This document shows positions 1 through 54,701 of a DNA stretch of 54,701 nucleotides, piece by piece; within the stretch, counting starts at the first letter, position 1, and each line of letters begins with the position of its first letter. The translations under genes were made by a program, and so were the position numbers. The notes under the pieces are model-generated. The model had not been told where the DNA came from and searched no databases. It was given only the letters and a program-made list of their open reading frames with translations. Source of the stretch: Thermococcus sp. (lineage in GTDB: Archaea > Methanobacteriota_B > Thermococci > Thermococcales > Thermococcaceae); NCBI RefSeq assembly GCF_015521605.1, contig NZ_WANV01000004.1, forward strand, positions 1 through 54,701, read 5' to 3'.

Positions 1-1447
1 AAGGGAAATCTACGAGAGAACCGGGAGCGTAAAGAAGGCCCACGAAGCGGTTAAGGGCATTGTTAACAGGCGCTTCGTCGAGAGGAGCATCTACGAAGGC
101 TACAGAGAGCCAAGGGTTCCAAAGGACTTCCCGACCTTCGAGGAGTTCGCGAAGGAGAGGGGCTACGAAGGCGGCTTCGTCGCCGAGAGGGTCGTAAAGG
201 TTGAGCGGATTAAGCCAAGCTACACCAAATTCTACGACATCGGAGTCTATCACGAGGCCCACAACTTCATAGCCAACGGCGTCGTCGTCCACAACTGCGG
301 CGTCCGCCTCATAAGGACGAACCTCACCGAGAAGGAGGTAAGGCCCCGCATCAAGGAGCTCGTTGACACCCTCTTCAGGAACGTGCCATCGGGACTGGGA
401 AGCAAGGGAAGGGTGAGACTCCACTGGAGTCAGCTTGACGACGTCTTAGCGGACGGTGCCAAGTGGGCCGTTGACAACGGCTACGGCTGGAAGGAGGACC
501 TTGAGCACCTCGAAGAGGGCGGAAGGATGGAGGGGGCTAATCCCGGTGCGGTCAGCCAGAAGGCGAAGCAGAGGGGTGCTCCCCAGCTCGGTTCCCTCGG
601 CTCGGGAAACCACTTCCTTGAGGTTCAGGTCGTTGACAAGGTCTTTGACGAGAAGATAGCGGAAGCGTACGGCCTCTTCGAGGGGCAGGTCGTTGTCATG
701 GTCCACACCGGTTCGAGGGGTCTCGGCCACCAGGTTGCGAGCGACTACCTCAGGATAATGGAGAAGGCCAACAGGAAGTACGGCGTCCCCTGGCCGGACA
801 GGGAGCTGGTCAGCGTCCCGTTCCAGACCGAGGAGGGGCAGCGCTACTTCAGCGCGATGAAGGCAGCTGCCAACTTCGCCTGGGCCAACAGGCAGATGAT
901 AACCCACTGGGTCAGGGAGAGCTTTGAAGAGGTCTTCAAGAGGAAGGCCGAGGACATGGAGATGCACATTGTTTACGACGTCGCCCACAACATAGCGAAG
1001 GTCGAGGAACACGTCGTCGACGGAAGGAAGGTCACGGTTGTCGTCCACAGGAAGGGAGCCACGAGGGCCTTCCCCCCAGGGCACCCAGACGTGCCCAAAG
1101 CGTATCGTGACGTCGGACAGCCGGTTTTGATCCCCGGTTCGATGGGAACCGCTAGCTACGTCTTAGCGGGCGCAGAGGGCTCGATGAAAGAGACGTTCGG
1201 TTCGACCTGCCACGGTGCCGGAAGGCTGCTCAGCAGGAAGGCCGCAACGAGACAGTACCGCGGCGACAGGCTCAAGAACGAGCTCGCAAGGCAGGGCATC
1301 TACATCCGCGCGGCGTCGCTCAGGGTCGTTGCCGAGGAAGCCCCTGGCGCCTACAAGAGCGTTGACAACGTCGTAAACGTCGTCCACCGGGCTGGCATAG
1401 CGAACCTCGTGGCCAGGATGCGTCCGATGGGAGTTGCGAAGGGCTGA
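1..1447 (+). CDS. rtcB: RtcB RNA ligase precursor (3' part, intein-containing)
   Basis: RtcB joins RNA 2',3'-cyclic phosphate or 3'-phosphate ends to 5'-OH ends with GTP and Mn2+, and in archaea seals tRNA halves after intron removal. The gene enters from the left edge in frame 2, first as intein sequence (to base 295), then as 383 residues of C-extein. Visible RtcB hallmarks are SLGSGNHF (metal-binding His), HTGSRGLGH (second metal His) and GSTCHGAGR, which holds the His that becomes guanylylated. The first extein residue, Cys (codon 296-298), corresponds to the Mn-binding cysteine of Pyrococcus RtcB (C98). With it, the mature protein would be about 480 residues, the normal family size. The N-extein and most of the intein lie outside the window. 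A pyrimidine-rich tract follows the stop codon. Confidence 0.95.
2..295 (+). other. C-terminal part of the RtcB intein
   Basis: The last 98 residues of an intein are visible. They end in NGVVVHN followed by Cys: the His-Asn pair and the following Cys are the standard C-terminal splice block and +1 nucleophile. The splice site is therefore between bases 295 and 296. The residues before it (around [16 protein letters not shown]) match block F. Whether a homing endonuclease domain is present cannot be seen because the rest lies upstream. The intein interrupts the protein directly before a metal-binding active-site cysteine, so the unspliced precursor should be inactive. Confidence 0.92.
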
Positions 1448-1478
1448 TTTCTGCTTTCTTCTTTGTCTTTCTCAATAA
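1448..1478 (+). terminator. Pyrimidine-rich tract after rtcB
   Basis: Directly after the rtcB stop codon the plus strand is a run of T and C with several short T stretches. This is the usual look of archaeal transcription termination, which needs T-rich tracts rather than hairpins. The next gene converges from the other strand and ends at 1492. Confidence 0.45.
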
Positions 1479-1491
1479 GATAAAAAGGATG

Positions 1492-2418
1492 TCAGCTGAT
1501 GTCGCTGGTCATGAATTTGGCGTAGGCTATTGCGAAGGGGAGGAACAGCATCACGAGGAGCATGGCCAGGTTGTTGAAGCCGTAGGTGAACGAGTCGCTC
1601 AGGGGGATGTAGTAGTTGAGGAACCTGTCCCCACCAAATATGTACTGAACTAGCTGGACGTAGTGGTGAGCTGGGTTGAGGAAGTGCAGCCTTGCCATCC
1701 AAGTATTTACCGTTTCCTGCCAGACGTCATGGGCGCCAGTCCCCCACGGCGGTTCTGGGCCCGCAAGCCTCGGTGCGGCTATGCCGACCACTATGCCGTA
1801 GAAGACCGTGAGGAAGATGGCCAGGCCGACCGCGGCGAGCATAGACGTCTCGGGTTTCTTGAAGAGGGTCGAGAAGAGCACGCCGATTGAGAGGAACGTC
1901 AGGGTGTAGAGTATCGTGGCGATGATGGCCAGGAAGGCCCTGAAAAGTGAATCTCCGTCCAGTGGAATGCCCAGTACCAGCATCACTGCCGCTATGGCGA
2001 CGTAGACAACGAGGTTTGTGAGTACAATCAGCAACCCCATACCGAGGAACTTGCCGTTGATGACCTCGTCCCTGTAAACCGGATGTCCGAGGAGAACTTT
2101 AGCCGTTCCCGTTTCGACCTCCCTGTTTATCGCATCTGCACCCAGGGCCGCACCCAAGACCGCTCCTATGATGGTTATTATCATCATGTTTATCATGAAA
2201 AGCCCCGCAAGCGGCGTCATGTAGACCTCCCCGACGGATCCCCAGAGATAGAGCTCGTTGTTTTCCACCCTAGGCGTTCCCATGCGGATCAGATAGTCCT
2301 TGATGCCGTAAACTGCGAGGGCAAAAATGAGAAGGTAGAGACCCATGATGACTATGAACCTCTTGCTCTTCACCGAGGTGTAGAGTTCCTTGAGGGCTAT
2401 GTTCCAGGCCGGGTTCAT
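1492..2418 (-). CDS. ABC-2 type transporter permease
   Basis: Integral membrane subunit of an ABC exporter, about 308 residues. An N-terminal helix is preceded by a basic stretch (LKELYTSVKSKRF), as is typical of ABC-2 permeases, and several further hydrophobic segments follow. A conserved-looking stretch, DAINREVETGTAKVLLGHPV, lies after the second membrane segment; it matches the region in this family that contacts the ATPase. I place the start at the ATG at 2418, which overlaps the TGA of the upstream gene (ATGA), so the two are translationally coupled; a nine-codon extension upstream is possible but would lie inside the upstream gene. It is the last gene of a three-gene operon with the ATPase (4538-5467) and the large membrane-anchored protein. 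The substrate is unknown. Confidence 0.88.
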   Translation of the reverse strand: MNPAWNIALKELYTSVKSKRFIVIMGLYLLIFALAVYGIKDYLIRMGTPRVENNELYLWGSVGEVYMTPLAGLFMINMMIITIIGAVLGAALGADAINREVETGTAKVLLGHPVYRDEVINGKFLGMGLLIVLTNLVVYVAIAAVMLVLGIPLDGDSLFRAFLAIIATILYTLTFLSIGVLFSTLFKKPETSMLAAVGLAIFLTVFYGIVVGIAAPRLAGPEPPWGTGAHDVWQETVNTWMARLHFLNPAHHYVQLVQYIFGGDRFLNYYIPLSDSFTYGFNNLAMLLVMLFLPFAIAYAKFMTSDIS

Positions 2419-4541
2419 CTTCTTCCGACCCTCCTCATCAGCCATATCACGATGCCGAAGACCGCCACGAGGAGCAGTATTCCGAGATAGGCACTGCTGG
2501 AACTCTGCGTTACTCTGACGGTTATTACCGTCTCCGCCTTAGCCTGGTCGCCAGCGGCCGTTACCGTTATCGTGTACGTTCCGGCAGGTGCGGATTTTGG
2601 AACCTTGATCCGGAGCTCGACGGTGGTGGGCCCGGGATACACCTGGACGTTTCCCCTTTCCATGACTCCGAGCCGCGGGATTGTATCCGGCACGACCTCA
2701 ACGTCCCACCCGGCTGGTGCTTGAACCGAGAACTTAACGTTCGTGACAGTTCCGGCGGCGTCCACCCATATGTTGGTGGCCGTCGAGCCCCCGGCTTTTA
2801 CCGTGAGGCTTGGATAGTCCGAGTTGAGGGTTAAGCTTGCGGGGTTCTCGACCCTGACGGTCAGGGTTTTTTCGACCTTTGTTCTCTTCCCCTCAATGAT
2901 GACCCTGGCATTTATGCCTCCAGACACAACGTTGAATGGCGCTATAACCACGAGGTAGGCGCTTGTGCTCTCTCCGGGGCCGACCTTTATCGTCCCCACA
3001 GGAGTGGCGCCGCTGGGATCTTGGCTGATCACGTAGCTCCATCCGGGTTCGAGCCCCTCCAGGGTTATCCTGTACTCGTCTTCGTTGGAGCCCAGGTTGG
3101 TTATTCTCACCTCGGTGCTGGCACTTCCCCCGGCCTGCACTGTGAGGGCATCGTTCTGGAGCTCCGCCTCGAAGTAGTATGGCGCCCTGCTCAGGGTTAT
3201 CTGAATGCTCTTCTCCTCCCCGTCACCCAGCTCGATAGTTTCCTCCTTGGGAACCGCCCCGGGTGCGCCGGCGACGAGTTTGTACTTCCCGGAGGGAAGT
3301 TCCAAGGCCGCGGCACCGGTCGGAGAGGTCGTGACGTTCCTCCCCCCTACGCTCACCCATCCTTTCACGGGGTTTCCGCTCTCGTCGGTTAGAATCACGG
3401 TCAGCTTTGCAGGCTCTCCGAGGTAGGTCTTGTATATGTTGATCACCAGACCGTATTCCCTCCCGTTTACGATGAAGCTCAGCCTGTGGTTCCCGAGGGT
3501 GGCGTTCCGTGGAACCTCGATGACGAGGCTTGCCGCTAAGGTTCCCGAAACGGTGAAGCTCCTGAGCCGGTACTCCCCGGTGGTCAGGTACATGTTCCAG
3601 CCGGCCGGAATGTCCTTGGGTTCAAAATCGACGGTTCCGCTTCCGGTGAACGTTACGGGAATAGTAAGAACCTGGCCGGCCTCAACATCGAGTGCGAGGT
3701 ATGGAATTGAGACCTCAACCCCTCTGGCCTCTATCTCAATGCTTCCCGGTAAGCTCCCGACTGAGAACTTGACGGTTCCACTTCCCGTTGCCTCGACGTG
3801 AAGGGTGACCGTAACCGAGCCCATCGGTGGGAGGGTTATCTCCTCGACCTCGACACCACCGTACAGAAAGCTTGCCTTCCAGCCCTTGGGCATTGATATA
3901 ACCGTGAGGTTCAAGCTCATCTCGGAGTTGGAGGAGCTCGTTATCGTTATCGGGATGTCAACCGGTCCGGAGACCCTTATCTTTCCGTAGGGGTAGAAGA
4001 CCACGTAATTCAGACTGAGGGTTTCGGAGACGGGGCTTGCGGCATACACCTTTATCTCCTTCCCGTCGTACTCAAGGGCTATCAGATCAACTACCGCGCT
4101 TCCATTGACCTCCAGCGTTCTCGCAACGCCGTTCACCGAGACGTCAACGGTCTTGTTACCGACCGCCGTCACCTCGACGACGTTGCCATTAAAGGAGGCC
4201 TTCGCACCGACCTCCGGCTTGAGGGAGGTTATGAAGTCTGGCTTCACCGATACGACAACAAAACCACCCTGTGGGGTATAGCTCCCGAGGAGAATTTTGA
4301 GACCGTCCCTCTCTATCTCCGTTCCGAAGGCGAATGGCTTCAGCTCCAGTATTCTGCTCCCGTTCCTCAGCATCAGGTAGTGGCTCCCATCGGCGGCCTG
4401 GACAACGGTTATAGTGTAGTTGCCCACGGCAAGGGTCTGCCCCGTGGTGATCCTGCCCTCAAACACCGTCACGTACGGCTGAGCGGCAACGAGCGACGAC
4501 AGGAGGACAAGCGAAAGGAGAATTCCGAAAAGCTTCCTCAC
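2415..4541 (-). CDS. Secreted, membrane-anchored protein with NEW3/CARDB-like beta domains
   Basis: A 708-residue protein with a clear signal peptide (MRKLFGILLSLVLLSSLVAA) and one C-terminal membrane helix (about residues 682-703) followed by RRVGRR. The body is beta-rich and made of Ig-like modules with phrases such as PAGWDVEV, PKSAPAGTYTITV and LEPGWSYVIS. These phrases are typical of NPCBM-associated NEW3 and CARDB-type domains of archaeal cell-surface proteins. Most of it should lie outside the cell, anchored by the last helix. It sits between the ATPase and permease genes with 4-base ATGA overlaps on both sides, so it is very probably a dedicated extracytoplasmic part of this ABC system, either a substrate-binding or envelope-contacting component. 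That role is inferred from position. Confidence 0.8.
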   Translation of the reverse strand: MRKLFGILLSLVLLSSLVAAQPYVTVFEGRITTGQTLAVGNYTITVVQAADGSHYLMLRNGSRILELKPFAFGTEIERDGLKILLGSYTPQGGFVVVSVKPDFITSLKPEVGAKASFNGNVVEVTAVGNKTVDVSVNGVARTLEVNGSAVVDLIALEYDGKEIKVYAASPVSETLSLNYVVFYPYGKIRVSGPVDIPITITSSSNSEMSLNLTVISMPKGWKASFLYGGVEVEEITLPPMGSVTVTLHVEATGSGTVKFSVGSLPGSIEIEARGVEVSIPYLALDVEAGQVLTIPVTFTGSGTVDFEPKDIPAGWNMYLTTGEYRLRSFTVSGTLAASLVIEVPRNATLGNHRLSFIVNGREYGLVINIYKTYLGEPAKLTVILTDESGNPVKGWVSVGGRNVTTSPTGAAALELPSGKYKLVAGAPGAVPKEETIELGDGEEKSIQITLSRAPYYFEAELQNDALTVQAGGSASTEVRITNLGSNEDEYRITLEGLEPGWSYVISQDPSGATPVGTIKVGPGESTSAYLVVIAPFNVVSGGINARVIIEGKRTKVEKTLTVRVENPASLTLNSDYPSLTVKAGGSTATNIWVDAAGTVTNVKFSVQAPAGWDVEVVPDTIPRLGVMERGNVQVYPGPTTVELRIKVPKSAPAGTYTITVTAAGDQAKAETVITVRVTQSSSSAYLGILLLVAVFGIVIWLMRRVGRR

Positions 4542-5467
4542 TCCCCATCCCTCCCGTAAACTGTTTTGAGGAAAACGTCTTCGAGGCTGGGTTCCTCGAT
4601 ATCGAGCCTCAGAATCGTGAGACCCCCTTCGGAGAGAGCCCTTGACAGCTCCTCCCTGATGTCGGCGCGGGCGAATATTATGGCCTGATTCGGCGTGATC
4701 AGCTCAATCCTCGTTATCTCAGGGTGCTCAATAACCGGCAGAGGTTCCTTGGTCTCCACCTTTATTTCGTAGCCCTCAAGCTCCATGAACTGCTTCTTTA
4801 TTTCTCCTATAGTCCCCACGGCCCGAAGGTTTCCCCTCACGATTATCCCGACCCTGTCACTGAGCTCTTCGACCTCGCTGAGTATGTGCGACGAGAAGAA
4901 CACCGTCCTTCCCTCCGACCGGGCTTCCCTTATCAGTCTCTTGACGAGGTGGGCACCCTCGGGATCAAGGCCACTGGTCGGCTCGTCGAGGATGAGCAGC
5001 TCGGGGTCGTTTATGAACGTCTGGGCTATGAGGAGTCTCTGCTTCATGCCCTTGGAGAAGGTTTTGGCCTTCCGGTAGCGGACTTCCCATAGGCCGACCA
5101 TCTTCAGGAGTTCTTCGATGCGCTTCTCTTTCTCTGCGTTGGACATACGGTAGAAATTGGCGAAGAACTCAAGGTTCTTCCATGCTGTCAGCTCACCGTA
5201 TACAGTAGCATTTTCCGGAAGGTAGCCGATTCTCTCCTTTATCTTCAGGGGTTCTCTTGAGATGTCCATGCCCAGAATCTCAATCCTTCCGCTGTCGGGG
5301 ATGATGAGGTTCAGCATGCTCAGGATTGTCGTTGTTTTTCCGGCACCGTTTGGCCCGAGGAACCCGAAGACCTCGCCCTCCTTTACCTCCAGGTTCAGGG
5401 AGTTGACGGCCTTCAGGGTTCCGTACGACTTGGTGAGGTTCTGGATGAGTATGGCGGATGATGGCAT
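4538..5467 (-). CDS. ABC transporter ATP-binding protein
   Basis: A 309-residue ABC ATPase of the exporter (CcmA/NatA-like) group. Walker A is GPNGAGKTTT (residues 39-48), the signature is FSKGMKQRL (about 137-145), Walker B LLILDE is followed by PTSGLD (about 157-168), and the switch His lies in FFSSH (about 190-194). About 90 residues after the core form the C-terminal domain common in this group. The start is an ATG preceded by GGAGGTGGT. It is the first gene of the operon, and its stop overlaps the next start by 4 bases. It powers the permease at 1492-2418. Confidence 0.93.
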   Translation of the reverse strand: MPSSAILIQNLTKSYGTLKAVNSLNLEVKEGEVFGFLGPNGAGKTTTILSMLNLIIPDSGRIEILGMDISREPLKIKERIGYLPENATVYGELTAWKNLEFFANFYRMSNAEKEKRIEELLKMVGLWEVRYRKAKTFSKGMKQRLLIAQTFINDPELLILDEPTSGLDPEGAHLVKRLIREARSEGRTVFFSSHILSEVEELSDRVGIIVRGNLRAVGTIGEIKKQFMELEGYEIKVETKEPLPVIEHPEITRIELITPNQAIIFARADIREELSRALSEGGLTILRLDIEEPSLEDVFLKTVYGRDGE

Positions 5468-5562
5468 GAACTACCACCTCCATCGATGGTAATGAAGCCA
5501 TAACTTAAAAGGATTACGGACAGTGTTTTAAAGGAAGAAACCAATAAGCTTGGGGGAGGCAT
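5468..5562. promoter_or_regulatory. Divergent promoter region, ABC operon / moaC
   Basis: A short region between two divergent genes. On the minus strand a CCTTTTAAGTTA element (5500-5511) is a possible TATA box for the ABC operon. On the plus strand TGTTTTAAAG (5524-5533) is a possible TATA box for moaC. The moaC ribosome binding site GGGGGAGG (5552-5559) precedes its ATG. Confidence 0.5.
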
Positions 5563-6042
5563 ATGAAGGAGCTCACGCACGTCGATGAAAGGGGCGTCAA
5601 GATGGTCGAAGTGGGCCACAAGAGGGAAGTTTTCAGGAAGGCCGTAGCAAGGGGCAGAATAAGGCTCAGGCCGGAAACGATAGGGCTGATAAAGTCCGGA
5701 AAGACGAAGAAGGGCAACGTCTTGGCCACCGCTCAGATAGCGGGCATCCTGGCGGTAAAGAAAACGCCGGAGCTGATCCCACTCTGCCACCCGATACCGC
5801 TCACGGGCGTGGACATATCCTTCGAGCTTGGCGAGGATTACATAGAGGCGACCTGCGAGGTTCGCGCCCATTACAAGACGGGGGTTGAGATGGAGGCACT
5901 AACCGGTGTCGCCGTTGCCCTGCTGACAATATGGGACATGGTCAAGGCCGTTGAGAAGGACGAGAGCGGCCAGTACCCGTTCACGAGGATAGAGGGTATT
6001 CGCGTGGTGGAAAAGGTGAAGGAGGATCACTCCCTGCAGTAG
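5563..6042 (+). CDS. moaC: Cyclic pyranopterin monophosphate synthase MoaC
   Basis: Converts the 3',8-cyclo-GTP product made by MoaA into cyclic pyranopterin monophosphate, the second step of molybdopterin (in Thermococcales mostly tungstopterin) biosynthesis. At 159 residues it matches the family length. Family motifs present include [16 protein letters not shown], the catalytic-region LCHPIPL, and [14 protein letters not shown], with FTRIEGIRV near the C-terminus. The start is ATG at 5563 behind a strong GGGGGAGG. Other cofactor genes in the window, moeA and moaB, are about 24 kb away. It converges on and slightly overlaps the gene ending at 6027. Confidence 0.95.
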
Positions 6043-6545
6043 CCGAGGACAAAGTACTCGAACGCTTTCGCCAGGTCGTTCAGGAGAAAGCCGAGAAAGA
6101 ACAGCAGGAACGTTCCGAGTGGATATTCCTCGAAGTAGCTCCAGACGAGCCACCACACGGCCCCCCAGATGATTATGGAAGGTATCTCTGTTAGGATCAT
6201 TGATTTTTTCGAAATTTCCCTGAGGAGGAGGCGTTTGAGCCCGTTTTCATCACGGGCAATGTACTTTGTGGGCTTTGGCCAGTTCTTTTCAGACACCCAG
6301 ACAGTATGTCTCGCGAGGAAAAGTTTGCCCTTTGGGAACTTCAGGACGTAAACGTAGGGGCCGTAGCTTGAGGCTATGAACGACTCTATGGCGAGTTCGA
6401 CGTCGATGTCTTTCTGAAATTCTGAGACGTGGGCACCCTTCCTGCGGAGCACCTCCACTACGTCCTCCGGCTTGAACTTGTTCATATCGAGGATTCTGAT
6501 GCGGTGGCTCGGACTGAGAAGCCTCTCTACTATCATCCACATCAC
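6027..6545 (-). CDS. Uncharacterised membrane protein
   Basis: About 169-172 residues. The N-terminal two thirds are soluble and mixed, with phrases such as [19 protein letters not shown] and [34 protein letters not shown]. Two hydrophobic helices lie near the C-terminus (about residues 119-136 and 142-160). I do not recognise a family. The reading frame begins with GTG at 6545; an ATG three codons in, behind GGGTGATG, is an equally likely start. A TATA-like AAATTTTATAAG lies upstream at about 6580-6591. The 3' end overlaps moaC by 16 bases on the opposite strand. Confidence 0.7.
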
Positions 6546-6642
6546 CCGGAGCTATTGTTTTGGTTTTACTCCTGGAACTTATAAAATTTGCCGTTTCTAG
6601 GTTTCAGGTAACTTTTTTAGTCCCGGCAACATTCCTTTAGTG

Positions 6643-8373
6643 ATGACGCTCAAGCTGAACCCCGAGGCTAAAGCGATATACCGCTCAATCCGGGAGGAGA
6701 TAAAGAGGCGGTTAGTCCTTCCTGGGAGCTCTTCCCTTCTTGACAGGTTTGAGCCAACATCGGAGGAGAAGGAGATTCTCCGCAGGCAGGGGTATTTCCG
6801 TGAAAACCTTCCCCAAATCCGCCCCGAGCTGAGGGAACAGATTGCCAAGGTTAAGCCGATAAAATTCCGCCGCGATTATCTCCACGACCGGATTCTCATA
6901 GTCGACGAAAGCGAGCTGGAAAGGGCCCGGAGCATGGGGCTCTGCGAGGTCTCCACGAGTTTGGAGGATAGCGAGGGCTATCCCCTGGTGCTAAGCACCG
7001 TTGGCTACGGGATTGACGTGGAACTAACGCCCTCCCAGATCGCCCCGGAGCTATACATCATGCCTCTGTGGGAGAACCGGGGAACGCTTGAAGCTCTGGC
7101 TAAGATCGGCGAGCTGACCGGAAAAGGGAGTGTTGCCTCGGAGATCCTCCGTGGGCTGAATGAACTCGAAGAGGTTATGGAAAAGCGGAAGCTCCTTGAC
7201 GGCCTGGAGGAGCTGGTTGCGGAGAAAGAGCGCGAGCTTAACGGGAGGATATCCGAGAAGCTTGAGACGTTCAGACTGACGCTGAGCGGAAAAGAACTGC
7301 TGGACTTCCTCGGGGAGCTCAGGGCCGGGAACTATGAGGCCATATTCAGGCACTTCGGCGAGGTTGAGGGTGAGATACTGGATTTAATAAACGAGGCCGA
7401 GAAGGATCTGACTGAAAAGCTCGGTATCACCGTCGAGCTCTTCTCCCGGGAGGAACTGTACCCGGTGACGGTTCCTCCGGAGAGAGTGCAGCTACTAAGG
7501 GAGGAGTTAGAAAGGGAACTCAAGGTCGAGCTGTACCTCACGAGCAGGGAAGTACTTGAAAAAATTATGCCCCTCCTCCCCGGGCTCAAGGAAGAGCTCG
7601 GCAGGGTTCACGAGCTTGACTTCCTGCTGGCGGTGAAGGACTTCACCGAAGGCTTCTCCCTCCCAGAGCTTTGGAAGGGCGGAATGGCGTTCCTCAACGG
7701 ACGGCACCTCTTCATAGAAAACCCACAGCCGGTTAGCTATGCCGTCGGAAAAACGCCCGGAGGATTTTCAGTCCCTGGGGCTGGCGGTATACGCGGTGAG
7801 AGAGTGGTCATCCTCACGGGCGCAAACAGCGGTGGAAAGACCAGCCTCCTAGAGCTGATGACACAGATAACCGTCCTGGCTCACATGGGGTTTCCCGTCC
7901 CTGCGGAAAAGGCCTGGGTTGAGCCTCTCAACGAGCTGTTCTTTTTCAGGAGAAAGAGGAGCGCCTACGGGGCAGGTGCATTTGAGACGGCCCTGCGCTC
8001 CTTCGTCAGGGCCCTCAGGGGAGGGGGCAGAAAGCTCATCCTTATAGACGAGTTCGAGGCCATAACCGAGCCCGGTGCGGCTGTCAAAATAATTGGCGAA
8101 CTTTTGAAGATAGCCCACGAAAAGGGCTTTTACGTTGTCATAGTGTCACACCTGGGAGATGACCTCAGGAAGGAACTCCCCTTTGCCCGGGTGGATGGGA
8201 TAGAGGCCAAAGGCCTGGACGAGAAGCTCAACCTCATAGTTGACCGGCAGCCGGTCTTCGGAAAGCTCGGCAGGAGCACGCCGGAGCTCATCGTTGAAAG
8301 CCTTGCAAGAAAGAAACGCGGAAAGGAGAGGGAAATCTTCGAGAGGGTTCTGAGGGCCTTCAGGCAGGAATGA
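6643..8373 (+). CDS. MutS-like ATPase (archaeal MutS2/MutS5-related)
   Basis: A 576-residue protein built from an N-terminal helical region, a long coiled-coil-like lever (about residues 165-320) and a C-terminal MutS-type ABC ATPase. The Walker A-like motif is TGANSGGKTSLLE (about residues 390-402). Walker B is LILIDEFEA, followed by ITEPGAA, as in MutS2, where this region reads DELGAGTDP. VIVSH corresponds to the switch His. The mismatch-recognition domain and the C-terminal Smr nuclease domain of classical MutS or MutS2 are not evident, so a role in recombination or DNA structure processing is likelier than mismatch repair. The track start is a GTG immediately before the ATG at 6643; I prefer the ATG. 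No ribosome binding site is obvious. Confidence 0.85.
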   Translation: MTLKLNPEAKAIYRSIREEIKRRLVLPGSSSLLDRFEPTSEEKEILRRQGYFRENLPQIRPELREQIAKVKPIKFRRDYLHDRILIVDESELERARSMGLCEVSTSLEDSEGYPLVLSTVGYGIDVELTPSQIAPELYIMPLWENRGTLEALAKIGELTGKGSVASEILRGLNELEEVMEKRKLLDGLEELVAEKERELNGRISEKLETFRLTLSGKELLDFLGELRAGNYEAIFRHFGEVEGEILDLINEAEKDLTEKLGITVELFSREELYPVTVPPERVQLLREELERELKVELYLTSREVLEKIMPLLPGLKEELGRVHELDFLLAVKDFTEGFSLPELWKGGMAFLNGRHLFIENPQPVSYAVGKTPGGFSVPGAGGIRGERVVILTGANSGGKTSLLELMTQITVLAHMGFPVPAEKAWVEPLNELFFFRRKRSAYGAGAFETALRSFVRALRGGGRKLILIDEFEAITEPGAAVKIIGELLKIAHEKGFYVVIVSHLGDDLRKELPFARVDGIEAKGLDEKLNLIVDRQPVFGKLGRSTPELIVESLARKKRGKEREIFERVLRAFRQE

Positions 8374-8449
8374 TCCGCGGTGTCCCGGTGCGGTCACGGG
8401 ATGCGTATCGTTCTGAAGTCACCCTTTCTTTTCGGTCGGCTGCTGGGTC

Positions 8450-9118
8450 TTACCCCACCCAGCTCCGTTCCCTGTACCTCCCTCTGCTTTCGATCTCTCC
8501 CATCTTCTCCTCGATTTCATCTCTGGCCTTCTCCCCGCGTATTTCAGCGTAGCCTTCTAAAACGGCTTCAAAGCCCCTCTCAAACCAGGTGTAGTGGGTG
8601 CTCTCCATGGCACGCTTGAGGAGGTGTAGGTCAACGCCCCTTGCTTCGAGCGTTGAGTCGAAGTCTGCCAGGCCGAAGTCTATCAGGTAGACCTTCCCGC
8701 CTCTGAGTATCATGTTGCTGGTGGTCAGGTCGCCGTGGACTATGCCCGCTTCGTGGAGCCGTCCAATCTGCCTTCCAATCTCCCTGCAGAGGGAAAGCCT
8801 CTCATCCATCGGCAGCTTCTCCAGAAGCTCCTTCAGGCGTTCACCGTCTATGAACTCCATGGCTATCTTCATCTCCCTCATATCAACCTCGTAGACATAG
8901 GGACAGTTCACACCGAACTCCTTTGCCCGGTGGAGAACCCTTGCCTCTCTAACCGTTCTCTCCTTTCTCAACCGTTCGTCTATCTCCCTTATCCGGTAGC
9001 GCTTTGGAATCCTGTGCTTAACGATTACCCTCTCGCCCGGAAGGAGATCCGCACCAAAGTATTCTTTGAATTCGGTGAGGTATATCTTCGCCTCCGCTCC
9101 CTGTTTTATCAGCTCCAT
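8450..9118 (-). CDS. bud32: Bud32, KEOPS complex ATPase/kinase
   Basis: A 222-residue small RIO-like protein kinase, the Bud32 subunit of KEOPS, which with Kae1 makes the t6A modification of tRNAs reading ANN codons. The start MELIKQGAEAKIYL is the glycine-poor nucleotide loop of the family. The catalytic loop is IVHGDLTTSNM and the metal site is LIDFGLA. The short, basic C-terminus is also typical. It is a stand-alone form, not fused to Kae1 as in some archaea. The start ATG lies behind GGGGTGAT, which is inside the last codons of the upstream gene (ends at 9123), so the two are an operon. Confidence 0.95.
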   Translation of the reverse strand: MELIKQGAEAKIYLTEFKEYFGADLLPGERVIVKHRIPKRYRIREIDERLRKERTVREARVLHRAKEFGVNCPYVYEVDMREMKIAMEFIDGERLKELLEKLPMDERLSLCREIGRQIGRLHEAGIVHGDLTTSNMILRGGKVYLIDFGLADFDSTLEARGVDLHLLKRAMESTHYTWFERGFEAVLEGYAEIRGEKARDEIEEKMGEIESRGRYRERSWVG

Positions 9119-9122
9119 GAAA

Positions 9123-9443
9123 TCACCCCTGGCTAAGTGCGAACTCCTCGATCAGCCGTGAGTAGTTCCGAACTGTGACCCGTATCTCCACGACGTTCTC
9201 CATCTTTATGATGAAAACTCCCTCATCTCCTCGAAGGACCAAAACGGCCTTATCAATCTTTCCGTTGTCCAGAATCCTGCGCGCATAGCGGAGCTTTTCG
9301 TTGTCTGACTCAAGCATGTCATCGAGGATGGAAGCGGCGTTTTCAACGTCCACACTCACGATGCCGTAGAGGGCTATAGCGTCGAAGATGTCCCTGGCTT
9401 TTTCCGGGGTTATGGGATAGGTCACCGGACTCATCGCTTTCAC
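9123..9443 (-). CDS. Conserved small protein of unknown function
   Basis: A 106-residue soluble protein upstream of bud32, with only 4 bases between them. The N-terminal half is helical (ITPEKARDIFDAIALYGI, AASILDDMLESDNEKLRYARRIL). The C-terminal half looks like beta strands (KAVLVLRGDEGVFIIKMENVVEIRVTVRN). I do not recognise the family. The frame begins with GTG at 9443; the ATG three codons in (9434) is an alternative. Co-transcription with bud32 suggests a housekeeping or tRNA-linked role, but this is inference only. Confidence 0.65.
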   Translation of the reverse strand: MKAMSPVTYPITPEKARDIFDAIALYGIVSVDVENAASILDDMLESDNEKLRYARRILDNGKIDKAVLVLRGDEGVFIIKMENVVEIRVTVRNYSRLIEEFALSQG

Positions 9444-9549
9444 ATGGGTCTATCGCCCCTCAAGGTTTTAGCCCTTTCCCCCACCTGTCGCAAGACTTTT
9501 TGTCATTTTTTCAAAAATAATGTTGTTTTTTGAAATTTTTGACCCAAAG

Positions 9550-9602
9550 CTTTATATGCAGTACTGACGAAGCGTTTCTGCAAAAAGGAATCTGATAGGA
9601 GG
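9550..9602 (+). promoter_or_regulatory. Thermosome promoter and ribosome binding site
   Basis: TATA box CTTTATATG at 9550-9558 preceded by a purine/C BRE-like GACCCAAAG. Initiation is expected near 9580. A strong AGGAGG (9597-9602) lies 8 bases before the ATG at 9611. The stretch upstream (about 9503-9540) is extremely AT-rich and contains a TTTCAAAAA / TTTTTGAAA inverted repeat. Confidence 0.75.
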
Positions 9603-9610
9603 AATGTCAA

Positions 9611-11275
9611 ATGGCACAGCTTAGCGGACAGCCGGTTGTTATTCTGCCCGAGGGGACTCAGAGGTACGTTGGAAGGGACGCCCAGAGGCTCAACATTCTG
9701 GCTGCTAGGATTATCGCCGAGACGGTGAGGACCACCCTCGGCCCGAAGGGAATGGACAAGATGCTCGTCGACAGCCTTGGTGACGTCGTTGTCACAAACG
9801 ATGGCGCCACGATTCTTGACAGGATCGACCTCCAGCACCCTGCTGCTAAGATGATGGTTGAGGTTGCCAAGACTCAGGATAAGGAGGCTGGCGATGGAAC
9901 TACCACTGCCGTTGTTATCGCTGGTGAACTCCTCAGGAAGGCTGAGGAGCTCCTCGACCAGAACATCCACCCGAGCATCATCGTCAAGGGCTACACCATG
10001 GCCGCCGAGAAGGCTCAGGAGATACTTCAGGAGATCGCCATAGAGGTCACCCCGGACGACGAGGAGACCCTCATGAAGATAGCCATGACCTCAATCACCG
10101 GCAAGAACGCCGAGAGCCACAAGGAGCTCTTCGCGAGGCTCGCCGTTGAGGCCGTCAAGCAGGTCGCCGAGAAGAAGAACGGAAAGTACGTTGTCGACAT
10201 CGACAACATCAAGATAGAAAAGAAGGCCGGAGAGAGCGTCGAGGAGAGCGAGCTCATAAGGGGAGTCGTCATCGACAAAGAGCGCGTTCACCCGAGGATG
10301 CCCACCAAGGTCGAGAACGCCAAGATAGCGCTCATAAACGAGGCATTGGAGGTCAAAAAGACCGAGACCGATGCAAAGATAAACATCACCAGCCCGGACC
10401 AGCTCATGAGCTTCCTTGAGCAGGAGGAGAAGATGCTCCGCGAGATGGTCGACCAGATCGCTGCCACCGGTGCGAACGTTCTCTTCGTCCAGAAGGGTAT
10501 CGACGACCTCGCCCAGCACTACCTGGCCAAGTACGGTATCCTCGCCGTCAGGCGCGTCAAGAAGAGCGACATGGAGAAGCTCGCCAAGGCTACCGGAGCC
10601 AAGATCGTCACCAACGTTAAGGATCTCACCAGCGATGATCTCGGCCACGCCGACCTTGTTGAGGAGCGCAAGATCGCCGGCGAGAGCATGATCTTCGTTG
10701 AGGGCTGCAAGAACCCGAAGGCCGTCACCATACTCATCCGCGGCGGCACCGAGCACGTCATCGACGAGGTTGAGCGCGCTCTGGAAGATGCCATCAAGGT
10801 CGTCAAGGACGTCATGGAGGACGGCTACGTCCTTCCGGCCGGAGGTGCCGGTGAGATAGAGCTCAGCATCAAGCTCGATGAGTACGCCAAGCAGGTCGGC
10901 GGCAAAGAGGCCCTCGCGATAGAGAACTTCGCCGATGCCCTCAAGATAATCCCGAAGACCCTCGCTGAGAACGCCGGTCTCGACACCGTCGAGATGCTCG
11001 TCAAGGTCATAAGCGAGCACAAGAACAAGGGCGTTGCCATAGGCATCGACGTCTTCGAGGGCGAGCCGGCCGACATGCTCGCCAAGGGTATCATCGAGCC
11101 GCTCCGCGTCAAGAAGCAGGCCATCAAGAGCGCCAGCGAGGCCGCCATAATGATCCTCAGGATCGACGACGTCATCGCTGCCAAGATAAGCAAGCCCGAG
11201 GGCGGCCAGGGCGGAGGAATGCCAGGCGGTATGGGCGGTATGGGTGGAATGGGCGGCATGGACATGGGCATGTGA
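9611..11275 (+). CDS. Thermosome (group II chaperonin) subunit
   Basis: A 554-residue subunit of the double-ring archaeal chaperonin, which folds proteins using ATP and a built-in lid. Signatures include [20 protein letters not shown] and the nucleotide-site GDGTTT (94-99). The apical and equatorial regions are complete. The C-terminus ends in a GGM-rich tail ([15 protein letters not shown]), the flexible, methionine-rich end inside the cavity. Codon choice is strongly biased to GC-ending codons, consistent with high expression. The start is fixed by AGGAGG and the ATG at 9611. Thermococcales carry one or two such subunits; which paralogue this is cannot be decided from the window. Confidence 0.97.
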
Positions 11276-11356
11276 TGCCCCTCTTCTACCCCTTTTCATT
11301 TAGCACCAAAAGATTTTAATATCAAATTGTTATTTTAACCCTTCGGGGGTGAAAAA
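11276..11356 (+). promoter_or_regulatory. Thermosome terminator and htpX promoter
   Basis: After the thermosome stop there is a C/T-rich stretch with CCCCTTTTCATTT (11290-11302), a likely terminator. AAGATTTTAATATC (about 11309-11322) is a possible TATA region for htpX. GGGGGTGA stands just before the htpX ATG. Confidence 0.5.
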
Positions 11357-12229
11357 ATGGGACTGCTGATGTGGTTGAGAACCGGCCTGTTGATGGCCAT
11401 ACTGACGGGTCTGCTGATGGCCATCGGCTACGTCTTCGGAGGTCCCAATGTGGCCTTCTTGATGTTCCTGTTTGCCATGGCGTTTAATTTCATCACCTAC
11501 TGGTACAGCGATAAAATAGTGCTGGGCTGGTACCGCGCGAGGATAGTGGATGAGTTTGAGGCTCCGGAACTTTATGCGGTAGTTAGAAAGCTCGCTGAAA
11601 ACGCCGGCTTGCCGATGCCGAAGGTTGCTATAATCCCGAGTGAGACACCGAACGCCTTTGCCACCGGGAGAGATCCGAATCACGCCGTTGTTGCAGTAAC
11701 CACCGGACTTCTCAAGCTCCTCAACAGGGACGAGCTTGAGGGTGTCATAGGCCACGAACTGACACACATAAAGAACAGGGACATGCTCATCGGCACGATA
11801 GCGGCGGCAATGGCCGGGGCGATAATCCAGCTCGCATACTGGGCCCGCTGGATAGCGATCTTTGGCGGCTTTGGCAGGGACGAGGACAACGCCGGCAACA
11901 TCCTCGCCGCGATCCTCATAGCTGTCCTTGCTCCGATAGCGGCGATTCTCATACAGGCCGCGGTGAGCCGCTCCAGGGAGTTCCTCGCTGACGAGGGTGG
12001 AGCGAAAATTAGTGGCAAGCCGCATGCTCTGGCCAGCGCGCTGATGAAGATCGAGCAGGCCGTCAGGTACAGGCCGATGCGCAACGGCAACCCGGCAACG
12101 GCGCACATGTTCATCGTCAACCCCTTCAGGGGAGCCAGCATAGCCAGCCTGTTCTCGACCCACCCGCCGACCGAGGCCAGGATAGAGCGCCTCAGGAAAA
12201 TAGCCGAGGAGATGGGAATTTACTTCTGA
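11357..12229 (+). CDS. htpX: HtpX family membrane zinc metalloprotease (M48)
   Basis: A 290-residue membrane-bound M48 peptidase that degrades damaged or misfolded membrane proteins. The zinc site HELTH is at residues 133-137. The third ligand (Glu) is expected in [12 protein letters not shown], after two membrane segments that interrupt the catalytic domain, as in E. coli HtpX. Two N-terminal membrane helices lie at about residues 6-27 and 30-48. The active site should face the cytoplasm. The start is ATG at 11357 behind GGGGGTGA. It lies next to the thermosome, a sensible pairing of quality-control genes, though each seems to have its own promoter. Confidence 0.93.
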
Positions 12230-12230
12230 G

Positions 12231-12268
12231 ACCCCCTACATTCTGTTTATCTTGTCTTCACAGGGGGT
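12231..12268 (+). terminator. Hairpin after htpX
   Basis: ACCCCCT (12231-12237) and AGGGGGT (12262-12268) form a perfect 7-bp stem with a 24-base T-rich loop, two bases after the htpX stop. It may stabilise the 3' end or help termination. The remaining gap to the next gene (12269-12364) is AT-rich with several TATA-like stretches, for example around 12290-12302, and holds no gene that I can see. Confidence 0.4.
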
Positions 12269-12364
12269 GTAGAGGGGTTCTGGAATTCTATAATTATTTA
12301 ATTCTGCAATTGTGTTATCAACAGGCATTTAAACGTTCGGGCGGACTCTTAAGCGGTGACGACC

Positions 12365-13507
12365 ATGAAGGCGGTTAAAGCCACCCTTCTCTATGACGGT
12401 CTGGGGAACGTTTTGAGGGACGTCTACATCGTCTTTGATGGAAACATCGTTGATGTGACGAAGGACAAGCCAAAGGAAGCTGAGATAATAGCCGAGGGCG
12501 TTGTAACGCCGGCCTTCATAGACGGCCACAGCCACATAGGAATGGACCGCTACGGTGAACCCTACCAGGAGGGCGAAGCCAACGAGCAGATGGATGCTGT
12601 TCTTCCACTCGTCGATGCCCTTTACTCAATTTACATGGACGACAAGGCCTTCAGGCACTCGATAGAGTTCGGCGTGCTGTACTCCTCTGTCCTTCCGGGA
12701 AGCGGAAACATCATAGGAGGAAAGGCCGTCTTCATAAGGAACTACGGCAGGGACATAGAGGATGCCTTCATCCAGTATGCGGGAGTTAAAGCGGCCTTCG
12801 GCTACAACCCGCGCTCGACGAAGGAGTGGAAGGGAACCAGACCGAGCACAAGGATGGGCGCGGTAGGTATTCTCCTCAACTGGCTGATCAAAACGCAGAA
12901 GACGATAGCCCTCATCGAGAAGGGTAAGAAGGAGCCGGAGGAGGTCGAGCCTACGGTTGAGGCCTTAATCCCCGTCCTCAAGGGCGAGATCCCGCTCCGC
13001 GTCCACGTCCACAAGGAGGACGACATAGCGGCGCTCCTCATGATAAAGAGGAAGTTCGGTCTAAAAATCACGATCGAGCACGCCGGTGACGTGCACAGCA
13101 GGGAGACCTTCGAGAAGATCAAGGCCGAGGGAGTCCCAGTGGTCTACGGCCCATTCGATGCGCACCCCTACAAGGTCGAGCTGAAGCACGAGGACTGGAA
13201 GAACGCGAAGTATCTACTTGAGGTCAAGCCCCTCTTCGGACTCATGAGCGACCACCCGGTCACGCTCCAGGCGAACCTCTACCTCCAGCTCAGGCACTTC
13301 ATAAGGCTCGGCATGAGCAAGGCGGAGGCGATAAAGGTCATAACTCACAACAACGCGAAGATACTCGGCGTTGACGACAGGCTCGGAAGCATCGAGAGAG
13401 GCAAGTGGGCCTCGCTGGTCGTCTGGAACGGCGACCCCTTCGGCCTTGAGAACTACCCGACGCACGTCTTCGCGGAGGGCGAGCTGATTCACGAGGCCGA
13501 CTGGTGA
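12365..13507 (+). CDS. Amidohydrolase (imidazolonepropionase/dihydroorotase-like)
   Basis: A 380-residue metal-dependent hydrolase of the amidohydrolase superfamily. The first metal motif is FIDGHSHIGMD (near residues 55-65). RVHVHKEDD and EHAGDVHS supply further ligands, and LMSDHPVT holds the catalytic Asp. The C-terminal beta domain reads KWASLVVWNGDPF, the usual ending of the family. It is soluble and cytoplasmic; the substrate cannot be read from sequence. The frame opens with GTG at 12356, but GGTGA (12355-12359) followed by CGACC and ATG at 12365 gives a better start. It appears to be monocistronic and ends next to a C/T-rich stretch. Confidence 0.85.
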   Translation: MKAVKATLLYDGLGNVLRDVYIVFDGNIVDVTKDKPKEAEIIAEGVVTPAFIDGHSHIGMDRYGEPYQEGEANEQMDAVLPLVDALYSIYMDDKAFRHSIEFGVLYSSVLPGSGNIIGGKAVFIRNYGRDIEDAFIQYAGVKAAFGYNPRSTKEWKGTRPSTRMGAVGILLNWLIKTQKTIALIEKGKKEPEEVEPTVEALIPVLKGEIPLRVHVHKEDDIAALLMIKRKFGLKITIEHAGDVHSRETFEKIKAEGVPVVYGPFDAHPYKVELKHEDWKNAKYLLEVKPLFGLMSDHPVTLQANLYLQLRHFIRLGMSKAEAIKVITHNNAKILGVDDRLGSIERGKWASLVVWNGDPFGLENYPTHVFAEGELIHEADW

Positions 13508-13525
13508 GCCTTCTTTTTCTATTTA
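13508..13525 (+). terminator. T-rich tract after amidohydrolase gene
   Basis: GCCTTCTTTTTCTATTTA follows the stop codon immediately. A T-rich tract of this kind is a plausible archaeal terminator between convergent genes. Confidence 0.45.
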
Positions 13526-13548
13526 TGAATGGGGGAGAAGAAAAGCCT

Positions 13549-14496
13549 TCAGCTTACCCTGAACTCAAACCCCCTCGCGAAGGTGTACGCTTCCCTCAGT
13601 TCTGGCCTCTCCTTCAGGAACCTGAGAATGTACTGGCCGCAGTTCGAGCCGATGAGGTTCTCCCTTGTGTCGCCGACGGATATGATGACGTCGTAGCCGA
13701 GCCTCCTGAGGTCGTCAACAAAGCGTTTGTGCTTCATCGGAAGGCCCGTCTCAAGGTCAACGTCGTTGGTGAGCTTATTCTTCAGCACGCTCACCGTCGG
13801 GTTGAGGGGCGTTATCTTGATGAGGAAGTACTCCCTCGGGAAGTACTCGGCTATAACGCTCGCGTCCGCCTCGTTCTCCTGTGCTAAGGCGAAGTTGAGC
13901 GTAATCTTCTTGCCCCCCTCGTCGTAGAAGGCCTTTCCGTACTCGGCTATCCTCTCGAAGTCCCACTTCCTGACCGGGATTATCTCGTCCCTTTGAGCGG
14001 GGTTCGTGGAGTGTATCGAGAACTGGAGCTGGAAGTTGGTCGGGAACATCTCCTTCTTGAGTTCAAGGAGAGCATCGAAGAACTTATCGGTCCCTATCGG
14101 GGCTATCGTCGAGAGAGACGGGTGGAAGTTCCCGTAGCGCTCGCCAAGGAGGCGCATCGCCTCTACCACAGCCATGTTGAAGCTCGGCTCGCCCATCCTC
14201 GCGAACTGCACCTTGAACTTCCTGGTTTTCGGCTTCCCACCCCAGCGTTTCTGAATCGGGTACTCTATCTGCTCCATCAGCTCGTCCACGCTCAGCTTCC
14301 CCTTGTAGAAGAAGCCGGCGTCGCACATCTTGCAGCCGACCGGACAGCCGTTGAGCGATGAAACTATGAGCACCCACTTCTCTGCCGGGTTGTGGGTCGG
14401 GATCGATTCGACGAACTCGACGATGTTCCCCTTCGAAGTCTTCCCTATGTAAACGACCGCAACGTTGGGGTCACCAACCTCACTCAGTATCTCCAT
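13549..14496 (-). CDS. RlmN/Cfr-like radical SAM protein without the resolving Cys
   Basis: A 315-residue radical SAM enzyme. CPVGCKMC (Cys 51, 55, 58) is the CxxxCxxC that binds the 4Fe-4S cluster. RMGEPSFN corresponds to the GMGEP SAM motif. SNCGQ (Cys 286) corresponds to the methyl-carrying Cys of RlmN (C355 in E. coli, in ACGQ). The adenine-C2 methylases RlmN and Cfr need a second cysteine seven residues before the cluster; here that position is Ile 44 (LIVSSLNGC against LCVSSQVGC). The N-terminal accessory domain is also short. So the fold and the methyl acceptor are kept but the standard release chemistry is not. It is the last gene of a four-gene operon and overlaps the flavoprotein gene by 17 bases. 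Confidence 0.85.
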   Translation of the reverse strand: MEILSEVGDPNVAVVYIGKTSKGNIVEFVESIPTHNPAEKWVLIVSSLNGCPVGCKMCDAGFFYKGKLSVDELMEQIEYPIQKRWGGKPKTRKFKVQFARMGEPSFNMAVVEAMRLLGERYGNFHPSLSTIAPIGTDKFFDALLELKKEMFPTNFQLQFSIHSTNPAQRDEIIPVRKWDFERIAEYGKAFYDEGGKKITLNFALAQENEADASVIAEYFPREYFLIKITPLNPTVSVLKNKLTNDVDLETGLPMKHKRFVDDLRRLGYDVIISVGDTRENLIGSNCGQYILRFLKERPELREAYTFARGFEFRVS

Positions 14497-15304
14497 ACCT
14501 CTCCCTCCTCCATATCACCATCGCGGTTTTGATTCCGTCCGCTATCGCCAGGGCCGTCTGGCGGTAGATTCCGTTCTTAACGTCTCCAACCAGGAAAAGG
14601 TTATCGTCCTCGATGCCACTCACGAGCTCGACGTTCGGCACCCTGCCGATGGCACCGAGCACCAGCTCAACCTCAAAGTCGCCGACGCTTGTCTTGGCTA
14701 AAAGCTTTTGCTTCCCGTTTATAGGCCTTATTTCCCGAATCTGTCCCATCAGCGTTCTGACGTTCGGGCGCTTCTTCACGAGTTCCTGCAGGTAGGGAAG
14801 AGCTTTGGGCTCGCTCCTCATGAGGACTATCACTTCATCGCTAAGCTCGCTCATGGTTAAGGCGTAGTCGAAGGCAACATCGCCGCCGCCTATGATGAGA
14901 ACCCGTTTGTAGTGCCTCCTCGGAACTTTGGCGACGTGGTAGATTATCCCATCGAAGGGGAGCTTTCTTGGCCTCGTTCCCGTCGCGACCACGAGGTACT
15001 TAAAGCGGTAAGTTCTTCTCGCCGTTTCCACCTCGAAGAGCCCGCCGTTCTTCTTAACGGCCCTGACTTCTTCATAAACGATTCTCAGGCCGTACTTCCT
15101 CACGTACTCCTCAAGGATTTCAACGACCTTCTCGCCATTGATTCCGTCCGGGAAGAACATCGTGTTCTCGACGGAGTAGGCGTTTCTTATGAGTCCCCCT
15201 ATCCTGTCGCGCTCGAAGATTACACTCTCTATCCCGTAGCGCGCCAGCTGGACGGCCGTCGCTATGCCCCCAATCCCAGCCCCGATTATCCCGACAAGAG
15301 CCAT
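14480..15304 (-). CDS. FAD/NAD(P)-dependent oxidoreductase, thioredoxin-reductase-like without CxxC
   Basis: A 274-residue flavoprotein with two dinucleotide-binding folds: GIIGAGIGGIATA at the N-terminus for FAD, and VLIIGGGDVAFDYALT near residues 136-151 for NAD(P)H. The C-terminal FAD motif is NLFLVGDVKNG. The overall plan is that of thioredoxin reductase, but no CxxC stands before the second GGG, so it cannot reduce thioredoxin in the usual way; ferredoxin- or flavodoxin-NADP reductases share this plan. Its genes overlap on both sides (isochorismatase-fold upstream by 19 bases, radical SAM downstream by 17). A role in delivering electrons to the radical SAM cluster is a reasonable inference. 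Confidence 0.82.
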   Translation of the reverse strand: MALVGIIGAGIGGIATAVQLARYGIESVIFERDRIGGLIRNAYSVENTMFFPDGINGEKVVEILEEYVRKYGLRIVYEEVRAVKKNGGLFEVETARRTYRFKYLVVATGTRPRKLPFDGIIYHVAKVPRRHYKRVLIIGGGDVAFDYALTMSELSDEVIVLMRSEPKALPYLQELVKKRPNVRTLMGQIREIRPINGKQKLLAKTSVGDFEVELVLGAIGRVPNVELVSGIEDDNLFLVGDVKNGIYRQTALAIADGIKTAMVIWRRERYGDTE

Positions 15305-15918
15305 TCCAACACCTCCGAGAGGAGCGGCGTAACCGCGAAGCCGTGAGAGAGGTTTCTAAGCGTCGCCTCGTGGAAAAGCCTGTTCTGGGTCAGCGTTCCG
15401 TCAACGGGAAAGACGACGTTGAATCCCCTCACGAAGGCCTCCCTGGCGGTTGTCTCGCAGCAGAGGTGGGTCATGACGCCGGTTACGACGACCGTTTCGA
15501 CGCCAAGCTTCCCGAGCATTCCCTCAAGCTCTGTGCCATAGAAGGCGTCGTAGGTGCTCTTCTCGATTACCGTCTCTGCAAAGGGTTTGAACTCGTCCAA
15601 AAGGTCGTTCAGCAGGTCGTCCTTTGGCATATCGCCGCCCCACCAGCGGGCCATTGTCCCGCCCGCGTGATAATGCCTCGTGAAGATTATCGGCACGTTG
15701 AGCTCCCGCACCCTGGAATAGAACTTCACAAGCCTGGGAACGAAACGCGGCACGGAGGGCAGAAACGCCCTGCTCTCCGGGCTGAGGAAGTACTTTTGTA
15801 GGTCTATCGCGAGGACGGCGGATTTTCTGAAGGGTTCTATCTTTCTCCACTTCCTCTCTCGGAAATAGCGGCTCCTCATTTCCGCTATGAACTCCTCTGT
15901 AAGGTAGTCCTCCTTCAT
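15286..15918 (-). CDS. Isochorismatase/nicotinamidase-fold cysteine hydrolase
   Basis: A 210-residue protein with the intact catalytic triad of the family: Asp 39 in AIDLQKYF, Lys 120 in VIEKSTYDAF and Cys 153 in GVMTHLCCETTARE. Members hydrolyse isochorismate, nicotinamide, N-carbamoyl amides, ureidoacrylate and similar compounds; the substrate here is unknown. About 30 extra residues precede the core. The start is ATG at 15918. It is the second gene of the operon, 23 bases after the SDR gene and overlapping the flavoprotein gene. Confidence 0.85.
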   Translation of the reverse strand: MKEDYLTEEFIAEMRSRYFRERKWRKIEPFRKSAVLAIDLQKYFLSPESRAFLPSVPRFVPRLVKFYSRVRELNVPIIFTRHYHAGGTMARWWGGDMPKDDLLNDLLDEFKPFAETVIEKSTYDAFYGTELEGMLGKLGVETVVVTGVMTHLCCETTAREAFVRGFNVVFPVDGTLTQNRLFHEATLRNLSHGFAVTPLLSEVLEWLLSG

Positions 15919-15941
15919 GGTCTGAAAAAGGGAGAATGGGC

Positions 15942-16748
15942 TTAAATGTCTATCCCCCTCGTCATCGCGCCGTCTATGACGACGGTGGAGCCGAGCATGT
16001 ATTCAGCCTCCTCGCTGAGGAGGAAGGCCACAAGTGAGCCGAGTTCGTTCCATCTCCCCGTCCTGTGGAGGGGCGTTCTTCCGAGCACCTCCCGCCCCCA
16101 TGTCTCCTCGAAGGGCTCGCCTCTCGCCTCGGCGACGGCCCTAAGGTTTTCCCTCGCTCCAGGTGTGTCAAAGCTGCCGAGGAGGACGGAGTAGGCCCTT
16201 ATCCCGCGCTTTCCGTAGGTTCTCGAAACGCTCTTCGCCAGCTGGACAAGGCCGGCCCTCATAACGTCCGCCAGAGCCAGCGGCGGCATCGGCTCCTTTA
16301 TCGAGACGGAGTTGAGGTAAACGAGAACGCCTTTCTTTCCACTTTCAAGCCATCTCCTGATGAGGAGCGTTGTGAGATAGCCGGGGGCTGCCGAGTGAAG
16401 TCTCGCTGCCTCAAGCCAGTCACTGTAGCTGGCTTCATGGACTAAACACGGCTCGCAGGAGACGTTGGGAGCATTCCAGACGAGGGCGTCAACGTCCCCC
16501 AGGAGTTCCCAGCCTATCTTGATGAGGTTGTCGAGGTCCCTGCGATCGTGGAGGTCTGCCCTGACCGCGTGGACTTCACCGAACTCGGCCAGTTCTTCTC
16601 TGGCCTTCTGGAGGTTCTTCCGGTTGTGCGAGCTTATGACCACCTTCGCGTTCCTCCTCAACAGCTCCCTTGCAACGTTGAAGCCTATTCCCCTCGATGA
16701 CGCGGTGACGATGACCCCAAGCCCATCGAGGTCAATTTTCACGCTCAT
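15942..16748 (-). CDS. Short-chain dehydrogenase/reductase with altered active site
   Basis: A 268-residue SDR-fold protein. The cofactor loop is TASSRGIG (for TGxxxGIG), followed by SSHNRKNL, ADLHD and WNAPN (for NNAG). The Ser of LNSVS is in place, but the YxxxK dyad that should follow 13 residues later reads A-D-V-M-R, so both catalytic Tyr and Lys are missing. The C-terminal substrate region (TPLHRTGRWNELGSLVAFLLSEEAEYMLGSTVVIDGAM) is normal. The start is ATG at 16748; a longer frame exists but a TATA element at about 16771-16779 fits a leaderless start here. It is the first gene of the operon and divergent from deoxyhypusine synthase. Confidence 0.82.
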   Translation of the reverse strand: MSVKIDLDGLGVIVTASSRGIGFNVARELLRRNAKVVISSHNRKNLQKAREELAEFGEVHAVRADLHDRRDLDNLIKIGWELLGDVDALVWNAPNVSCEPCLVHEASYSDWLEAARLHSAAPGYLTTLLIRRWLESGKKGVLVYLNSVSIKEPMPPLALADVMRAGLVQLAKSVSRTYGKRGIRAYSVLLGSFDTPGARENLRAVAEARGEPFEETWGREVLGRTPLHRTGRWNELGSLVAFLLSEEAEYMLGSTVVIDGAMTRGIDI

Positions 16749-16770
16749 AAACGCGGGTTGTCTCAGAAGG

Positions 16771-17833
<1,063 letters not shown>

Positions 17834-17873
17834 TGTTATATCCCATAAGCTCCAAACTAAGAGCGGTGGGAGT

Positions 17874-18109
17874 ATGGAGGAAGTAACTTTCCGCGTGAAG
17901 TTGCCGGGGAAGGTCAGCGAGGAGACCAAGAAGATAATTGAGAGAGGGAGCTTGAGCTTGAGGCTCTACGGATTTACCTTGAATTAAAGTCGAAGAAGAA
18001 ACGCAAGAAACTCCCGGTTGAGAAGTACATGGGAATACTCGGAAAGGCTTCCGTTGAGAAGCTCAACGCCTACGCTCTGGAGGCTGAGGGCTTTGAGGAC
18101 ATATATTGA
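17874..18109 (+). pseudogene. VapB-type antitoxin gene, frameshifted
   Basis: From the ATG at 17874 (behind GCGGTGGGAGT) the frame reads MEEVTFRVKLPGKVSEETKKIIER and then runs into a stop at 17985. The sequence continues in another frame from about 17942 as ELELEALRIYLELKSKKKRKK, then KLPVEKYMGILGKASVEKL and EAEGFEDIY to a stop at 18107-18109. Joined, the two parts make a charged, mostly helical small protein of antitoxin type directly before a PIN-domain toxin remnant. One indel near 17940-17950 explains the break. The family name is inferred from size, composition and the partner. Confidence 0.75.
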
Positions 18110-18574
18110 CGCAAACATTATCTACAACTTTCTTTTCACGACACCCGTTAACTCCAAGGGCGAGCAACATACTGACTTCGGAAGACGAGCTAGTAATCTC
18201 TCCAGTTTCAATCAACGAAGCGGTTTATGTCTCCTTCAGAAAGCTCGCCAGAGAGAAACATGGAATCTCCAATATATACGATGTGAAGCGGTTCCTCAAG
18301 ACTTCCGATGGCCCAAAGCTGATTGAAACGGCGTTTTCTATGGTCCTGGGCCTCATTGAAGATGCTGGAATTAATATCGTCCCGACGAAAAATAATAAAG
18401 GAAGTTGCCTGGATGTAAGGCCATCTACCAAGCGATGCAACGATTCTCGCCACCTGCAGAAAACACGGGATTCCGAGGGTCGAGGTCAAGTCCGAAAAGA
18501 GAGGGGGCGCTATCCGCGGAACGTTAGGATTTGGAATGCTCGAGGTTCCGGAGTTCCTCTACGGCATCACCTAG
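18093..18574 (+). pseudogene. VapC-type PIN-domain toxin gene, multiply disrupted
   Basis: The PIN-domain ribonuclease can be followed through three frames. From TTG 18093: LRTYIDANIIYNFLFTT, with the first acidic residue. Then, after a shift near 18141-18148: PLTPRASNILTSEDELVISP, SINEAVYVSFRKLAREKHG and so on to GINIVPTKN. After a second shift in an A-rich run near 18388-18392: IIKEVAWM, then an in-frame TAA (18416-18418) where a Tyr codon is expected, then GHLPSDATILATCRKHGIPRV to a stop at 18572-18574. The acidic residues Asp, Glu and Asp are still recognisable. Two frameshifts plus a nonsense codon make it dead unless heavily recoded. It overlaps the antitoxin remnant. Confidence 0.8.
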
Positions 18575-19570
18575 AGAACTCCTTTATCCTATCAACCTCG
18601 CCCCTCTGGATAAGTCTCAGGAGTTTGGCTGTGTAGGCTATTTCGATGGCATTACTCTCCGGATCTTCGAGGAGCGCGTCAAGGCGTTTGAGAAGATCTT
18701 CCTCGGCCCTCTTGAGGGCACCGGTTGAGAAGCCGGAGTATTCGAGGGCCTTTGCTACGGCGATGAGCTCTGCCGAAACAGGTGTGTGCTGGGTTTTCGC
18801 TTTCCCTTTTGTTGGTTTCTTCCCGCTGATCTCCGCCAAGAACTCTCTAAATTCCTCAAGTTCCGGCTCGATGTCGATGCCTGCTTGTTTGAGAAGCACT
18901 AACGGATCCTTCACATCATAATCCAATGCATCTTGGAGCAGCATTGCGTGTTCTTTGCTATTGTCGGGGAGAAGTTTGTCCACGATTTTAAACGCCTTTG
19001 GAAGACCCTGCTTCAGCTGCTCTCTTAGTTTCTCCTCTACTATCGGGACGTGATTAAATTTTGCCATTGTGATGATGTAATCTATCAACTTGTCTGGCTC
19101 TTTCTTCGCATCCTCATACGTCTTTCCCATTTGTCCGTAGAACACGTTCAGTGCATCGCTAACCGCCTTTCCTATTGTGCTCGTTTCCGCAGCGCTGTGG
19201 TGGGATAATATCAGCGCAATAAATGGGTGAAGAAGGACGAACTTGACTGCTCGCGGATCCTTAACTTCCATCGCTTTTTCGTGCCACTTTGCGTCCAGGA
19301 TTGAGGATATATATCATTCCCTCGATCCACGGAGCCCGTTATCTTCATGACGTGGTCCAGATCTTTTTCCGGATGTGCGTGGCGCGCCAGCCTCGGGAGC
19401 CCTGCGTTGAATACGTATATGTGAGCAAGTTCTTTTACTGTGTCCGCAGGTACTCCAAACCGTTCTTCTGCTTCCTTCAGAATTTCCTCATAGCTTTTTT
19501 TCTTTTTCTTTTCTTTCTTCCCTCCAAATATGAACATCCCGGCAAGAGGCAAGAGGGCCAACGCCACCAC
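18567..19570 (-). pseudogene. Membrane-anchored protein of unknown function, frameshifted
   Basis: The first frame starts with GTG at 19570. It has one N-terminal hydrophobic segment (MVALALLPLAGMFIFGG), a lysine run (KKEKKKKK), then EILKEAEERFGVPADTVKEL and HPEKDLDHVMKITGSVDRGNDIY. Here, near 19310, it leaves the coding frame. The adjacent frame continues at once with SILDAKWHEKAMEVKDPRAVKF and then about 225 mostly helical residues, ending EVDRIKEFSR at 18567. The join is smooth, so this was one gene of about 333 codons with a single indel. I do not recognise the family. The downstream part could still be translated alone from the ATG at 19271. Confidence 0.6.
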
Positions 19571-19679
19571 CCTCTAAACTTCTCCTTTGAGAGAGATAAG
19601 CCTTTCGAATTCCTGCAGAGCCTACAAACTCCTCTTCTACGATCCTGTTTTGAGATTCGCATTTCGTCCTTTTTTCTGA

Positions 19680-19699
19680 ACGATATGCGTGCATATCGT
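19680..19699. promoter_or_regulatory. Perfect palindromic operator candidate
   Basis: ACGATATGC-GT-GCATATCGT is a perfect 9+9 inverted repeat with a 2-base spacer, 18 bases upstream of the TATA box of the ATPase gene. A second small dyad, TCCTC-ATAC-GAGGA (19699-19712), directly abuts it. The symmetry and position suggest a binding site for a dimeric DNA-binding protein. Confidence 0.55.
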
Positions 19700-19717
19700 C
19701 CTCATACGAGGATAAGG

Positions 19718-19729
19718 TTTATAAATATA
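19718..19729 (+). promoter_or_regulatory. TATA box of the AAA ATPase gene
   Basis: TTTATAAATATA is centred about 25 bases before the ATG at 19748. There is no ribosome binding site, so the transcript is probably leaderless. This also decides the start: the same frame is open about 150 codons further upstream, across the start of the opposite-strand gene, but that stretch is compositionally unlike protein. Confidence 0.7.
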
Positions 19730-19747
19730 GAGGTTCAACTCCAAAAC

Positions 19748-20920
19748 ATGGACGAGAGGATACTCACTTCACTCATCGCCACGAGCCGACGGGTGAGGGC
19801 GTGGGCGAGGAAGTTCCCAAAAAAGCGCTTTCTCTTCGACGAGCTTAAAGCCATTGATGAGGAATACTACGTCGGCGTTAAGGGTATTCGCGGTGTCGGC
19901 AAAACGGTCCTTCTGCTCCAGCTGGCAAATGAGACCGAAAGGAGCGTTTACTTTTCGGCCGATTCGACCCTCATAAAACCCTTCTCCCTCTACGAGGTGG
20001 TTAAGTCTCTCGCGGGGATTGGATACAGGAACGTTTTCATTGATGAGATCCACCGGAAAGCTGGCTGGGCAGAGGACTTAAAGACCCTCTATGACGAGCA
20101 TGAGGTTAGGGTCTTCTTCTCAGGCTCATCAGCAATAGATTTAGTCCATTCTGGAGCAGATCTCTCAAGAAGGGTCGTCCTCAAGGAACTTCCACCAGCT
20201 TCCTTCAGGGAGTGGCTCAACATAAAGAGGGGCTTCGACGTTCCAAGGTATTCACTGGAAGAAGTCCTTTCCAAAGCGTTTGACCTGACAGAGATGTACG
20301 CTGAACTCCATCCACTCTGGAGGGAGTACATGCGTGAAGGCGGTGTACTGTATCCGAAGAGCGGTTTTTACGAAGCCCTCGACAACTCGATAAGGAAAGT
20401 TATCCTCGAAGACCTCTCCGCCCTGCGGGAGGTCAGCGTCAAATATGAAACAGACGCGTTCAAGCTCCTCTACATCGTCGCCAAGTCAGCCCCCTTCGAG
20501 GCCAATTACTCGCGGATAGCCAGAGCTCTTGAGGTCTCCAAGAACATGGCCATAAGGCTCGTGGAGGACCTCTCAAAGGCCGGCCTCCTGATTGCAGTCA
20601 ACCCCTGTGGCAGTACTAGAAAGGAGCCTAAACTGTACCTCACCGTTCCCCTGAGGGAGTTCTTTGCCAGAAAGGGCTTTGAAACCCACAAAGGCGCCTT
20701 AAGGGAGGAGTTCTTCGTGAACCACCTGCGGAACTTGGGCCTCTGCTACCTCAAAGGGAAGAGGGGTGAGAAAACCGCTGACTTCAGGATTGGCGAATGG
20801 ATTATCGAGGTAGGCGGTGAATCGAAGGGGAGATACCAGAAACCGGACTACATAGCGCTCGATGGTCTTGTCACCGGAAAGGGAAGAGTCCCGCTGTTCC
20901 TATTTGGGCTGGTGTATTGA
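19748..20920 (+). CDS. AAA ATPase with C-terminal PD-(D/E)XK-like domain (DUF4143-type)
   Basis: A 390-residue protein of the large archaeal/bacterial P-loop ATPase family often annotated ATPase (AAA+ superfamily) with DUF4143. Walker A is GIRGVGKTVLLLQL (about residues 47-60) and Walker B is NVFIDEIHR. FFSGSSAIDL is the sensor-1-like strand. A winged-helix region follows (YSRIARALEVSKNMAIRLVEDL). The C-terminal part, EKTADFRIGEWIIEVGG plus SKGRYQ, has the D-x(n)-E-x-G..K..Q pattern of restriction-endonuclease-like folds. The gene is intact although both neighbours are broken. These genes are often mobile and of unknown function; a defence or regulatory role is inference. Confidence 0.82.
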   Translation: MDERILTSLIATSRRVRAWARKFPKKRFLFDELKAIDEEYYVGVKGIRGVGKTVLLLQLANETERSVYFSADSTLIKPFSLYEVVKSLAGIGYRNVFIDEIHRKAGWAEDLKTLYDEHEVRVFFSGSSAIDLVHSGADLSRRVVLKELPPASFREWLNIKRGFDVPRYSLEEVLSKAFDLTEMYAELHPLWREYMREGGVLYPKSGFYEALDNSIRKVILEDLSALREVSVKYETDAFKLLYIVAKSAPFEANYSRIARALEVSKNMAIRLVEDLSKAGLLIAVNPCGSTRKEPKLYLTVPLREFFARKGFETHKGALREEFFVNHLRNLGLCYLKGKRGEKTADFRIGEWIIEVGGESKGRYQKPDYIALDGLVTGKGRVPLFLFGLVY

Positions 20921-20921
20921 G

Positions 20922-23040
<2,119 letters not shown>

Positions 23041-23097
23041 CGTTGAGAGAAAAGGGAGGGGGTTTAAAAATCAACCGGAGCCCCGTCAGTGTGGCCA

Positions 23098-23628
23098 CTA
23101 CCCCCTGAACTTCTCGTACAGGAGCACGTCAACGAAGCCTTCCCCGGGGACGTACTGGTGCTTCCTCCAGCGGCCGGCGAGTTTGAAGCCGTTCTTTTCC
23201 AGGACCCGTATGGAGGGGGCGTTGGTCTCGAAGACGTGGGCGTAAACCTTCCTGAGGTTGAGCCACTCGAAGGCGTAATCGAGGGCGAGCTTTACGGCTT
23301 CGCTGGCATATCCGTGACCCCAGTACTCCCGGGCCAAGAAGTAGCCGAGCTCCGCCCTGCCGTTGTGATGGTCTATCTTGTGTAGGCCGACGAGCCCAAC
23401 GGGGGAGCGCGAGGAGTTCTCTATTATTGCGAAGACCTTTTCGTGCTTCTTTTCCCGCCTCAGAGCCTCGTACCATTCGAGCTCGTCCTCGTAGAAGAAC
23501 ACTTCCTCCGGATACGACAGGTACCTTCTAACTTCCCTGTCGTTGTACCAGACCCAGACGTGCTTCAAGTCCTCCCTGAGGAGAACGCCCAGGGAAACGA
23601 GGTTGCCCTTGAGAATTATCGGCCTCAT
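23098..23628 (-). CDS. GNAT N-acetyltransferase (RimJ/RimL type)
   Basis: A 176-residue acetyltransferase. The acetyl-CoA site is GYFLAREYWGHGYASEAV (motif A, R/QxxGxG/A-like), followed by HVFETNAPSIRVLEKNGF, the typical end of RimJ/RimL-like enzymes. RPIILKGNLVSLGVLLREDL is the usual N-terminus. The substrate is unknown; the group acts on ribosomal proteins, other protein N-termini or small molecules. The start is ATG at 23628 behind GGTGT. It is divergent from the HTH regulator, with only about 40 bases between them and an AACTTTATTAA element that may serve both. Confidence 0.88.
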   Translation of the reverse strand: MRPIILKGNLVSLGVLLREDLKHVWVWYNDREVRRYLSYPEEVFFYEDELEWYEALRREKKHEKVFAIIENSSRSPVGLVGLHKIDHHNGRAELGYFLAREYWGHGYASEAVKLALDYAFEWLNLRKVYAHVFETNAPSIRVLEKNGFKLAGRWRKHQYVPGEGFVDVLLYEKFRG

Positions 23629-23639
23629 GCAAACACCTT

Positions 23640-23650
23640 AACTTTATTAA
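23640..23650 (+). promoter_or_regulatory. TATA box of the HTH regulator gene
   Basis: AACTTTATTAA is centred about 25-27 bases before the ATG at 23670, which predicts a leaderless start. The region between the divergent genes is only 41 bases long. Confidence 0.55.
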
Positions 23651-23669
23651 GCCCTTTGCGTATTTAAAA

Positions 23670-24629
23670 ATGATGGACAGGGAAAGGCTCATCAGAACGG
23701 TCGAGGCGATACTCAGGGGCACAGGATACAAAACGGCACGGATGGACTTCAAGGGGTCGTGCTTTGACATAGTGGCGAGCAGGTTACTCCTGCTGCTCTT
23801 CATCAAGGTGGCCACCAACATAGACACCGTCACCGAGGAGCAGGCCGAAGACCTGAAGCGCCTGTCCAAGTTCTTCAAGGCGTCCCCTCTGATAGTTGGG
23901 CTGAAGACAAAGAACGCCGAGCTTGAGGAGGGGGTGGTTTACGAGCGTTTCGGGATATACGCCCTGCGGCCGGAAACCCTCTACGACGTCCTCGTTGAGA
24001 ATGAACTGCCGGCCATATTTGCCGAACGCGGGGGCTTCTACGTAAGGATAAACGGCGGGCTTCTGAAGAGACTAAGAGAGAAGTACGGCTATTCCGTGAA
24101 CGAGCTGGCTCAGCTCATCGGCGTTTCACGGAAGAGCCTGATAAACTACGAGCGGGGCGAGCAGGCGGTATCCCTGGAGGTCGCTATACGGCTTGAGGAA
24201 CTGTTCGACGAGCCGCTTGCAGAGCCGATCGACATCCTTCACTCCACTGTGGAGGCAGACCTCAACGTTACCCCCGAGAGCCCCCTTGAGAGGGAAATAT
24301 TCGAACGCCTCAAGGGCCTCGGTCTCGGTGTTGTGAAGGTCAAGAAGGCCCCGTTCAACGCCGTGTCAAAGGAGGATGAGTTCAACATCCTGACCGGCAT
24401 AGACGAGAGAAAGACCCGCTCGACGGTAAAGAGGGCGGAGATGGTTACCGAGGTGAGCAGGATAATCAACAGCGATGGTGTCTTCATACTGGAGAAAACG
24501 AGAACAGAGGTCGTCGGCGACGTTCCCCTGATCCCCAAGGAGAGGCTTGAGGAGGTCAGGGACGCCGATGAGCTCATAGAGATGATAGAGGAACTCAAGA
24601 AGGAAATAAAGAAGCAGCTCTTCAGCTGA
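23670..24629 (+). CDS. HTH-type transcriptional regulator (archaeal Cro/CI family)
   Basis: A 319-residue protein widely conserved in Euryarchaeota as a putative HTH regulator. The N-terminal domain (1-120) has a restriction-endonuclease-like flavour (CFDIVASRLLLLLFIKVATN). A clear Cro/CI helix-turn-helix follows at about 130-180: LLKRLREKYGYSVNELAQLI, then GVSRKSLINYERGE. The C-terminal domain is mixed and ends in a coiled-coil-like helix, ELIEMIEELKKEIKKQLF. Two ATG codons stand in tandem; I use the first. Its target is unknown. It converges on the HD hydrolase gene with an 8-base overlap. Confidence 0.85.
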   Translation: MMDRERLIRTVEAILRGTGYKTARMDFKGSCFDIVASRLLLLLFIKVATNIDTVTEEQAEDLKRLSKFFKASPLIVGLKTKNAELEEGVVYERFGIYALRPETLYDVLVENELPAIFAERGGFYVRINGGLLKRLREKYGYSVNELAQLIGVSRKSLINYERGEQAVSLEVAIRLEELFDEPLAEPIDILHSTVEADLNVTPESPLEREIFERLKGLGLGVVKVKKAPFNAVSKEDEFNILTGIDERKTRSTVKRAEMVTEVSRIINSDGVFILEKTRTEVVGDVPLIPKERLEEVRDADELIEMIEELKKEIKKQLFS

Positions 24630-25872
24630 AGAGGACCTTTTTCCAGACTTTCCTTACCTTTGGGACGTACTCCTTCGGCGCGGCTATTAAGACTGCCCAG
24701 CGCGGCGTCTGGCGTCTCTTAAGGGCGTTGGCAAGGGGTGTAACCTTAGTCAGCGGCTGAAGCTCCCCGTTGCCCAGGAGGACGTTTATCTCCGTCGCCT
24801 TGAGCCTTGGTTCGCTGAGCATTAGGTCGGCTATGCTGAACTCAAGGATAACCTCACCCTCCCTCGCGCCGACCATATCCGCGAGGGTTCTCTCTATCTC
24901 CTGCCTCCGCTTCACATTTCTGTAGGCCGTTAAGAGTTCCTTCTTTTCCTCTCCGCTCAGCTCGTCGGCGCTGGCCAGAACGGCGGCCTTGTAAAGCTCG
25001 CGGTACTTTATACGCCTTACCATCTCGGCCGGGAACCCTTCTAGATCCTCCAGCTCGACCAGAACTCTGCAGTCGGTCATGCGCCAGAAGTCCCAGAGGT
25101 AGCCCTCCTCCAGGGCGAACTCCAGCGCTCTGGTCAGCATGCCTTCGGCTATCTTAACGGTGTGGTGGAAGTAGACGCGGGAGTACATGAGCGACCTTGC
25201 CACCATCATTCCCTCAACGGCCTCTATCCCCTTTTCATCGACAACGAGTTCGTCGCCGTGTATCCTCAGAACCTTCATCAGCCTCTCAAGGTCTATTATC
25301 CCATGGGCGACGCCTGTGTAGTGGGCGTCCCTTACGAGGTAGTCCAGCTGGTCGACGTCGACGTCGCCGTGGAGCATGTGGCCTAGGTAGTGCTTTTCGT
25401 GCTTTCCACGTATGAGATTGGCAACGTCCTTGGGTGTGAAGTCGTAGCCGTAGCTTTCGATTATCTCCGGAATCCTCCCACCGTTCTCGCTCTCTGTGAT
25501 GTTTATCCTCCCCAGCACCATGTCCTGGCCGAGGTGCATGTGGTCGTGCTCCTTGACGTAGTGCTTGTATATGCTCTCGAAGGTGTGGCTGAAGGGCCCG
25601 TGGCCGATGTCGTGGAGCAGGGCCCCCACCTGCAGGAGCATGCTCTCGTTCTCATCCAGACCGACCTCCTGGGAGAGCCGTTTGGCGAGATGCCACGCAC
25701 CGAGGGAGTGCTCGAACCTGCTGTGGTTGGCACCTGGGTAGACGAGGTAGGCCAAACCGAGCTGTCTTATGTTCCTGAGCCTCTGAAACTCGGGAGTCTT
25801 GACGAGGTCGAGGATAATGCCGGTGAGCTTCATGCTGCCGTGAATGCCGTCGTGAATAATCTTCCCATCCAT
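24622..25872 (-). CDS. HD-domain phosphohydrolase (SAMHD1/dGTPase-like)
   Basis: A 416-residue HD-superfamily hydrolase. Metal-site motifs are NHSRFEHSLGAWHLA (first His), LLHDIGHGPFSH (the HD pair) and DYLVRDAHYTG (the distal Asp). This arrangement is typical of dNTP triphosphohydrolases such as SAMHD1 and its archaeal relatives. Probable action: removing triphosphate from dNTPs or another nucleotide; substrate unproven. The frame opens with GTG GTG TCA ATG; GGTGGTG serves as the ribosome binding site, so the ATG at 25872 is preferred. A TATA element (TTTATATAAGG, about 25901-25911 on the minus strand) lies upstream. Confidence 0.88.
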   Translation of the reverse strand: MDGKIIHDGIHGSMKLTGIILDLVKTPEFQRLRNIRQLGLAYLVYPGANHSRFEHSLGAWHLAKRLSQEVGLDENESMLLQVGALLHDIGHGPFSHTFESIYKHYVKEHDHMHLGQDMVLGRINITESENGGRIPEIIESYGYDFTPKDVANLIRGKHEKHYLGHMLHGDVDVDQLDYLVRDAHYTGVAHGIIDLERLMKVLRIHGDELVVDEKGIEAVEGMMVARSLMYSRVYFHHTVKIAEGMLTRALEFALEEGYLWDFWRMTDCRVLVELEDLEGFPAEMVRRIKYRELYKAAVLASADELSGEEKKELLTAYRNVKRRQEIERTLADMVGAREGEVILEFSIADLMLSEPRLKATEINVLLGNGELQPLTKVTPLANALKRRQTPRWAVLIAAPKEYVPKVRKVWKKVLFS

Positions 25873-25955
25873 TGACACCACCGCTGGAAGTTTGAGAAGA
25901 GCCTTATATAAATTTTCGGCATTGTGACAAAATTGGAAGGGAAAGAACGGCAGAA

Positions 25956-27239
25956 TCAGAGATCCTTGCCCACGATGTATATCCTCTTAGTCTTTCCGAG
26001 CCTCTTCGGGAGGTCGGCCCTGAGCTTCTCAAGGGGGACTGCTTCGATTATCAGTTCGGCTTGCTTGGACTCCTCAACCTCGTAGCGAACGGGGTTGTTC
26101 GCCTCGTAGATGAGCTCCCTGACCTCGTCCTCTATCCCTGCGGGCTTTTCACCGCTGTAGGCGACGCGAATTATCGCCTTCGGTCTGGGGTTCTCGGGCG
26201 AGAGCGGGTGATAGATTATCACGAAGTCCACGAGGGCCGGATGGTCGTAGACTATCTCCATCACCTGATCGATATGGAGCTTGGCTCCCGCGAGTGTTAC
26301 CACGTCCTTGATGCGGATTATGTTCCTGACCTCTCCGTTCTCTATCCTTGCGAGGTCGCCTATGTCGTAGTTGAAGAGGGGTAGGCCAGTTAGCTCGCCT
26401 TCCCTCATGACCTTGGTTATGTAGATGCGCTTGTAGTCGTCGTAGCCGTCTCCGTTGTCCTTGAGGATGACTATGGACTCCTCGAAGTTGAACTTCGTGG
26501 CCTTCTTCCTCGTGATGACGCGGTAGCCCGTGATAGCGTCCTCGGTCGAGCCGAAGTTATCGATTATTACGGCGTTCTCAAACAGCTCAAGCGTCGCCCT
26601 CGCGAGCTCGGGGGTTAGGGTTTCGCCTCCGACCACTATGGTCTGTATGTCCTTCTTTATGGACTCCGGGAGGACGAGACCGAGGTTGTAGGCAGTTGCC
26701 GTCAGGCAGAAGAGTGCGGTGGGCTTGATGTAGTTGAGCTCCTTGAGGAGCATCTCTTTGTCAAGCAGGTACTGGATGGGGATCTGATAGTAGGCGGACT
26801 TCGCGTTGAGCGCTTCAAAGCTCCCAAAGGCGAACATTCCTGATGAAGACGGCAGTGGTGGGAAGAACGAGGCAATTCTGTCCCCTTTATCCATGTACTC
26901 CCTGATCCAAGGCTCTACCTGGCGGGCTGTTCGGAAGCGGTCGTCCCTGGTGTAGGCTATTCTCTTGGGCTTTCCGGTCGTTCCGCTCGTTCTCATCACG
27001 GTGTGGAATACCTGGGCCCTCTGGATGTAATCGGGCCACACCCTGCCAACATCGTAGAGATCATGGGGCGTTATCGTTACCCTATCGGTAAGATCAGCAA
27101 GGTCATTGGGGGTTATCCCATCCGGATCGACTCCGGAGAACTTCTCCTGCCAGAATCTGGTCGTTTCCAGGCTCTTGCTGAGGGTATATCTAAAATCTTC
27201 AATACCCTCCTTGTCGGTTCTTCCAACAATCAGGGTCAC
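25956..27239 (-). CDS. PaaK-like AMP-forming acyl-activating enzyme
   Basis: A 427-residue member of the phenylacetate-CoA ligase/coenzyme F390 synthetase group of adenylating enzymes. The phosphate loop is MRTSGTTGKPKRIAYT. Further marks are VVGGETLTPELA, NFGSTEDA and YDIGDLARI, then the C-terminal domain with RIKDVVTLAGAKLH. These groups activate a carboxylate as acyl-AMP; the acceptor and acid are unknown. It starts with GTG behind GGTGAG. It is divergent from a second, shorter member of the same superfamily at 27359, which suggests joint function. Confidence 0.85.
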   Translation of the reverse strand: MTLIVGRTDKEGIEDFRYTLSKSLETTRFWQEKFSGVDPDGITPNDLADLTDRVTITPHDLYDVGRVWPDYIQRAQVFHTVMRTSGTTGKPKRIAYTRDDRFRTARQVEPWIREYMDKGDRIASFFPPLPSSSGMFAFGSFEALNAKSAYYQIPIQYLLDKEMLLKELNYIKPTALFCLTATAYNLGLVLPESIKKDIQTIVVGGETLTPELARATLELFENAVIIDNFGSTEDAITGYRVITRKKATKFNFEESIVILKDNGDGYDDYKRIYITKVMREGELTGLPLFNYDIGDLARIENGEVRNIIRIKDVVTLAGAKLHIDQVMEIVYDHPALVDFVIIYHPLSPENPRPKAIIRVAYSGEKPAGIEDEVRELIYEANNPVRYEVEESKQAELIIEAVPLEKLRADLPKRLGKTKRIYIVGKDL

Positions 27240-27270
27240 GGGCGCTCACCGAACTAGTAAATCGAGCTAA

Positions 27271-27338
27271 TAGTATATAATTGTTGGGGTTTGTCCAACC
27301 ATTTTTGGATGGATTGCAATAGGAAAGGTTTTTATACC
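27271..27338. promoter_or_regulatory. Divergent promoters with a central dyad
   Basis: The minus-strand TATA is TTATATACTA (27271-27280); the plus-strand TATA is GTTTTTATAC (27329-27338), centred 26 bases before the ATG at 27359. Between them lies TCCAACCATTTTTGGATGGA (27294-27313), a near-perfect dyad (7 of 8 arm positions). An overlapping GTTGG (27283-27287) / CCAAC (27295-27299) pair gives an alternative dyad. The position suits an operator controlling both genes. Confidence 0.55.
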
Positions 27339-27358
27339 GTCCCAGTTAAATTAACCCC

Positions 27359-28417
27359 ATGAACTATGGAGAAATGTTGGATAAACTCTATGAAGACCCT
27401 CTGAGCGTTGACAGCACCGATTCAGTTGAGTACCTCAGGGAGGTCTTTGAGTTTCATCTCCGGGCAACCCCTTACTGGAGGAGGATTTCCAACGAGCTGA
27501 ATCCTGACCTCGATGAAATTTTCCAGGGCAGGCTTGAGGAGGTTTTTGAGAAGATTTTTAATTCTGGGCTGATCGTGGACGAAGATTACCTCAGACACAA
27601 CTGGCTGGAGTTCGTACCCGAGGGCTATTCTGGCAGGATAAGGTTTTATCAGTCCTCCGGAACGACCAGGGAGAGGGCCATCGGGCACTGGGATAGGGAG
27701 TATCTCCTGGCAAGCCACCTGTATCTTAGGAAGGCCCTCGACGAGGTCTACGGCCTGAATGACCTTTACAACGATGCCCACCAGATGAGGGCAATAGCCC
27801 ACGGCCCGTACGGATGGTTCCAGGAGGAGATAAGCGAGCTCGTATGGAGCTATGGAGGTGTCCTATACTTCATTGGTATGGAAACGGACGGCCTGAAGAA
27901 GGTTTATGAAACTCAGGGGCTGCAGGCAGTTCTGAAGATGTTAGGCCCCCTCGTAAGGTACACCACCCGCATTATGGAGAAAGACAAAATAAACACGGTG
28001 CGCTCGGCACCCCCTCTCATGGCGCTTTTCGAACCTTACAGCGACAGCATTGAGACTGCAATAATAAGCGGGGTGGGCATAAACCAGGCATTCTTTGAGA
28101 CGCTCCGTGAAAAATTTGAAGGCACAAAGCTTATACCTCTTTATGGGTATTACTTATTTGGTGACCTGGTGGGTATACACATGAGGGAAGAGTTCTGGTA
28201 CTACCCCAACTACCCCTTTACACTGGTATTCCCCATGAGGCGTGGGGAGGATGGATACCGGATAGTCAAGCGCCGCGAACGCGGACGGGTTGCAATAGTT
28301 ATAGCCAGGCCTGAAGTTCTGGTCGTTAAATTCGAGGATGAAACGGCAGTCAGAACACCCCCACACGGACCGTTTAAATGGGATGGGTTTGGAGACCCCG
28401 AAAGGAAAGTGGGGTGA
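27359..28417 (+). CDS. Short PaaK/LuxE-like adenylating-enzyme homologue
   Basis: A 352-residue protein with SSGTTRERAIGHWD, a phosphate-binding loop like that of acyl-activating enzymes and LuxE-type acyl-protein synthetases. It also keeps the N-terminal region with ATPYWRRISNEL. The usual C-terminal lid domain is short or missing: after LYGYYLFGDLVGIH the protein ends within about 80 residues at GPFKWDGFGDPERKVG. It may therefore need the full-length partner (25956-27239) on the other side of the divergent promoter. The start is ATG with a TATA box 26 bases upstream and no ribosome binding site. The DUF835 gene follows after 3 bases. Confidence 0.72.
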   Translation: MNYGEMLDKLYEDPLSVDSTDSVEYLREVFEFHLRATPYWRRISNELNPDLDEIFQGRLEEVFEKIFNSGLIVDEDYLRHNWLEFVPEGYSGRIRFYQSSGTTRERAIGHWDREYLLASHLYLRKALDEVYGLNDLYNDAHQMRAIAHGPYGWFQEEISELVWSYGGVLYFIGMETDGLKKVYETQGLQAVLKMLGPLVRYTTRIMEKDKINTVRSAPPLMALFEPYSDSIETAIISGVGINQAFFETLREKFEGTKLIPLYGYYLFGDLVGIHMREEFWYYPNYPFTLVFPMRRGEDGYRIVKRRERGRVAIVIARPEVLVVKFEDETAVRTPPHGPFKWDGFGDPERKVG

Positions 28418-28420
28418 GAT

Positions 28421-29518
28421 GTGTTGGATGGCATTCAGGTGATTGTGTTTGCTGAGGCCGCCATGGTTTTGATAGCCGACCTGATAGCGGCAGCGTGGAT
28501 ATTCCGCATATATCTCCACAACAAGAGGAGATCAGCCCTGGCCTTTTCTCTCGCCTGGGTGTTTGACTTCCTGGCAATTCTCTCGACGGTTCTCACGAAC
28601 CCAACGTTTCAAATGATAGGTATGCTCCTTCTCCCCACGTTCTCGGGCCTTATCTTCTATGGTGCGGTGAAGTTCCTTGAGGAGGAGTCAATAACCGTCA
28701 GATACAGAACCCTCTCAATGCTCGCAGTGATGCCGGTTGCCTTTATGGTATACATGATTGGAGTGTACCTCTACACTGGAGACGCCCTGTGGTCAATAAC
28801 CAGCGCCGCCACCCTCGGCATAACCGGAGTATTCGTCATCGCCGGCGGTCTCCTTCTTAAGGAAACCGAAGAGATATACAAAAGTGCCGTCAGATATCTC
28901 TACATTAGCATAATACTGTTCGGCATCCATCTAATCCCGGCGGCACTCTTCGGGAACACCGAGTGGTACAAGGCCATAGGCTTTACCCTGTCCACTGCCC
29001 TCATAATAGGAATGGTAGTGGCGATGGTAAAGCTCACTTCATCGGAGTTCTTCATGCCGCAGGAGGGCAGGACCGCACAGCCCATTGACCTCAAGCCGGG
29101 CGTGATGGTTGTTAACGGAAAGGAGTACCAGAAGCTCAGGGAGAAGCTCAAGGACAGGCCGGTCCTGGCCTTTGTCAGGGATGTTACCCAGGTTCCGGAT
29201 GGGTGGCAGTACTATTTCGTGACGACCATACCCTTCCAGGGGCGGTTCAAGAACACCATAAACCCGACCAACCTCGCGAGGATGACCGAACTGGCGTACA
29301 AGTATCTGGAAGAATCCGCCAGGATGGGAGAGCAGGGCGTTATCGTAATCGACTGCCTTGAGTACCTGACGGTCTACAACTCCTGGGAGAGCCTCATGAA
29401 GTTCCTTTCGAAGCTCAGGGACTTTGTTATAGTTAACAAGGGTACACTGATACTCGTCATTGAGAAGGAGAGCCTTGAGAACAGGCTCTACGCCCAGCTC
29501 AGGAAGCTCATGGAGTGA
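28421..29518 (+). CDS. DUF835 membrane protein
   Basis: A 365-residue protein. About seven hydrophobic helices fill residues 8-208. A soluble domain of about 145 residues follows, with VNGKEYQKLREKLKDRPVL, YYFVTTIPFQGRF, INPTNLARM, GVIVIDCLEYLTVYN and FVIVNKGTLILVIE. This matches DUF835, a domain frequent in Thermococcales and often behind sensory or membrane modules, whose biochemical role is unknown to me. The start appears to be the TTG-type codon at 28421, behind GGGGTGAGAT, which itself overlaps the region just after the previous stop; a later start is possible. Co-transcribed with the PaaK/LuxE-like gene. Confidence 0.8.
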   Translation: MLDGIQVIVFAEAAMVLIADLIAAAWIFRIYLHNKRRSALAFSLAWVFDFLAILSTVLTNPTFQMIGMLLLPTFSGLIFYGAVKFLEEESITVRYRTLSMLAVMPVAFMVYMIGVYLYTGDALWSITSAATLGITGVFVIAGGLLLKETEEIYKSAVRYLYISIILFGIHLIPAALFGNTEWYKAIGFTLSTALIIGMVVAMVKLTSSEFFMPQEGRTAQPIDLKPGVMVVNGKEYQKLREKLKDRPVLAFVRDVTQVPDGWQYYFVTTIPFQGRFKNTINPTNLARMTELAYKYLEESARMGEQGVIVIDCLEYLTVYNSWESLMKFLSKLRDFVIVNKGTLILVIEKESLENRLYAQLRKLME

Positions 29519-29525
29519 GGACAGC

Positions 29526-29533
29526 TTTATATA
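29526..29533 (+). promoter_or_regulatory. TATA box of the H/ACA RNA gene
   Basis: TTTATATA is centred about 26 bases before base 29555-29556, which is where the first stem of the guide RNA begins. It directly follows the stop codon of the DUF835 gene, so the RNA has its own promoter. Confidence 0.75.
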
Positions 29534-29553
29534 CTCCTCTTTTCTACCCACTA

Positions 29554-29770
29554 CTGCCCCTGCGCGAGGACCCCGGGGAGAATGAACCGGGGGGCGATGC
29601 GGGGGCTACAGCTCGGCCTCAGCGAGGTCCCCGCGGGAGGGCCTTCCGCGTTACGGAGCGCAATGACCGTGGGAAACCCAGGCCGAGCACAGCTGAGGCC
29701 CGCCTGGGTTAACCCGCCCGAGTTCGCCGTGAGGCACCGATGGGGGCGGGGGTTACGGGCGGGCCATAGT
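29554..29770 (+). ncRNA. H/ACA box guide RNA with three hairpins
   Basis: This fills most of the 341-base gap between genes. Hairpin 1: basal stem 29556-29563 with 29599-29606, upper stem 29571-29576 with 29587-29592, ACA at 29608-29610. Hairpin 2: basal stem 29611-29619 with 29680-29688 (9 perfect pairs), upper stem 29630-29636 with 29667-29673, ACA at 29689-29691. Hairpin 3: basal stem 29697-29704 with 29758-29765, upper stem 29713-29719 with 29744-29750, AUA at 29766-29768. In each, the 3' guide strand starts 15 bases before the ACA/AUA, as the pseudouridylation rule requires. The loops of hairpins 1 and 2 contain GA...UGA, as expected for the L7Ae K-turn or K-loop. Pockets: 29564-29570/29593-29598, 29620-29629/29674-29679, 29705-29712/29751-29757. 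It should guide Cbf5 to three uridines. Confidence 0.85.
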
Positions 29771-29821
29771 CAGATTCTTCGTCGAAACATCAGCGGCCGT
29801 GCAGATGATGTGCCAAAAAGA

Positions 29822-29857
29822 TTTATTAATGACATGTACAAGATTCACACGAGTGGT
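29822..29857 (+). promoter_or_regulatory. Promoter of the 71-residue protein gene
   Basis: TTTATTAA (29822-29829) is a TATA box that predicts initiation near 29850. GTGGT (29853-29857) just before the ATG at 29861 is a minimal ribosome binding site. This places the start well downstream of the open frame, whose upstream part is the guide RNA read as protein. Confidence 0.55.
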
Positions 29858-29860
29858 ACC

Positions 29861-30076
29861 ATGATAATCGCAGGAAGAAACAAGTGGGAGGTACTCCTCA
29901 AGTACTATCCCCCCTGGCAGGGTTACCCTCCCAGGAGGAGAAAGGAGAGGAAGACCACGGAGGTCATTGAGGTACTTGAGATGCTCGCAGATCCCCGCAG
30001 GCTTTGTGACATTCCCGAGGATGTCCGGGCCATACTGAAGTTTGTCCACCTCGAGTCTTTTCTCCAGGAGGCATAG
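29861..30076 (+). CDS. Small basic protein of unknown function
   Basis: A 71-residue soluble protein: MIIAGRNKWEVLLKYYPPWQ, then a basic linker (GYPPRRRKERK), then a helical part, TTEVIEVLEMLADPRRLCDI and PEDVRAILKFVHLES. I do not recognise a family. The first ATG in the frame after the guide RNA at 29835 is an alternative, but TATA position and GTGGT favour 29861. It stops directly beside the end of moeA on the other strand. Confidence 0.6.
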   Translation: MIIAGRNKWEVLLKYYPPWQGYPPRRRKERKTTEVIEVLEMLADPRRLCDIPEDVRAILKFVHLESFLQEA

Positions 30077-31267
30077 CTAGTAGAGCACAACTTCCACGGT
30101 CTCCCCTTCTAGATGTCCTTCACTGTCCTCCGGAATGACTATGTAGCCGTTGCTCTCCACCAGCGAGCTTATTATACCACTGCCCTTCTTCCGGATCGGT
30201 CTAGCCTTTCCGTTCCCGTACCGGACCTTCACGAACTCGTGTCTCCCGAGCTGGCTTGGAACGCTCTCGGTGAGTTGGGCGTAAACCTTCACCTCGTAGT
30301 CTCTGGCCCCCACCAGCTTTGCCAGGGCGTGCTTGACGTAGAGGTGGAACTGGGCGAAGACGGCCGCGGGATAGCCGCTCATTATGAAGACCCTCTCGCC
30401 GTACCCTATTGGCCTTCCGGGCTTTATCGTCGTCCCGTGGAAGAGCAGCCTGACAAAGCGGTGGGCAAAATCCTTGTCGCCGAAGGCGGAGCCGCCTGTG
30501 ACGAGAACGAGGTTGCATTCCTTCTTTGCCTTCTCTATCGCAGACCGAATGGCATCCTCCTCATCCGGGACAACGCCATAAAAAACCGGCTCTCCAAAGT
30601 ACTCCCTGACCAGGCCGGTCAGCATGGCCGAGTTGCTCTCCATGATCTTTCCGGACATCAGCGCATCCTCGTCGAACTCCTCGATCAGCTCGTCGCCGGT
30701 TATTATTATCCCGACTCGGGGCTTCCTCTTGACATTCACCGTTTTAAAGCCGAGGCTCTTGAGGAGGGCGAGATCTTGAGGTCTCAGAATCTGGCCTTTT
30801 TTCAGAACGACCTCCCCCTTCCTGACGTCCTCTCCCGCGAAGGCCACGTTCTGGCCCGGGGCAACCGGCCTGAGAACCCTTATGACGTCTCCCTCACGCT
30901 CCACCATCTCCTGCATGATGACGGCATTCGCGCCCTCCGGCAGCTTTGCCCCAGTCATGAGCTTTACGGCGGTGCCGGACTCAACCGTGACCCCGCTCTC
31001 CTCCCCTGCCGTGATCTCATCCACAACCCTGAGCTCGACCGGGCTGTACTCCCTCGCAGGGAAGGTGTCCTCGGCGCGGAGAGCATAGCCGTCAACAGCG
31101 GACCTGTCAAAGGGCGGGCTGTCTATGGGAGAAGTCACGTCCTCCGCCAGAACCCTGCCGAGGGCCTCAGTCAGGGAGACTTCCTCCGCATCGGGGATCT
31201 CCCTTAGGTCGTCCATCATCATTCGAAACGCATCCCTGTAGGGGGTCAGTCTTTTGAACTCCCTCAT
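30077..31267 (-). CDS. moeA: Molybdopterin molybdenumtransferase MoeA
   Basis: Inserts molybdate or tungstate into adenylylated molybdopterin; in Thermococcales the main clients are tungsten enzymes such as aldehyde:ferredoxin oxidoreductases. It is 396 residues, the usual length. Motifs: PIDSPPFDRSAVDGYA (active-site Asp region), KLMTGAKLPEGANAVIMQE, and GIIITGDELIE. VTGGSAFGDKDF is the MoeA version of the TSGGVS motif. GYPAAVFAQFH precedes the C-terminal domain IV. It overlaps the moaB gene upstream by 4 bases (ATGA), so the two are translationally coupled. Confidence 0.95.
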   Translation of the reverse strand: MREFKRLTPYRDAFRMMMDDLREIPDAEEVSLTEALGRVLAEDVTSPIDSPPFDRSAVDGYALRAEDTFPAREYSPVELRVVDEITAGEESGVTVESGTAVKLMTGAKLPEGANAVIMQEMVEREGDVIRVLRPVAPGQNVAFAGEDVRKGEVVLKKGQILRPQDLALLKSLGFKTVNVKRKPRVGIIITGDELIEEFDEDALMSGKIMESNSAMLTGLVREYFGEPVFYGVVPDEEDAIRSAIEKAKKECNLVLVTGGSAFGDKDFAHRFVRLLFHGTTIKPGRPIGYGERVFIMSGYPAAVFAQFHLYVKHALAKLVGARDYEVKVYAQLTESVPSQLGRHEFVKVRYGNGKARPIRKKGSGIISSLVESNGYIVIPEDSEGHLEGETVEVVLY

Positions 31268-31785
31268 CTCCGCTCCCCCGCGTGCTTCAGCACGTGACCT
31301 GCCTCGTTCAGAATTATTTTGACTCCGGTCTTTGCCGCTCCGAGGCTTCCGGGCAGGCAGAAGACCGCCATTACTCTCCCGGAGCTCCGGATTATCCCTG
31401 CGGTCGCCCTCGTCATGACCGCGGCCGTGCCTATCTCCTCGTAGCTCAGAAGCCTGAAAACCTCGCCGAAGCCGCTCAGCTCCTTGTCCAAAAGCGGCCT
31501 GACGCTCTCCACGGTGACATCTCTGGGCGCTATCCCCGTCCCACCGGAGGTCACGAGAACATCGGCGCCTGCTTTGAAGGCCTCGACGATTGCCCCGATT
31601 ATCTCAATCTTCTCGTCGGGGACGACTGAGTAGTAAACCTTCTCATGCCCTGCCCTCTCCAGCTCCTCGATGAGAAACTTTCCGCTCTTGTCCTCCTTCT
31701 CTCCCCTGCTGGCGGTGTCGCTCACCGTTATGACCGCGAACTTGAACCTCTTTGGGGCCTTCCTCTTGTGCTCCACAACTCCCAT
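31264..31785 (-). CDS. moaB: Molybdenum cofactor biosynthesis protein MoaB
   Basis: A 173-residue MPT-binding adenylyltransferase of the MogA/MoaB fold. In archaea, MoaB activates molybdopterin with ATP before metal insertion by MoeA. Motifs: FAVITVSDTASRGEKEDKSG, VTSGGTGIAPRDVTVESV (MPT-binding) and FCLPGSLGAAKTGV. Both enzymes of the last two cofactor steps are thus made from one transcript. The start is ATG at 31785. A TATA-like GAATATTTTAC (31804-31814 on the minus strand) lies about 24 bases upstream. Confidence 0.95.
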   Translation of the reverse strand: MGVVEHKRKAPKRFKFAVITVSDTASRGEKEDKSGKFLIEELERAGHEKVYYSVVPDEKIEIIGAIVEAFKAGADVLVTSGGTGIAPRDVTVESVRPLLDKELSGFGEVFRLLSYEEIGTAAVMTRATAGIIRSSGRVMAVFCLPGSLGAAKTGVKIILNEAGHVLKHAGERR

Positions 31786-31885
31786 GTTACCACCCGGGTA
31801 AAATATTCTCCTGCCTTAATAACCTTTCAGCAAATGAGAGCGTTTAACAGGAATGGTTATATTCTGAAAAGTCGAGGGAGAAGGC

Positions 31886-32497
31886 ATGGAGCCCAACAAC
31901 TTCATACGCCCCTTCGATGAGCCGATGCTGTCGCTGAGCAACGCGCCGCACAGGGGAGGACTGACGAGGGCAAACGGTTTCTTCTTCATGATGGTGCACA
32001 AGAACTACTCCGGCGATTATAGGAGGGACTGCCTCGCCTTCGAGCGGAAGAACGGTATTGAAAACTTCGTTGGCTTTATGACGGCCGCCGATGTGAGCAA
32101 AGTCCTCGCAACGTCAAGGGTCAATGGCGTTACGGCATACGTCACCGCTGGAATAACGAACCCCGCCATAGCCGGCGATGAGCCACCCCCGTGGAAGCCG
32201 GGAACAATAAACATCGCCCTCGTCATTGAGGAAGGCCTCACCCTTGGAGCGATGGTGAACGCGGTGATGACCGCAACGGAGGCGAAAACATACACCCTGC
32301 TGAGTCTCGGCTACAATGCCACCGGAACAACGAGCGACGGAATTGGGGTCTTTGCTTTCGAGGGAGAGATTGAATGGGCAGGAACTGCGACGGAGCTCGG
32401 GATGAGCATCGGAAAAGCCGTCAGGAGGGCCCTTAAGGAGAGCATTAAAAAGTGGAAAGGCATCAGGGATGATCCCCTGAGGCCTTCATCTCCATGA
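31886..32497 (+). CDS. cbiZ: Adenosylcobinamide amidohydrolase CbiZ
   Basis: Cleaves the aminopropanol side chain from adenosylcobinamide to give adenosylcobyric acid, the archaeal route for salvaging incomplete corrinoids. It is 203 residues. Family features are [46 protein letters not shown] and [16 protein letters not shown]. The start is ATG behind GGGAGAAGG, with a TATA-like GGTTATATTC about 30 bases upstream. The 3' end overlaps the end of cobT on the other strand by 35 bases. It opens the cobamide region. Confidence 0.93.
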
Positions 32498-33482
32498 GCC
32501 TTCTGTAAAGCTCCTCGACCTTTTCCCTAACGTCTTCCGGAGAGAAGCCAGCCTTGAGGGCGAGCCACGTTGCTCCTCCCGCCCCGACGCCTTCCTTGAC
32601 GTAGCCACGCTCGTAGTCTCTGAGGCCTTTGAATTCGCTCTTCGAGAAGTCTAGGTCAGCCGCATAGGTTGCTACCCCGATTTCCTTTGCCGTTTCGAGG
32701 AACGTGGCACTCCTATCTTTCACGACCCACCTGGTGGTTGCAATCATGAACCTGCTTAAGTCCTCACCGAGGGCCTTTAGAATGGCCGAGACCGCCAACA
32801 TCTGAGTCCCGCCGGCCAGGACGACCTTCTTTCTGAACCCGAGGGAGACACCTATCACCGTCGCCATCATGGGGTCGCCGAACTGCCTCAGGGCCTCAAG
32901 GGGGCTGTTCTTCAACCCACCCCGTTCAATCCCGGCCCTTTTGAAGCCCTCCCCTATCACCTTCTCCTTAAGGCTCTGGGGGTTTTCAGGTGAGGCTGAG
33001 CTCGTCTTGGCATCGTAGCCGAGCGCCCACAGGACGGCCTGTGCGGTCGTGGTTCCCCCCGGTGTGGACTCGCCGATTACCAGTTCTTCAACGGGCGTTT
33101 TGTTCAGCTCCTCACCAAGGAGCCTGGCCCGTTTGAGTATGTCTTCGAACTCCGGCAGAGCGGGCCCCCTTCTGAAGTCCCTCCCGATGGAGTCGCTGAT
33201 GTGTACGTGGGGGACGAGAGGTGCCAGATAGGTCCCACCCCTGACGACGAGGATGGGAAAGCCCGCGAGCTCTCTGGCGGCTTTTGTTATTATGGCCGGC
33301 GTCGGATGTCCCTCCGGGGTCACGGGTATTGCGTCGATTATCAGCGGCTTTTCGTGGAATAGGTATTCTGCATCCGCTGGGGGCGTCAGCTTCGTCAGTT
33401 CTGGCGTCGCCCCGGCGACACTTATTCCCGGGACGGTGCTTATCTCGGTGTTCCCCAATACCAGCAGGAAGAGGCTCTTCAT
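32463..33482 (-). CDS. cobT: Archaeal CobT: NaMN:base phosphoribosyltransferase
   Basis: Makes alpha-ribazole phosphate from nicotinate mononucleotide and the lower-ligand base, part of nucleotide-loop assembly of cobamides. It is 339 residues, of the archaeal CobT type. Motifs: [16 protein letters not shown] at the N-terminus, [47 protein letters not shown], and [10 protein letters not shown] near the end. The frame is open a further 59 codons upstream, but GGTGGT before the ATG at 33482 and a TATA about 30 bases upstream fix the start. It is divergent from cbiP. Confidence 0.93.
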
Positions 33483-33493
33483 CCTGACCACCG

Positions 33494-33520
33494 CTGGACT
33501 TTTTATCCAATACTTTATAT
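33494..33520. promoter_or_regulatory. cobT/cbiP divergent promoter with a repeated 16-mer
   Basis: The plus-strand TATA CTTTATATG (33513-33521) serves cbiP; read on the minus strand, CATATAAAG serves cobT. Between it and cobT stands CTGGACTTTTTATCCA (33494-33509), with TGGA/TCCA half-sites. The identical 16 bases recur at 38904-38919 between two other divergent genes of the cobamide region. Confidence 0.5.
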
Positions 33521-33550
33521 GCCCTTCGGCCAACTCTGAACGGTGAGAGA

Positions 33551-35002
33551 ATGGGAGAGGCGTTGATGATACTCGGAACTTCATCCGGAGCGGGCAAGTC
33601 CCTCCTGGCAACGGCCCTCTGCAGGATTTTCTCAAACCTCGGCTACGACGTGGTTCCATTCAAGAGCCAGAACATGAGCCTGAACTCCGCGCCGAGCATC
33701 GAAGGCGGTGAGATTAGCAGGGCGCAGTACCTGCAGGCGATAGCCTGCCGGAAGAAACCGAGCGTGAGGTTCAACCCGATCCTTCTCAAGCCAGAGGGGA
33801 ATATGAGAAGCCAGGTTGTCTTTATGGGAAAACCGATTGGGAGCGTCTCCGCGAGGGACTACATGCTCTCAAGAAAGGAGGAGCTCTTCCGCAAGGCCAT
33901 GGAAGTCCTCGACCACCTAAAACGGGAACATGACATTGTTATCATCGAGGGCGCCGGCAGTCCGGTGGAGATAAACCTCAGGGACTACGACATAGCCAAC
34001 ACGAGGGTTATGCTCCACGCGAAAGCGAAGGGAATTCTCGTCACCGACATAGACAGGGGCGGGAGCTTCGCGAGCATAGTGGGCACGATGGAGCTTCTAA
34101 AACCCGGGGAAAGGGAAGCGATAATTGGCTTCATCTTCAACAAGTTCCGTGGAGATAAATCTCTCCTTGAACCGGGCTTCGAATACCTTGAAAAGCGCTA
34201 CGGAAGGCCAACCCTCGGCGTTATCCCCTACGTCGAGCACCGCCTTCCAGAGGAGGATTCCCTGACAGAGTTCCCGAAGGTGAAGGGCGACCTTCACATC
34301 CAAATTGTCAGGCTTCCCCACATAAGCAACTTCACGGACTTTGAGCCCCTCCACTGGGCGAACGGAGTCGATTACGTGACAAAACCCGAGGAAATAACGG
34401 GCGACCTCATCATAATCCCGGGAAGCAAGAACACAGTTGAGGATCTGCTCTGGATGCGCGAGAACGGGATTGAAGACGCCATACTGGAGGCCCATCGCGA
34501 AGGTTCGTTCATTGTGGGAATCTGCGGGGGCTTCCAGATGCTCGGGAGGGAGATAATAGACACCGTTGAATCAAAGCGCGGGAAGGTCAGGGGAATCGGT
34601 TTGCTTCCGGCCAAAACGGTCTTTGAAAAAACCAAGAGGACGAATCATCTCGGTGCGAGGGTACTCTGGGAACCCGCTAAGGGAATGGCGGTTGAGGGCT
34701 ACGAGATAAGGATGGGCCGTTCCGTCTCGGATAAGCCGTTCTCCATCATCACTTCTGTTAATGGGGGCAAAACCTTCGAGCCTGAAGGGGCTGTTGGCGA
34801 GAGGGCCTTCGGAACCTACCTGCACGGCATCTTTCACAACTTCGCCTTCACCGAGAGGTTCCTCAACCTGATCAGGGCCGAGAAGGGACTTGAGCCGGTT
34901 TCGGTCGAGGGCTGGAGCATCGAGGAGGAGATAGAGAGGTTCGCCAGGCTCGTTGAGAAAAACCTCGACGTGGAGAGGGTTCTAGGGGAGCTGGGAATTT
35001 AG
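33551..35002 (+). CDS. cbiP: Cobyric acid synthase CbiP/CobQ
   Basis: Glutamine-dependent amidation of adenosylcobyrinic acid a,c-diamide at four carboxylates to adenosylcobyric acid. It is 483 residues. The N-terminal dethiobiotin-synthetase-like ATPase has [27 protein letters not shown] and [13 protein letters not shown] are hallmarks of the CobQ group. The C-terminal class I glutamine amidotransferase domain has nucleophile Cys in [13 protein letters not shown] and the His in [17 protein letters not shown] choice: ATG at 33551 behind GGTGAGAG. It supplies the same product that CbiZ regenerates from salvaged cobinamide. Confidence 0.95.
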
Positions 35003-35211
35003 AAATAATCCTCCGGACTTTCAAGCTCCTTTGGTGGGTGTCTCCTCGCCCACCAGAGCTTCAGGCGGACGTAGAGGTAGAAGCCGAAGAAAAGGAACGC
35101 CAACACCACGAAGAGGCCGAGTGCGAAGAGCAGGAATCCGAAGAAGAGAAGGCCGCCCATTATAAGAATGCCTATGAAGAGCAGAACCCCGGACACCCTC
35201 TCCAGCCTCAT
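34999..35211 (-). CDS. Small membrane protein downstream of cobY
   Basis: A 70-residue protein with two adjacent hydrophobic helices (about residues 8-27 and 29-50) followed by a basic/acidic tail, [15 protein letters not shown] do not recognise a family. Its start overlaps the cobY stop by 4 bases (ATGA), so it is translationally coupled to cobY. A membrane-anchoring or assembly role near the membrane enzymes CobS and CbiB would make sense but is only inferred. Confidence 0.72.
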
Positions 35212-35750
35212 CGCTCACCCACCAGATCCGCTATCCTCCTCGCAAGCTTTAACTCTTTTGGAGTATTCACGTTGAGCGCCAGCAGGGGGTTGTTCAGCTC
35301 AAAAAAACGCTCGCCTTCGGCCCCAACGGCGTTCAGGCCGACTACCGCGTAGCCCTTATAGATGACCGGGTTCAAGTCCTTTGGAACCAGCCCCAGCGGG
35401 AGGACGCCGGTCAGGCTCGTCCTTCCGTCGAAGGCCCTCCTGATCAGAGCAATGTCCGAGGCTTTCACGAAGGGCAGGTCAGCAGAAACGCTCACGAAGG
35501 GCCCGAACTCACGGAGGAGCCAGCCAACGTCCTCCACATATCCCCTTCCCGGCGTTTCCACGAAGGGAATTCCCTCACGCAGGCAGAGCTCCCTTGTCTT
35601 CGGCGTGCTTCGCGAGAGGGCCACGATGGTTTCTCCGGCCTTTTTCGCCTGCTCGTAAACCCTCAGGAGCATCGGTTTTCCGCCAACATTCAGGACGGGC
35701 TTTTCCCGGCCCATCCGGCTCGACCTTCCGCCGGCGAGGATGACTATCAT
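35208..35750 (-). CDS. cobY: CobY-type adenosylcobinamide-phosphate guanylyltransferase
   Basis: A 180-residue nucleotidyltransferase of the MobA/CobY fold: VILAGGRSSRMGREKPVLNVGGKPML is the NTP-binding start, SVSADLPFVKASDIALI the metal/base region, and ALNVNTPKEL the C-terminal motif. CobY transfers GMP to adenosylcobinamide phosphate in archaea, replacing bacterial CobU. Fold alone would also allow MobA, but the surrounding cobT, cbiP, cobS, cobZ and cbiB genes make CobY much likelier. The frame is open upstream by 71 codons, but these cross the divergent lipoprotein gene; ATG 35750 is the first codon of the conserved domain. Confidence 0.87.
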   Translation of the reverse strand: MIVILAGGRSSRMGREKPVLNVGGKPMLLRVYEQAKKAGETIVALSRSTPKTRELCLREGIPFVETPGRGYVEDVGWLLREFGPFVSVSADLPFVKASDIALIRRAFDGRTSLTGVLPLGLVPKDLNPVIYKGYAVVGLNAVGAEGERFFELNNPLLALNVNTPKELKLARRIADLVGER

Positions 35751-35802
35751 GGTGGTTAATAGCGGATAAGGGTTAAAAGCCCTTACTCCCAACTGGGAGA
35801 GT
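35751..35802. promoter_or_regulatory. cobY / lipoprotein divergent region
   Basis: A 52-base gap. GGGTTAAAAGCCC (35772-35784) is a small dyad that could serve as a TATA region for both strands. TCCCAACTGGGA (35790-35801) is another short inverted repeat immediately before the lipoprotein gene's GAGT-ATG. No other feature is seen. Confidence 0.4.
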
Positions 35803-36882
35803 ATGAGATACACCCCGGTCATTGCCGTGATCATCATCTTAGTGGCCTCGGGATGCGTATTCAGGATTCCCTCACAGGGAACGCCATCGACTGCAACGCC
35901 GAGTGCGGGCTCGAACATGACCCAAAACACGCCCCTTGAGGACAGTCCCTCAGTGAGTATCATCCCCTCTTTTCAGGGCCGGGACAACGCTTCTCCCGCG
36001 GAGAAAGGGGCAGTGGCCCCCAAGGGGGACGGGGGATCAAACCTCTCGGTTGAGAGCTGGGCCTACTGGCTTCAGAACGCGAGTCCAGCGGCCATAGTGG
36101 AGAGCGGCTTTGACCTGATCGTCATGGACTACTCTAGGGATGGAAGCGAGGAAACAGCCTATACGCGCGAGGAGATTGAGGTGATTAAGGGGGCAGGGAT
36201 TATCCCCATCGCCTACATCAGCATCGGCGAGGCGGAAGATTATCGCTTCTACTGGGACGAGGGCTGGGTGGAGAACCCGCCCGAGTGGCTGGGCCCCGAG
36301 AACCCCGAGTGGAGGGGCAACTACGCTGTCAGATACTGGGACGAGGAGTGGAAGCGGATTATCTTCGAGTACCTCGATAAGATCATCGCGCAGGGCTTTA
36401 TGGGCGTCTACCTCGACAAGGTGGACGAGTACTGGTTCTGGGCGGAAAGGGGCTACAACGAGAGCTGGGCCGCGCAGGAGATGATAGAGTTCATACTGGA
36501 GATAGCGAACTACACCCGCTCGAAAGCCGGGGAGGGCTTCATGATCGTTCCGCAGAACGGGGAGGACCTGCTTGGATACGACGATGGGGCGCTTCTCAAG
36601 ACCGTCTCAGGCTGGGCGAGTGAAGACGTATTCTACGACGGGTTCCATAGCAGCCCCTGGATGGAGGAAAAGCTCCCCTTTCTCGATAGGGTCGCGGAGG
36701 CTGGAAAGCTCGTTCTTGTAGTTGACTACATTGATGACGGCACTGGGAGCCCGGAGAACACAGACAGGATACGGGACTTCATCGAGAGGGCTCGGGGGAG
36801 GGGCTACATCCCGTATGCGGCCTTGGAAGACAGGGCGCTTGACAGGCTCGTCGTTATTCCAGGACTTCAGCCCCCAAGATAA
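35803..36882 (+). CDS. Secreted lipoprotein with GH114-like TIM barrel
   Basis: A 359-residue protein. A signal peptide ends in a lipobox-like LVASGC (Cys about residue 18), followed by a Ser/Thr/Pro-rich, low-complexity linker to about residue 80. The rest is a (beta/alpha)8 domain with [57 protein letters not shown] and [10 protein letters not shown]. This matches the MJ1477/TM1410-like glycoside hydrolase family 114 (endo-alpha-1,4-polygalactosaminidase-related) proteins. Outside the cell, anchored to the membrane. It stands inside the cobamide region without an obvious link; its end overlaps cobS by 16 bases on the opposite strand. Confidence 0.82.
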
Positions 36883-37568
36883 GCCCCGGCAAAGGCCAGA
36901 ACGAGCAACGTCCCGGCCCGCGTGATTTCGGCCACAGCCCCAAGGCAGTCACCGTTTATCCCTCCAAAATTGTCGAGGGAGAGCTTGATGACGTAGATTC
37001 CGAACAGCAGACCTCCAATACCTGAAAGCGTTAATGGGTCGTAGAGGATAACGGGAAGGTAGAGCAGGGCGTAGAGGAGTGTCCCGATGGCGAGCTGCCT
37101 CCTGTCCATCCCCTCCATGAAGTAGGAGCCGAGCCCCCGGCCAAGCGGTCTCCCAGTTGAAAGTCCGAGGAGCATAGCGAACTTCGAGTTCAGTTCGGCG
37201 ATGTAGAGTGCGTAGAACGGCACCAGGGGGAGAGAGTAAACCTGGAGGATGAGAACCATGACAGCGGCAAAAACTCCCGCTATGCCCGTGTTGACGTCCT
37301 TCATCGCTTTGATCTTCATCTCCCTCTCGCCCTTGACCATCACCCCGTCGGCCCAGTCGGCCAGACCGTCGAGGTGAAGGAGGCCTATTGTAGAGTAGAG
37401 TGCCAGAACCGCCAGGACGTTGGCAAGGGGCGGGTTGAGATGGAGCACAACGACTGGAAGGGCTGAGCTGAGCGGAGCAACCAGTGGAAGCGCCCAAAGC
37501 TCATGTTTAGCCTTCTCAAAGTCCCCCCTGATGGGTATTCGCGTGAGGAATGGCAGGAGGTTTCTCAC
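36867..37568 (-). CDS. cobS: Cobamide synthase CobS (adenosylcobinamide-GDP ribazoletransferase)
   Basis: Integral membrane enzyme that joins adenosylcobinamide-GDP to alpha-ribazole (phosphate), the final assembly step. It is 233 residues with about six hydrophobic segments. Family motifs are FLTRIPI at the N-terminus, [16 protein letters not shown] with the conserved acidic cluster, [12 protein letters not shown], and [16 protein letters not shown]. The start is GTG at 37568, overlapping the TGA of the zinc-ribbon gene (GTGA). It is the last of four tightly overlapping genes (PP-loop ATPase, cobZ, zinc ribbon, cobS). Confidence 0.95.
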
Positions 37569-37822
37569 ACGCTCACCTCTGTTCTCTTCTCCTCAAATTC
37601 CTCCCTGAGGCTTGAGAGCGTTCCCTCATCAACGAACGCCAAGACAACGCCGCAGTCGAGACAGAGATAGGGCGTTGCCTCGATGAATGGCCTCAGCAGG
37701 CCGGTGGTTTTGCTCTTCCATGGAGGTTGCCAGAAGAAGCGGGAATAACCGCCCCTTTTCGTCTTGCTTCGCACCATCGTTCCACCGCAGAGGGGACACT
37801 TTCGGGTTTCAACCTTGGTCAT
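37565..37822 (-). CDS. Small zinc-ribbon protein coupled to cobS and cobZ
   Basis: An 85-residue protein with CPLCGG (near residue 9) and CLDCG (near residue 53) as the two halves of a zinc ribbon. They are separated by a basic, aromatic-rich insert ([17 protein letters not shown]). The C-terminus is an acidic helix ([13 protein letters not shown]). The start ATG 37822 lies behind GGTGG inside the end of cobZ; the frame opens five codons earlier. The stop overlaps the cobS start. I do not know this protein in any cobamide pathway; its position between cobZ and cobS suggests a helper or regulator. Confidence 0.75.
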
Positions 37823-38234
37823 CGAAACCACCTTCAAAGAGCTTTGTCATACAGCCCGCTATAAACCCTCCGACCGCGTCATCCAGGAACGGTGGCAGCT
37901 CGGCAAGAATTCCGGGCTTCCTGGTATCGTAGTAAAAGAAGTTGAAGAGCGCCATCTTGCCCCCGATGTATTCGGCTATGTCTATCCCTATCAGCTCGTC
38001 GGCCACCAGATTGACCGGGTCTCCCTCGACTCTGAAGTTTTCCTCAAGGAGGAGCGCCGCCGTCAGGAGCGACTGGACGTTGACGTCGTTGAGATAGCGG
38101 AGCATAAGCTTCCGAAGCTTTTCCCGGACATCCCCGCGGTCATCCCCGATGTAGAGCGCCATGGCTGTGTCGAGGACTGCATCAAGCGTTACGCCGTGAT
38201 TTTCGAGCTTTTGTAAGAGTTCCCCCGCGTTCAT
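37809..38234 (-). CDS. cobZ: CobZ alpha-ribazole-phosphate phosphatase (PgpA-like fold)
   Basis: A 141-residue protein of the archaeal CobZ group, which shares its fold with phosphatidylglycerophosphatase A. It replaces bacterial CobC in removing the 5'-phosphate from alpha-ribazole phosphate (or adenosylcobamide phosphate). Conserved parts: LVADELIGIDIAEYIGGKMALFNFFYYD, GILAELPPFLDDAVGGFIAGC. The start overlaps the upstream PP-loop gene by 4 bases (ATGA) and its end overlaps the zinc-ribbon start by 14 bases. Homology alone allows PgpA, but the operon argues for CobZ. Confidence 0.87.
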   Translation of the reverse strand: MNAGELLQKLENHGVTLDAVLDTAMALYIGDDRGDVREKLRKLMLRYLNDVNVQSLLTAALLLEENFRVEGDPVNLVADELIGIDIAEYIGGKMALFNFFYYDTRKPGILAELPPFLDDAVGGFIAGCMTKLFEGGFDDQG

Positions 38235-38887
38235 GCTCTCACCAGCCCAAACCTCAGCCAGTTATATCTATCGCCCTCCTCGACGGAGTTTATTTCCAGC
38301 TCAAACCTTTCCTCAAACAGGGGAGAGGCCAGAACCACGGTGTGGAACTCGCCGAACTCCCCAACTGGGTCAACGTGGGGGTAGGCCTCCAAAAAGCCCT
38401 CAAGGTCGTCCTTCGAACGGAAGGTGTAGCCCAGGGCTTTATGGGGGAGCTTTTCCCGGTCAACCGCTATTATCGCCCACTCGAAGCCATCTTTGAGCAT
38501 GTTCTCGGCCAGTCCAAGGGTGTTTCTTCCCCATATGGGCTCAAGGGCGTCGATCCCGGCTTTTTCTGCAAGCCCTTCGACCCATTTCCTGTGATCTTCG
38601 AGAAGAACGTCCCCGGCTATCAGGTAATCGACGCCGAGAGAGCCTATAAACTCCGCCAAAGCCCCGCTCCCACTACCCATATCAAAGGTGAGTAACTCTT
38701 TCCCCGTCGCTTCGGCGAGCGTCTTCAGGGGCCCGAGGTTCTCCCAGTGCGGAGAGAGCCCTATCGTAGTTTTGAGAGCCAGGAGGTATGGGACATCTAT
38801 TCCACTCTCCTCTGCCAGGTGGAGCGCATAGAGACCATCCTTGCCGCCCGAGAAAAACGCGATACCCTTTTCTCCCAACCAAACCAC
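38231..38887 (-). CDS. DPH6-like PP-loop ATPase heading the cobZ-cobS operon
   Basis: About 215-229 residues of the diphthine-ammonia-ligase-like (MJ0570-type) ATP pyrophosphatase family. The PP-loop is FFSGGKDGLYALHLA, followed by LKTTIGLSPHWENL, IAGDVLLEDHRKWVEGLAEKAGI and EPIWGRNT. The family's GEGGEFET motif is changed to GEFGEFHT. Canonical DPH6 amidates diphthine on aEF2; this divergent copy, coupled by ATGA to cobZ, may act in cobamide metabolism. The start is uncertain: ATG 38920 is the outermost, but GGATAAAAAG (38910-38919) then stands where a TATA box should be, giving GTG 38887 (leaderless) or TTG 38878 (behind GGTGGT). I give 38887. Confidence 0.8.
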   Translation of the reverse strand: MVWLGEKGIAFFSGGKDGLYALHLAEESGIDVPYLLALKTTIGLSPHWENLGPLKTLAEATGKELLTFDMGSGSGALAEFIGSLGVDYLIAGDVLLEDHRKWVEGLAEKAGIDALEPIWGRNTLGLAENMLKDGFEWAIIAVDREKLPHKALGYTFRSKDDLEGFLEAYPHVDPVGEFGEFHTVVLASPLFEERFELEINSVEEGDRYNWLRFGLVRA

Positions 38888-38889
38888 CA

Positions 38890-38919
38890 AAGCTATAAAC
38901 CCCCTGGACTTTTTATCCA
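38890..38919. promoter_or_regulatory. Divergent promoter, PP-loop operon / UDG-like-cbiB operon
   Basis: On the plus strand GCTATAAAC (38892-38900) is centred about 26 bases before the ATG at 38922, a leaderless arrangement. CTGGACTTTTTATCCA (38904-38919), read on the minus strand as TGGATAAAAAGTCCAG, is the likely TATA/operator of the PP-loop operon and is identical to the 16-mer in the cobT/cbiP promoter. Confidence 0.5.
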
Positions 38920-38921
38920 TT

Positions 38922-39659
38922 ATGCTCCTGAGGTTCGAGAGGCTTGAGAGAATCGGGGAGGTCTACGTCAACCCGGCGAACCTGAGGGTCCGTCCCCTGC
39001 TCCTGAGGGACTGGAGGGACTTTTTAAGCTTGGACGAGAGGACGTACGGGGTCTACGCGAGGACGATATACAACCCAAGAGAGCGCTTCCTCGTTGTGGA
39101 CGCGAAGGACGAAAGAACCGCCCGGAAGCTTGAGGCTCTCTACCGCGAACTTCTCAGGGAGCCTCAGAGGTTCTGCCGCGGGGAGTACCACCGCTACCAG
39201 CTCCAGGTTGGGGAGTTCGAAGGCCTTCCCTTCGCCAACGGCTGGACGGGCTCGGGGGTCGTCCTCGTCGGGGAGGCGCCGGGGAGAAAGGGCTGCGGAA
39301 AGACGGGGATATGCTTCTACCGAGATGCCTCCGGGATGCTGCTGAGGAAAACGCTATTCACCCTGGGCATCAATCCCGACTTCGTCTACATAACCAACGT
39401 CGTGAAGTGCAACCCGCCCGACAACAGGCTGAGGGGCTTTGGAGAGGGCGAGCTTGAGCTCCTCAGGAAGGAGCTTGAGGCGGTGAAGCCGGAGGCAATC
39501 TTCGCCATCGGCAGGACGGCCGAGAAAGCTCTGAGGCGGCTCGGCTTTGAGTTCACCTATCTCCGGCATCCTGCCTGGTACGTGAGGAGGGGCATGAGGG
39601 AACCGGGGCGAGAAATGCTGGAGGAGTACTCGGCAATAAGGGAGGCCTTTGGAGAATGA
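38922..39659 (+). CDS. Uracil-DNA-glycosylase-fold Fe-S protein coupled to cbiB
   Basis: A 245-residue protein of the family 4/5-like UDG superfamily. [20 protein letters not shown] corresponds to motif A (GEAPGxxE...PF in family 4) but is altered and carries extra Cys. [14 protein letters not shown] and YLRHPAWYV (HP motif) are in place. Cys residues in RFCRG, GCGK, GICF and VKCNPP could ligate a 4Fe-4S cluster. The family removes uracil from DNA; the altered motif leaves activity open. The start is ATG 38922 (TATA 26 bases upstream). The stop overlaps the cbiB ATG by 4 bases, so it is translated together with a cobamide gene. Confidence 0.8.
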
Positions 39660-40540
39660 AAGTTCTGACGGTTTTCATCCTTGCACTGCTCTGGGACGTG
39701 CTCCTGGGAGAACCGCCGACGTTAGTTCACCCAGTCGTGTGGTTCGGGAAGCTGGCCGGGTTCATCGATGGCCGGTGGAGAAGAAGGGGCCCTCTCCCCG
39801 ATTTTCTTGCCGGAACTTTAACGGCTCTCATCGTTCTGGCTTTCGCTTTAGTGCTTTCGCTCCTCCCTCTGTACCTCCCTTTCCCCATGAACTACGCCCT
39901 GGCCGCCTACCTCCTCAAAAGCTCCTTCGCGGTTAGGAGTTTGCACGAACACGTCTCAATGACAGTAACCGCTGACATCGGGAAGAAGAGGAAGGCAGTC
40001 TCCATGATCGTCAGCAGGGAAACAAAGGGTCTCGACGAGCCCCACCTGAACTCTGCCTCGATAGAGAGCCTCGCCGAGAACCTCAATGACTCCGTGATAG
40101 CCCCACTCTTCTACTTCCTCCTCTTCAGCCTTCCGGGCGCTCTGCTCTACCGCGCGGCCAACACGCTCGACGCAATGCTCGGCTACCGGAACGAGCACTA
40201 CGAGTACTTCGGCAAGTTCTCGGCGAGGTTCGACGACCTCCTCAACTTCCTCCCGGCGCGCCTGGCGGTTCTGCTCTACCTCCCGCTCGGAGGGGACAGG
40301 GTTCTTCACTACTACCGTCTGGCCAGGTTCAAGATAAACTCCGATAAGCCCATAGCGGCGATGTCAGCGGTCCTCGGCGTCTGGCTTGAGAAGCCCGGTG
40401 TTTACCGTTTTCCTGGGAGGGAGCCAGCAAATTCGGACATTGAGCGGGCGTTAAGGATTTACTGGTTGGTCGTTGCCGAATGGCTGATCATCGTATCCAT
40501 ACTGCTCGTAACGGGGGTGTGTCCATGCTTGAACCGGTAA
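39656..40540 (+). CDS. cbiB: Adenosylcobinamide-phosphate synthase CbiB
   Basis: Integral membrane enzyme that attaches (R)-1-aminopropan-2-ol phosphate to adenosylcobyric acid. It is 294 residues. Family motifs: [22 protein letters not shown] at the N-terminus, [39 protein letters not shown], and [39 protein letters not shown]. About five hydrophobic segments. The start overlaps the UDG-like gene (ATGA) and its end overlaps the aminotransferase gene by 16 bases. Confidence 0.95.
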
Positions 40541-41493
40541 AGTTCTCAACTTACCACGGCGGAAGCAGGGAAGAGGGCCTGCTTGACTTCTCGGCATCGC
40601 TCAACCCCTACCCACCGGAGTGGCTCGACGAGATGTTCGAGAGGGCAAAGGAGATAAGCACCCGCTACCCCTACTATGAGGCGCTTGAGCGGGAACTAGC
40701 CGGGCTGGTCGGTGAACCCCTTACGGTAACGGCCGGCATTACGGAGGCGCTCTACCTCATCGGAATTCTCGCCCTTAGGGGGCGAAAAGCCATAATTCTC
40801 CACCACACCTACGGCGAGTACGAGAGGGTTGCGCGCATCTTCGGAGCCAGAATCGTCAAAGGCCCAAACGAGCCCGAAAAGCTGGCCGAACTCGTTGAGC
40901 GAGATTCAGTGGTCTTCTTCTGCAATCCCAACAACCCCGACGGGAGGTTTTATAGGGTCAGGGAGCTCAAGCCGCTCCTCGATGCTGTTGAGGACAGAAA
41001 AGCCCTTCTCGTCCTTGACGAGGCTTTCATCGACTTCGTCAGGGGGGCGAAAAGCCCAGAGGGGGAAAACATCGTAAAGCTCAGGACTTTTACCAAGAGC
41101 TACGGCCTGCCGGGGATAAGGGTGGGCTACGTCTTGGGCTTTTCAGAGGCGTTTAGGAGTGTTAGAATGCCCTGGAGTATCGGCTCCACGGGGGTTGCCT
41201 TTCTTGAGTTTCTCCTCAAGGATGGCTTCGAGCACCTGAGAAGGACGATGCCCTCCATCTGGCGGGAGAAGGAGAGGCTTGAGAGGGCTTTGGACGTCAA
41301 AAGCGACGCCAACTTCTTCATCAAGCGCGTTGGGAACGCAGGGGAGTTCGTCAAAGCGATGAAAGAACGGGGAATCCTCGTGAGGAGCTGTGATAGCTTT
41401 GGGCTGCACGAATACGTCCGCTTCTCGGTGAGAACGCCTGGGGAAAATAGCACTTTAATCAAGGCCTTCCGAGAGCTGGGAGAAGGGTTTTAA
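40525..41493 (+). CDS. cobD: CobD-like PLP enzyme (threonine-phosphate decarboxylase / HisC family)
   Basis: A 322-residue class I/II PLP enzyme. HGGS and [13 protein letters not shown] at the N-terminus are typical of CobD/CobC. Other marks: [19 protein letters not shown] (PLP-binding Asp), [14 protein letters not shown] with the Schiff-base Lys, and [11 protein letters not shown] for the carboxylate-binding Arg. L-threonine O-phosphate decarboxylase makes the aminopropanol phosphate that CbiB uses, which fits its overlap with cbiB. Histidinol-phosphate aminotransferase is the main alternative by homology. The start is ATG 40525 behind GGGGGTG; the frame is open 15 codons further upstream. 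Confidence 0.88.
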
Positions 41494-41524
41494 ATCTGAA
41501 GCCCACTTCATTTTTGGTGGTGCC

Positions 41525-42271
41525 ATGCACGAGCTCTACACAGTTTTGGCCGAGTACTACGATGCCATCTACCGGCGAAGGGCCGAGCGGGTTGGGGAGG
41601 AGATTGACTTCGTGGTGGGGCTCTTCAGGAAAGAGGCCGAACGAGAAGTAACGCGGGTTCTCGACCTCGCCTGCGGGACGGGAATCCCAACGCTCGAACT
41701 GGCGAGGCGCGGTTATGGCGTGGTCGGTCTCGACCTCCACGAGGAAATGCTCGCCGTCGCGAGAAGGAAGGCGGAAAGGGAAGGGCTTAGCGTCGAGTTC
41801 GTTCAGGGGGACGCGCTTGAGATTGACTTTAGGAAAGAGTTCGACGCCGTGACGATGTTCTTTTCCTCCATCATGTATTTCGACGATTCTGCAATTCAAG
41901 AATTGTTTAATTCTGTAAAACGTGCCCTGAAACCGGGCGGGATTTTCATCGCCGACTTCCCGTGCTGGTACTACGGCGGAAGGGACGGCCCAATAGTATG
42001 GGACGAGCGGAAGGGCAATGAGCGGTTGATCATAACGGACTGGCGCGAGGTGGAACCTGGGACCCAGAAACTCCACTTCAAGAGGCTCGTGCAGATAGTG
42101 AAGCCCGATGGGAGCGTTAGGGCCTTCATGGTGGACGACGAGCTCAACATCTACACCCCGAGGGAGATTAGGCTTTTGGCCGAGAGGCACTTCAAGAAGG
42201 CCAAAATCTACGGAGACCTCCACGAGCTGAGGCCCAGCGACAGGAGGTACTGGTTGGTGGCGGTGAAGTAG
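41525..42271 (+). CDS. Class I SAM-dependent methyltransferase
   Basis: A 248-residue methyltransferase with VLDLACGTGIPTLELA (motif I), VVGLDLHEEML (acidic end of strand 2), VQGDALEI and a C-terminal beta region (VKPDGSVRAFMVDDELNIYT). The substrate is unknown. The start is ATG behind GGTGGTGCC, and GGGTTTTAAATC (41484-41495) could be its own TATA. It is 31 bases downstream of the cobD-like gene, so co-transcription is possible. A short AT-rich patch at 41880-41925 is unlike the rest of the gene but keeps the frame. Confidence 0.85.
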   Translation: MHELYTVLAEYYDAIYRRRAERVGEEIDFVVGLFRKEAEREVTRVLDLACGTGIPTLELARRGYGVVGLDLHEEMLAVARRKAEREGLSVEFVQGDALEIDFRKEFDAVTMFFSSIMYFDDSAIQELFNSVKRALKPGGIFIADFPCWYYGGRDGPIVWDERKGNERLIITDWREVEPGTQKLHFKRLVQIVKPDGSVRAFMVDDELNIYTPREIRLLAERHFKKAKIYGDLHELRPSDRRYWLVAVK

Positions 42272-42290
42272 CTCAACGTCCAACCCCAAA

Positions 42291-42300
42291 CTTTTTAAAC
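42291..42300 (+). promoter_or_regulatory. TATA box in front of the valS-leader RNA
   Basis: CTTTTTAAAC is centred 26 bases before base 42322, which is exactly where a perfect 10-base inverted repeat begins. A separate TATA (42426-42434) serves valS, so this promoter appears dedicated to the short RNA. Confidence 0.6.
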
Positions 42301-42321
42301 CTCGGGCTCATTTCTATACCT

Positions 42322-42414
42322 CGGTGGTGCCTATCGTCCACCGTAACGCTGATTTCAACCCGTGAATTCCATGCGTTCCGCGCTTCTTGGTTAGTCCCTA
42401 CTCCGGCACCACCG
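42322..42414 (+). ncRNA. Candidate structured RNA with a 10-bp terminal stem
   Basis: CGGTGGTGCC (42322-42331) pairs perfectly with GGCACCACCG (42405-42414), so a transcript starting at the predicted initiation site would have its ends closed by 10 base pairs. Inside, AACGC (42345-42349) pairs with GCGTT (42373-42377), and between them GATTTCA pairs with TGAATTC with one U-U mismatch. The first six bases can instead pair with CCACCG (42338-42343), giving a mutually exclusive local hairpin. A 7-codon frame (ATG 42371, MRSALLG) lies within. No ACA box, C/D boxes or tRNA arms are found, so the class is unknown. A T-run follows at 42427. Confidence 0.5.
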
Positions 42415-42425
42415 GCGTTGCTAAG

Positions 42426-42484
42426 ATTTTTAAGCCGCCCTTCTGAGGGTAACCCATCTTCAAAAAACCGAAAAGGTGATGCCC
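42426..42484 (+). promoter_or_regulatory. valS promoter and ribosome binding site
   Basis: ATTTTTAAG (42426-42434) is a TATA box predicting initiation near 42456. GGTGAT (42475-42480) lies 4 bases before the ATG at 42485. This spacing favours the third possible start (after GTG 42476 and ATG 42479, which lie within the ribosome binding site). Confidence 0.65.
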
Positions 42485-45157
42485 ATGCTTCCTAAGACCT
42501 ACGACCCGAACGAGATTGAACCGAAGTGGCAGAAGTTCTGGCTGGACGAGAAAATCTACAAGTACGAGCTCGACGAGAAGAGGCCGAGCTACGCCATAGA
42601 TACGCCACCCCCGTTCACGAGCGGAACGCTCCACCTCGGCCACGTGCTGAGCCACACCTGGATTGACATAATCGCGCGCTACAAGAGGATGACCGGCTAC
42701 AACGTTCTCTTCCCTCAGGGCTTCGACAACCACGGCCTTCCGACCGAGCTCAAAGTCGAGAAGGAGTTCGGGATAAGCAAGGACGAGCCTGAAAAGTTCC
42801 TGCAGAAGTGTGTCGAGTGGACCTGGCAGGCCATCGAGGCCATGCGCAACCAGTTCATCCGCATAGGCTACTCCGCCGACTGGGATCTGGAGTACCACAC
42901 GATGGATGACTGGTACAAAGCTGCCGTGCAGAAGTCCCTCCTTGAGTTCTACAAGAAGGGCATGCTCTACCGCGACAAGCACCCCGTCTACTGGTGCCCA
43001 CGCTGCAGGACGAGCCTTGCTAAAGCCGAGGTCGGCTACGTCGAGGAGGACGGTTACCTCTACTACATCAAGCTCCCGCTGGCTGACGGCTCGGGCTACG
43101 TGCCGATAGCCACTACGAGGCCCGAGCTGATGCCGGCCTGTGTGGCGGTCTTCGTCCATCCCGATGACGAGCGCTACAAGGACGTGGTTGGTAAGAAGGT
43201 GAAGCTCCCGATATTCGAGAGAGAAGTGCCGGTTCTGGCCGACGAGGACGTCGACCCAGAATTCGGAACCGGTGCGGTCTACAACTGTACCTACGGTGAC
43301 GAGCAGGATGTGGTGTGGCAGAAGCGCTACAACCTGCCTGTCATCATCGCCATCAACGAGGACGGTACAATGAACGAAAACGCCGGCCCCTACGCCGGCC
43401 TTAAGGCGGAAGAGGTGCGCGAGAAGATCGCGGAAGACCTCGAAAGGATGGGTCTGCTCTACGATAAGAAGAAAGTCCACCACCGCGTCCTCAGGCACAC
43501 CGAGAGGAGCTCGTGTATGGCCCCCATCGAGCTGCTCCCCAAGACCCAGTGGTTCATCAAAGTGAAGGACTTCACCAACGAGATAGTGAAGGTCGCGAGG
43601 GAGATAAACTGGTATCCCCAGGACATGTTCCTCCGTCTGAAGGACTGGGCCGACTCGATGGACTGGGACTGGGTTATAAGCAGGCAGCGCGTTTTTGGAA
43701 CGACGCTCCCGTTCTGGGTCTGCAAGAACGGTCACGTGGTTCCCGCCAGGGAGGAAGACCTCCCCGTTGACCCGCGCTTTGACAAGCCGCCCGTGGAGAA
43801 GTGCCCGGTCTGCGGTGCCGAGCTTGAGCCCGTAACTGACGTCCTCGACTGCTGGATAGACTCCAGCATAACCCCGCTCATCATAACCCGGTGGCACGAA
43901 GCTTTGAAGGGCGATGAGGAGGCCAAGCGCTGGTTCGAGCACAACTTCCCGACCGCTCTGAGGCCGCAGGGGACGGACATCATCAGGACGTGGGCCTTCT
44001 ACACGATATTCAGGACTTGGGTCCTCACGGGAGAGAAGCCCTGGGACGACATCCTCATCAACGGAATGGTGGCTGGCCCGGACGGAAGGAAGATGAGCAA
44101 GAGCTACGGCAACGTCGTTGCTCCAGACGAGGTGATTCCGAAGTACGGTGCCGATGCACTGAGACTCTGGACTGCCCTCGCTCCGCCCGGAGAGGACCAC
44201 CCCTTCAAGTGGGAGACGGTCGACTACAACTACCGCTTCCTCCAGAAGGTCTGGAACATCTACCGCTTCGCCGAGAGGCACCTTGAGGACTTCGACCCCA
44301 CCAAAGCCCCAGCCGAGCTCGAGCCCCTCGACCGCTGGATACTCAGCAGGCTCCACAGGCTCATAAAGTTCGCCACCGAGGAGATGGAGCGCTACCGCTT
44401 CAACCTGCTCACGAGGGAGCTCATGACCTTCGTGTGGCACGAGGTGGCGGACGACTACATCGAGATGGTCAAGTACCGCCTCTACGGCGACGACGAGGAG
44501 AGCAAGCTCAAGGCCAAGGCGGCGCTCTACGAGCTGCTCTATAATGTCATGCTCCTGCTCGCTCCGTTCGCCCCGCACATCACCGAGGAGCTCTACCACC
44601 ACATGTTCAAGGGGCACGTTGGGGCCAAGAGCGTGCACCTCCTCGACTGGCCGAAGTACGATGAAGGAAAAATAGACGAGGAAGCCGAAAAACTCGGCGA
44701 GCTGGCCAGAGAAATAGTCGGCGTCATGAGGCGCTACAAGAACAGCCACGGACTAGCTCTCAATGCCAAGCTCAAGCACGTTGCCATCTACGCCACGGAC
44801 AGCTACGAGAAGCTCAAGGCCATAGAGAAGGACATCGCAGGAACGATGAACATCGAGAAGCTGGAGATAATCCGGGGCGAGCCCGAACTCGAGGAGCGCA
44901 TTGTCGAGATAAAGCCGAACTTCAGAACAGTCGGGCCGAAATACGGAAAGCTCGTGCCCGGGATAACCGCCTACCTCAGGGAGAACGCGGAAGAGGTCGC
45001 AAAGGCTCTCAAGGAGGCCGGAAAGGTCGAGTTCGAGGCTGACGGTCAGAGGGTCGAGCTGACCAAGGACGACATCGTCCTCAGGAAGGCTGTCTTCAGC
45101 GAGGGCGAGGAGGTTGAGACCGCTGTCGTTGGAGACGCCGTAGTGGTGTTCTTCTGA
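42485..45157 (+). CDS. valS: Valyl-tRNA synthetase
   Basis: A class I aminoacyl-tRNA synthetase of 890 residues. The start MLPKTYDPNEIEPKWQKFW is the conserved ValRS opening. PPPFTSGTLHLGHVLSH contains the HIGH motif and GRKMSKSYGN the KMSKS motif. The editing domain contains TTRPELMPACVAVFVHPDD. Two zinc-binding pairs are seen: CPRCRTSLAK and CPVCGAE. ADALRLWTALAPPGED precedes the anticodon-binding domain. The C-terminal coiled coil is short, ending KDDIVLRKAVFSEGEEVE. An antisense frame of more than 700 codons across this gene is only a GC-rich shadow. Confidence 0.97.
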   Translation: MLPKTYDPNEIEPKWQKFWLDEKIYKYELDEKRPSYAIDTPPPFTSGTLHLGHVLSHTWIDIIARYKRMTGYNVLFPQGFDNHGLPTELKVEKEFGISKDEPEKFLQKCVEWTWQAIEAMRNQFIRIGYSADWDLEYHTMDDWYKAAVQKSLLEFYKKGMLYRDKHPVYWCPRCRTSLAKAEVGYVEEDGYLYYIKLPLADGSGYVPIATTRPELMPACVAVFVHPDDERYKDVVGKKVKLPIFEREVPVLADEDVDPEFGTGAVYNCTYGDEQDVVWQKRYNLPVIIAINEDGTMNENAGPYAGLKAEEVREKIAEDLERMGLLYDKKKVHHRVLRHTERSSCMAPIELLPKTQWFIKVKDFTNEIVKVAREINWYPQDMFLRLKDWADSMDWDWVISRQRVFGTTLPFWVCKNGHVVPAREEDLPVDPRFDKPPVEKCPVCGAELEPVTDVLDCWIDSSITPLIITRWHEALKGDEEAKRWFEHNFPTALRPQGTDIIRTWAFYTIFRTWVLTGEKPWDDILINGMVAGPDGRKMSKSYGNVVAPDEVIPKYGADALRLWTALAPPGEDHPFKWETVDYNYRFLQKVWNIYRFAERHLEDFDPTKAPAELEPLDRWILSRLHRLIKFATEEMERYRFNLLTRELMTFVWHEVADDYIEMVKYRLYGDDEESKLKAKAALYELLYNVMLLLAPFAPHITEELYHHMFKGHVGAKSVHLLDWPKYDEGKIDEEAEKLGELAREIVGVMRRYKNSHGLALNAKLKHVAIYATDSYEKLKAIEKDIAGTMNIEKLEIIRGEPELEERIVEIKPNFRTVGPKYGKLVPGITAYLRENAEEVAKALKEAGKVEFEADGQRVELTKDDIVLRKAVFSEGEEVETAVVGDAVVVFF

Positions 45158-45256
45158 GCCTTTTTATTCTTCATTTGATATTGGTGACCCTTAAAAGCAG
45201 GATCCAGCACAAAATATTTAAATACTTAATGTAACAAAAACTTCGCGAGGATTGGT
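45158..45256 (+). promoter_or_regulatory. valS terminator and promoter of the ferritin-like gene
   Basis: GCCTTTTTATTCTTCATTTG (45158-45177) is a T-rich tract right after the valS stop. ATATTTAAATACTTAA (45215-45230) is a strong AT-rich TATA region for the next gene, and GCGAGGA (45246-45252) lies before its ATG at 45257. Confidence 0.55.
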
Positions 45257-45829
45257 ATGGGTACGGCACTTGATGCATTCATGGAGAGGGCGAGTATAAG
45301 GGAGACCGTCAGGAGGGCTATTAAAGAGGTGTCAAAAAGACCGCTGAAGGAGATATTAGCGTATGCTATAAAGGGTGAAATCGACTCAACTAACCTGTAC
45401 CGGCACCTCTACAGGAACCTGCCCGAAGGGTATCCCCGTGAGACCTTCAGGCGGTTTATATCAATGGAGAAAACTCACGAGAGAAAGGTTCGCTCAATAT
45501 TCAGCTCGCTATTCCCCGCAGAGGAGCCGCCGGATGTTCCGTTTAAGAGCTGGGCGGAGGTTCTGGCGGAGGGCGATTTCAGGCTCAGGAGCGTCGGGGA
45601 CTACCTGAAGGCACTGGAGATAGCGATGGACGCCGAACAGCTCTCCGAGGGTGTCTACACAATGCTCGCTGAGATGATGGAGGATCCCATGCAGAGGCAC
45701 ATCATGGAGGGGCTTGCGAGAGACGAGAGGGAGCACTACGAATTCCTAAAGAAGGAATACGACTTCTACTCCAAAATTGAGGCCAGAAAAGCCCTTGATG
45801 AGCTTGTCAGGGAAATAAAAGGCAGGTGA
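45257..45829 (+). CDS. Ferritin-like / rubrerythrin-related diiron protein
   Basis: A 190-residue, all-helical protein. KGEIDSTNLYRHL and SMEKTHERKV supply the first Glu and ExxH pair; EIAMDAEQLSEGVYTML and ARDEREHYEFL supply the second Glu and ExxH pair. This is the four-helix diiron pattern of the ferritin-like superfamily. No rubredoxin-type CxxC domain is attached, unlike classical rubrerythrin. Likely roles are peroxide detoxification or iron handling; not proven. Monocistronic, with its own promoter. Confidence 0.75.
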   Translation: MGTALDAFMERASIRETVRRAIKEVSKRPLKEILAYAIKGEIDSTNLYRHLYRNLPEGYPRETFRRFISMEKTHERKVRSIFSSLFPAEEPPDVPFKSWAEVLAEGDFRLRSVGDYLKALEIAMDAEQLSEGVYTMLAEMMEDPMQRHIMEGLARDEREHYEFLKKEYDFYSKIEARKALDELVREIKGR

Positions 45830-45903
45830 GCGTTTCAGTTCTGATGCTTCAACCCTGTTCTCTACTCCATTTTAATACACCAGACTTCAAAAACGAACAC
45901 GCA

Positions 45904-46022
45904 ATCTTTAAAAACTTCTTTCCTTAATCAGGTTGGGCAGTTTCCGGGCGATGGCGTCCGCCCCAAATGCCTCGAAAAGAGGCTGATGACGCCTGTTCTC
46001 TCCAGATTCGGAGGTGACGCCA
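45904..46022 (+). promoter_or_regulatory. Promoter and long structured leader of the Hyf-like operon
   Basis: TATA at ATCTTTAAAAAC (45904-45915), initiation expected near 45935, then about 88 bases of leader, long for this group of organisms. Two hairpins are seen: GGGCG (45946-45950) with CGCCC (45959-45963), and GCCTC-GAAAA-GAGGC (45969-45983). TGACGCC occurs twice (45987-45993 and 46015-46021); the second copy overlaps the ribosome binding site GAGGTGA (46011-46017). GGCGTC (45953-45958) could pair with either copy, which would mask or free the start. Confidence 0.5.
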
Positions 46023-46982
46023 GTGAACCCGGAAGGAAGAATATTTATTGGGTTAGTCCAGGTTATAGTCGTGCTCCTGCTCTCCCCCCTTATGGTAGGG
46101 ATACTCAAGAAGGCGGAGGCGAGGATAGAGTCGCGGAAGGGAATAAGCATCTTCCAGCCATACTACGACCTGGCAAAGTTCTTCAGGAAGGAGGTACTGG
46201 TCCCGGAGAAAGCGAGCTCCTTCTTTGTCTTCGCCCCGTTCATAGCGTTCGGAGCGATGCTCACACTGCCGTGGATGCTGCCCATCATCGGCAACTTCCC
46301 GAGCTGGTTCGCCCCGACTGTAGACTTCTTCGGCGGGACATTCATCTTCGGACTTGCCGCAATGGTCTCAATACTAGCAACGGAGCGGACGGGGAGCTAC
46401 TACACCGGCATAGGGGCCACCAGGGCCGTTAACTTCGGCGCCTTCGCGGAGCCGGTCCTCATAATGGTCTTCTTTGGGGTTGCCATCCTGACCGGCACCA
46501 ACAACCCCTTCCTGATGAACCACAGGATAACGGCCGAGGGCTGGTATCTAAGCCCGACACACATCCTTATAACCGCTGCCTTCTTCATGCTCCTGCTCTT
46601 CGACACGGGAAAACTGCCCATTGAATCCCACGGAAGCAACGAACTCGGCATGATCGACCAGGGGAAGGGGCTTGAGTATACTGGCCCACTCTACGCGCTC
46701 AACACCTGGGCCGGCTACATGAAGTCCTTCATCCTCATGGCGGTCTTCCTCAACGTCTTCGCCGTCCCATGGGGCCTGGCAACGAACGCTTCGCTCTATG
46801 AGGTTCTCAAGGGAACAGCTCTCCTATTCGTCAAAATGCTCGGTCTCATAGGTGCCTTCGTGGTCGTTGAAGAAACCCTCGCGAAGATAAGGCTGTTCAG
46901 GATAATAGACTACCTCTCGGCCAGCTTCCTGCTCGCGATAATGGGGGTCATAAGCTTCCTCCTCGGGGGTGTTGTACCTTGA
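46023..46982 (+). CDS. HyfC/NuoH-like membrane subunit
   Basis: A 319-residue integral membrane protein of the NuoH/HycD/HyfC/EchB family, the subunit that links the peripheral arm to the membrane arm. Conserved parts: LKKAEARIESRKGISIFQPYYDLAKFFRKE (loop contacting the hydrophilic arm), GATRAVNFGAFAEPVL, FDTGKLPIESHGSNELGMIDQGKGLEYTGP, and EETLAKIRLFRIIDYL. About eight membrane helices. The start is GTG at 46023 behind GAGGTGA; the frame opens three codons earlier. First gene of a six-gene operon. Confidence 0.9.
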   Translation: MNPEGRIFIGLVQVIVVLLLSPLMVGILKKAEARIESRKGISIFQPYYDLAKFFRKEVLVPEKASSFFVFAPFIAFGAMLTLPWMLPIIGNFPSWFAPTVDFFGGTFIFGLAAMVSILATERTGSYYTGIGATRAVNFGAFAEPVLIMVFFGVAILTGTNNPFLMNHRITAEGWYLSPTHILITAAFFMLLLFDTGKLPIESHGSNELGMIDQGKGLEYTGPLYALNTWAGYMKSFILMAVFLNVFAVPWGLATNASLYEVLKGTALLFVKMLGLIGAFVVVEETLAKIRLFRIIDYLSASFLLAIMGVISFLLGGVVP

Positions 46983-47605
46983 TGAGCGTTACAGCTGAGG
47001 TCATAAACATCCTCGGCGTCACGGTGCTCCTGACGGCGTTCCTCCTGCTCACTGAGTCCTACATGCACTCGCTCATAAACATCATAGCCTTCCAGTCCCT
47101 CCTTATAGGTGGGATACTGGCCATTATCGGCTGGGAGGAGGCCAGCCCTGAACTCATCCTCCTGGCGGGGATTACCGTGGCCTTCAGGGCGCTCCTGATA
47201 CCCTGGATACTCCAGAGGGACATACAGAACGAGCGCATCTGGCGCAACAGGGAGGTCAAGACAACACACCACGCAATAGTCGTGGGGCTGGTCCTCGCGG
47301 TAACCGCCTACTTCCTCTACGTCCCGGTTTACAGGATAACTGGGGACTGGAACGGGGTTATACCCTTCATACTGCTCTTCCTCAGCATGCTCATCGTCGT
47401 CGGAAGAAGGAACGCGATGGCCCAGATAATCGGCTACATAAGCGAGGAGAACTCCCTCCTCTACCTTGCAGCAGTGATGACGTCCATGCCCCTAATCCTG
47501 GAGTTCGGAATCCTGCTCGACATGATAGCCTTCGTCCTGCTCGCGGTTATCCTTGGAGCGGAGAAGCGCTACGGCCCAATAGAGGTGGAGGAGCTGGTGG
47601 GGTGA
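46982..47605 (+). CDS. HyfE-like membrane subunit
   Basis: A 207-residue membrane protein of the hydrogenase-4 component E family, which combines a NuoK/MrpC-like part with extra helices. ESYMHSLINIIAFQSLLIGGILAI holds the NuoK-like helix; the C-terminal half reads GRRNAMAQIIGYISEENSLLYLAAVM. The start ATG 46982 shares one base with the preceding stop; GGGGGTG precedes it. It belongs to the proton- or sodium-handling membrane arm. Confidence 0.87.
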   Translation: MSVTAEVINILGVTVLLTAFLLLTESYMHSLINIIAFQSLLIGGILAIIGWEEASPELILLAGITVAFRALLIPWILQRDIQNERIWRNREVKTTHHAIVVGLVLAVTAYFLYVPVYRITGDWNGVIPFILLFLSMLIVVGRRNAMAQIIGYISEENSLLYLAAVMTSMPLILEFGILLDMIAFVLLAVILGAEKRYGPIEVEELVG

Positions 47606-47609
47606 TAAC

Positions 47610-48965
47610 ATGGAAGCAGTGGTTTACCTCCTCTTACTCCCCCTCATCGCCTCAATTCTCTCCCTAGCGGGCGAGAGGTGGGGACGGGCCCTGACGCCTG
47701 CCTTTGCATTCGCAACGGCCATCCTCTCGACCCTGATGCTCTACGGGGGAAGGACCGTCTCAACGCCGAACCTCTACGCTGACTGGTACTCGCTCGTCAT
47801 TGCCGCCATAGTCTCGTGGGTCTACCTCTTCGCATCCATGGCCTCCATCTACTACACCGAGGGACTGGAGAGGCCCTTCTTCGACCTCCGCTACTACTGG
47901 AGCATGCTCTCGCTCTTCGCCCTCACGATGAACTTTACCGCCGTGGTTTCAAACCTCGGCTGGATGTGGATCGGGCTTGAGGCCACAACGGTCGTGAGCG
48001 CCCTCCTGATACTCACGGAAGGCGAGAAGAGGAACGTCGAGGGGGCATGGAGGTACATGATAGTCGCCTCGGCGGGGCTTGGGATAGCCTTCCTCTCGGT
48101 GATCTTAGCCTACGCTTCCGCCGGAACCCTCGACGTCAGGAGCCTGACGTTCACCCAGAAGGAAGCTCTCCTGGTCTCCACCCTTGCTCTGATTGGCTTC
48201 GGCACCAAGGCCGGCCTCTTCCCGATGCACGGCTGGTTGCCTGACGCCCACGGAAGTGCCCCTTCACCGGTCAGCGCCATGCTCTCCGGAACGCTCCTTC
48301 CGACGGCCCTGCTCGTCTACTACAGGGTTCTAAGCGCGTCGGCATGGAATGCTCCAGCGAAAGTTACGCTCCTCTTTGGAATCCTCACACTCCTTGCCGC
48401 AGCCCTGCTGATGGCGTCCCAGAGGTTCCTCAAGAGGTTGCTCGCCTACTCCAGCATGGACATGATGGGGGTAGCGGCAATAGGCCTCGGCCTGGCCCAC
48501 TACCACCCTGCCTTGCTAAAGCTGGTCTTCCTCCTCCTGGCAGTCCACGCCTTCTCCAAGGGGGCCCTCTTCATAACCGCCGGCAGCGTAATGAGGGCCT
48601 ACGGAACTCACGAGATAGCGGGAATAGGGGGCCTCATGGACTCAAACCCCATGAGCGGCCTCTCATTCGTCCTCTCGTCCCTGTCCGTGACTGGAAGTCC
48701 CCCGTTCGGGACGTTCATAGCGGAACTCGGAATAATAGGGGTCACCCTGTCAAGGAGCTACTGGTGGGCGTTCTTTGTGGGGACGGGCCTGTTGCTCTCC
48801 TTCCTGGCCCTGAACTGGCACTCGGCCAGGATGGCCTTTGGCGACGGAGAAAGGCGGGAGGTTCCCCTAGGAGAGGGGGCCATAGCGCTCACCATGACCC
48901 TGACGGCCCTTGGGATAAGCCTCTACGCGTGGTATCTGGTCATAACGGGAGGTCTGGTAATATGA
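47610..48965 (+). CDS. HyfF/NuoN-like antiporter-type subunit
   Basis: A 451-residue member of the Mrp-antiporter-like/NuoLMN family. LGWMWIGLEATTVVSALLIL has the conserved Glu in helix 5. LALIGFGTKAGLFPMHGWLPDAHGSAPSPVSAMLSG has the Lys and the broken helix signature. LLAYSSMDMMGVAAIGLG and HAFSKGALFITAG (second Lys) follow. About 13 membrane helices. Start ATG 47610 behind GGGGTGAT. It ends in an ATGA overlap with the next gene. Confidence 0.92.
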   Translation: MEAVVYLLLLPLIASILSLAGERWGRALTPAFAFATAILSTLMLYGGRTVSTPNLYADWYSLVIAAIVSWVYLFASMASIYYTEGLERPFFDLRYYWSMLSLFALTMNFTAVVSNLGWMWIGLEATTVVSALLILTEGEKRNVEGAWRYMIVASAGLGIAFLSVILAYASAGTLDVRSLTFTQKEALLVSTLALIGFGTKAGLFPMHGWLPDAHGSAPSPVSAMLSGTLLPTALLVYYRVLSASAWNAPAKVTLLFGILTLLAAALLMASQRFLKRLLAYSSMDMMGVAAIGLGLAHYHPALLKLVFLLLAVHAFSKGALFITAGSVMRAYGTHEIAGIGGLMDSNPMSGLSFVLSSLSVTGSPPFGTFIAELGIIGVTLSRSYWWAFFVGTGLLLSFLALNWHSARMAFGDGERREVPLGEGAIALTMTLTALGISLYAWYLVITGGLVI

Positions 48966-50167
48966 AGGCACTCTCCGCTGTGTTCAGGAAGGGCGGGAAG
49001 TATCTGACGGTCTGGCTCGACTACGGGAGCGGTAAGGCGGAGCTTGAGCTCACGGACTCTCTCCCGGACAGGAAGATAGCGCCCGCCCTTGTCGGCGAGA
49101 CCGGGCCGTACATGAAGATCCCGCCCGGAACGAACGCCGTCCCCTTAACCTTTGGCCCGGCGGCCGGTGGCCTCGGTCAGGCAGGGGCCTTCGAGATACT
49201 CACCTACGGCGAGAGGATAGTGACAATAAGGCCGGTCTACGGCTACAAGAGGCGCGGGCTGGAAAAGGCGATGCTCAACCGCCCGGTGGAGGAGTCAGTC
49301 GCGGTGCTTGAGAGGGCAGCCGGGAACTTCGCGATGGCCTACACCTACGCCTTCCTGAAGGCGATCGAGGCCAACCCGGACGAAGACGTATGGGAGGTTA
49401 GAAAAGCCCTCCTTGAGCTTGAGAGGCTCTACAACCACTTCAACGCGATACACAAGCTGGCAGAGGCGGCATCGCAGAAGGTCGCTACCATGCACTTCCA
49501 TGCTTTGGAGGAGGACGTTCTCAGGGTATTCAGCCGGCTGACTGGCCACCGCTACGGCTTCGGCTCGAACCTGCCGGGCCAGGTGAGGATTGTAGAGCCG
49601 GAGGCCATTGAAAGGCTCAAGCGGATTAAGGAGGAGTTCCGCTCGCTCAGGGAGGAGCTGCTGGAGAGCAAGATATTCATCGACCGTCTCCACACGACCT
49701 GCAGGCTCACGAGGGAAGACGTCATAGAGCTCGATGCAGTGGGCATAGCGGCGAGGGGCTCCTCCGTTCCGAGGGACGTGAGAACCTTCGACCGCTTTTA
49801 CTCATACAAACCTGTGACCTGCAATGATGGCGACGCCTTGGCGAGGCTGATGGTCAGGATTAGGGAAGTTGAGAAGTCCTTCGAGATTATAGATGGTTCA
49901 GAAGTGAGGAGTGTCCGCTCTGACCCGTCCCTTAAGGATGGCCTGAACCTTGGATTGGCTGAGGCACCCCACGGAGACGTGCTCGTTCTCGCGGAGCTTG
50001 AAGGCGGAAGGCTGAGGTGGATAGGCCTCAGAGGCGCTTCCCGCATCAACTACATCGCCTTCGCAAAGGGAATAACCGGGAACATCTTCACGGACTTCCC
50101 GTTTGGTCTTGAGAGCTTTGGTCCGAACTTTGCCGATGCCGACCTCTGGCAGGGGGGTGAGGACTGA
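48962..50167 (+). CDS. HyfG/NuoCD-like large subunit without [NiFe] ligands
   Basis: A 401-residue fused protein: an N-terminal NuoC-like domain (about 1-60, short) and a NuoD/hydrogenase-large-subunit-like domain (VETGPYMKIP-like region, RPVYGYKRRGLEKAMLNRPVEE, LELERLYNHFNAIHKLAE, GFGSNLPGQVRI). Group 4 hydrogenases have CxxC pairs near PERVCGIC and at the C-terminus (DPCxxC). Here the first region reads ERAAGNFAMAYTYAF and the protein ends FGPNFADADLWQGGED. Only two Cys remain, in unrelated places. It therefore cannot hold a NiFe centre and resembles the complex I-type large subunit. The start overlaps the previous stop. Confidence 0.88.
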   Translation: MKALSAVFRKGGKYLTVWLDYGSGKAELELTDSLPDRKIAPALVGETGPYMKIPPGTNAVPLTFGPAAGGLGQAGAFEILTYGERIVTIRPVYGYKRRGLEKAMLNRPVEESVAVLERAAGNFAMAYTYAFLKAIEANPDEDVWEVRKALLELERLYNHFNAIHKLAEAASQKVATMHFHALEEDVLRVFSRLTGHRYGFGSNLPGQVRIVEPEAIERLKRIKEEFRSLREELLESKIFIDRLHTTCRLTREDVIELDAVGIAARGSSVPRDVRTFDRFYSYKPVTCNDGDALARLMVRIREVEKSFEIIDGSEVRSVRSDPSLKDGLNLGLAEAPHGDVLVLAELEGGRLRWIGLRGASRINYIAFAKGITGNIFTDFPFGLESFGPNFADADLWQGGED

Positions 50168-50772
50168 TGTGGATGATCAAGGGGCTCAGGAAGGGCGTTA
50201 TCACGAGCAACTACCCCAACAAGGTGAGCGACGACGAGCTGTCGCCGAGCTTTCCCCTAAAAGCTCCGGAGGAGTGCCCATTCGGTGCGGGTGAGGGCGG
50301 AAAGTTCGACCCAAGGAAGTGCATCTCCTGCCGCCTCTGCAACATCCCATTTGGGAGGAAGCTCGACGTTGATGACATCAAAAACCCCCTCGACTTCAGG
50401 CGCTCGCTCCACGTCTTCTTCTTGGATGTTGGAACCTGCCACGCCTGCAACCGCGAGGTTGCCCAGCTCAAGGGCCCCTACTACGACGTCCACAGGCTCG
50501 GGATATTCTTCACGCCAACGCCGAAGCACGCGGACGTCCTACTCATCGCGGGCTGTCCGACAGAGGACATGGTACCCGTGCTGAAGGAGGCCTACGGGCT
50601 GATGCCGGAGCCGAAGCGCGTCCTCGTCCTCGGGGCCTGCTCCAGCGGTGCCCTCTGTGGAAGGAAGGTCGAGGAGATAGTTCCTGTGGACGGCTACGTG
50701 GCCGGTTGTCCCCCCAACCCAGTCCAGATAATTCGGGGACTCCTCAAGATGGCAGGGAGGGATGTAGAATGA
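50167..50772 (+). CDS. HyfI/NuoB-like small subunit with fused ferredoxin-like segment
   Basis: A 201-residue iron-sulphur subunit. The N-terminal third holds ECPFGAGEGGKFDPRKCISCRLC, four Cys that can bind one 4Fe-4S cluster, resembling half of a HyfH/NuoI ferredoxin. The rest is the NuoB/hydrogenase small subunit fold: GTCHACNREV, LLIAGCPTED, GACSSGALCGRK and AGCPPNPVQIIRGLL supply the proximal 4Fe-4S site (with extra Cys). It starts at ATG 50167, one base overlapping the previous stop, behind GGGGGTGAGG. It should pass electrons towards the large subunit. Confidence 0.9.
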   Translation: MWMIKGLRKGVITSNYPNKVSDDELSPSFPLKAPEECPFGAGEGGKFDPRKCISCRLCNIPFGRKLDVDDIKNPLDFRRSLHVFFLDVGTCHACNREVAQLKGPYYDVHRLGIFFTPTPKHADVLLIAGCPTEDMVPVLKEAYGLMPEPKRVLVLGACSSGALCGRKVEEIVPVDGYVAGCPPNPVQIIRGLLKMAGRDVE

Positions 50773-52583
50773 ACCCCTACTACCTGATAACCCTGGGCTT
50801 TGCGGTAACTTCCTTAATCTCGCTCGCATCGAGGAAGATCACTTACTGGCTCGACACGGCACTATCCTCAGCCCTGCTCTGTGTCCTCCTCTTTCAGCCG
50901 GGGGGCATCGACGGAACCGCCAGGTACTTCATGCTCATATCGGCCATTGTCTGGCTGACGGCCTCGCTCTTCAGCGTGGACTACGACCACTATCCAAGGC
51001 TCCTGGCCGGGTCCTTCTCCCTCGCGATGGCGGGGATGATGGTCATCCTCCTCTCCGGAGACGCGGTCACCTTCCTCGTCGGCTGGGAGGTAATGACGGT
51101 AGCGAGCTACCTCGGGATAACCGCCAAGGAAAGGGAAGGGAAGGGGGCCTACAGGTTCCTCGCCTTCGGCGAGCTGAGCGCCCTCCTAATTCTAGCAGGG
51201 TTCGGCCTCCTGACCCTCCAGAGCGGTTCAGTGGACTTCTCGGCCTGGAAAGGCTCGCCGGCCTGGGATGTTGCCTTCTTCCTGGCCGCCCTTGGCTTTG
51301 TGGTCAAGATGGCGGTCTTCCCGTTCCACATCTGGCTCCCGCAGGCCCACGGCAAAGCTCCTGCCAACCTCTCTGCCCAGCTGAGCGCCGTCCTTACTCT
51401 AATGGGCCTCTACGGGATGGTCAGGCTGCTCCTCATAGCCAGGCCCGCGGACTGGGTCGGGGCGTTCTTCCTGCTCTTTGGAGGCCTAACGGCGATCCTC
51501 GGTGCGGCTTACGCGGCCGGAACCGAGTACGTCAAGAGACTCCCAGGATACAGCACGGTCGAGAACGACGGGGTTTTGCTGGCTCTCTTCGGAGGGGCCA
51601 CCATTGCCCTGAATCACGGTAATACCGACCTGGCATCGTTCACGTTCTTAGCCCTGCTCTTCTTCGCCTTCGCCCACAGCGTCTCAAAGGGGCTGCTCTT
51701 CCTCATAGCGGGTAGACTCGAAAACGGCACCGGGAGGTTCCCTGAGGTCGTCCACGGCAGGCTTTCGAGGCTCGGCGTTGTGGCAGGCTACGCCGCCGCC
51801 CTGAGCCTCGCGGGAATCCCGCCGTTCCCGGGCTTCCTCGGGGAGTGGCTAGGCATAGAGAGCCTCCTCCAGAGCTTCAAGATACCCGACCCCAAGTTCA
51901 AGGTCCTCATGGTTTTCGTCGGCTCGCTTGTAGCCCTAACAGCTGGAATCGCGGGGGTTGCGATGAGCAAGGTAATAACCCACGGAGTCCAGAGGGCAGG
52001 GGGCAGGAAAGGGTATTCCGTCGAAGACGTAGGCTACGCCCTCTCCGCGGCCGTACTCTTCATCGTCGGGGTGCTACCGGGACTTCTCTTCCGCGTCATA
52101 AACGCACCGATGGAATCGCTGACCGGCCAGAAGGCCACCGACTTCCTCGGCGATGCGCTCGGGATAAAGGAGGGCCTTCTCGTAGTTTCCAAGGGCTTTG
52201 GTGGGATATCACCCACCTACCTGGCCCTTCTGGTCTCCATCTTCGCCGTGGGCACATACATCGTCCTCAGACCGACCACGAACCTGCGGGCAAGGCGCGT
52301 CAGGGCCTGGAGCGGTGGTCTCAGCAACCCGGAATACCCGTCGATAGCGCACTCTGCCATACTGCTCGCCACGGAGGGCTGGCTCTACGGGACGAGAGAA
52401 GAGAAAGGCCGTCTCCACTGGCGCGAGAGAATAAACCTCGCTTACAACAGGCTCGCCAGGGATTATCTGGACTTCTCCGAGTGGTTCAGACACGGGGTCA
52501 TGAGGGGCTCGGACAGCGTGTACGTCGCATACATCCTGCTCGCCGTGGCGGTGGCACTCGCCTATCTGCTTTACGCCCTCTGA
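50769..52583 (+). CDS. HyfB/NuoL-like antiporter-type subunit
   Basis: A 604-residue membrane protein of the NuoL/HyfB group. LVGWEVMTVASYLGI has the helix-5 Glu; FVVKMAVFPFHIWLPQAHGKAPANLSAQLSAVL the central Lys and signature; LPGYSTVENDGVLLALFGG and HSVSKGLLFLIAGRLE follow. LSLAGIPPFPGFLGEW is typical of the C-terminal half. It has about 14-15 helices and a long C-terminal stretch that could be the lateral helix. The start is ATG 50769, overlapping the previous stop (ATGA). Last gene of the operon; a second large ion-pumping subunit besides the one at 47610. Confidence 0.92.
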   Translation: MNPYYLITLGFAVTSLISLASRKITYWLDTALSSALLCVLLFQPGGIDGTARYFMLISAIVWLTASLFSVDYDHYPRLLAGSFSLAMAGMMVILLSGDAVTFLVGWEVMTVASYLGITAKEREGKGAYRFLAFGELSALLILAGFGLLTLQSGSVDFSAWKGSPAWDVAFFLAALGFVVKMAVFPFHIWLPQAHGKAPANLSAQLSAVLTLMGLYGMVRLLLIARPADWVGAFFLLFGGLTAILGAAYAAGTEYVKRLPGYSTVENDGVLLALFGGATIALNHGNTDLASFTFLALLFFAFAHSVSKGLLFLIAGRLENGTGRFPEVVHGRLSRLGVVAGYAAALSLAGIPPFPGFLGEWLGIESLLQSFKIPDPKFKVLMVFVGSLVALTAGIAGVAMSKVITHGVQRAGGRKGYSVEDVGYALSAAVLFIVGVLPGLLFRVINAPMESLTGQKATDFLGDALGIKEGLLVVSKGFGGISPTYLALLVSIFAVGTYIVLRPTTNLRARRVRAWSGGLSNPEYPSIAHSAILLATEGWLYGTREEKGRLHWRERINLAYNRLARDYLDFSEWFRHGVMRGSDSVYVAYILLAVAVALAYLLYAL

Positions 52584-52605
52584 GGTTTTTACCTTTTTAA
52601 CCTGC

Positions 52606-53724
52606 TCAGCAGTTGTAACACAACATCGCGGCCTTCTTGAGGAGGATTACCCTGTATAGCTTTCCGTTTATGATTCTCGTGTTCGATATCTTGTTGAGGT
52701 GGTGTATCCTCTTCCGCTCGAGGGCTATGAGGTCAAGCTCCCTAAGCACCTTCACGAAGTCCTCCCAGCGTATCTTGAGCCAGCTTGAATAGTAATCGAA
52801 AAGCTCCTTCTCCACGACGCGGTAGGTCTTCCCGTCCACCTTATAGCGGATCGCGCGCTTGGGAAGCTCCTTCCTCAGGCGCCAGCGGGCGTGGAGTGGC
52901 TCCTGCATTTCGTAAACCGCCTCGTCCATGCTCTTCCGCTCCACCATCATCTTGAGGATTATGCCGAGGATGCGGTTTATCCTGTCCGGAACGCCGACGA
53001 CGTCGCCCCTCAGAACGATTTTCCTCCTGCGTACCTTAATGCCCGCGCTCTCAAGCCCCTCGCCGATTTTGGGGGTCGTTTTCTTCTTGGTGCCGCCTGT
53101 GTCGACGATTCCGCCTATTATGAAGGCCTTAACGTCGAAGTCCTCCTCGCTCAGAACCTCATCCGCCCAGGGATCGAGGAGGACGACCTCGTCTATTTCC
53201 TTCTCGGCCAGAAACTCCGCGGTTGGGCCTTCGTAGGCAGTTATCCTGTCCAGCGGGCCGTTGAACATCCGTCGGAACTCTTCATTGGCCCACGTTACGG
53301 CCAGCTCCCTTCCGGTGAAGTAGTCCCTCAAAAGGCCGTAGCTCTGGCTCACCTGCAGGCAGACCTTGCCCTTCTCCTTCTGGGTGTGCCTGCCCCAGTG
53401 GTACAGGTCGATTATGAAGTAAGGCCAGTCGGGAAGCCTTGAGCGAAGCTCTTCGGGTGTTAGAACCGGCTCGAACTTCTCCATCATGCAGAGCGGGGCG
53501 TAGGCGTAGTGGGAGCCCTCGACGCGCTTCCCATAGAGATCCCAAGCAACGGCGGTCTTCTCCGGAACCCTGAAGATCGCCCCCTTTCCGTTGATTATCT
53601 CCACTGCCACGTCCTGAAGCTTGTTCCTCGATTTTCTAAAGCGCTTTGATAGCACCCCGAAGCTCTCGATCCCCTTCTCCCTGAGTGCTTCCCTGAATAC
53701 GTCGGCGAGCGTCATCATGGCCAT
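52606..53724 (-). CDS. Archaeal Trm10-type tRNA (purine-9, N1) methyltransferase
   Basis: A 372-residue SPOUT methyltransferase of the archaeal Trm10 family; the Thermococcus kodakarensis homologue methylates both A9 and G9 of tRNA. The SPOUT core includes ELAVTWANEEF, EVVLLDPWADEVLSEEDF, FIIGGIVDTGG and VGVPDRINRILGIILKMM. An N-terminal RNA-binding region of about 140 residues and a C-terminal winged-helix-like domain flank it. The frame is open upstream across the tRNA gene, but a TATA (CTTAAAAAG, about 53746-53754) is centred 26 bases before ATG 53724, so this leaderless start is preferred. Confidence 0.9.
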   Translation of the reverse strand: MAMMTLADVFREALREKGIESFGVLSKRFRKSRNKLQDVAVEIINGKGAIFRVPEKTAVAWDLYGKRVEGSHYAYAPLCMMEKFEPVLTPEELRSRLPDWPYFIIDLYHWGRHTQKEKGKVCLQVSQSYGLLRDYFTGRELAVTWANEEFRRMFNGPLDRITAYEGPTAEFLAEKEIDEVVLLDPWADEVLSEEDFDVKAFIIGGIVDTGGTKKKTTPKIGEGLESAGIKVRRRKIVLRGDVVGVPDRINRILGIILKMMVERKSMDEAVYEMQEPLHARWRLRKELPKRAIRYKVDGKTYRVVEKELFDYYSSWLKIRWEDFVKVLRELDLIALERKRIHHLNKISNTRIINGKLYRVILLKKAAMLCYNC

Positions 53725-53782
53725 CGGTTGGGGGTTGAGTGGAGGCTTAAAAAGTTTGTCGGCCGTTTTTCTTAGACGAAAG

Positions 53783-53791
53783 ATTTTTAAA
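53783..53791 (+). promoter_or_regulatory. TATA box of tRNA-Glu
   Basis: ATTTTTAAA is centred 26 bases before 53813, two bases ahead of the mature tRNA. A purine-rich CGAAAG just before it could act as BRE. Confidence 0.7.
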
Positions 53792-53814
53792 CGCTCGCCC
53801 TTCCCTAATATCGA

Positions 53815-53892
53815 GCCCCGGTGGTGTAGCCCGGTCAAACATGCGGGCCTTTCGAGCCCGCGCCCCGGGTTCAAATCCCGGCCGGGGCACCA
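53815..53892 (+). tRNA. tRNA-Glu (anticodon UUC)
   Basis: The acceptor stem GCCCCGG pairs with CCGGGGC, followed by discriminator A and an encoded CCA end. The anticodon stem CGGGC/GCCCG carries the loop CUUUCGA, anticodon UUC (Glu). The T arm is CCGGG-TTCAAAT-CCCGG. Position 9 is G and position 37 is G, the sites that Trm10 and Trm5 methylate. No intron. Confidence 0.97.
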
Positions 53893-53952
53893 TAATTCTA
53901 ACAAACCTTGCATTCCCGTTCTTCTGCGTTCCCAACTATCGAGGGAATGCCC

Positions 53953-54701
53953 ATGCTCGCCGTAAAAGTCCCCAAGAAAGAGGCTGAGAAGACCAGAAGG
54001 AAGCTCCTCGAACTCGGTGTCCTGGCCAAAGGATACTCTATAAAACGAGAGGGGGATTCTGTTCTCTTCCCGGTTACGGAGCCGGTTGAGGGCTTTGAGC
54101 TTGTTGAGACTGAGTTCGAGAGAACCGAGAGGAGGCCCCACAGCTACCGCGAGGTCGTTGAAGTTCCAGAGAAGCTCAGGCCGCTCCTCCCGAGCTCCTT
54201 CGACATCATCGGAGACATCGCGATAATCGAGCTCCCTGAGGAGCTAATGGAGTACGGAAAGGTCATTGGCGATGCCATTCTAAGAGTCCACCGCCATATA
54301 AAGGCCGTTTTTGCCAAGGGAAGCAAAGTCGAGGGAGAATACCGCGTGAGGGAGCTTATCCATCTCGCCGGGGAGAAGAGAACTGAAACCCTCCACCGCG
54401 AGAACGGGATAAGGCTGAAGCTCGACGTCGCTAAAGTTTACTTCTCCCCCCGTCTGGCGACCGAGAGGATGCGGGTTTTTGAGAGAACCAAGCCGGGCGA
54501 GGTCGTCTTCGATATGTTCGCCGGCGTCGGGCCTTACTCAATTCTCCTCTCGAGGAAGGCAAAGCTCGTATTCGCCTGCGACATCAACCCCTGGGCCGTC
54601 CGTTACCTTGAGGAAAACATCAGGCTTAACAGGGCCAACAACGTCGTGCCCATCCTCGGAGATGTGAAGAAGGTCGCCGGAAGGGTGAAGGCCGACCGCG
54701 T
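53953..54701 (+). CDS. trm5: tRNA (guanine-37, N1) methyltransferase Trm5 (5' part)
   Basis: Forms m1G37 next to the anticodon, preventing frameshifts, and in archaea the first step to wyosine in tRNA-Phe. The visible 249 residues include the archaeal N-terminal D1 domain (MLAVKVPKKEAEKTRRKLLE), the D2 domain, and the class I SAM fold: GEVVFDMFAGVGPYSILL (motif I), VFACDINPWAVRYLEENI. The gene runs off the right edge before the NPPR-type motif. GAGGG (53941-53945) seven bases before it favours ATG 53953; ATG 53947 is an alternative. It lies 60 bases after tRNA-Glu. Confidence 0.92.
   Translation, partial: MLAVKVPKKEAEKTRRKLLELGVLAKGYSIKREGDSVLFPVTEPVEGFELVETEFERTERRPHSYREVVEVPEKLRPLLPSSFDIIGDIAIIELPEELMEYGKVIGDAILRVHRHIKAVFAKGSKVEGEYRVRELIHLAGEKRTETLHRENGIRLKLDVAKVYFSPRLATERMRVFERTKPGEVVFDMFAGVGPYSILLSRKAKLVFACDINPWAVRYLEENIRLNRANNVVPILGDVKKVAGRVKADR

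Follow-up and report, generated by a model that had tools for sequence, protein, structure and literature searches.

The textbook examples of class A methylases, RlmN and Cfr, are defined by two cysteines, and the gene considered here raises the question of what such an enzyme does when only the methyl-carrying cysteine is left. It was noticed in the window, a 54,701-nucleotide stretch from the genome of Thermococcus sp., a heat-loving archaeon (contig NZ_WANV01000004.1). The gene and the codons that matter for the argument are as follows.

13549..14496, minus strand: RlmN-like radical SAM protein of 315 residues without the resolving Cys; open reading frame with its ATG at 14496
14323..14346, minus strand: CxxxCxxC cluster motif, codons 51 to 58, with all three Cys in 131/131 relatives
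14365..14367, minus strand: codon 44, Ile, in the alignment column of Escherichia coli RlmN C118
14416..14418, minus strand: codon 27, Glu, in the column of RlmN E105, which holds Glu in every row of the family and of RlmN
14185..14202, minus strand: codons 99 to 104, A-R-M-G-E-P; in the alignment, RlmN M176-G177 is replaced by Ala/Ser99-Arg100 and GEP is kept
13639..13641, minus strand: codon 286, the methyl-carrying Cys (GSNCGQ), aligned with RlmN C355; Cys in 130/131 family rows, the remaining row having a gap there

An RlmN-like protein with a single conserved cysteine beyond the cluster

The window protein belongs to the radical SAM proteins and descends from the RlmN/Cfr line. It matches Radical_SAM (PF04055) in Pfam with 38.7 bits, and RlmN structures are the best PDB fold matches of its AlphaFold2 model (pLDDT 94) in Foldseek. 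Against the RlmN profile of NCBIfam, TIGR00048, it scores 58.7 bits and does not reach the cut-off of 290; the first profile position matched is 88, out of 355, and the 315-residue protein lacks the N-terminal RNA-binding domain. The original prediction had placed an iron-sulfur cluster motif at residues 51 to 58, a GEP motif, Cys286 within CGQ, and Ile44 in place of C118 in this open reading frame, and all four were found there: C51, C55, and C58 lie within NGCPVGCKMC, GEP occupies residues 102 to 104, C286 lies within GSNCGQ, and Ile44 lies within VLIVSSLNGC. When RlmN proteins encoded in the same genomes were aligned with it, Ile44 fell on the C118 column and C286 on the C355 column. The cluster cysteines and C286 are the only four cysteines of the protein, and its whole 315-residue sequence contains no fifth Cys able to substitute.

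With RlmN (TIGR00048; PDB 3RFA, 5HR6, and 6FZ6) the window family shares the fold, CxxxCxxC, GEP, Glu105, the SAM-site residues, and the carrier Cys of CGQ. Unlike RlmN, it lacks Cys118, Met176-Gly177, and the N-terminal RNA-binding domain, and it has new polar invariants and an operon with a flavoprotein and a hydrolase. Class A architecture and the methyl-carrier Cys are also held in common with Cfr (NF000424 and TIGR04432; PDB 9P0P), but the window protein has Ile44 and no residue matching Cfr C105, and it scores 43 bits (cut-off, 530) and 39.9 bits (cut-off, 550). Class A radical SAM methylases are defined by two conserved cysteines besides the cluster (PMC9692996). The window family combines the class A fold with a carrier Cys for the methyl group, as judged from the Foldseek matches and the presence of C286, which is the only conserved Cys beyond the cluster.

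Residues kept and changed

Residues were counted in an alignment of 131 family members and 17 RlmN-type comparison sequences. The C118 column holds Cys in 17/17 comparison sequences and in 0/131 relatives, where position 44 is Ile in 114, Leu in 9, Met in 4, and other residues in the remainder; the substitution first noticed in one protein is thus a trait of the whole clade. A nearby conserved Cys taking the place of C118, a finding that would have spoken against the original prediction, does not appear in the family alignment, where Cys does not exceed about 10% of the rows at any further column. We therefore rejected compensation by another Cys of the protein.

Kept throughout the family are the cluster, GEP, Asn107, Ser160, His162, Arg169, Asn232, Glu27, and Cys286. 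Changed, with the new residue invariant or nearly so, are C118 (to Ile), M176 (to Ala or Ser), and G177 (to Arg100), the E. coli numbers of the last two being derived by counting along the alignment. At sites where RlmN differs, K95, Q97, R100, Q156, Q158, N201, K227, and N285 are family-specific invariants. Because of this pattern of kept and changed residues, the methyl-loading half of the chemistry appears to have been retained and the release half to have been rebuilt.

What the missing residue does in RlmN bears on how that half is to be read. The original prediction took C118 to be the residue that resolves the enzyme-RNA link. The adduct is indeed trapped by the C118A change, but the main role now assigned to C118 is that of a general base, which sets off radical fragmentation, and not that of a disulfide resolver (PMC9692996). 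E105, the counterpart of Glu27, has been proposed to deprotonate C355, and the electron source that reduces the RlmN thiyl radical has been described as unidentified (PMC9692996).

A conserved three-gene cassette

Closely packed genes lie upstream of the radical SAM gene in the window and are listed here.

14480..15304, minus strand: thioredoxin reductase-fold FAD/NAD(P)H flavoprotein of 274 residues with no conserved Cys (PF07992/PF13738, fold, and linkage)
15286..15918, minus strand: isochorismatase-superfamily cysteine hydrolase of 210 residues, nucleophile Cys153 in HLCCETTAR (PF00857, 136 bits, and linkage)
15942..16808, minus strand: SDR-family oxidoreductase (NF006213, 475 bits), 23 nt upstream of the hydrolase gene

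The flavoprotein gene overlaps the radical SAM gene by 17 nt, and the hydrolase gene overlaps the flavoprotein gene by 19 nt. We examined two locus sets (91 and 40 loci) from many lineages, in which neighbors were counted from mechanical calls of open reading frames. The flavoprotein gene is directly upstream of the radical SAM gene in 78 of the 91 loci and in 39 of the 40, with overlapping starts and stops in most loci, and the hydrolase gene is present in 61/91 and 34/40. Some loci without partner genes are truncated by a contig edge; four others (L037, L057, L060, and L080) continue upstream but show no adjacent flavoprotein match. The cassette is found in Thermococci, in Thermotogota, and in many other lineages, and this linkage of hydrolase, flavoprotein, and radical SAM genes points to a three-gene pathway rather than a broken RlmN. 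The earlier reading of the locus holds in part; it did not include the third gene, the phage relatives described below, or how widely the family is spread. No paper on the cassette was found in the literature library searched, whose coverage mostly excludes subscription journals.

The AlphaFold2 model of the flavoprotein (pLDDT 95) gave thioredoxin reductases as fold matches. The flavoprotein has the same fold and the same FAD/NAD(P)H motifs as thioredoxin reductase, but it is shorter and is without the conserved redox Cys pair; among 80 sequences there is no conserved Cys column and hence no redox CxxC pair. For this reason a thiol reductase was rejected as the partner: the flavoprotein cannot be a thioredoxin-type dithiol reductant, and electrons would come directly from FAD. 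The suggestion that the neighboring flavoprotein reduces the radical SAM protein stands in this modified form, since its conserved linkage makes it a good candidate, though not one of the dithiol type. The hydrolase shares the Asp-Lys-Cys set (D39, K120, and C153, all conserved) with the isochorismatase-superfamily amidohydrolases RutB, BiuH, and N-carbamoylsarcosine amidase, but it scores far below the cut-off of every named family.

Other genes near the cassette were considered as well. The SDR gene is adjacent in the window and is not among the recurrent neighbors across the family loci. A few kilobases from the cassette, at 9611-11275 of the window, lies an open reading frame for a thermosome-type chaperonin subunit with a GGM-rich tail, named by its sequence. 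A defense system was rejected as a candidate; PADLOC gave no match for the radical SAM protein or the hydrolase and a weak desaturase-type match for the flavoprotein. As substrate leads, MttB, LipS2/LipA, and NadA neighbors are all weak. An MttB-family gene lies beside the cassette in L069, L088, and L095, joined in L069 and L095 by genes for a corrinoid protein and a homocysteine methyltransferase; with three loci only, the link to quaternary amines was set aside. LipS2 adjoins the cassette in seven Thermotogota locus records (one contig being counted twice) and LipA does so in L055, but the link to lipoate is uninformative, since LipS2 matches 115/115 Thermococci genomes at E ≤ 0.001. NadA lies beside the cassette in L069 and L088. 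A link to nicotinamide or NAD, which phage NadV and NadM genes (see below) also suggested, was rejected because NadA is near-universal in Thermococci and untied to the cassette.

Proposed pathway and the question of RNA

Our main reading, to which we give a probability of about one-half, is that the radical SAM protein represents a class A-like enzyme family from the RlmN/Cfr line that acts on a target other than rRNA by methyl-Cys chemistry and is fed by the flavoprotein. SAM would methylate Cys286, and the 5'-deoxyadenosyl radical would then generate a Cys-S-CH2 radical that adds to a small polar substrate. Release would need no thiol and would be triggered by a non-thiol base or by the substrate itself. 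The flavoprotein, to go by its linkage, would carry electrons from NAD(P)H via FAD to the cluster and/or the Cys radical, and the hydrolase may prepare or finish the substrate by cleaving an amide or carbamoyl bond. The cassette is most likely a small-molecule pathway, so far uncharacterized, that is shared by Bacteria and Archaea. With one of the two class A cysteines retained across a large natural family, the role of the second can readily be tested there; so can the way in which the carrier Cys radical is reduced, for which the conserved flavoprotein is a concrete candidate electron source.

A non-RNA substrate is favored because the RNA-binding domain is absent, because a true RlmN coexists with the family protein (an RlmN above the cut-off is also encoded in 15/30 carrier genomes), and because polar residues have replaced others in the core. 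The original prediction had raised a different chemistry, perhaps not on RNA at all; a non-RNA target fits these three observations, while the reaction itself is one that we infer. RNA is the main rival. The protein would then methylate RNA, probably a tRNA adenosine, with the RNA or a residue other than C118 acting as the base, and the partners would have a separate function or provide redox support. With Glu27 retained, the substrate could resemble adenine or even be RNA, and the SAM site is likewise retained in full. The nearest characterized relatives are RNA methylases, no true RlmN was found in the window genome when it was scored against the RlmN cut-off, and tRNA genes surround some of the phage relatives. 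Against this, the N-terminal RNA-binding domain is missing, many carrier bacteria have RlmN as well, loss of C118 in RlmN traps the adduct (PMC9692996), and the coupling to metabolic-type genes is conserved, unlike in RlmN. We consider an RNA methylase unlikely on balance.

Phage relatives without C118

Phage records contain relatives that are closer to the window family than RlmN is, some of them near tRNA genes, and two phage families are without C118. In the Versailles type (L222 and L278-L298) Thr replaces C118, the C-terminal Cys is normal, and the tail reads ITCGNA. The split type comprises L225-L277, which are phage records and IMG/VR contigs (L226 being Moorella phage MTATph1), and L299, Pectobacterium phage Wc4. 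Its main open reading frame, of about 262 residues, has Gly at the C118 position and stops short of the CGQ segment, and a short open reading frame (median, 41 residues) with a conserved AACGQL is present in 50/53 locus records, a few of which are the same contig. The barrel and the short open reading frame are more than 1 kb apart in several contigs, which argues against read-through. In Vibrio phage D479 (L300, 5728-6081) the short Cys-carrier open reading frame has GAACGQMAIL twice in tandem, as would suit a carrier with several sites or a substrate peptide. Genes for a NadV-type phosphoribosyltransferase and/or NadM-Nudix lie near the split radical SAM gene in L250-L254, L257, L262, L263, L266-L268, L271, and L274, in some loci just upstream of it.

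The phage proteins without C118 share Trp41, Arg100, Gln158, Lys197, Asn201, and Lys227 with the window family. Unlike that family, they have Thr or Gly at position 44 and no conserved flavoprotein/hydrolase cassette, and in the split type the Cys of CGQL is on a separate short open reading frame. In a combined tree with the phage proteins, which is unrooted and comes from a quick search, the proteins that keep C118 (RlmN, two phage proteins, and L116) group apart from those without it with 97% SH-aLRT support. When IMG/VR was scanned with the alignment of the cellular family, no copy carried by a virus was found. We tentatively suggest that the window family and the two phage families might form one branch of the RlmN/Cfr line in which release does not depend on a thiol; a flavoprotein would complete turnover in cells, and a detachable peptide of about 40 residues with the methyl-carrying Cys would serve in one phage family. 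If true, this would add a new way in which radical SAM enzymes transfer one-carbon units to substrates other than RNA.

The split phage type also bears on a second alternative, in which Cys286 does not release a methyl group but forms a methylene-thioether adduct that is stable, transfers a methylthio group, or relays a radical, so that there is no resolving step. A carrier Cys with its own peptide of about 40 residues, as in these phages, could leave together with the adduct, and in the window family both the resolving or base Cys and Met176 are replaced throughout. However, the phage peptide system belongs to a related group and not to the window family, a metabolic enzyme of a single chain could turn over only once if its adduct were stoichiometric, and the linked flavoprotein suggests redox turnover. 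We doubt that chemistry of this kind applies, and prefer methyl transfer to a small polar substrate with electrons from the flavoprotein.

Spread and selection

Homologues are present in 11/37 genomes of the genus Thermococcus, the window genome included, in 23/115 genomes of the window organism's phylum, and in 45/103 genomes of the phylum that contains the Thermosipho carrier; they are sparser in three other phyla (4/251, 5/125, and 2/247 genomes). A scan of genome contigs gave 277 related stretches, and the best 80 of these 277, which were retained, include many from bacterial and archaeal MAGs. In the tree a long, fully supported branch sets the family apart; by its sequences, the family is one deep clade across two domains, Bacteria and Archaea. 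The median dN/dS among Thermococcus orthologues is 0.07, and the family is under strong purifying selection. Sequencing error, gene decay, and frameshift are ruled out by this value and by the 131 relatives. A degenerate or inactive RlmN paralogue that has lost its resolving Cys is very improbable, even though the missing residue is essential in RlmN (PMC9692996), given the low dN/dS, 50 columns that are invariant across 56 diverse members, and a deep clade in two domains with a conserved operon.

A Methanoculleus genome (L116) encodes a short RlmN-like protein of about 278 residues that keeps C118 and has Gln158 and Asn201 as in the window family; it sits on a long branch in the tree.

Follow-up and report, generated by a model that had tools for sequence, protein, structure and literature searches.

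An orphan relative of complex I, encoded by six genes of a Thermococcus sp. and devoid of a [NiFe] site, stands behind a fluoride riboswitch in about 40 archaeal genomes, and for this reason its probable role is that of a fluoride-stress ion pump, rather than of the formate/hydrogen enzyme for which it was taken. Judged from sequence, regulation of the complex by the riboswitch is nearly certain and the pumping of ions likely; that the complex is a fluoride-inducible, complex I-like, redox-driven H+/Na+ pump countering the acidification caused by HF is a proposal to which we assign a probability of roughly 0.5. Complexes of the Ehr type (energy-converting hydrogenase-related) were already known; new is the physiological reading as a fluoride-stress complex, by which the orphan gains a testable physiological role and which hints at a way in which archaea lacking any recognised fluoride exporter could cope with fluoride.

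The window (the whole stretch of DNA analysed, 54,701 nucleotides of contig NZ_WANV01000004.1) carries the six subunit genes at 46023-52583, all on the forward strand and with neighbouring ends that overlap or almost touch, in the order NuoH, HyfE, HyfF, NuoD-like, NuoB-like and HyfB (Table 1). All six had been named in an earlier sequence-only reading of this DNA, with the large subunit as NuoCD-like, and are now backed by Pfam and NCBIfam; the HyfE-like subunit has no Pfam match, and its match to the NCBIfam model 'hydrogenase 4 membrane subunit' is below the cut-off. The NuoH gene starts with GTG, and a second in-frame GTG lies at 46014 within the Shine-Dalgarno region. Formate dehydrogenase is absent from the operon and from the relatives' operons examined, and the statement that no electron-input gene stands alongside holds for the family, since none is conserved beside the operon. 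Neither an extra catalytic subunit nor any other adjoining partner gene is conserved in the relatives examined; the flanking genes vary by lineage, a UspA-like gene 3′ of the operon being found only in the SZUA-158-type genomes.

Table 1. Coordinates of the riboswitch-headed operon and its leader in the window.
Feature	Position	Strand	Support
TATA-like promoter element ctttaaaaacttct	45908..45921	+	read from sequence, unscored inference
Fluoride riboswitch aptamer (RF01734, crcB motif)	45938..46002	+	cmscan 49 bits
Shine-Dalgarno region GGAGGTGACGCCA	46007..46022	+	predicted structure only
NuoH/HyfC-like membrane subunit	46023..46982	+	PF00146, 106 bits; conserved channel charges
HyfE-like membrane subunit	46979..47605	+	NF008556 48 bits, below cut-off of 136; conserved in family
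HyfF-like antiporter-type subunit	47610..48965	+	PF00361 148 bits; NF005042 321 bits
NuoD/HycE-like large subunit without NiFe ligands	48962..50167	+	PF00346 61 bits
NuoB-like small subunit with N-terminal single-cluster 4-Cys segment	50167..50772	+	PF01058 63 bits; Cys conservation
HyfB-like antiporter-type subunit	50769..52583	+	NF005046 482 bits (cut-off 460); PF00361 97 bits

Just upstream of the riboswitch the window encodes a rubrerythrin-family (PF02915) protein (45257-45829, forward strand), which had no counterpart next to the operon in any other lineage examined. The window also holds the HgcG (Pab40) H/ACA-type RNA (29498-29773, forward strand; 196 bits), which is typical of Thermococcales.

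The riboswitch aptamer is matched over its full length (1-64 of 64) with a score well above the gathering threshold of 34 bits (E 1.3e-10) and continues straight into the Shine-Dalgarno region of the first gene; the TATA-like element would put the transcript start near the first base of the aptamer. The sequence-only reading had left the physiological role of the complex open because this leader had gone unseen. The sequence TGACGCC, part of the pseudoknot strand of the aptamer (45987-45996), recurs 28 nucleotides further on in the Shine-Dalgarno region (46015-46024). In the minimum-energy fold of the leader, calculated with a program that does not model the pseudoknot, the Shine-Dalgarno region pairs with TGGCGTC of the aptamer, and it can pair with ATGGCGTC of the aptamer as well. 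We therefore predict a translational switch in which the Shine-Dalgarno region is hidden without fluoride and free with fluoride. The pairing lies just modestly above that of shuffled sequences in the window (p 0.07); in five other leaders (L097, L101, L150, L151 and L155) the Shine-Dalgarno region is complementary to the 5′ strand of the aptamer over about 10-13 bases, above shuffles, and two of these (L150 and L097) retain the pairing despite changed bases, as co-varying versions. In the leaders of L152 and L154 the pairing was not seen, so that the switching mechanism there differs or is unproven.

Roughly a dozen Thermococcus genomes have close homologues of the large subunit, which also occur in Archaeoglobaceae, SZUA-158-type Euryarchaeota and DHVE2; a wider set was gathered with the HyfB model NF005046. 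The 5′ end of the operon could be read in 41 genomes, which are not independent events and represent about five lineages. RF01734 stands over cut-off at the operon head in 34 of them, scores more weakly in six and is missing from one. The 34 are made up of 8 of 10 Thermococcus, 19 members of a Sulfolobaceae-like family, four DHVE2, two genomes of the SZUA-158 type and G233. Scores within 2 bits below the cut-off (32.5, 33.1 and 33.9) were obtained for a group of three, made up of G029, G053 and L098; the motif in L097 was read by eye, and G251 and G319, which we take to be Ferroplasma, have weak matches of 26 bits; no riboswitch was found at the operon head of the clade member G184/L157. The G271 family (G271 and G255 are presumably Sulfolobaceae) numbers 31 genomes. 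Each of the 19 that bear HyfB carries the riboswitch on the same strand, 3.0-4.9 kb upstream; of the 12 without a HyfB-type subunit two have it and ten do not. The riboswitch has been kept even through a permuted gene order (F-L-S-B-H-E in L152 and L154), where it precedes the new first gene; without selection for fluoride control this would be difficult to account for. In some Sulfolobaceae-like genomes the operon seems to be decaying; HyfB frames with several in-frame stops stand behind a well-scoring riboswitch at G403:C1:1802515-1804215 and G405:C1:782404-783708.

A phylogeny of the large subunit had been suggested by the sequence-only reading. In a quick tree with some long branches, for which large subunits were sampled from both homologue sets, 17 of them, from Thermococcus, Archaeoglobaceae, DHVE2 and genomes judged Thermoplasmatales- and Sulfolobaceae-like, form a clade of their own (SH-aLRT 100) apart from the NiFe hydrogenases, the Nuo/Mbx-like proteins and three other NiFe-less complexes. 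The window's large subunit lacks all four Cys that would bind NiFe, as had been read before: a search for CxxC...DPCxxC, which detected one or both motifs in 24 of 24 group-4 hydrogenase large subunits used as positive controls, detected neither in any of the 17 clade members, so that an alignment error hiding the Cys pairs is ruled out. In the alignment to MbhL and HycE, ERMCGICSF has become ERAAGNFAM and the C-terminal DPCxxC region ends SFGLNFADADL; in some archaeal relatives the first Cys survives on its own as a remnant (ERLCGTYS in L097/L099). The best solved relatives are MbhL (6cfw_L) and HycE (7z0s_E), and the predicted model (pLDDT 81) matches the HycE and NuoD folds (7z0s_E, E 3e-18). 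The quinone-site His-Pro of NuoD is lost as well, GPxHP being replaced by GPAAGG, GPLTTG or GPVSSG.

That the complex is a true formate hydrogenlyase or hydrogenase, as its relatives are annotated, would agree with its fold and subunit names and with the literature label 'formate hydrogen lyase' (PMC2864571, PMC11139923). With the NiFe Cys motifs missing in 17 of 17 tree-placed clade large subunits and no conserved formate dehydrogenase in the operon this is hardly credible, and we rejected it on the missing NiFe ligands, in line with the earlier statement that the complex is not a hydrogenase. The label appears in Weinberg 2010, where 'formate hydrogen lyase' was named as a riboswitch target (PMC2864571), and in a 2024 review, which places it among the most frequent targets of fluoride riboswitches, with formate oxidation as the explanation (PMC11139923). 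From the wording of Weinberg 2010 and the loci found we infer that the label refers, in archaea at least, to this complex. Since these loci lack both NiFe ligands and formate dehydrogenase, the name presumably came from annotation, and with a NiFe-less, probably ion-pumping complex as archaeal target the explanation by formate oxidation needs changing. In a literature search we found no link of Sulfolobales, Thermococcus or Ehr to fluoride control of such a complex. Baker 2012 is reportedly the paper defining the fluoride regulon.

The Cys ligands of the N2-like, proximal 4Fe-4S cluster of the small subunit (CxxC, C, GCPP) are invariant in all members of the family alignment, as expected from the sequence-only reading, in which this site was retained. 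The fused ferredoxin segment proposed there stands in part: the N-terminal segment has one 4-Cys motif, CPxxA...CxxCxxC, kept in nearly all family members (with the spacing C-x3-C-x3-C-x3-C in DHVE2) and giving weak Fer4 matches in some (best 9e-4), but it is a single-cluster segment and not a full two-cluster ferredoxin. The designation 'ferredoxin-linked', derived from just this one 4-Cys segment, is unsupported or incomplete. Both antiporter-type subunits previously noted have all their proton-path Glu, Lys and His conserved (E124, K200, K275, H313 and K317 invariant in the HyfF-like subunit; E128, K201, K277, H324 and K328 conserved in the HyfB-like one), as are the channel charges of NuoH in the family. 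Since Fe-S ligands and ion-path residues are conserved and the NiFe and quinone residues lost, electron wire and ion path both seem to be alive, the known catalytic sites being gone.

The loss of both sites would also suit a redox-dead, Mrp-like secondary antiporter with a structural Fe-S arm, catalyzing Na+/H+ exchange under fluoride stress; HyfF and HyfB best match MrpA/MrpD, Mbh H and the antiporter-type subunits of formate hydrogenlyase, and common riboswitch targets include Na+/H+ antiporters (PMC11139923). We consider this doubtful, because the four N2-like and most N-terminal Cys have been retained across deep divergence, which makes an Fe-S arm without electron transfer unlikely, and because the operon is without the small Mrp partner subunits.

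For the redox-driven, fluoride-induced pump we propose that fluoride enters as HF, which would acidify the cytoplasm and erode the ion gradient. Fluoride would then bind to the leader aptamer, the GGCGUC strand would be drawn into the aptamer pseudoknot, leaving the Shine-Dalgarno region, and the six subunits would be made. Electrons would run along two clusters of the small subunit, the N-terminal 4Fe-4S cluster and the N2-like one, and end at a site in the NiFe-less large subunit; the resulting conformational change would drive NuoH and the two antiporter-type subunits to H+ export or Na+/H+ exchange, by which pH and gradient would be restored while fluoride is cleared. The retained Fe-S chain suggests that the complex is driven by a cytoplasmic reductant, with ferredoxin as the obvious candidate for the electron donor; for this model we infer the actual response to fluoride, the direction of switching, the electron donor and acceptor and the ion moved. 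With its two antiporter-type subunits the complex fits the slot of the Na+/H+ antiporters, which counter HF acidification and are the most common riboswitch-associated class after the exporters (PMC11139923). The 'ion-pumping oxidoreductase' of the earlier reading is thus partly supported by the antiporter subunits and the Fe-S wire, but its role is better framed as fluoride stress than as that of an unspecified respiratory oxidoreductase.

Alternatively, the complex could be a fluoride-insensitive energy bypass, serving to reoxidise ferredoxin or some other reductant while metal enzymes such as enolase or pyrophosphatase are blocked by fluoride. Riboswitch partners are known to include fluoride targets (PMC11139923). 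In L182 and L183 an inorganic pyrophosphatase-like gene, recognised by eye, adjoins the operon of the second riboswitch. We think a bypass very unlikely: the host lineages are believed to differ strongly in energy metabolism, which a general stress role fits better, and we know of no dedicated acceptor.

CrcB is encoded in the window's own genome and in 8 of 10 tested complex-bearing Thermococcus relatives; over cut-off it was found in none of the ten tested complex-bearing genomes outside Thermococcus and nowhere in the G271 family (31 genomes). The CLC proteins of the carriers examined are without GREGT/V, named as the mark of CLC-F (PMC11139923), and have GREGP, GEEGP or other motifs, for which reason CLC-F was rejected in these relatives. 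Together with the finding that in some genomes the complex is the sole riboswitch-controlled unit over cut-off, these absences favour a redox-powered complex that itself exports fluoride or HF, replacing CrcB or CLC-F where no known exporter was found. Direct export is nevertheless quite unlikely, since the ion-path residues are ordinary, the window's genome has CrcB as well, and 12 genomes of the G271 family have neither a HyfB-type subunit nor CrcB, which means that other fluoride systems exist; to our knowledge no relative of complex I moves F-. A CLC-family gene with CBS-like domains (L066:800-2611; G112:C72) stands divergent from the riboswitch-complex operon; its GREGP argues against CLC-F.

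The Ehr complexes (PMC6349859 and references there) likewise lack NiFe ligands in their group-4-like large and small subunits and include Mrp-type antiporter subunits, and by analogy the fluoride-linked complex would work like an Ehr complex. It differs from them in its riboswitch control, and in the tree, which held three NiFe-less archaeal comparators, it forms a clade separate from the group of these three; L160, the only one of the three scanned, has no fluoride riboswitch. With formate hydrogenlyase/hydrogenase 4 of E. coli (7z0s) it shares the best fold match of the large subunit and the HyfB-, HyfE- and HyfF-type membrane subunits, but not the NiFe site, the formate dehydrogenase or the separate 8Fe ferredoxin subunit. 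By sequence, no solved structure is closer to the large and small subunits than the Mbh of Thermococcales (6cfw); here, however, there are only six genes and the NiFe site is lost. Mbx/MBS (6u8y), the hydrogenase-related oxidoreductase of Thermococcales, also has two antiporter-type subunits, but the large-subunit similarity is far lower than to Mbh (E 5e-16 versus 3e-29). Its gene set differs from this six-gene set, and both Mbh and formate hydrogenlyase outscore 6u8y_L, which agrees with the earlier view that the complex is no obvious MBX. Unlike complex I and Fpo, the complex has lost the quinone-site His-Pro, and NuoI, NuoA, NuoJ and NuoK genes are absent from the operon. The aptamer class is that of the RF01734 regulons with CrcB, CLC-F and Na+/H+ antiporters, from which this one differs in having a six-subunit redox-type complex as target.

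The genome of the window has two copies of the riboswitch, the second of which heads a crcB-containing operon; the switch class thus stands in a fluoride context in this genome. T. kodakarensis has a comparable arrangement, with the riboswitch ahead of TK0513, the neighbour of crcB TK0514 (PMC4247193).

The first gene behind the second copy (L078:3413-4279), apparently in the same position as TK0513, encodes a 288-amino-acid protein without NCBIfam match that by eye looks like a prenyltransferase/terpene-cyclase-type repeat protein. Two small proteins with coiled coils, both under the control of a fluoride riboswitch (L078:1984-2724, G000:C38, and L182:1972-2689) are homologous between the window's genome and G195, which we take to be Aciduliprofundum (34% over 110 amino acids and 31% over 97); as read from the sequences, they are a conserved fluoride-linked gene pair, with crcB as neighbour in the former and an MFS-like transporter in the latter. 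Weak fluoride-riboswitch-like matches (22-29 bits) precede pairs of MutS-like-looking proteins of about 490-510 amino acids in L184, L185 and L186, which fit the association of the riboswitch with mutS (PMC2864571).
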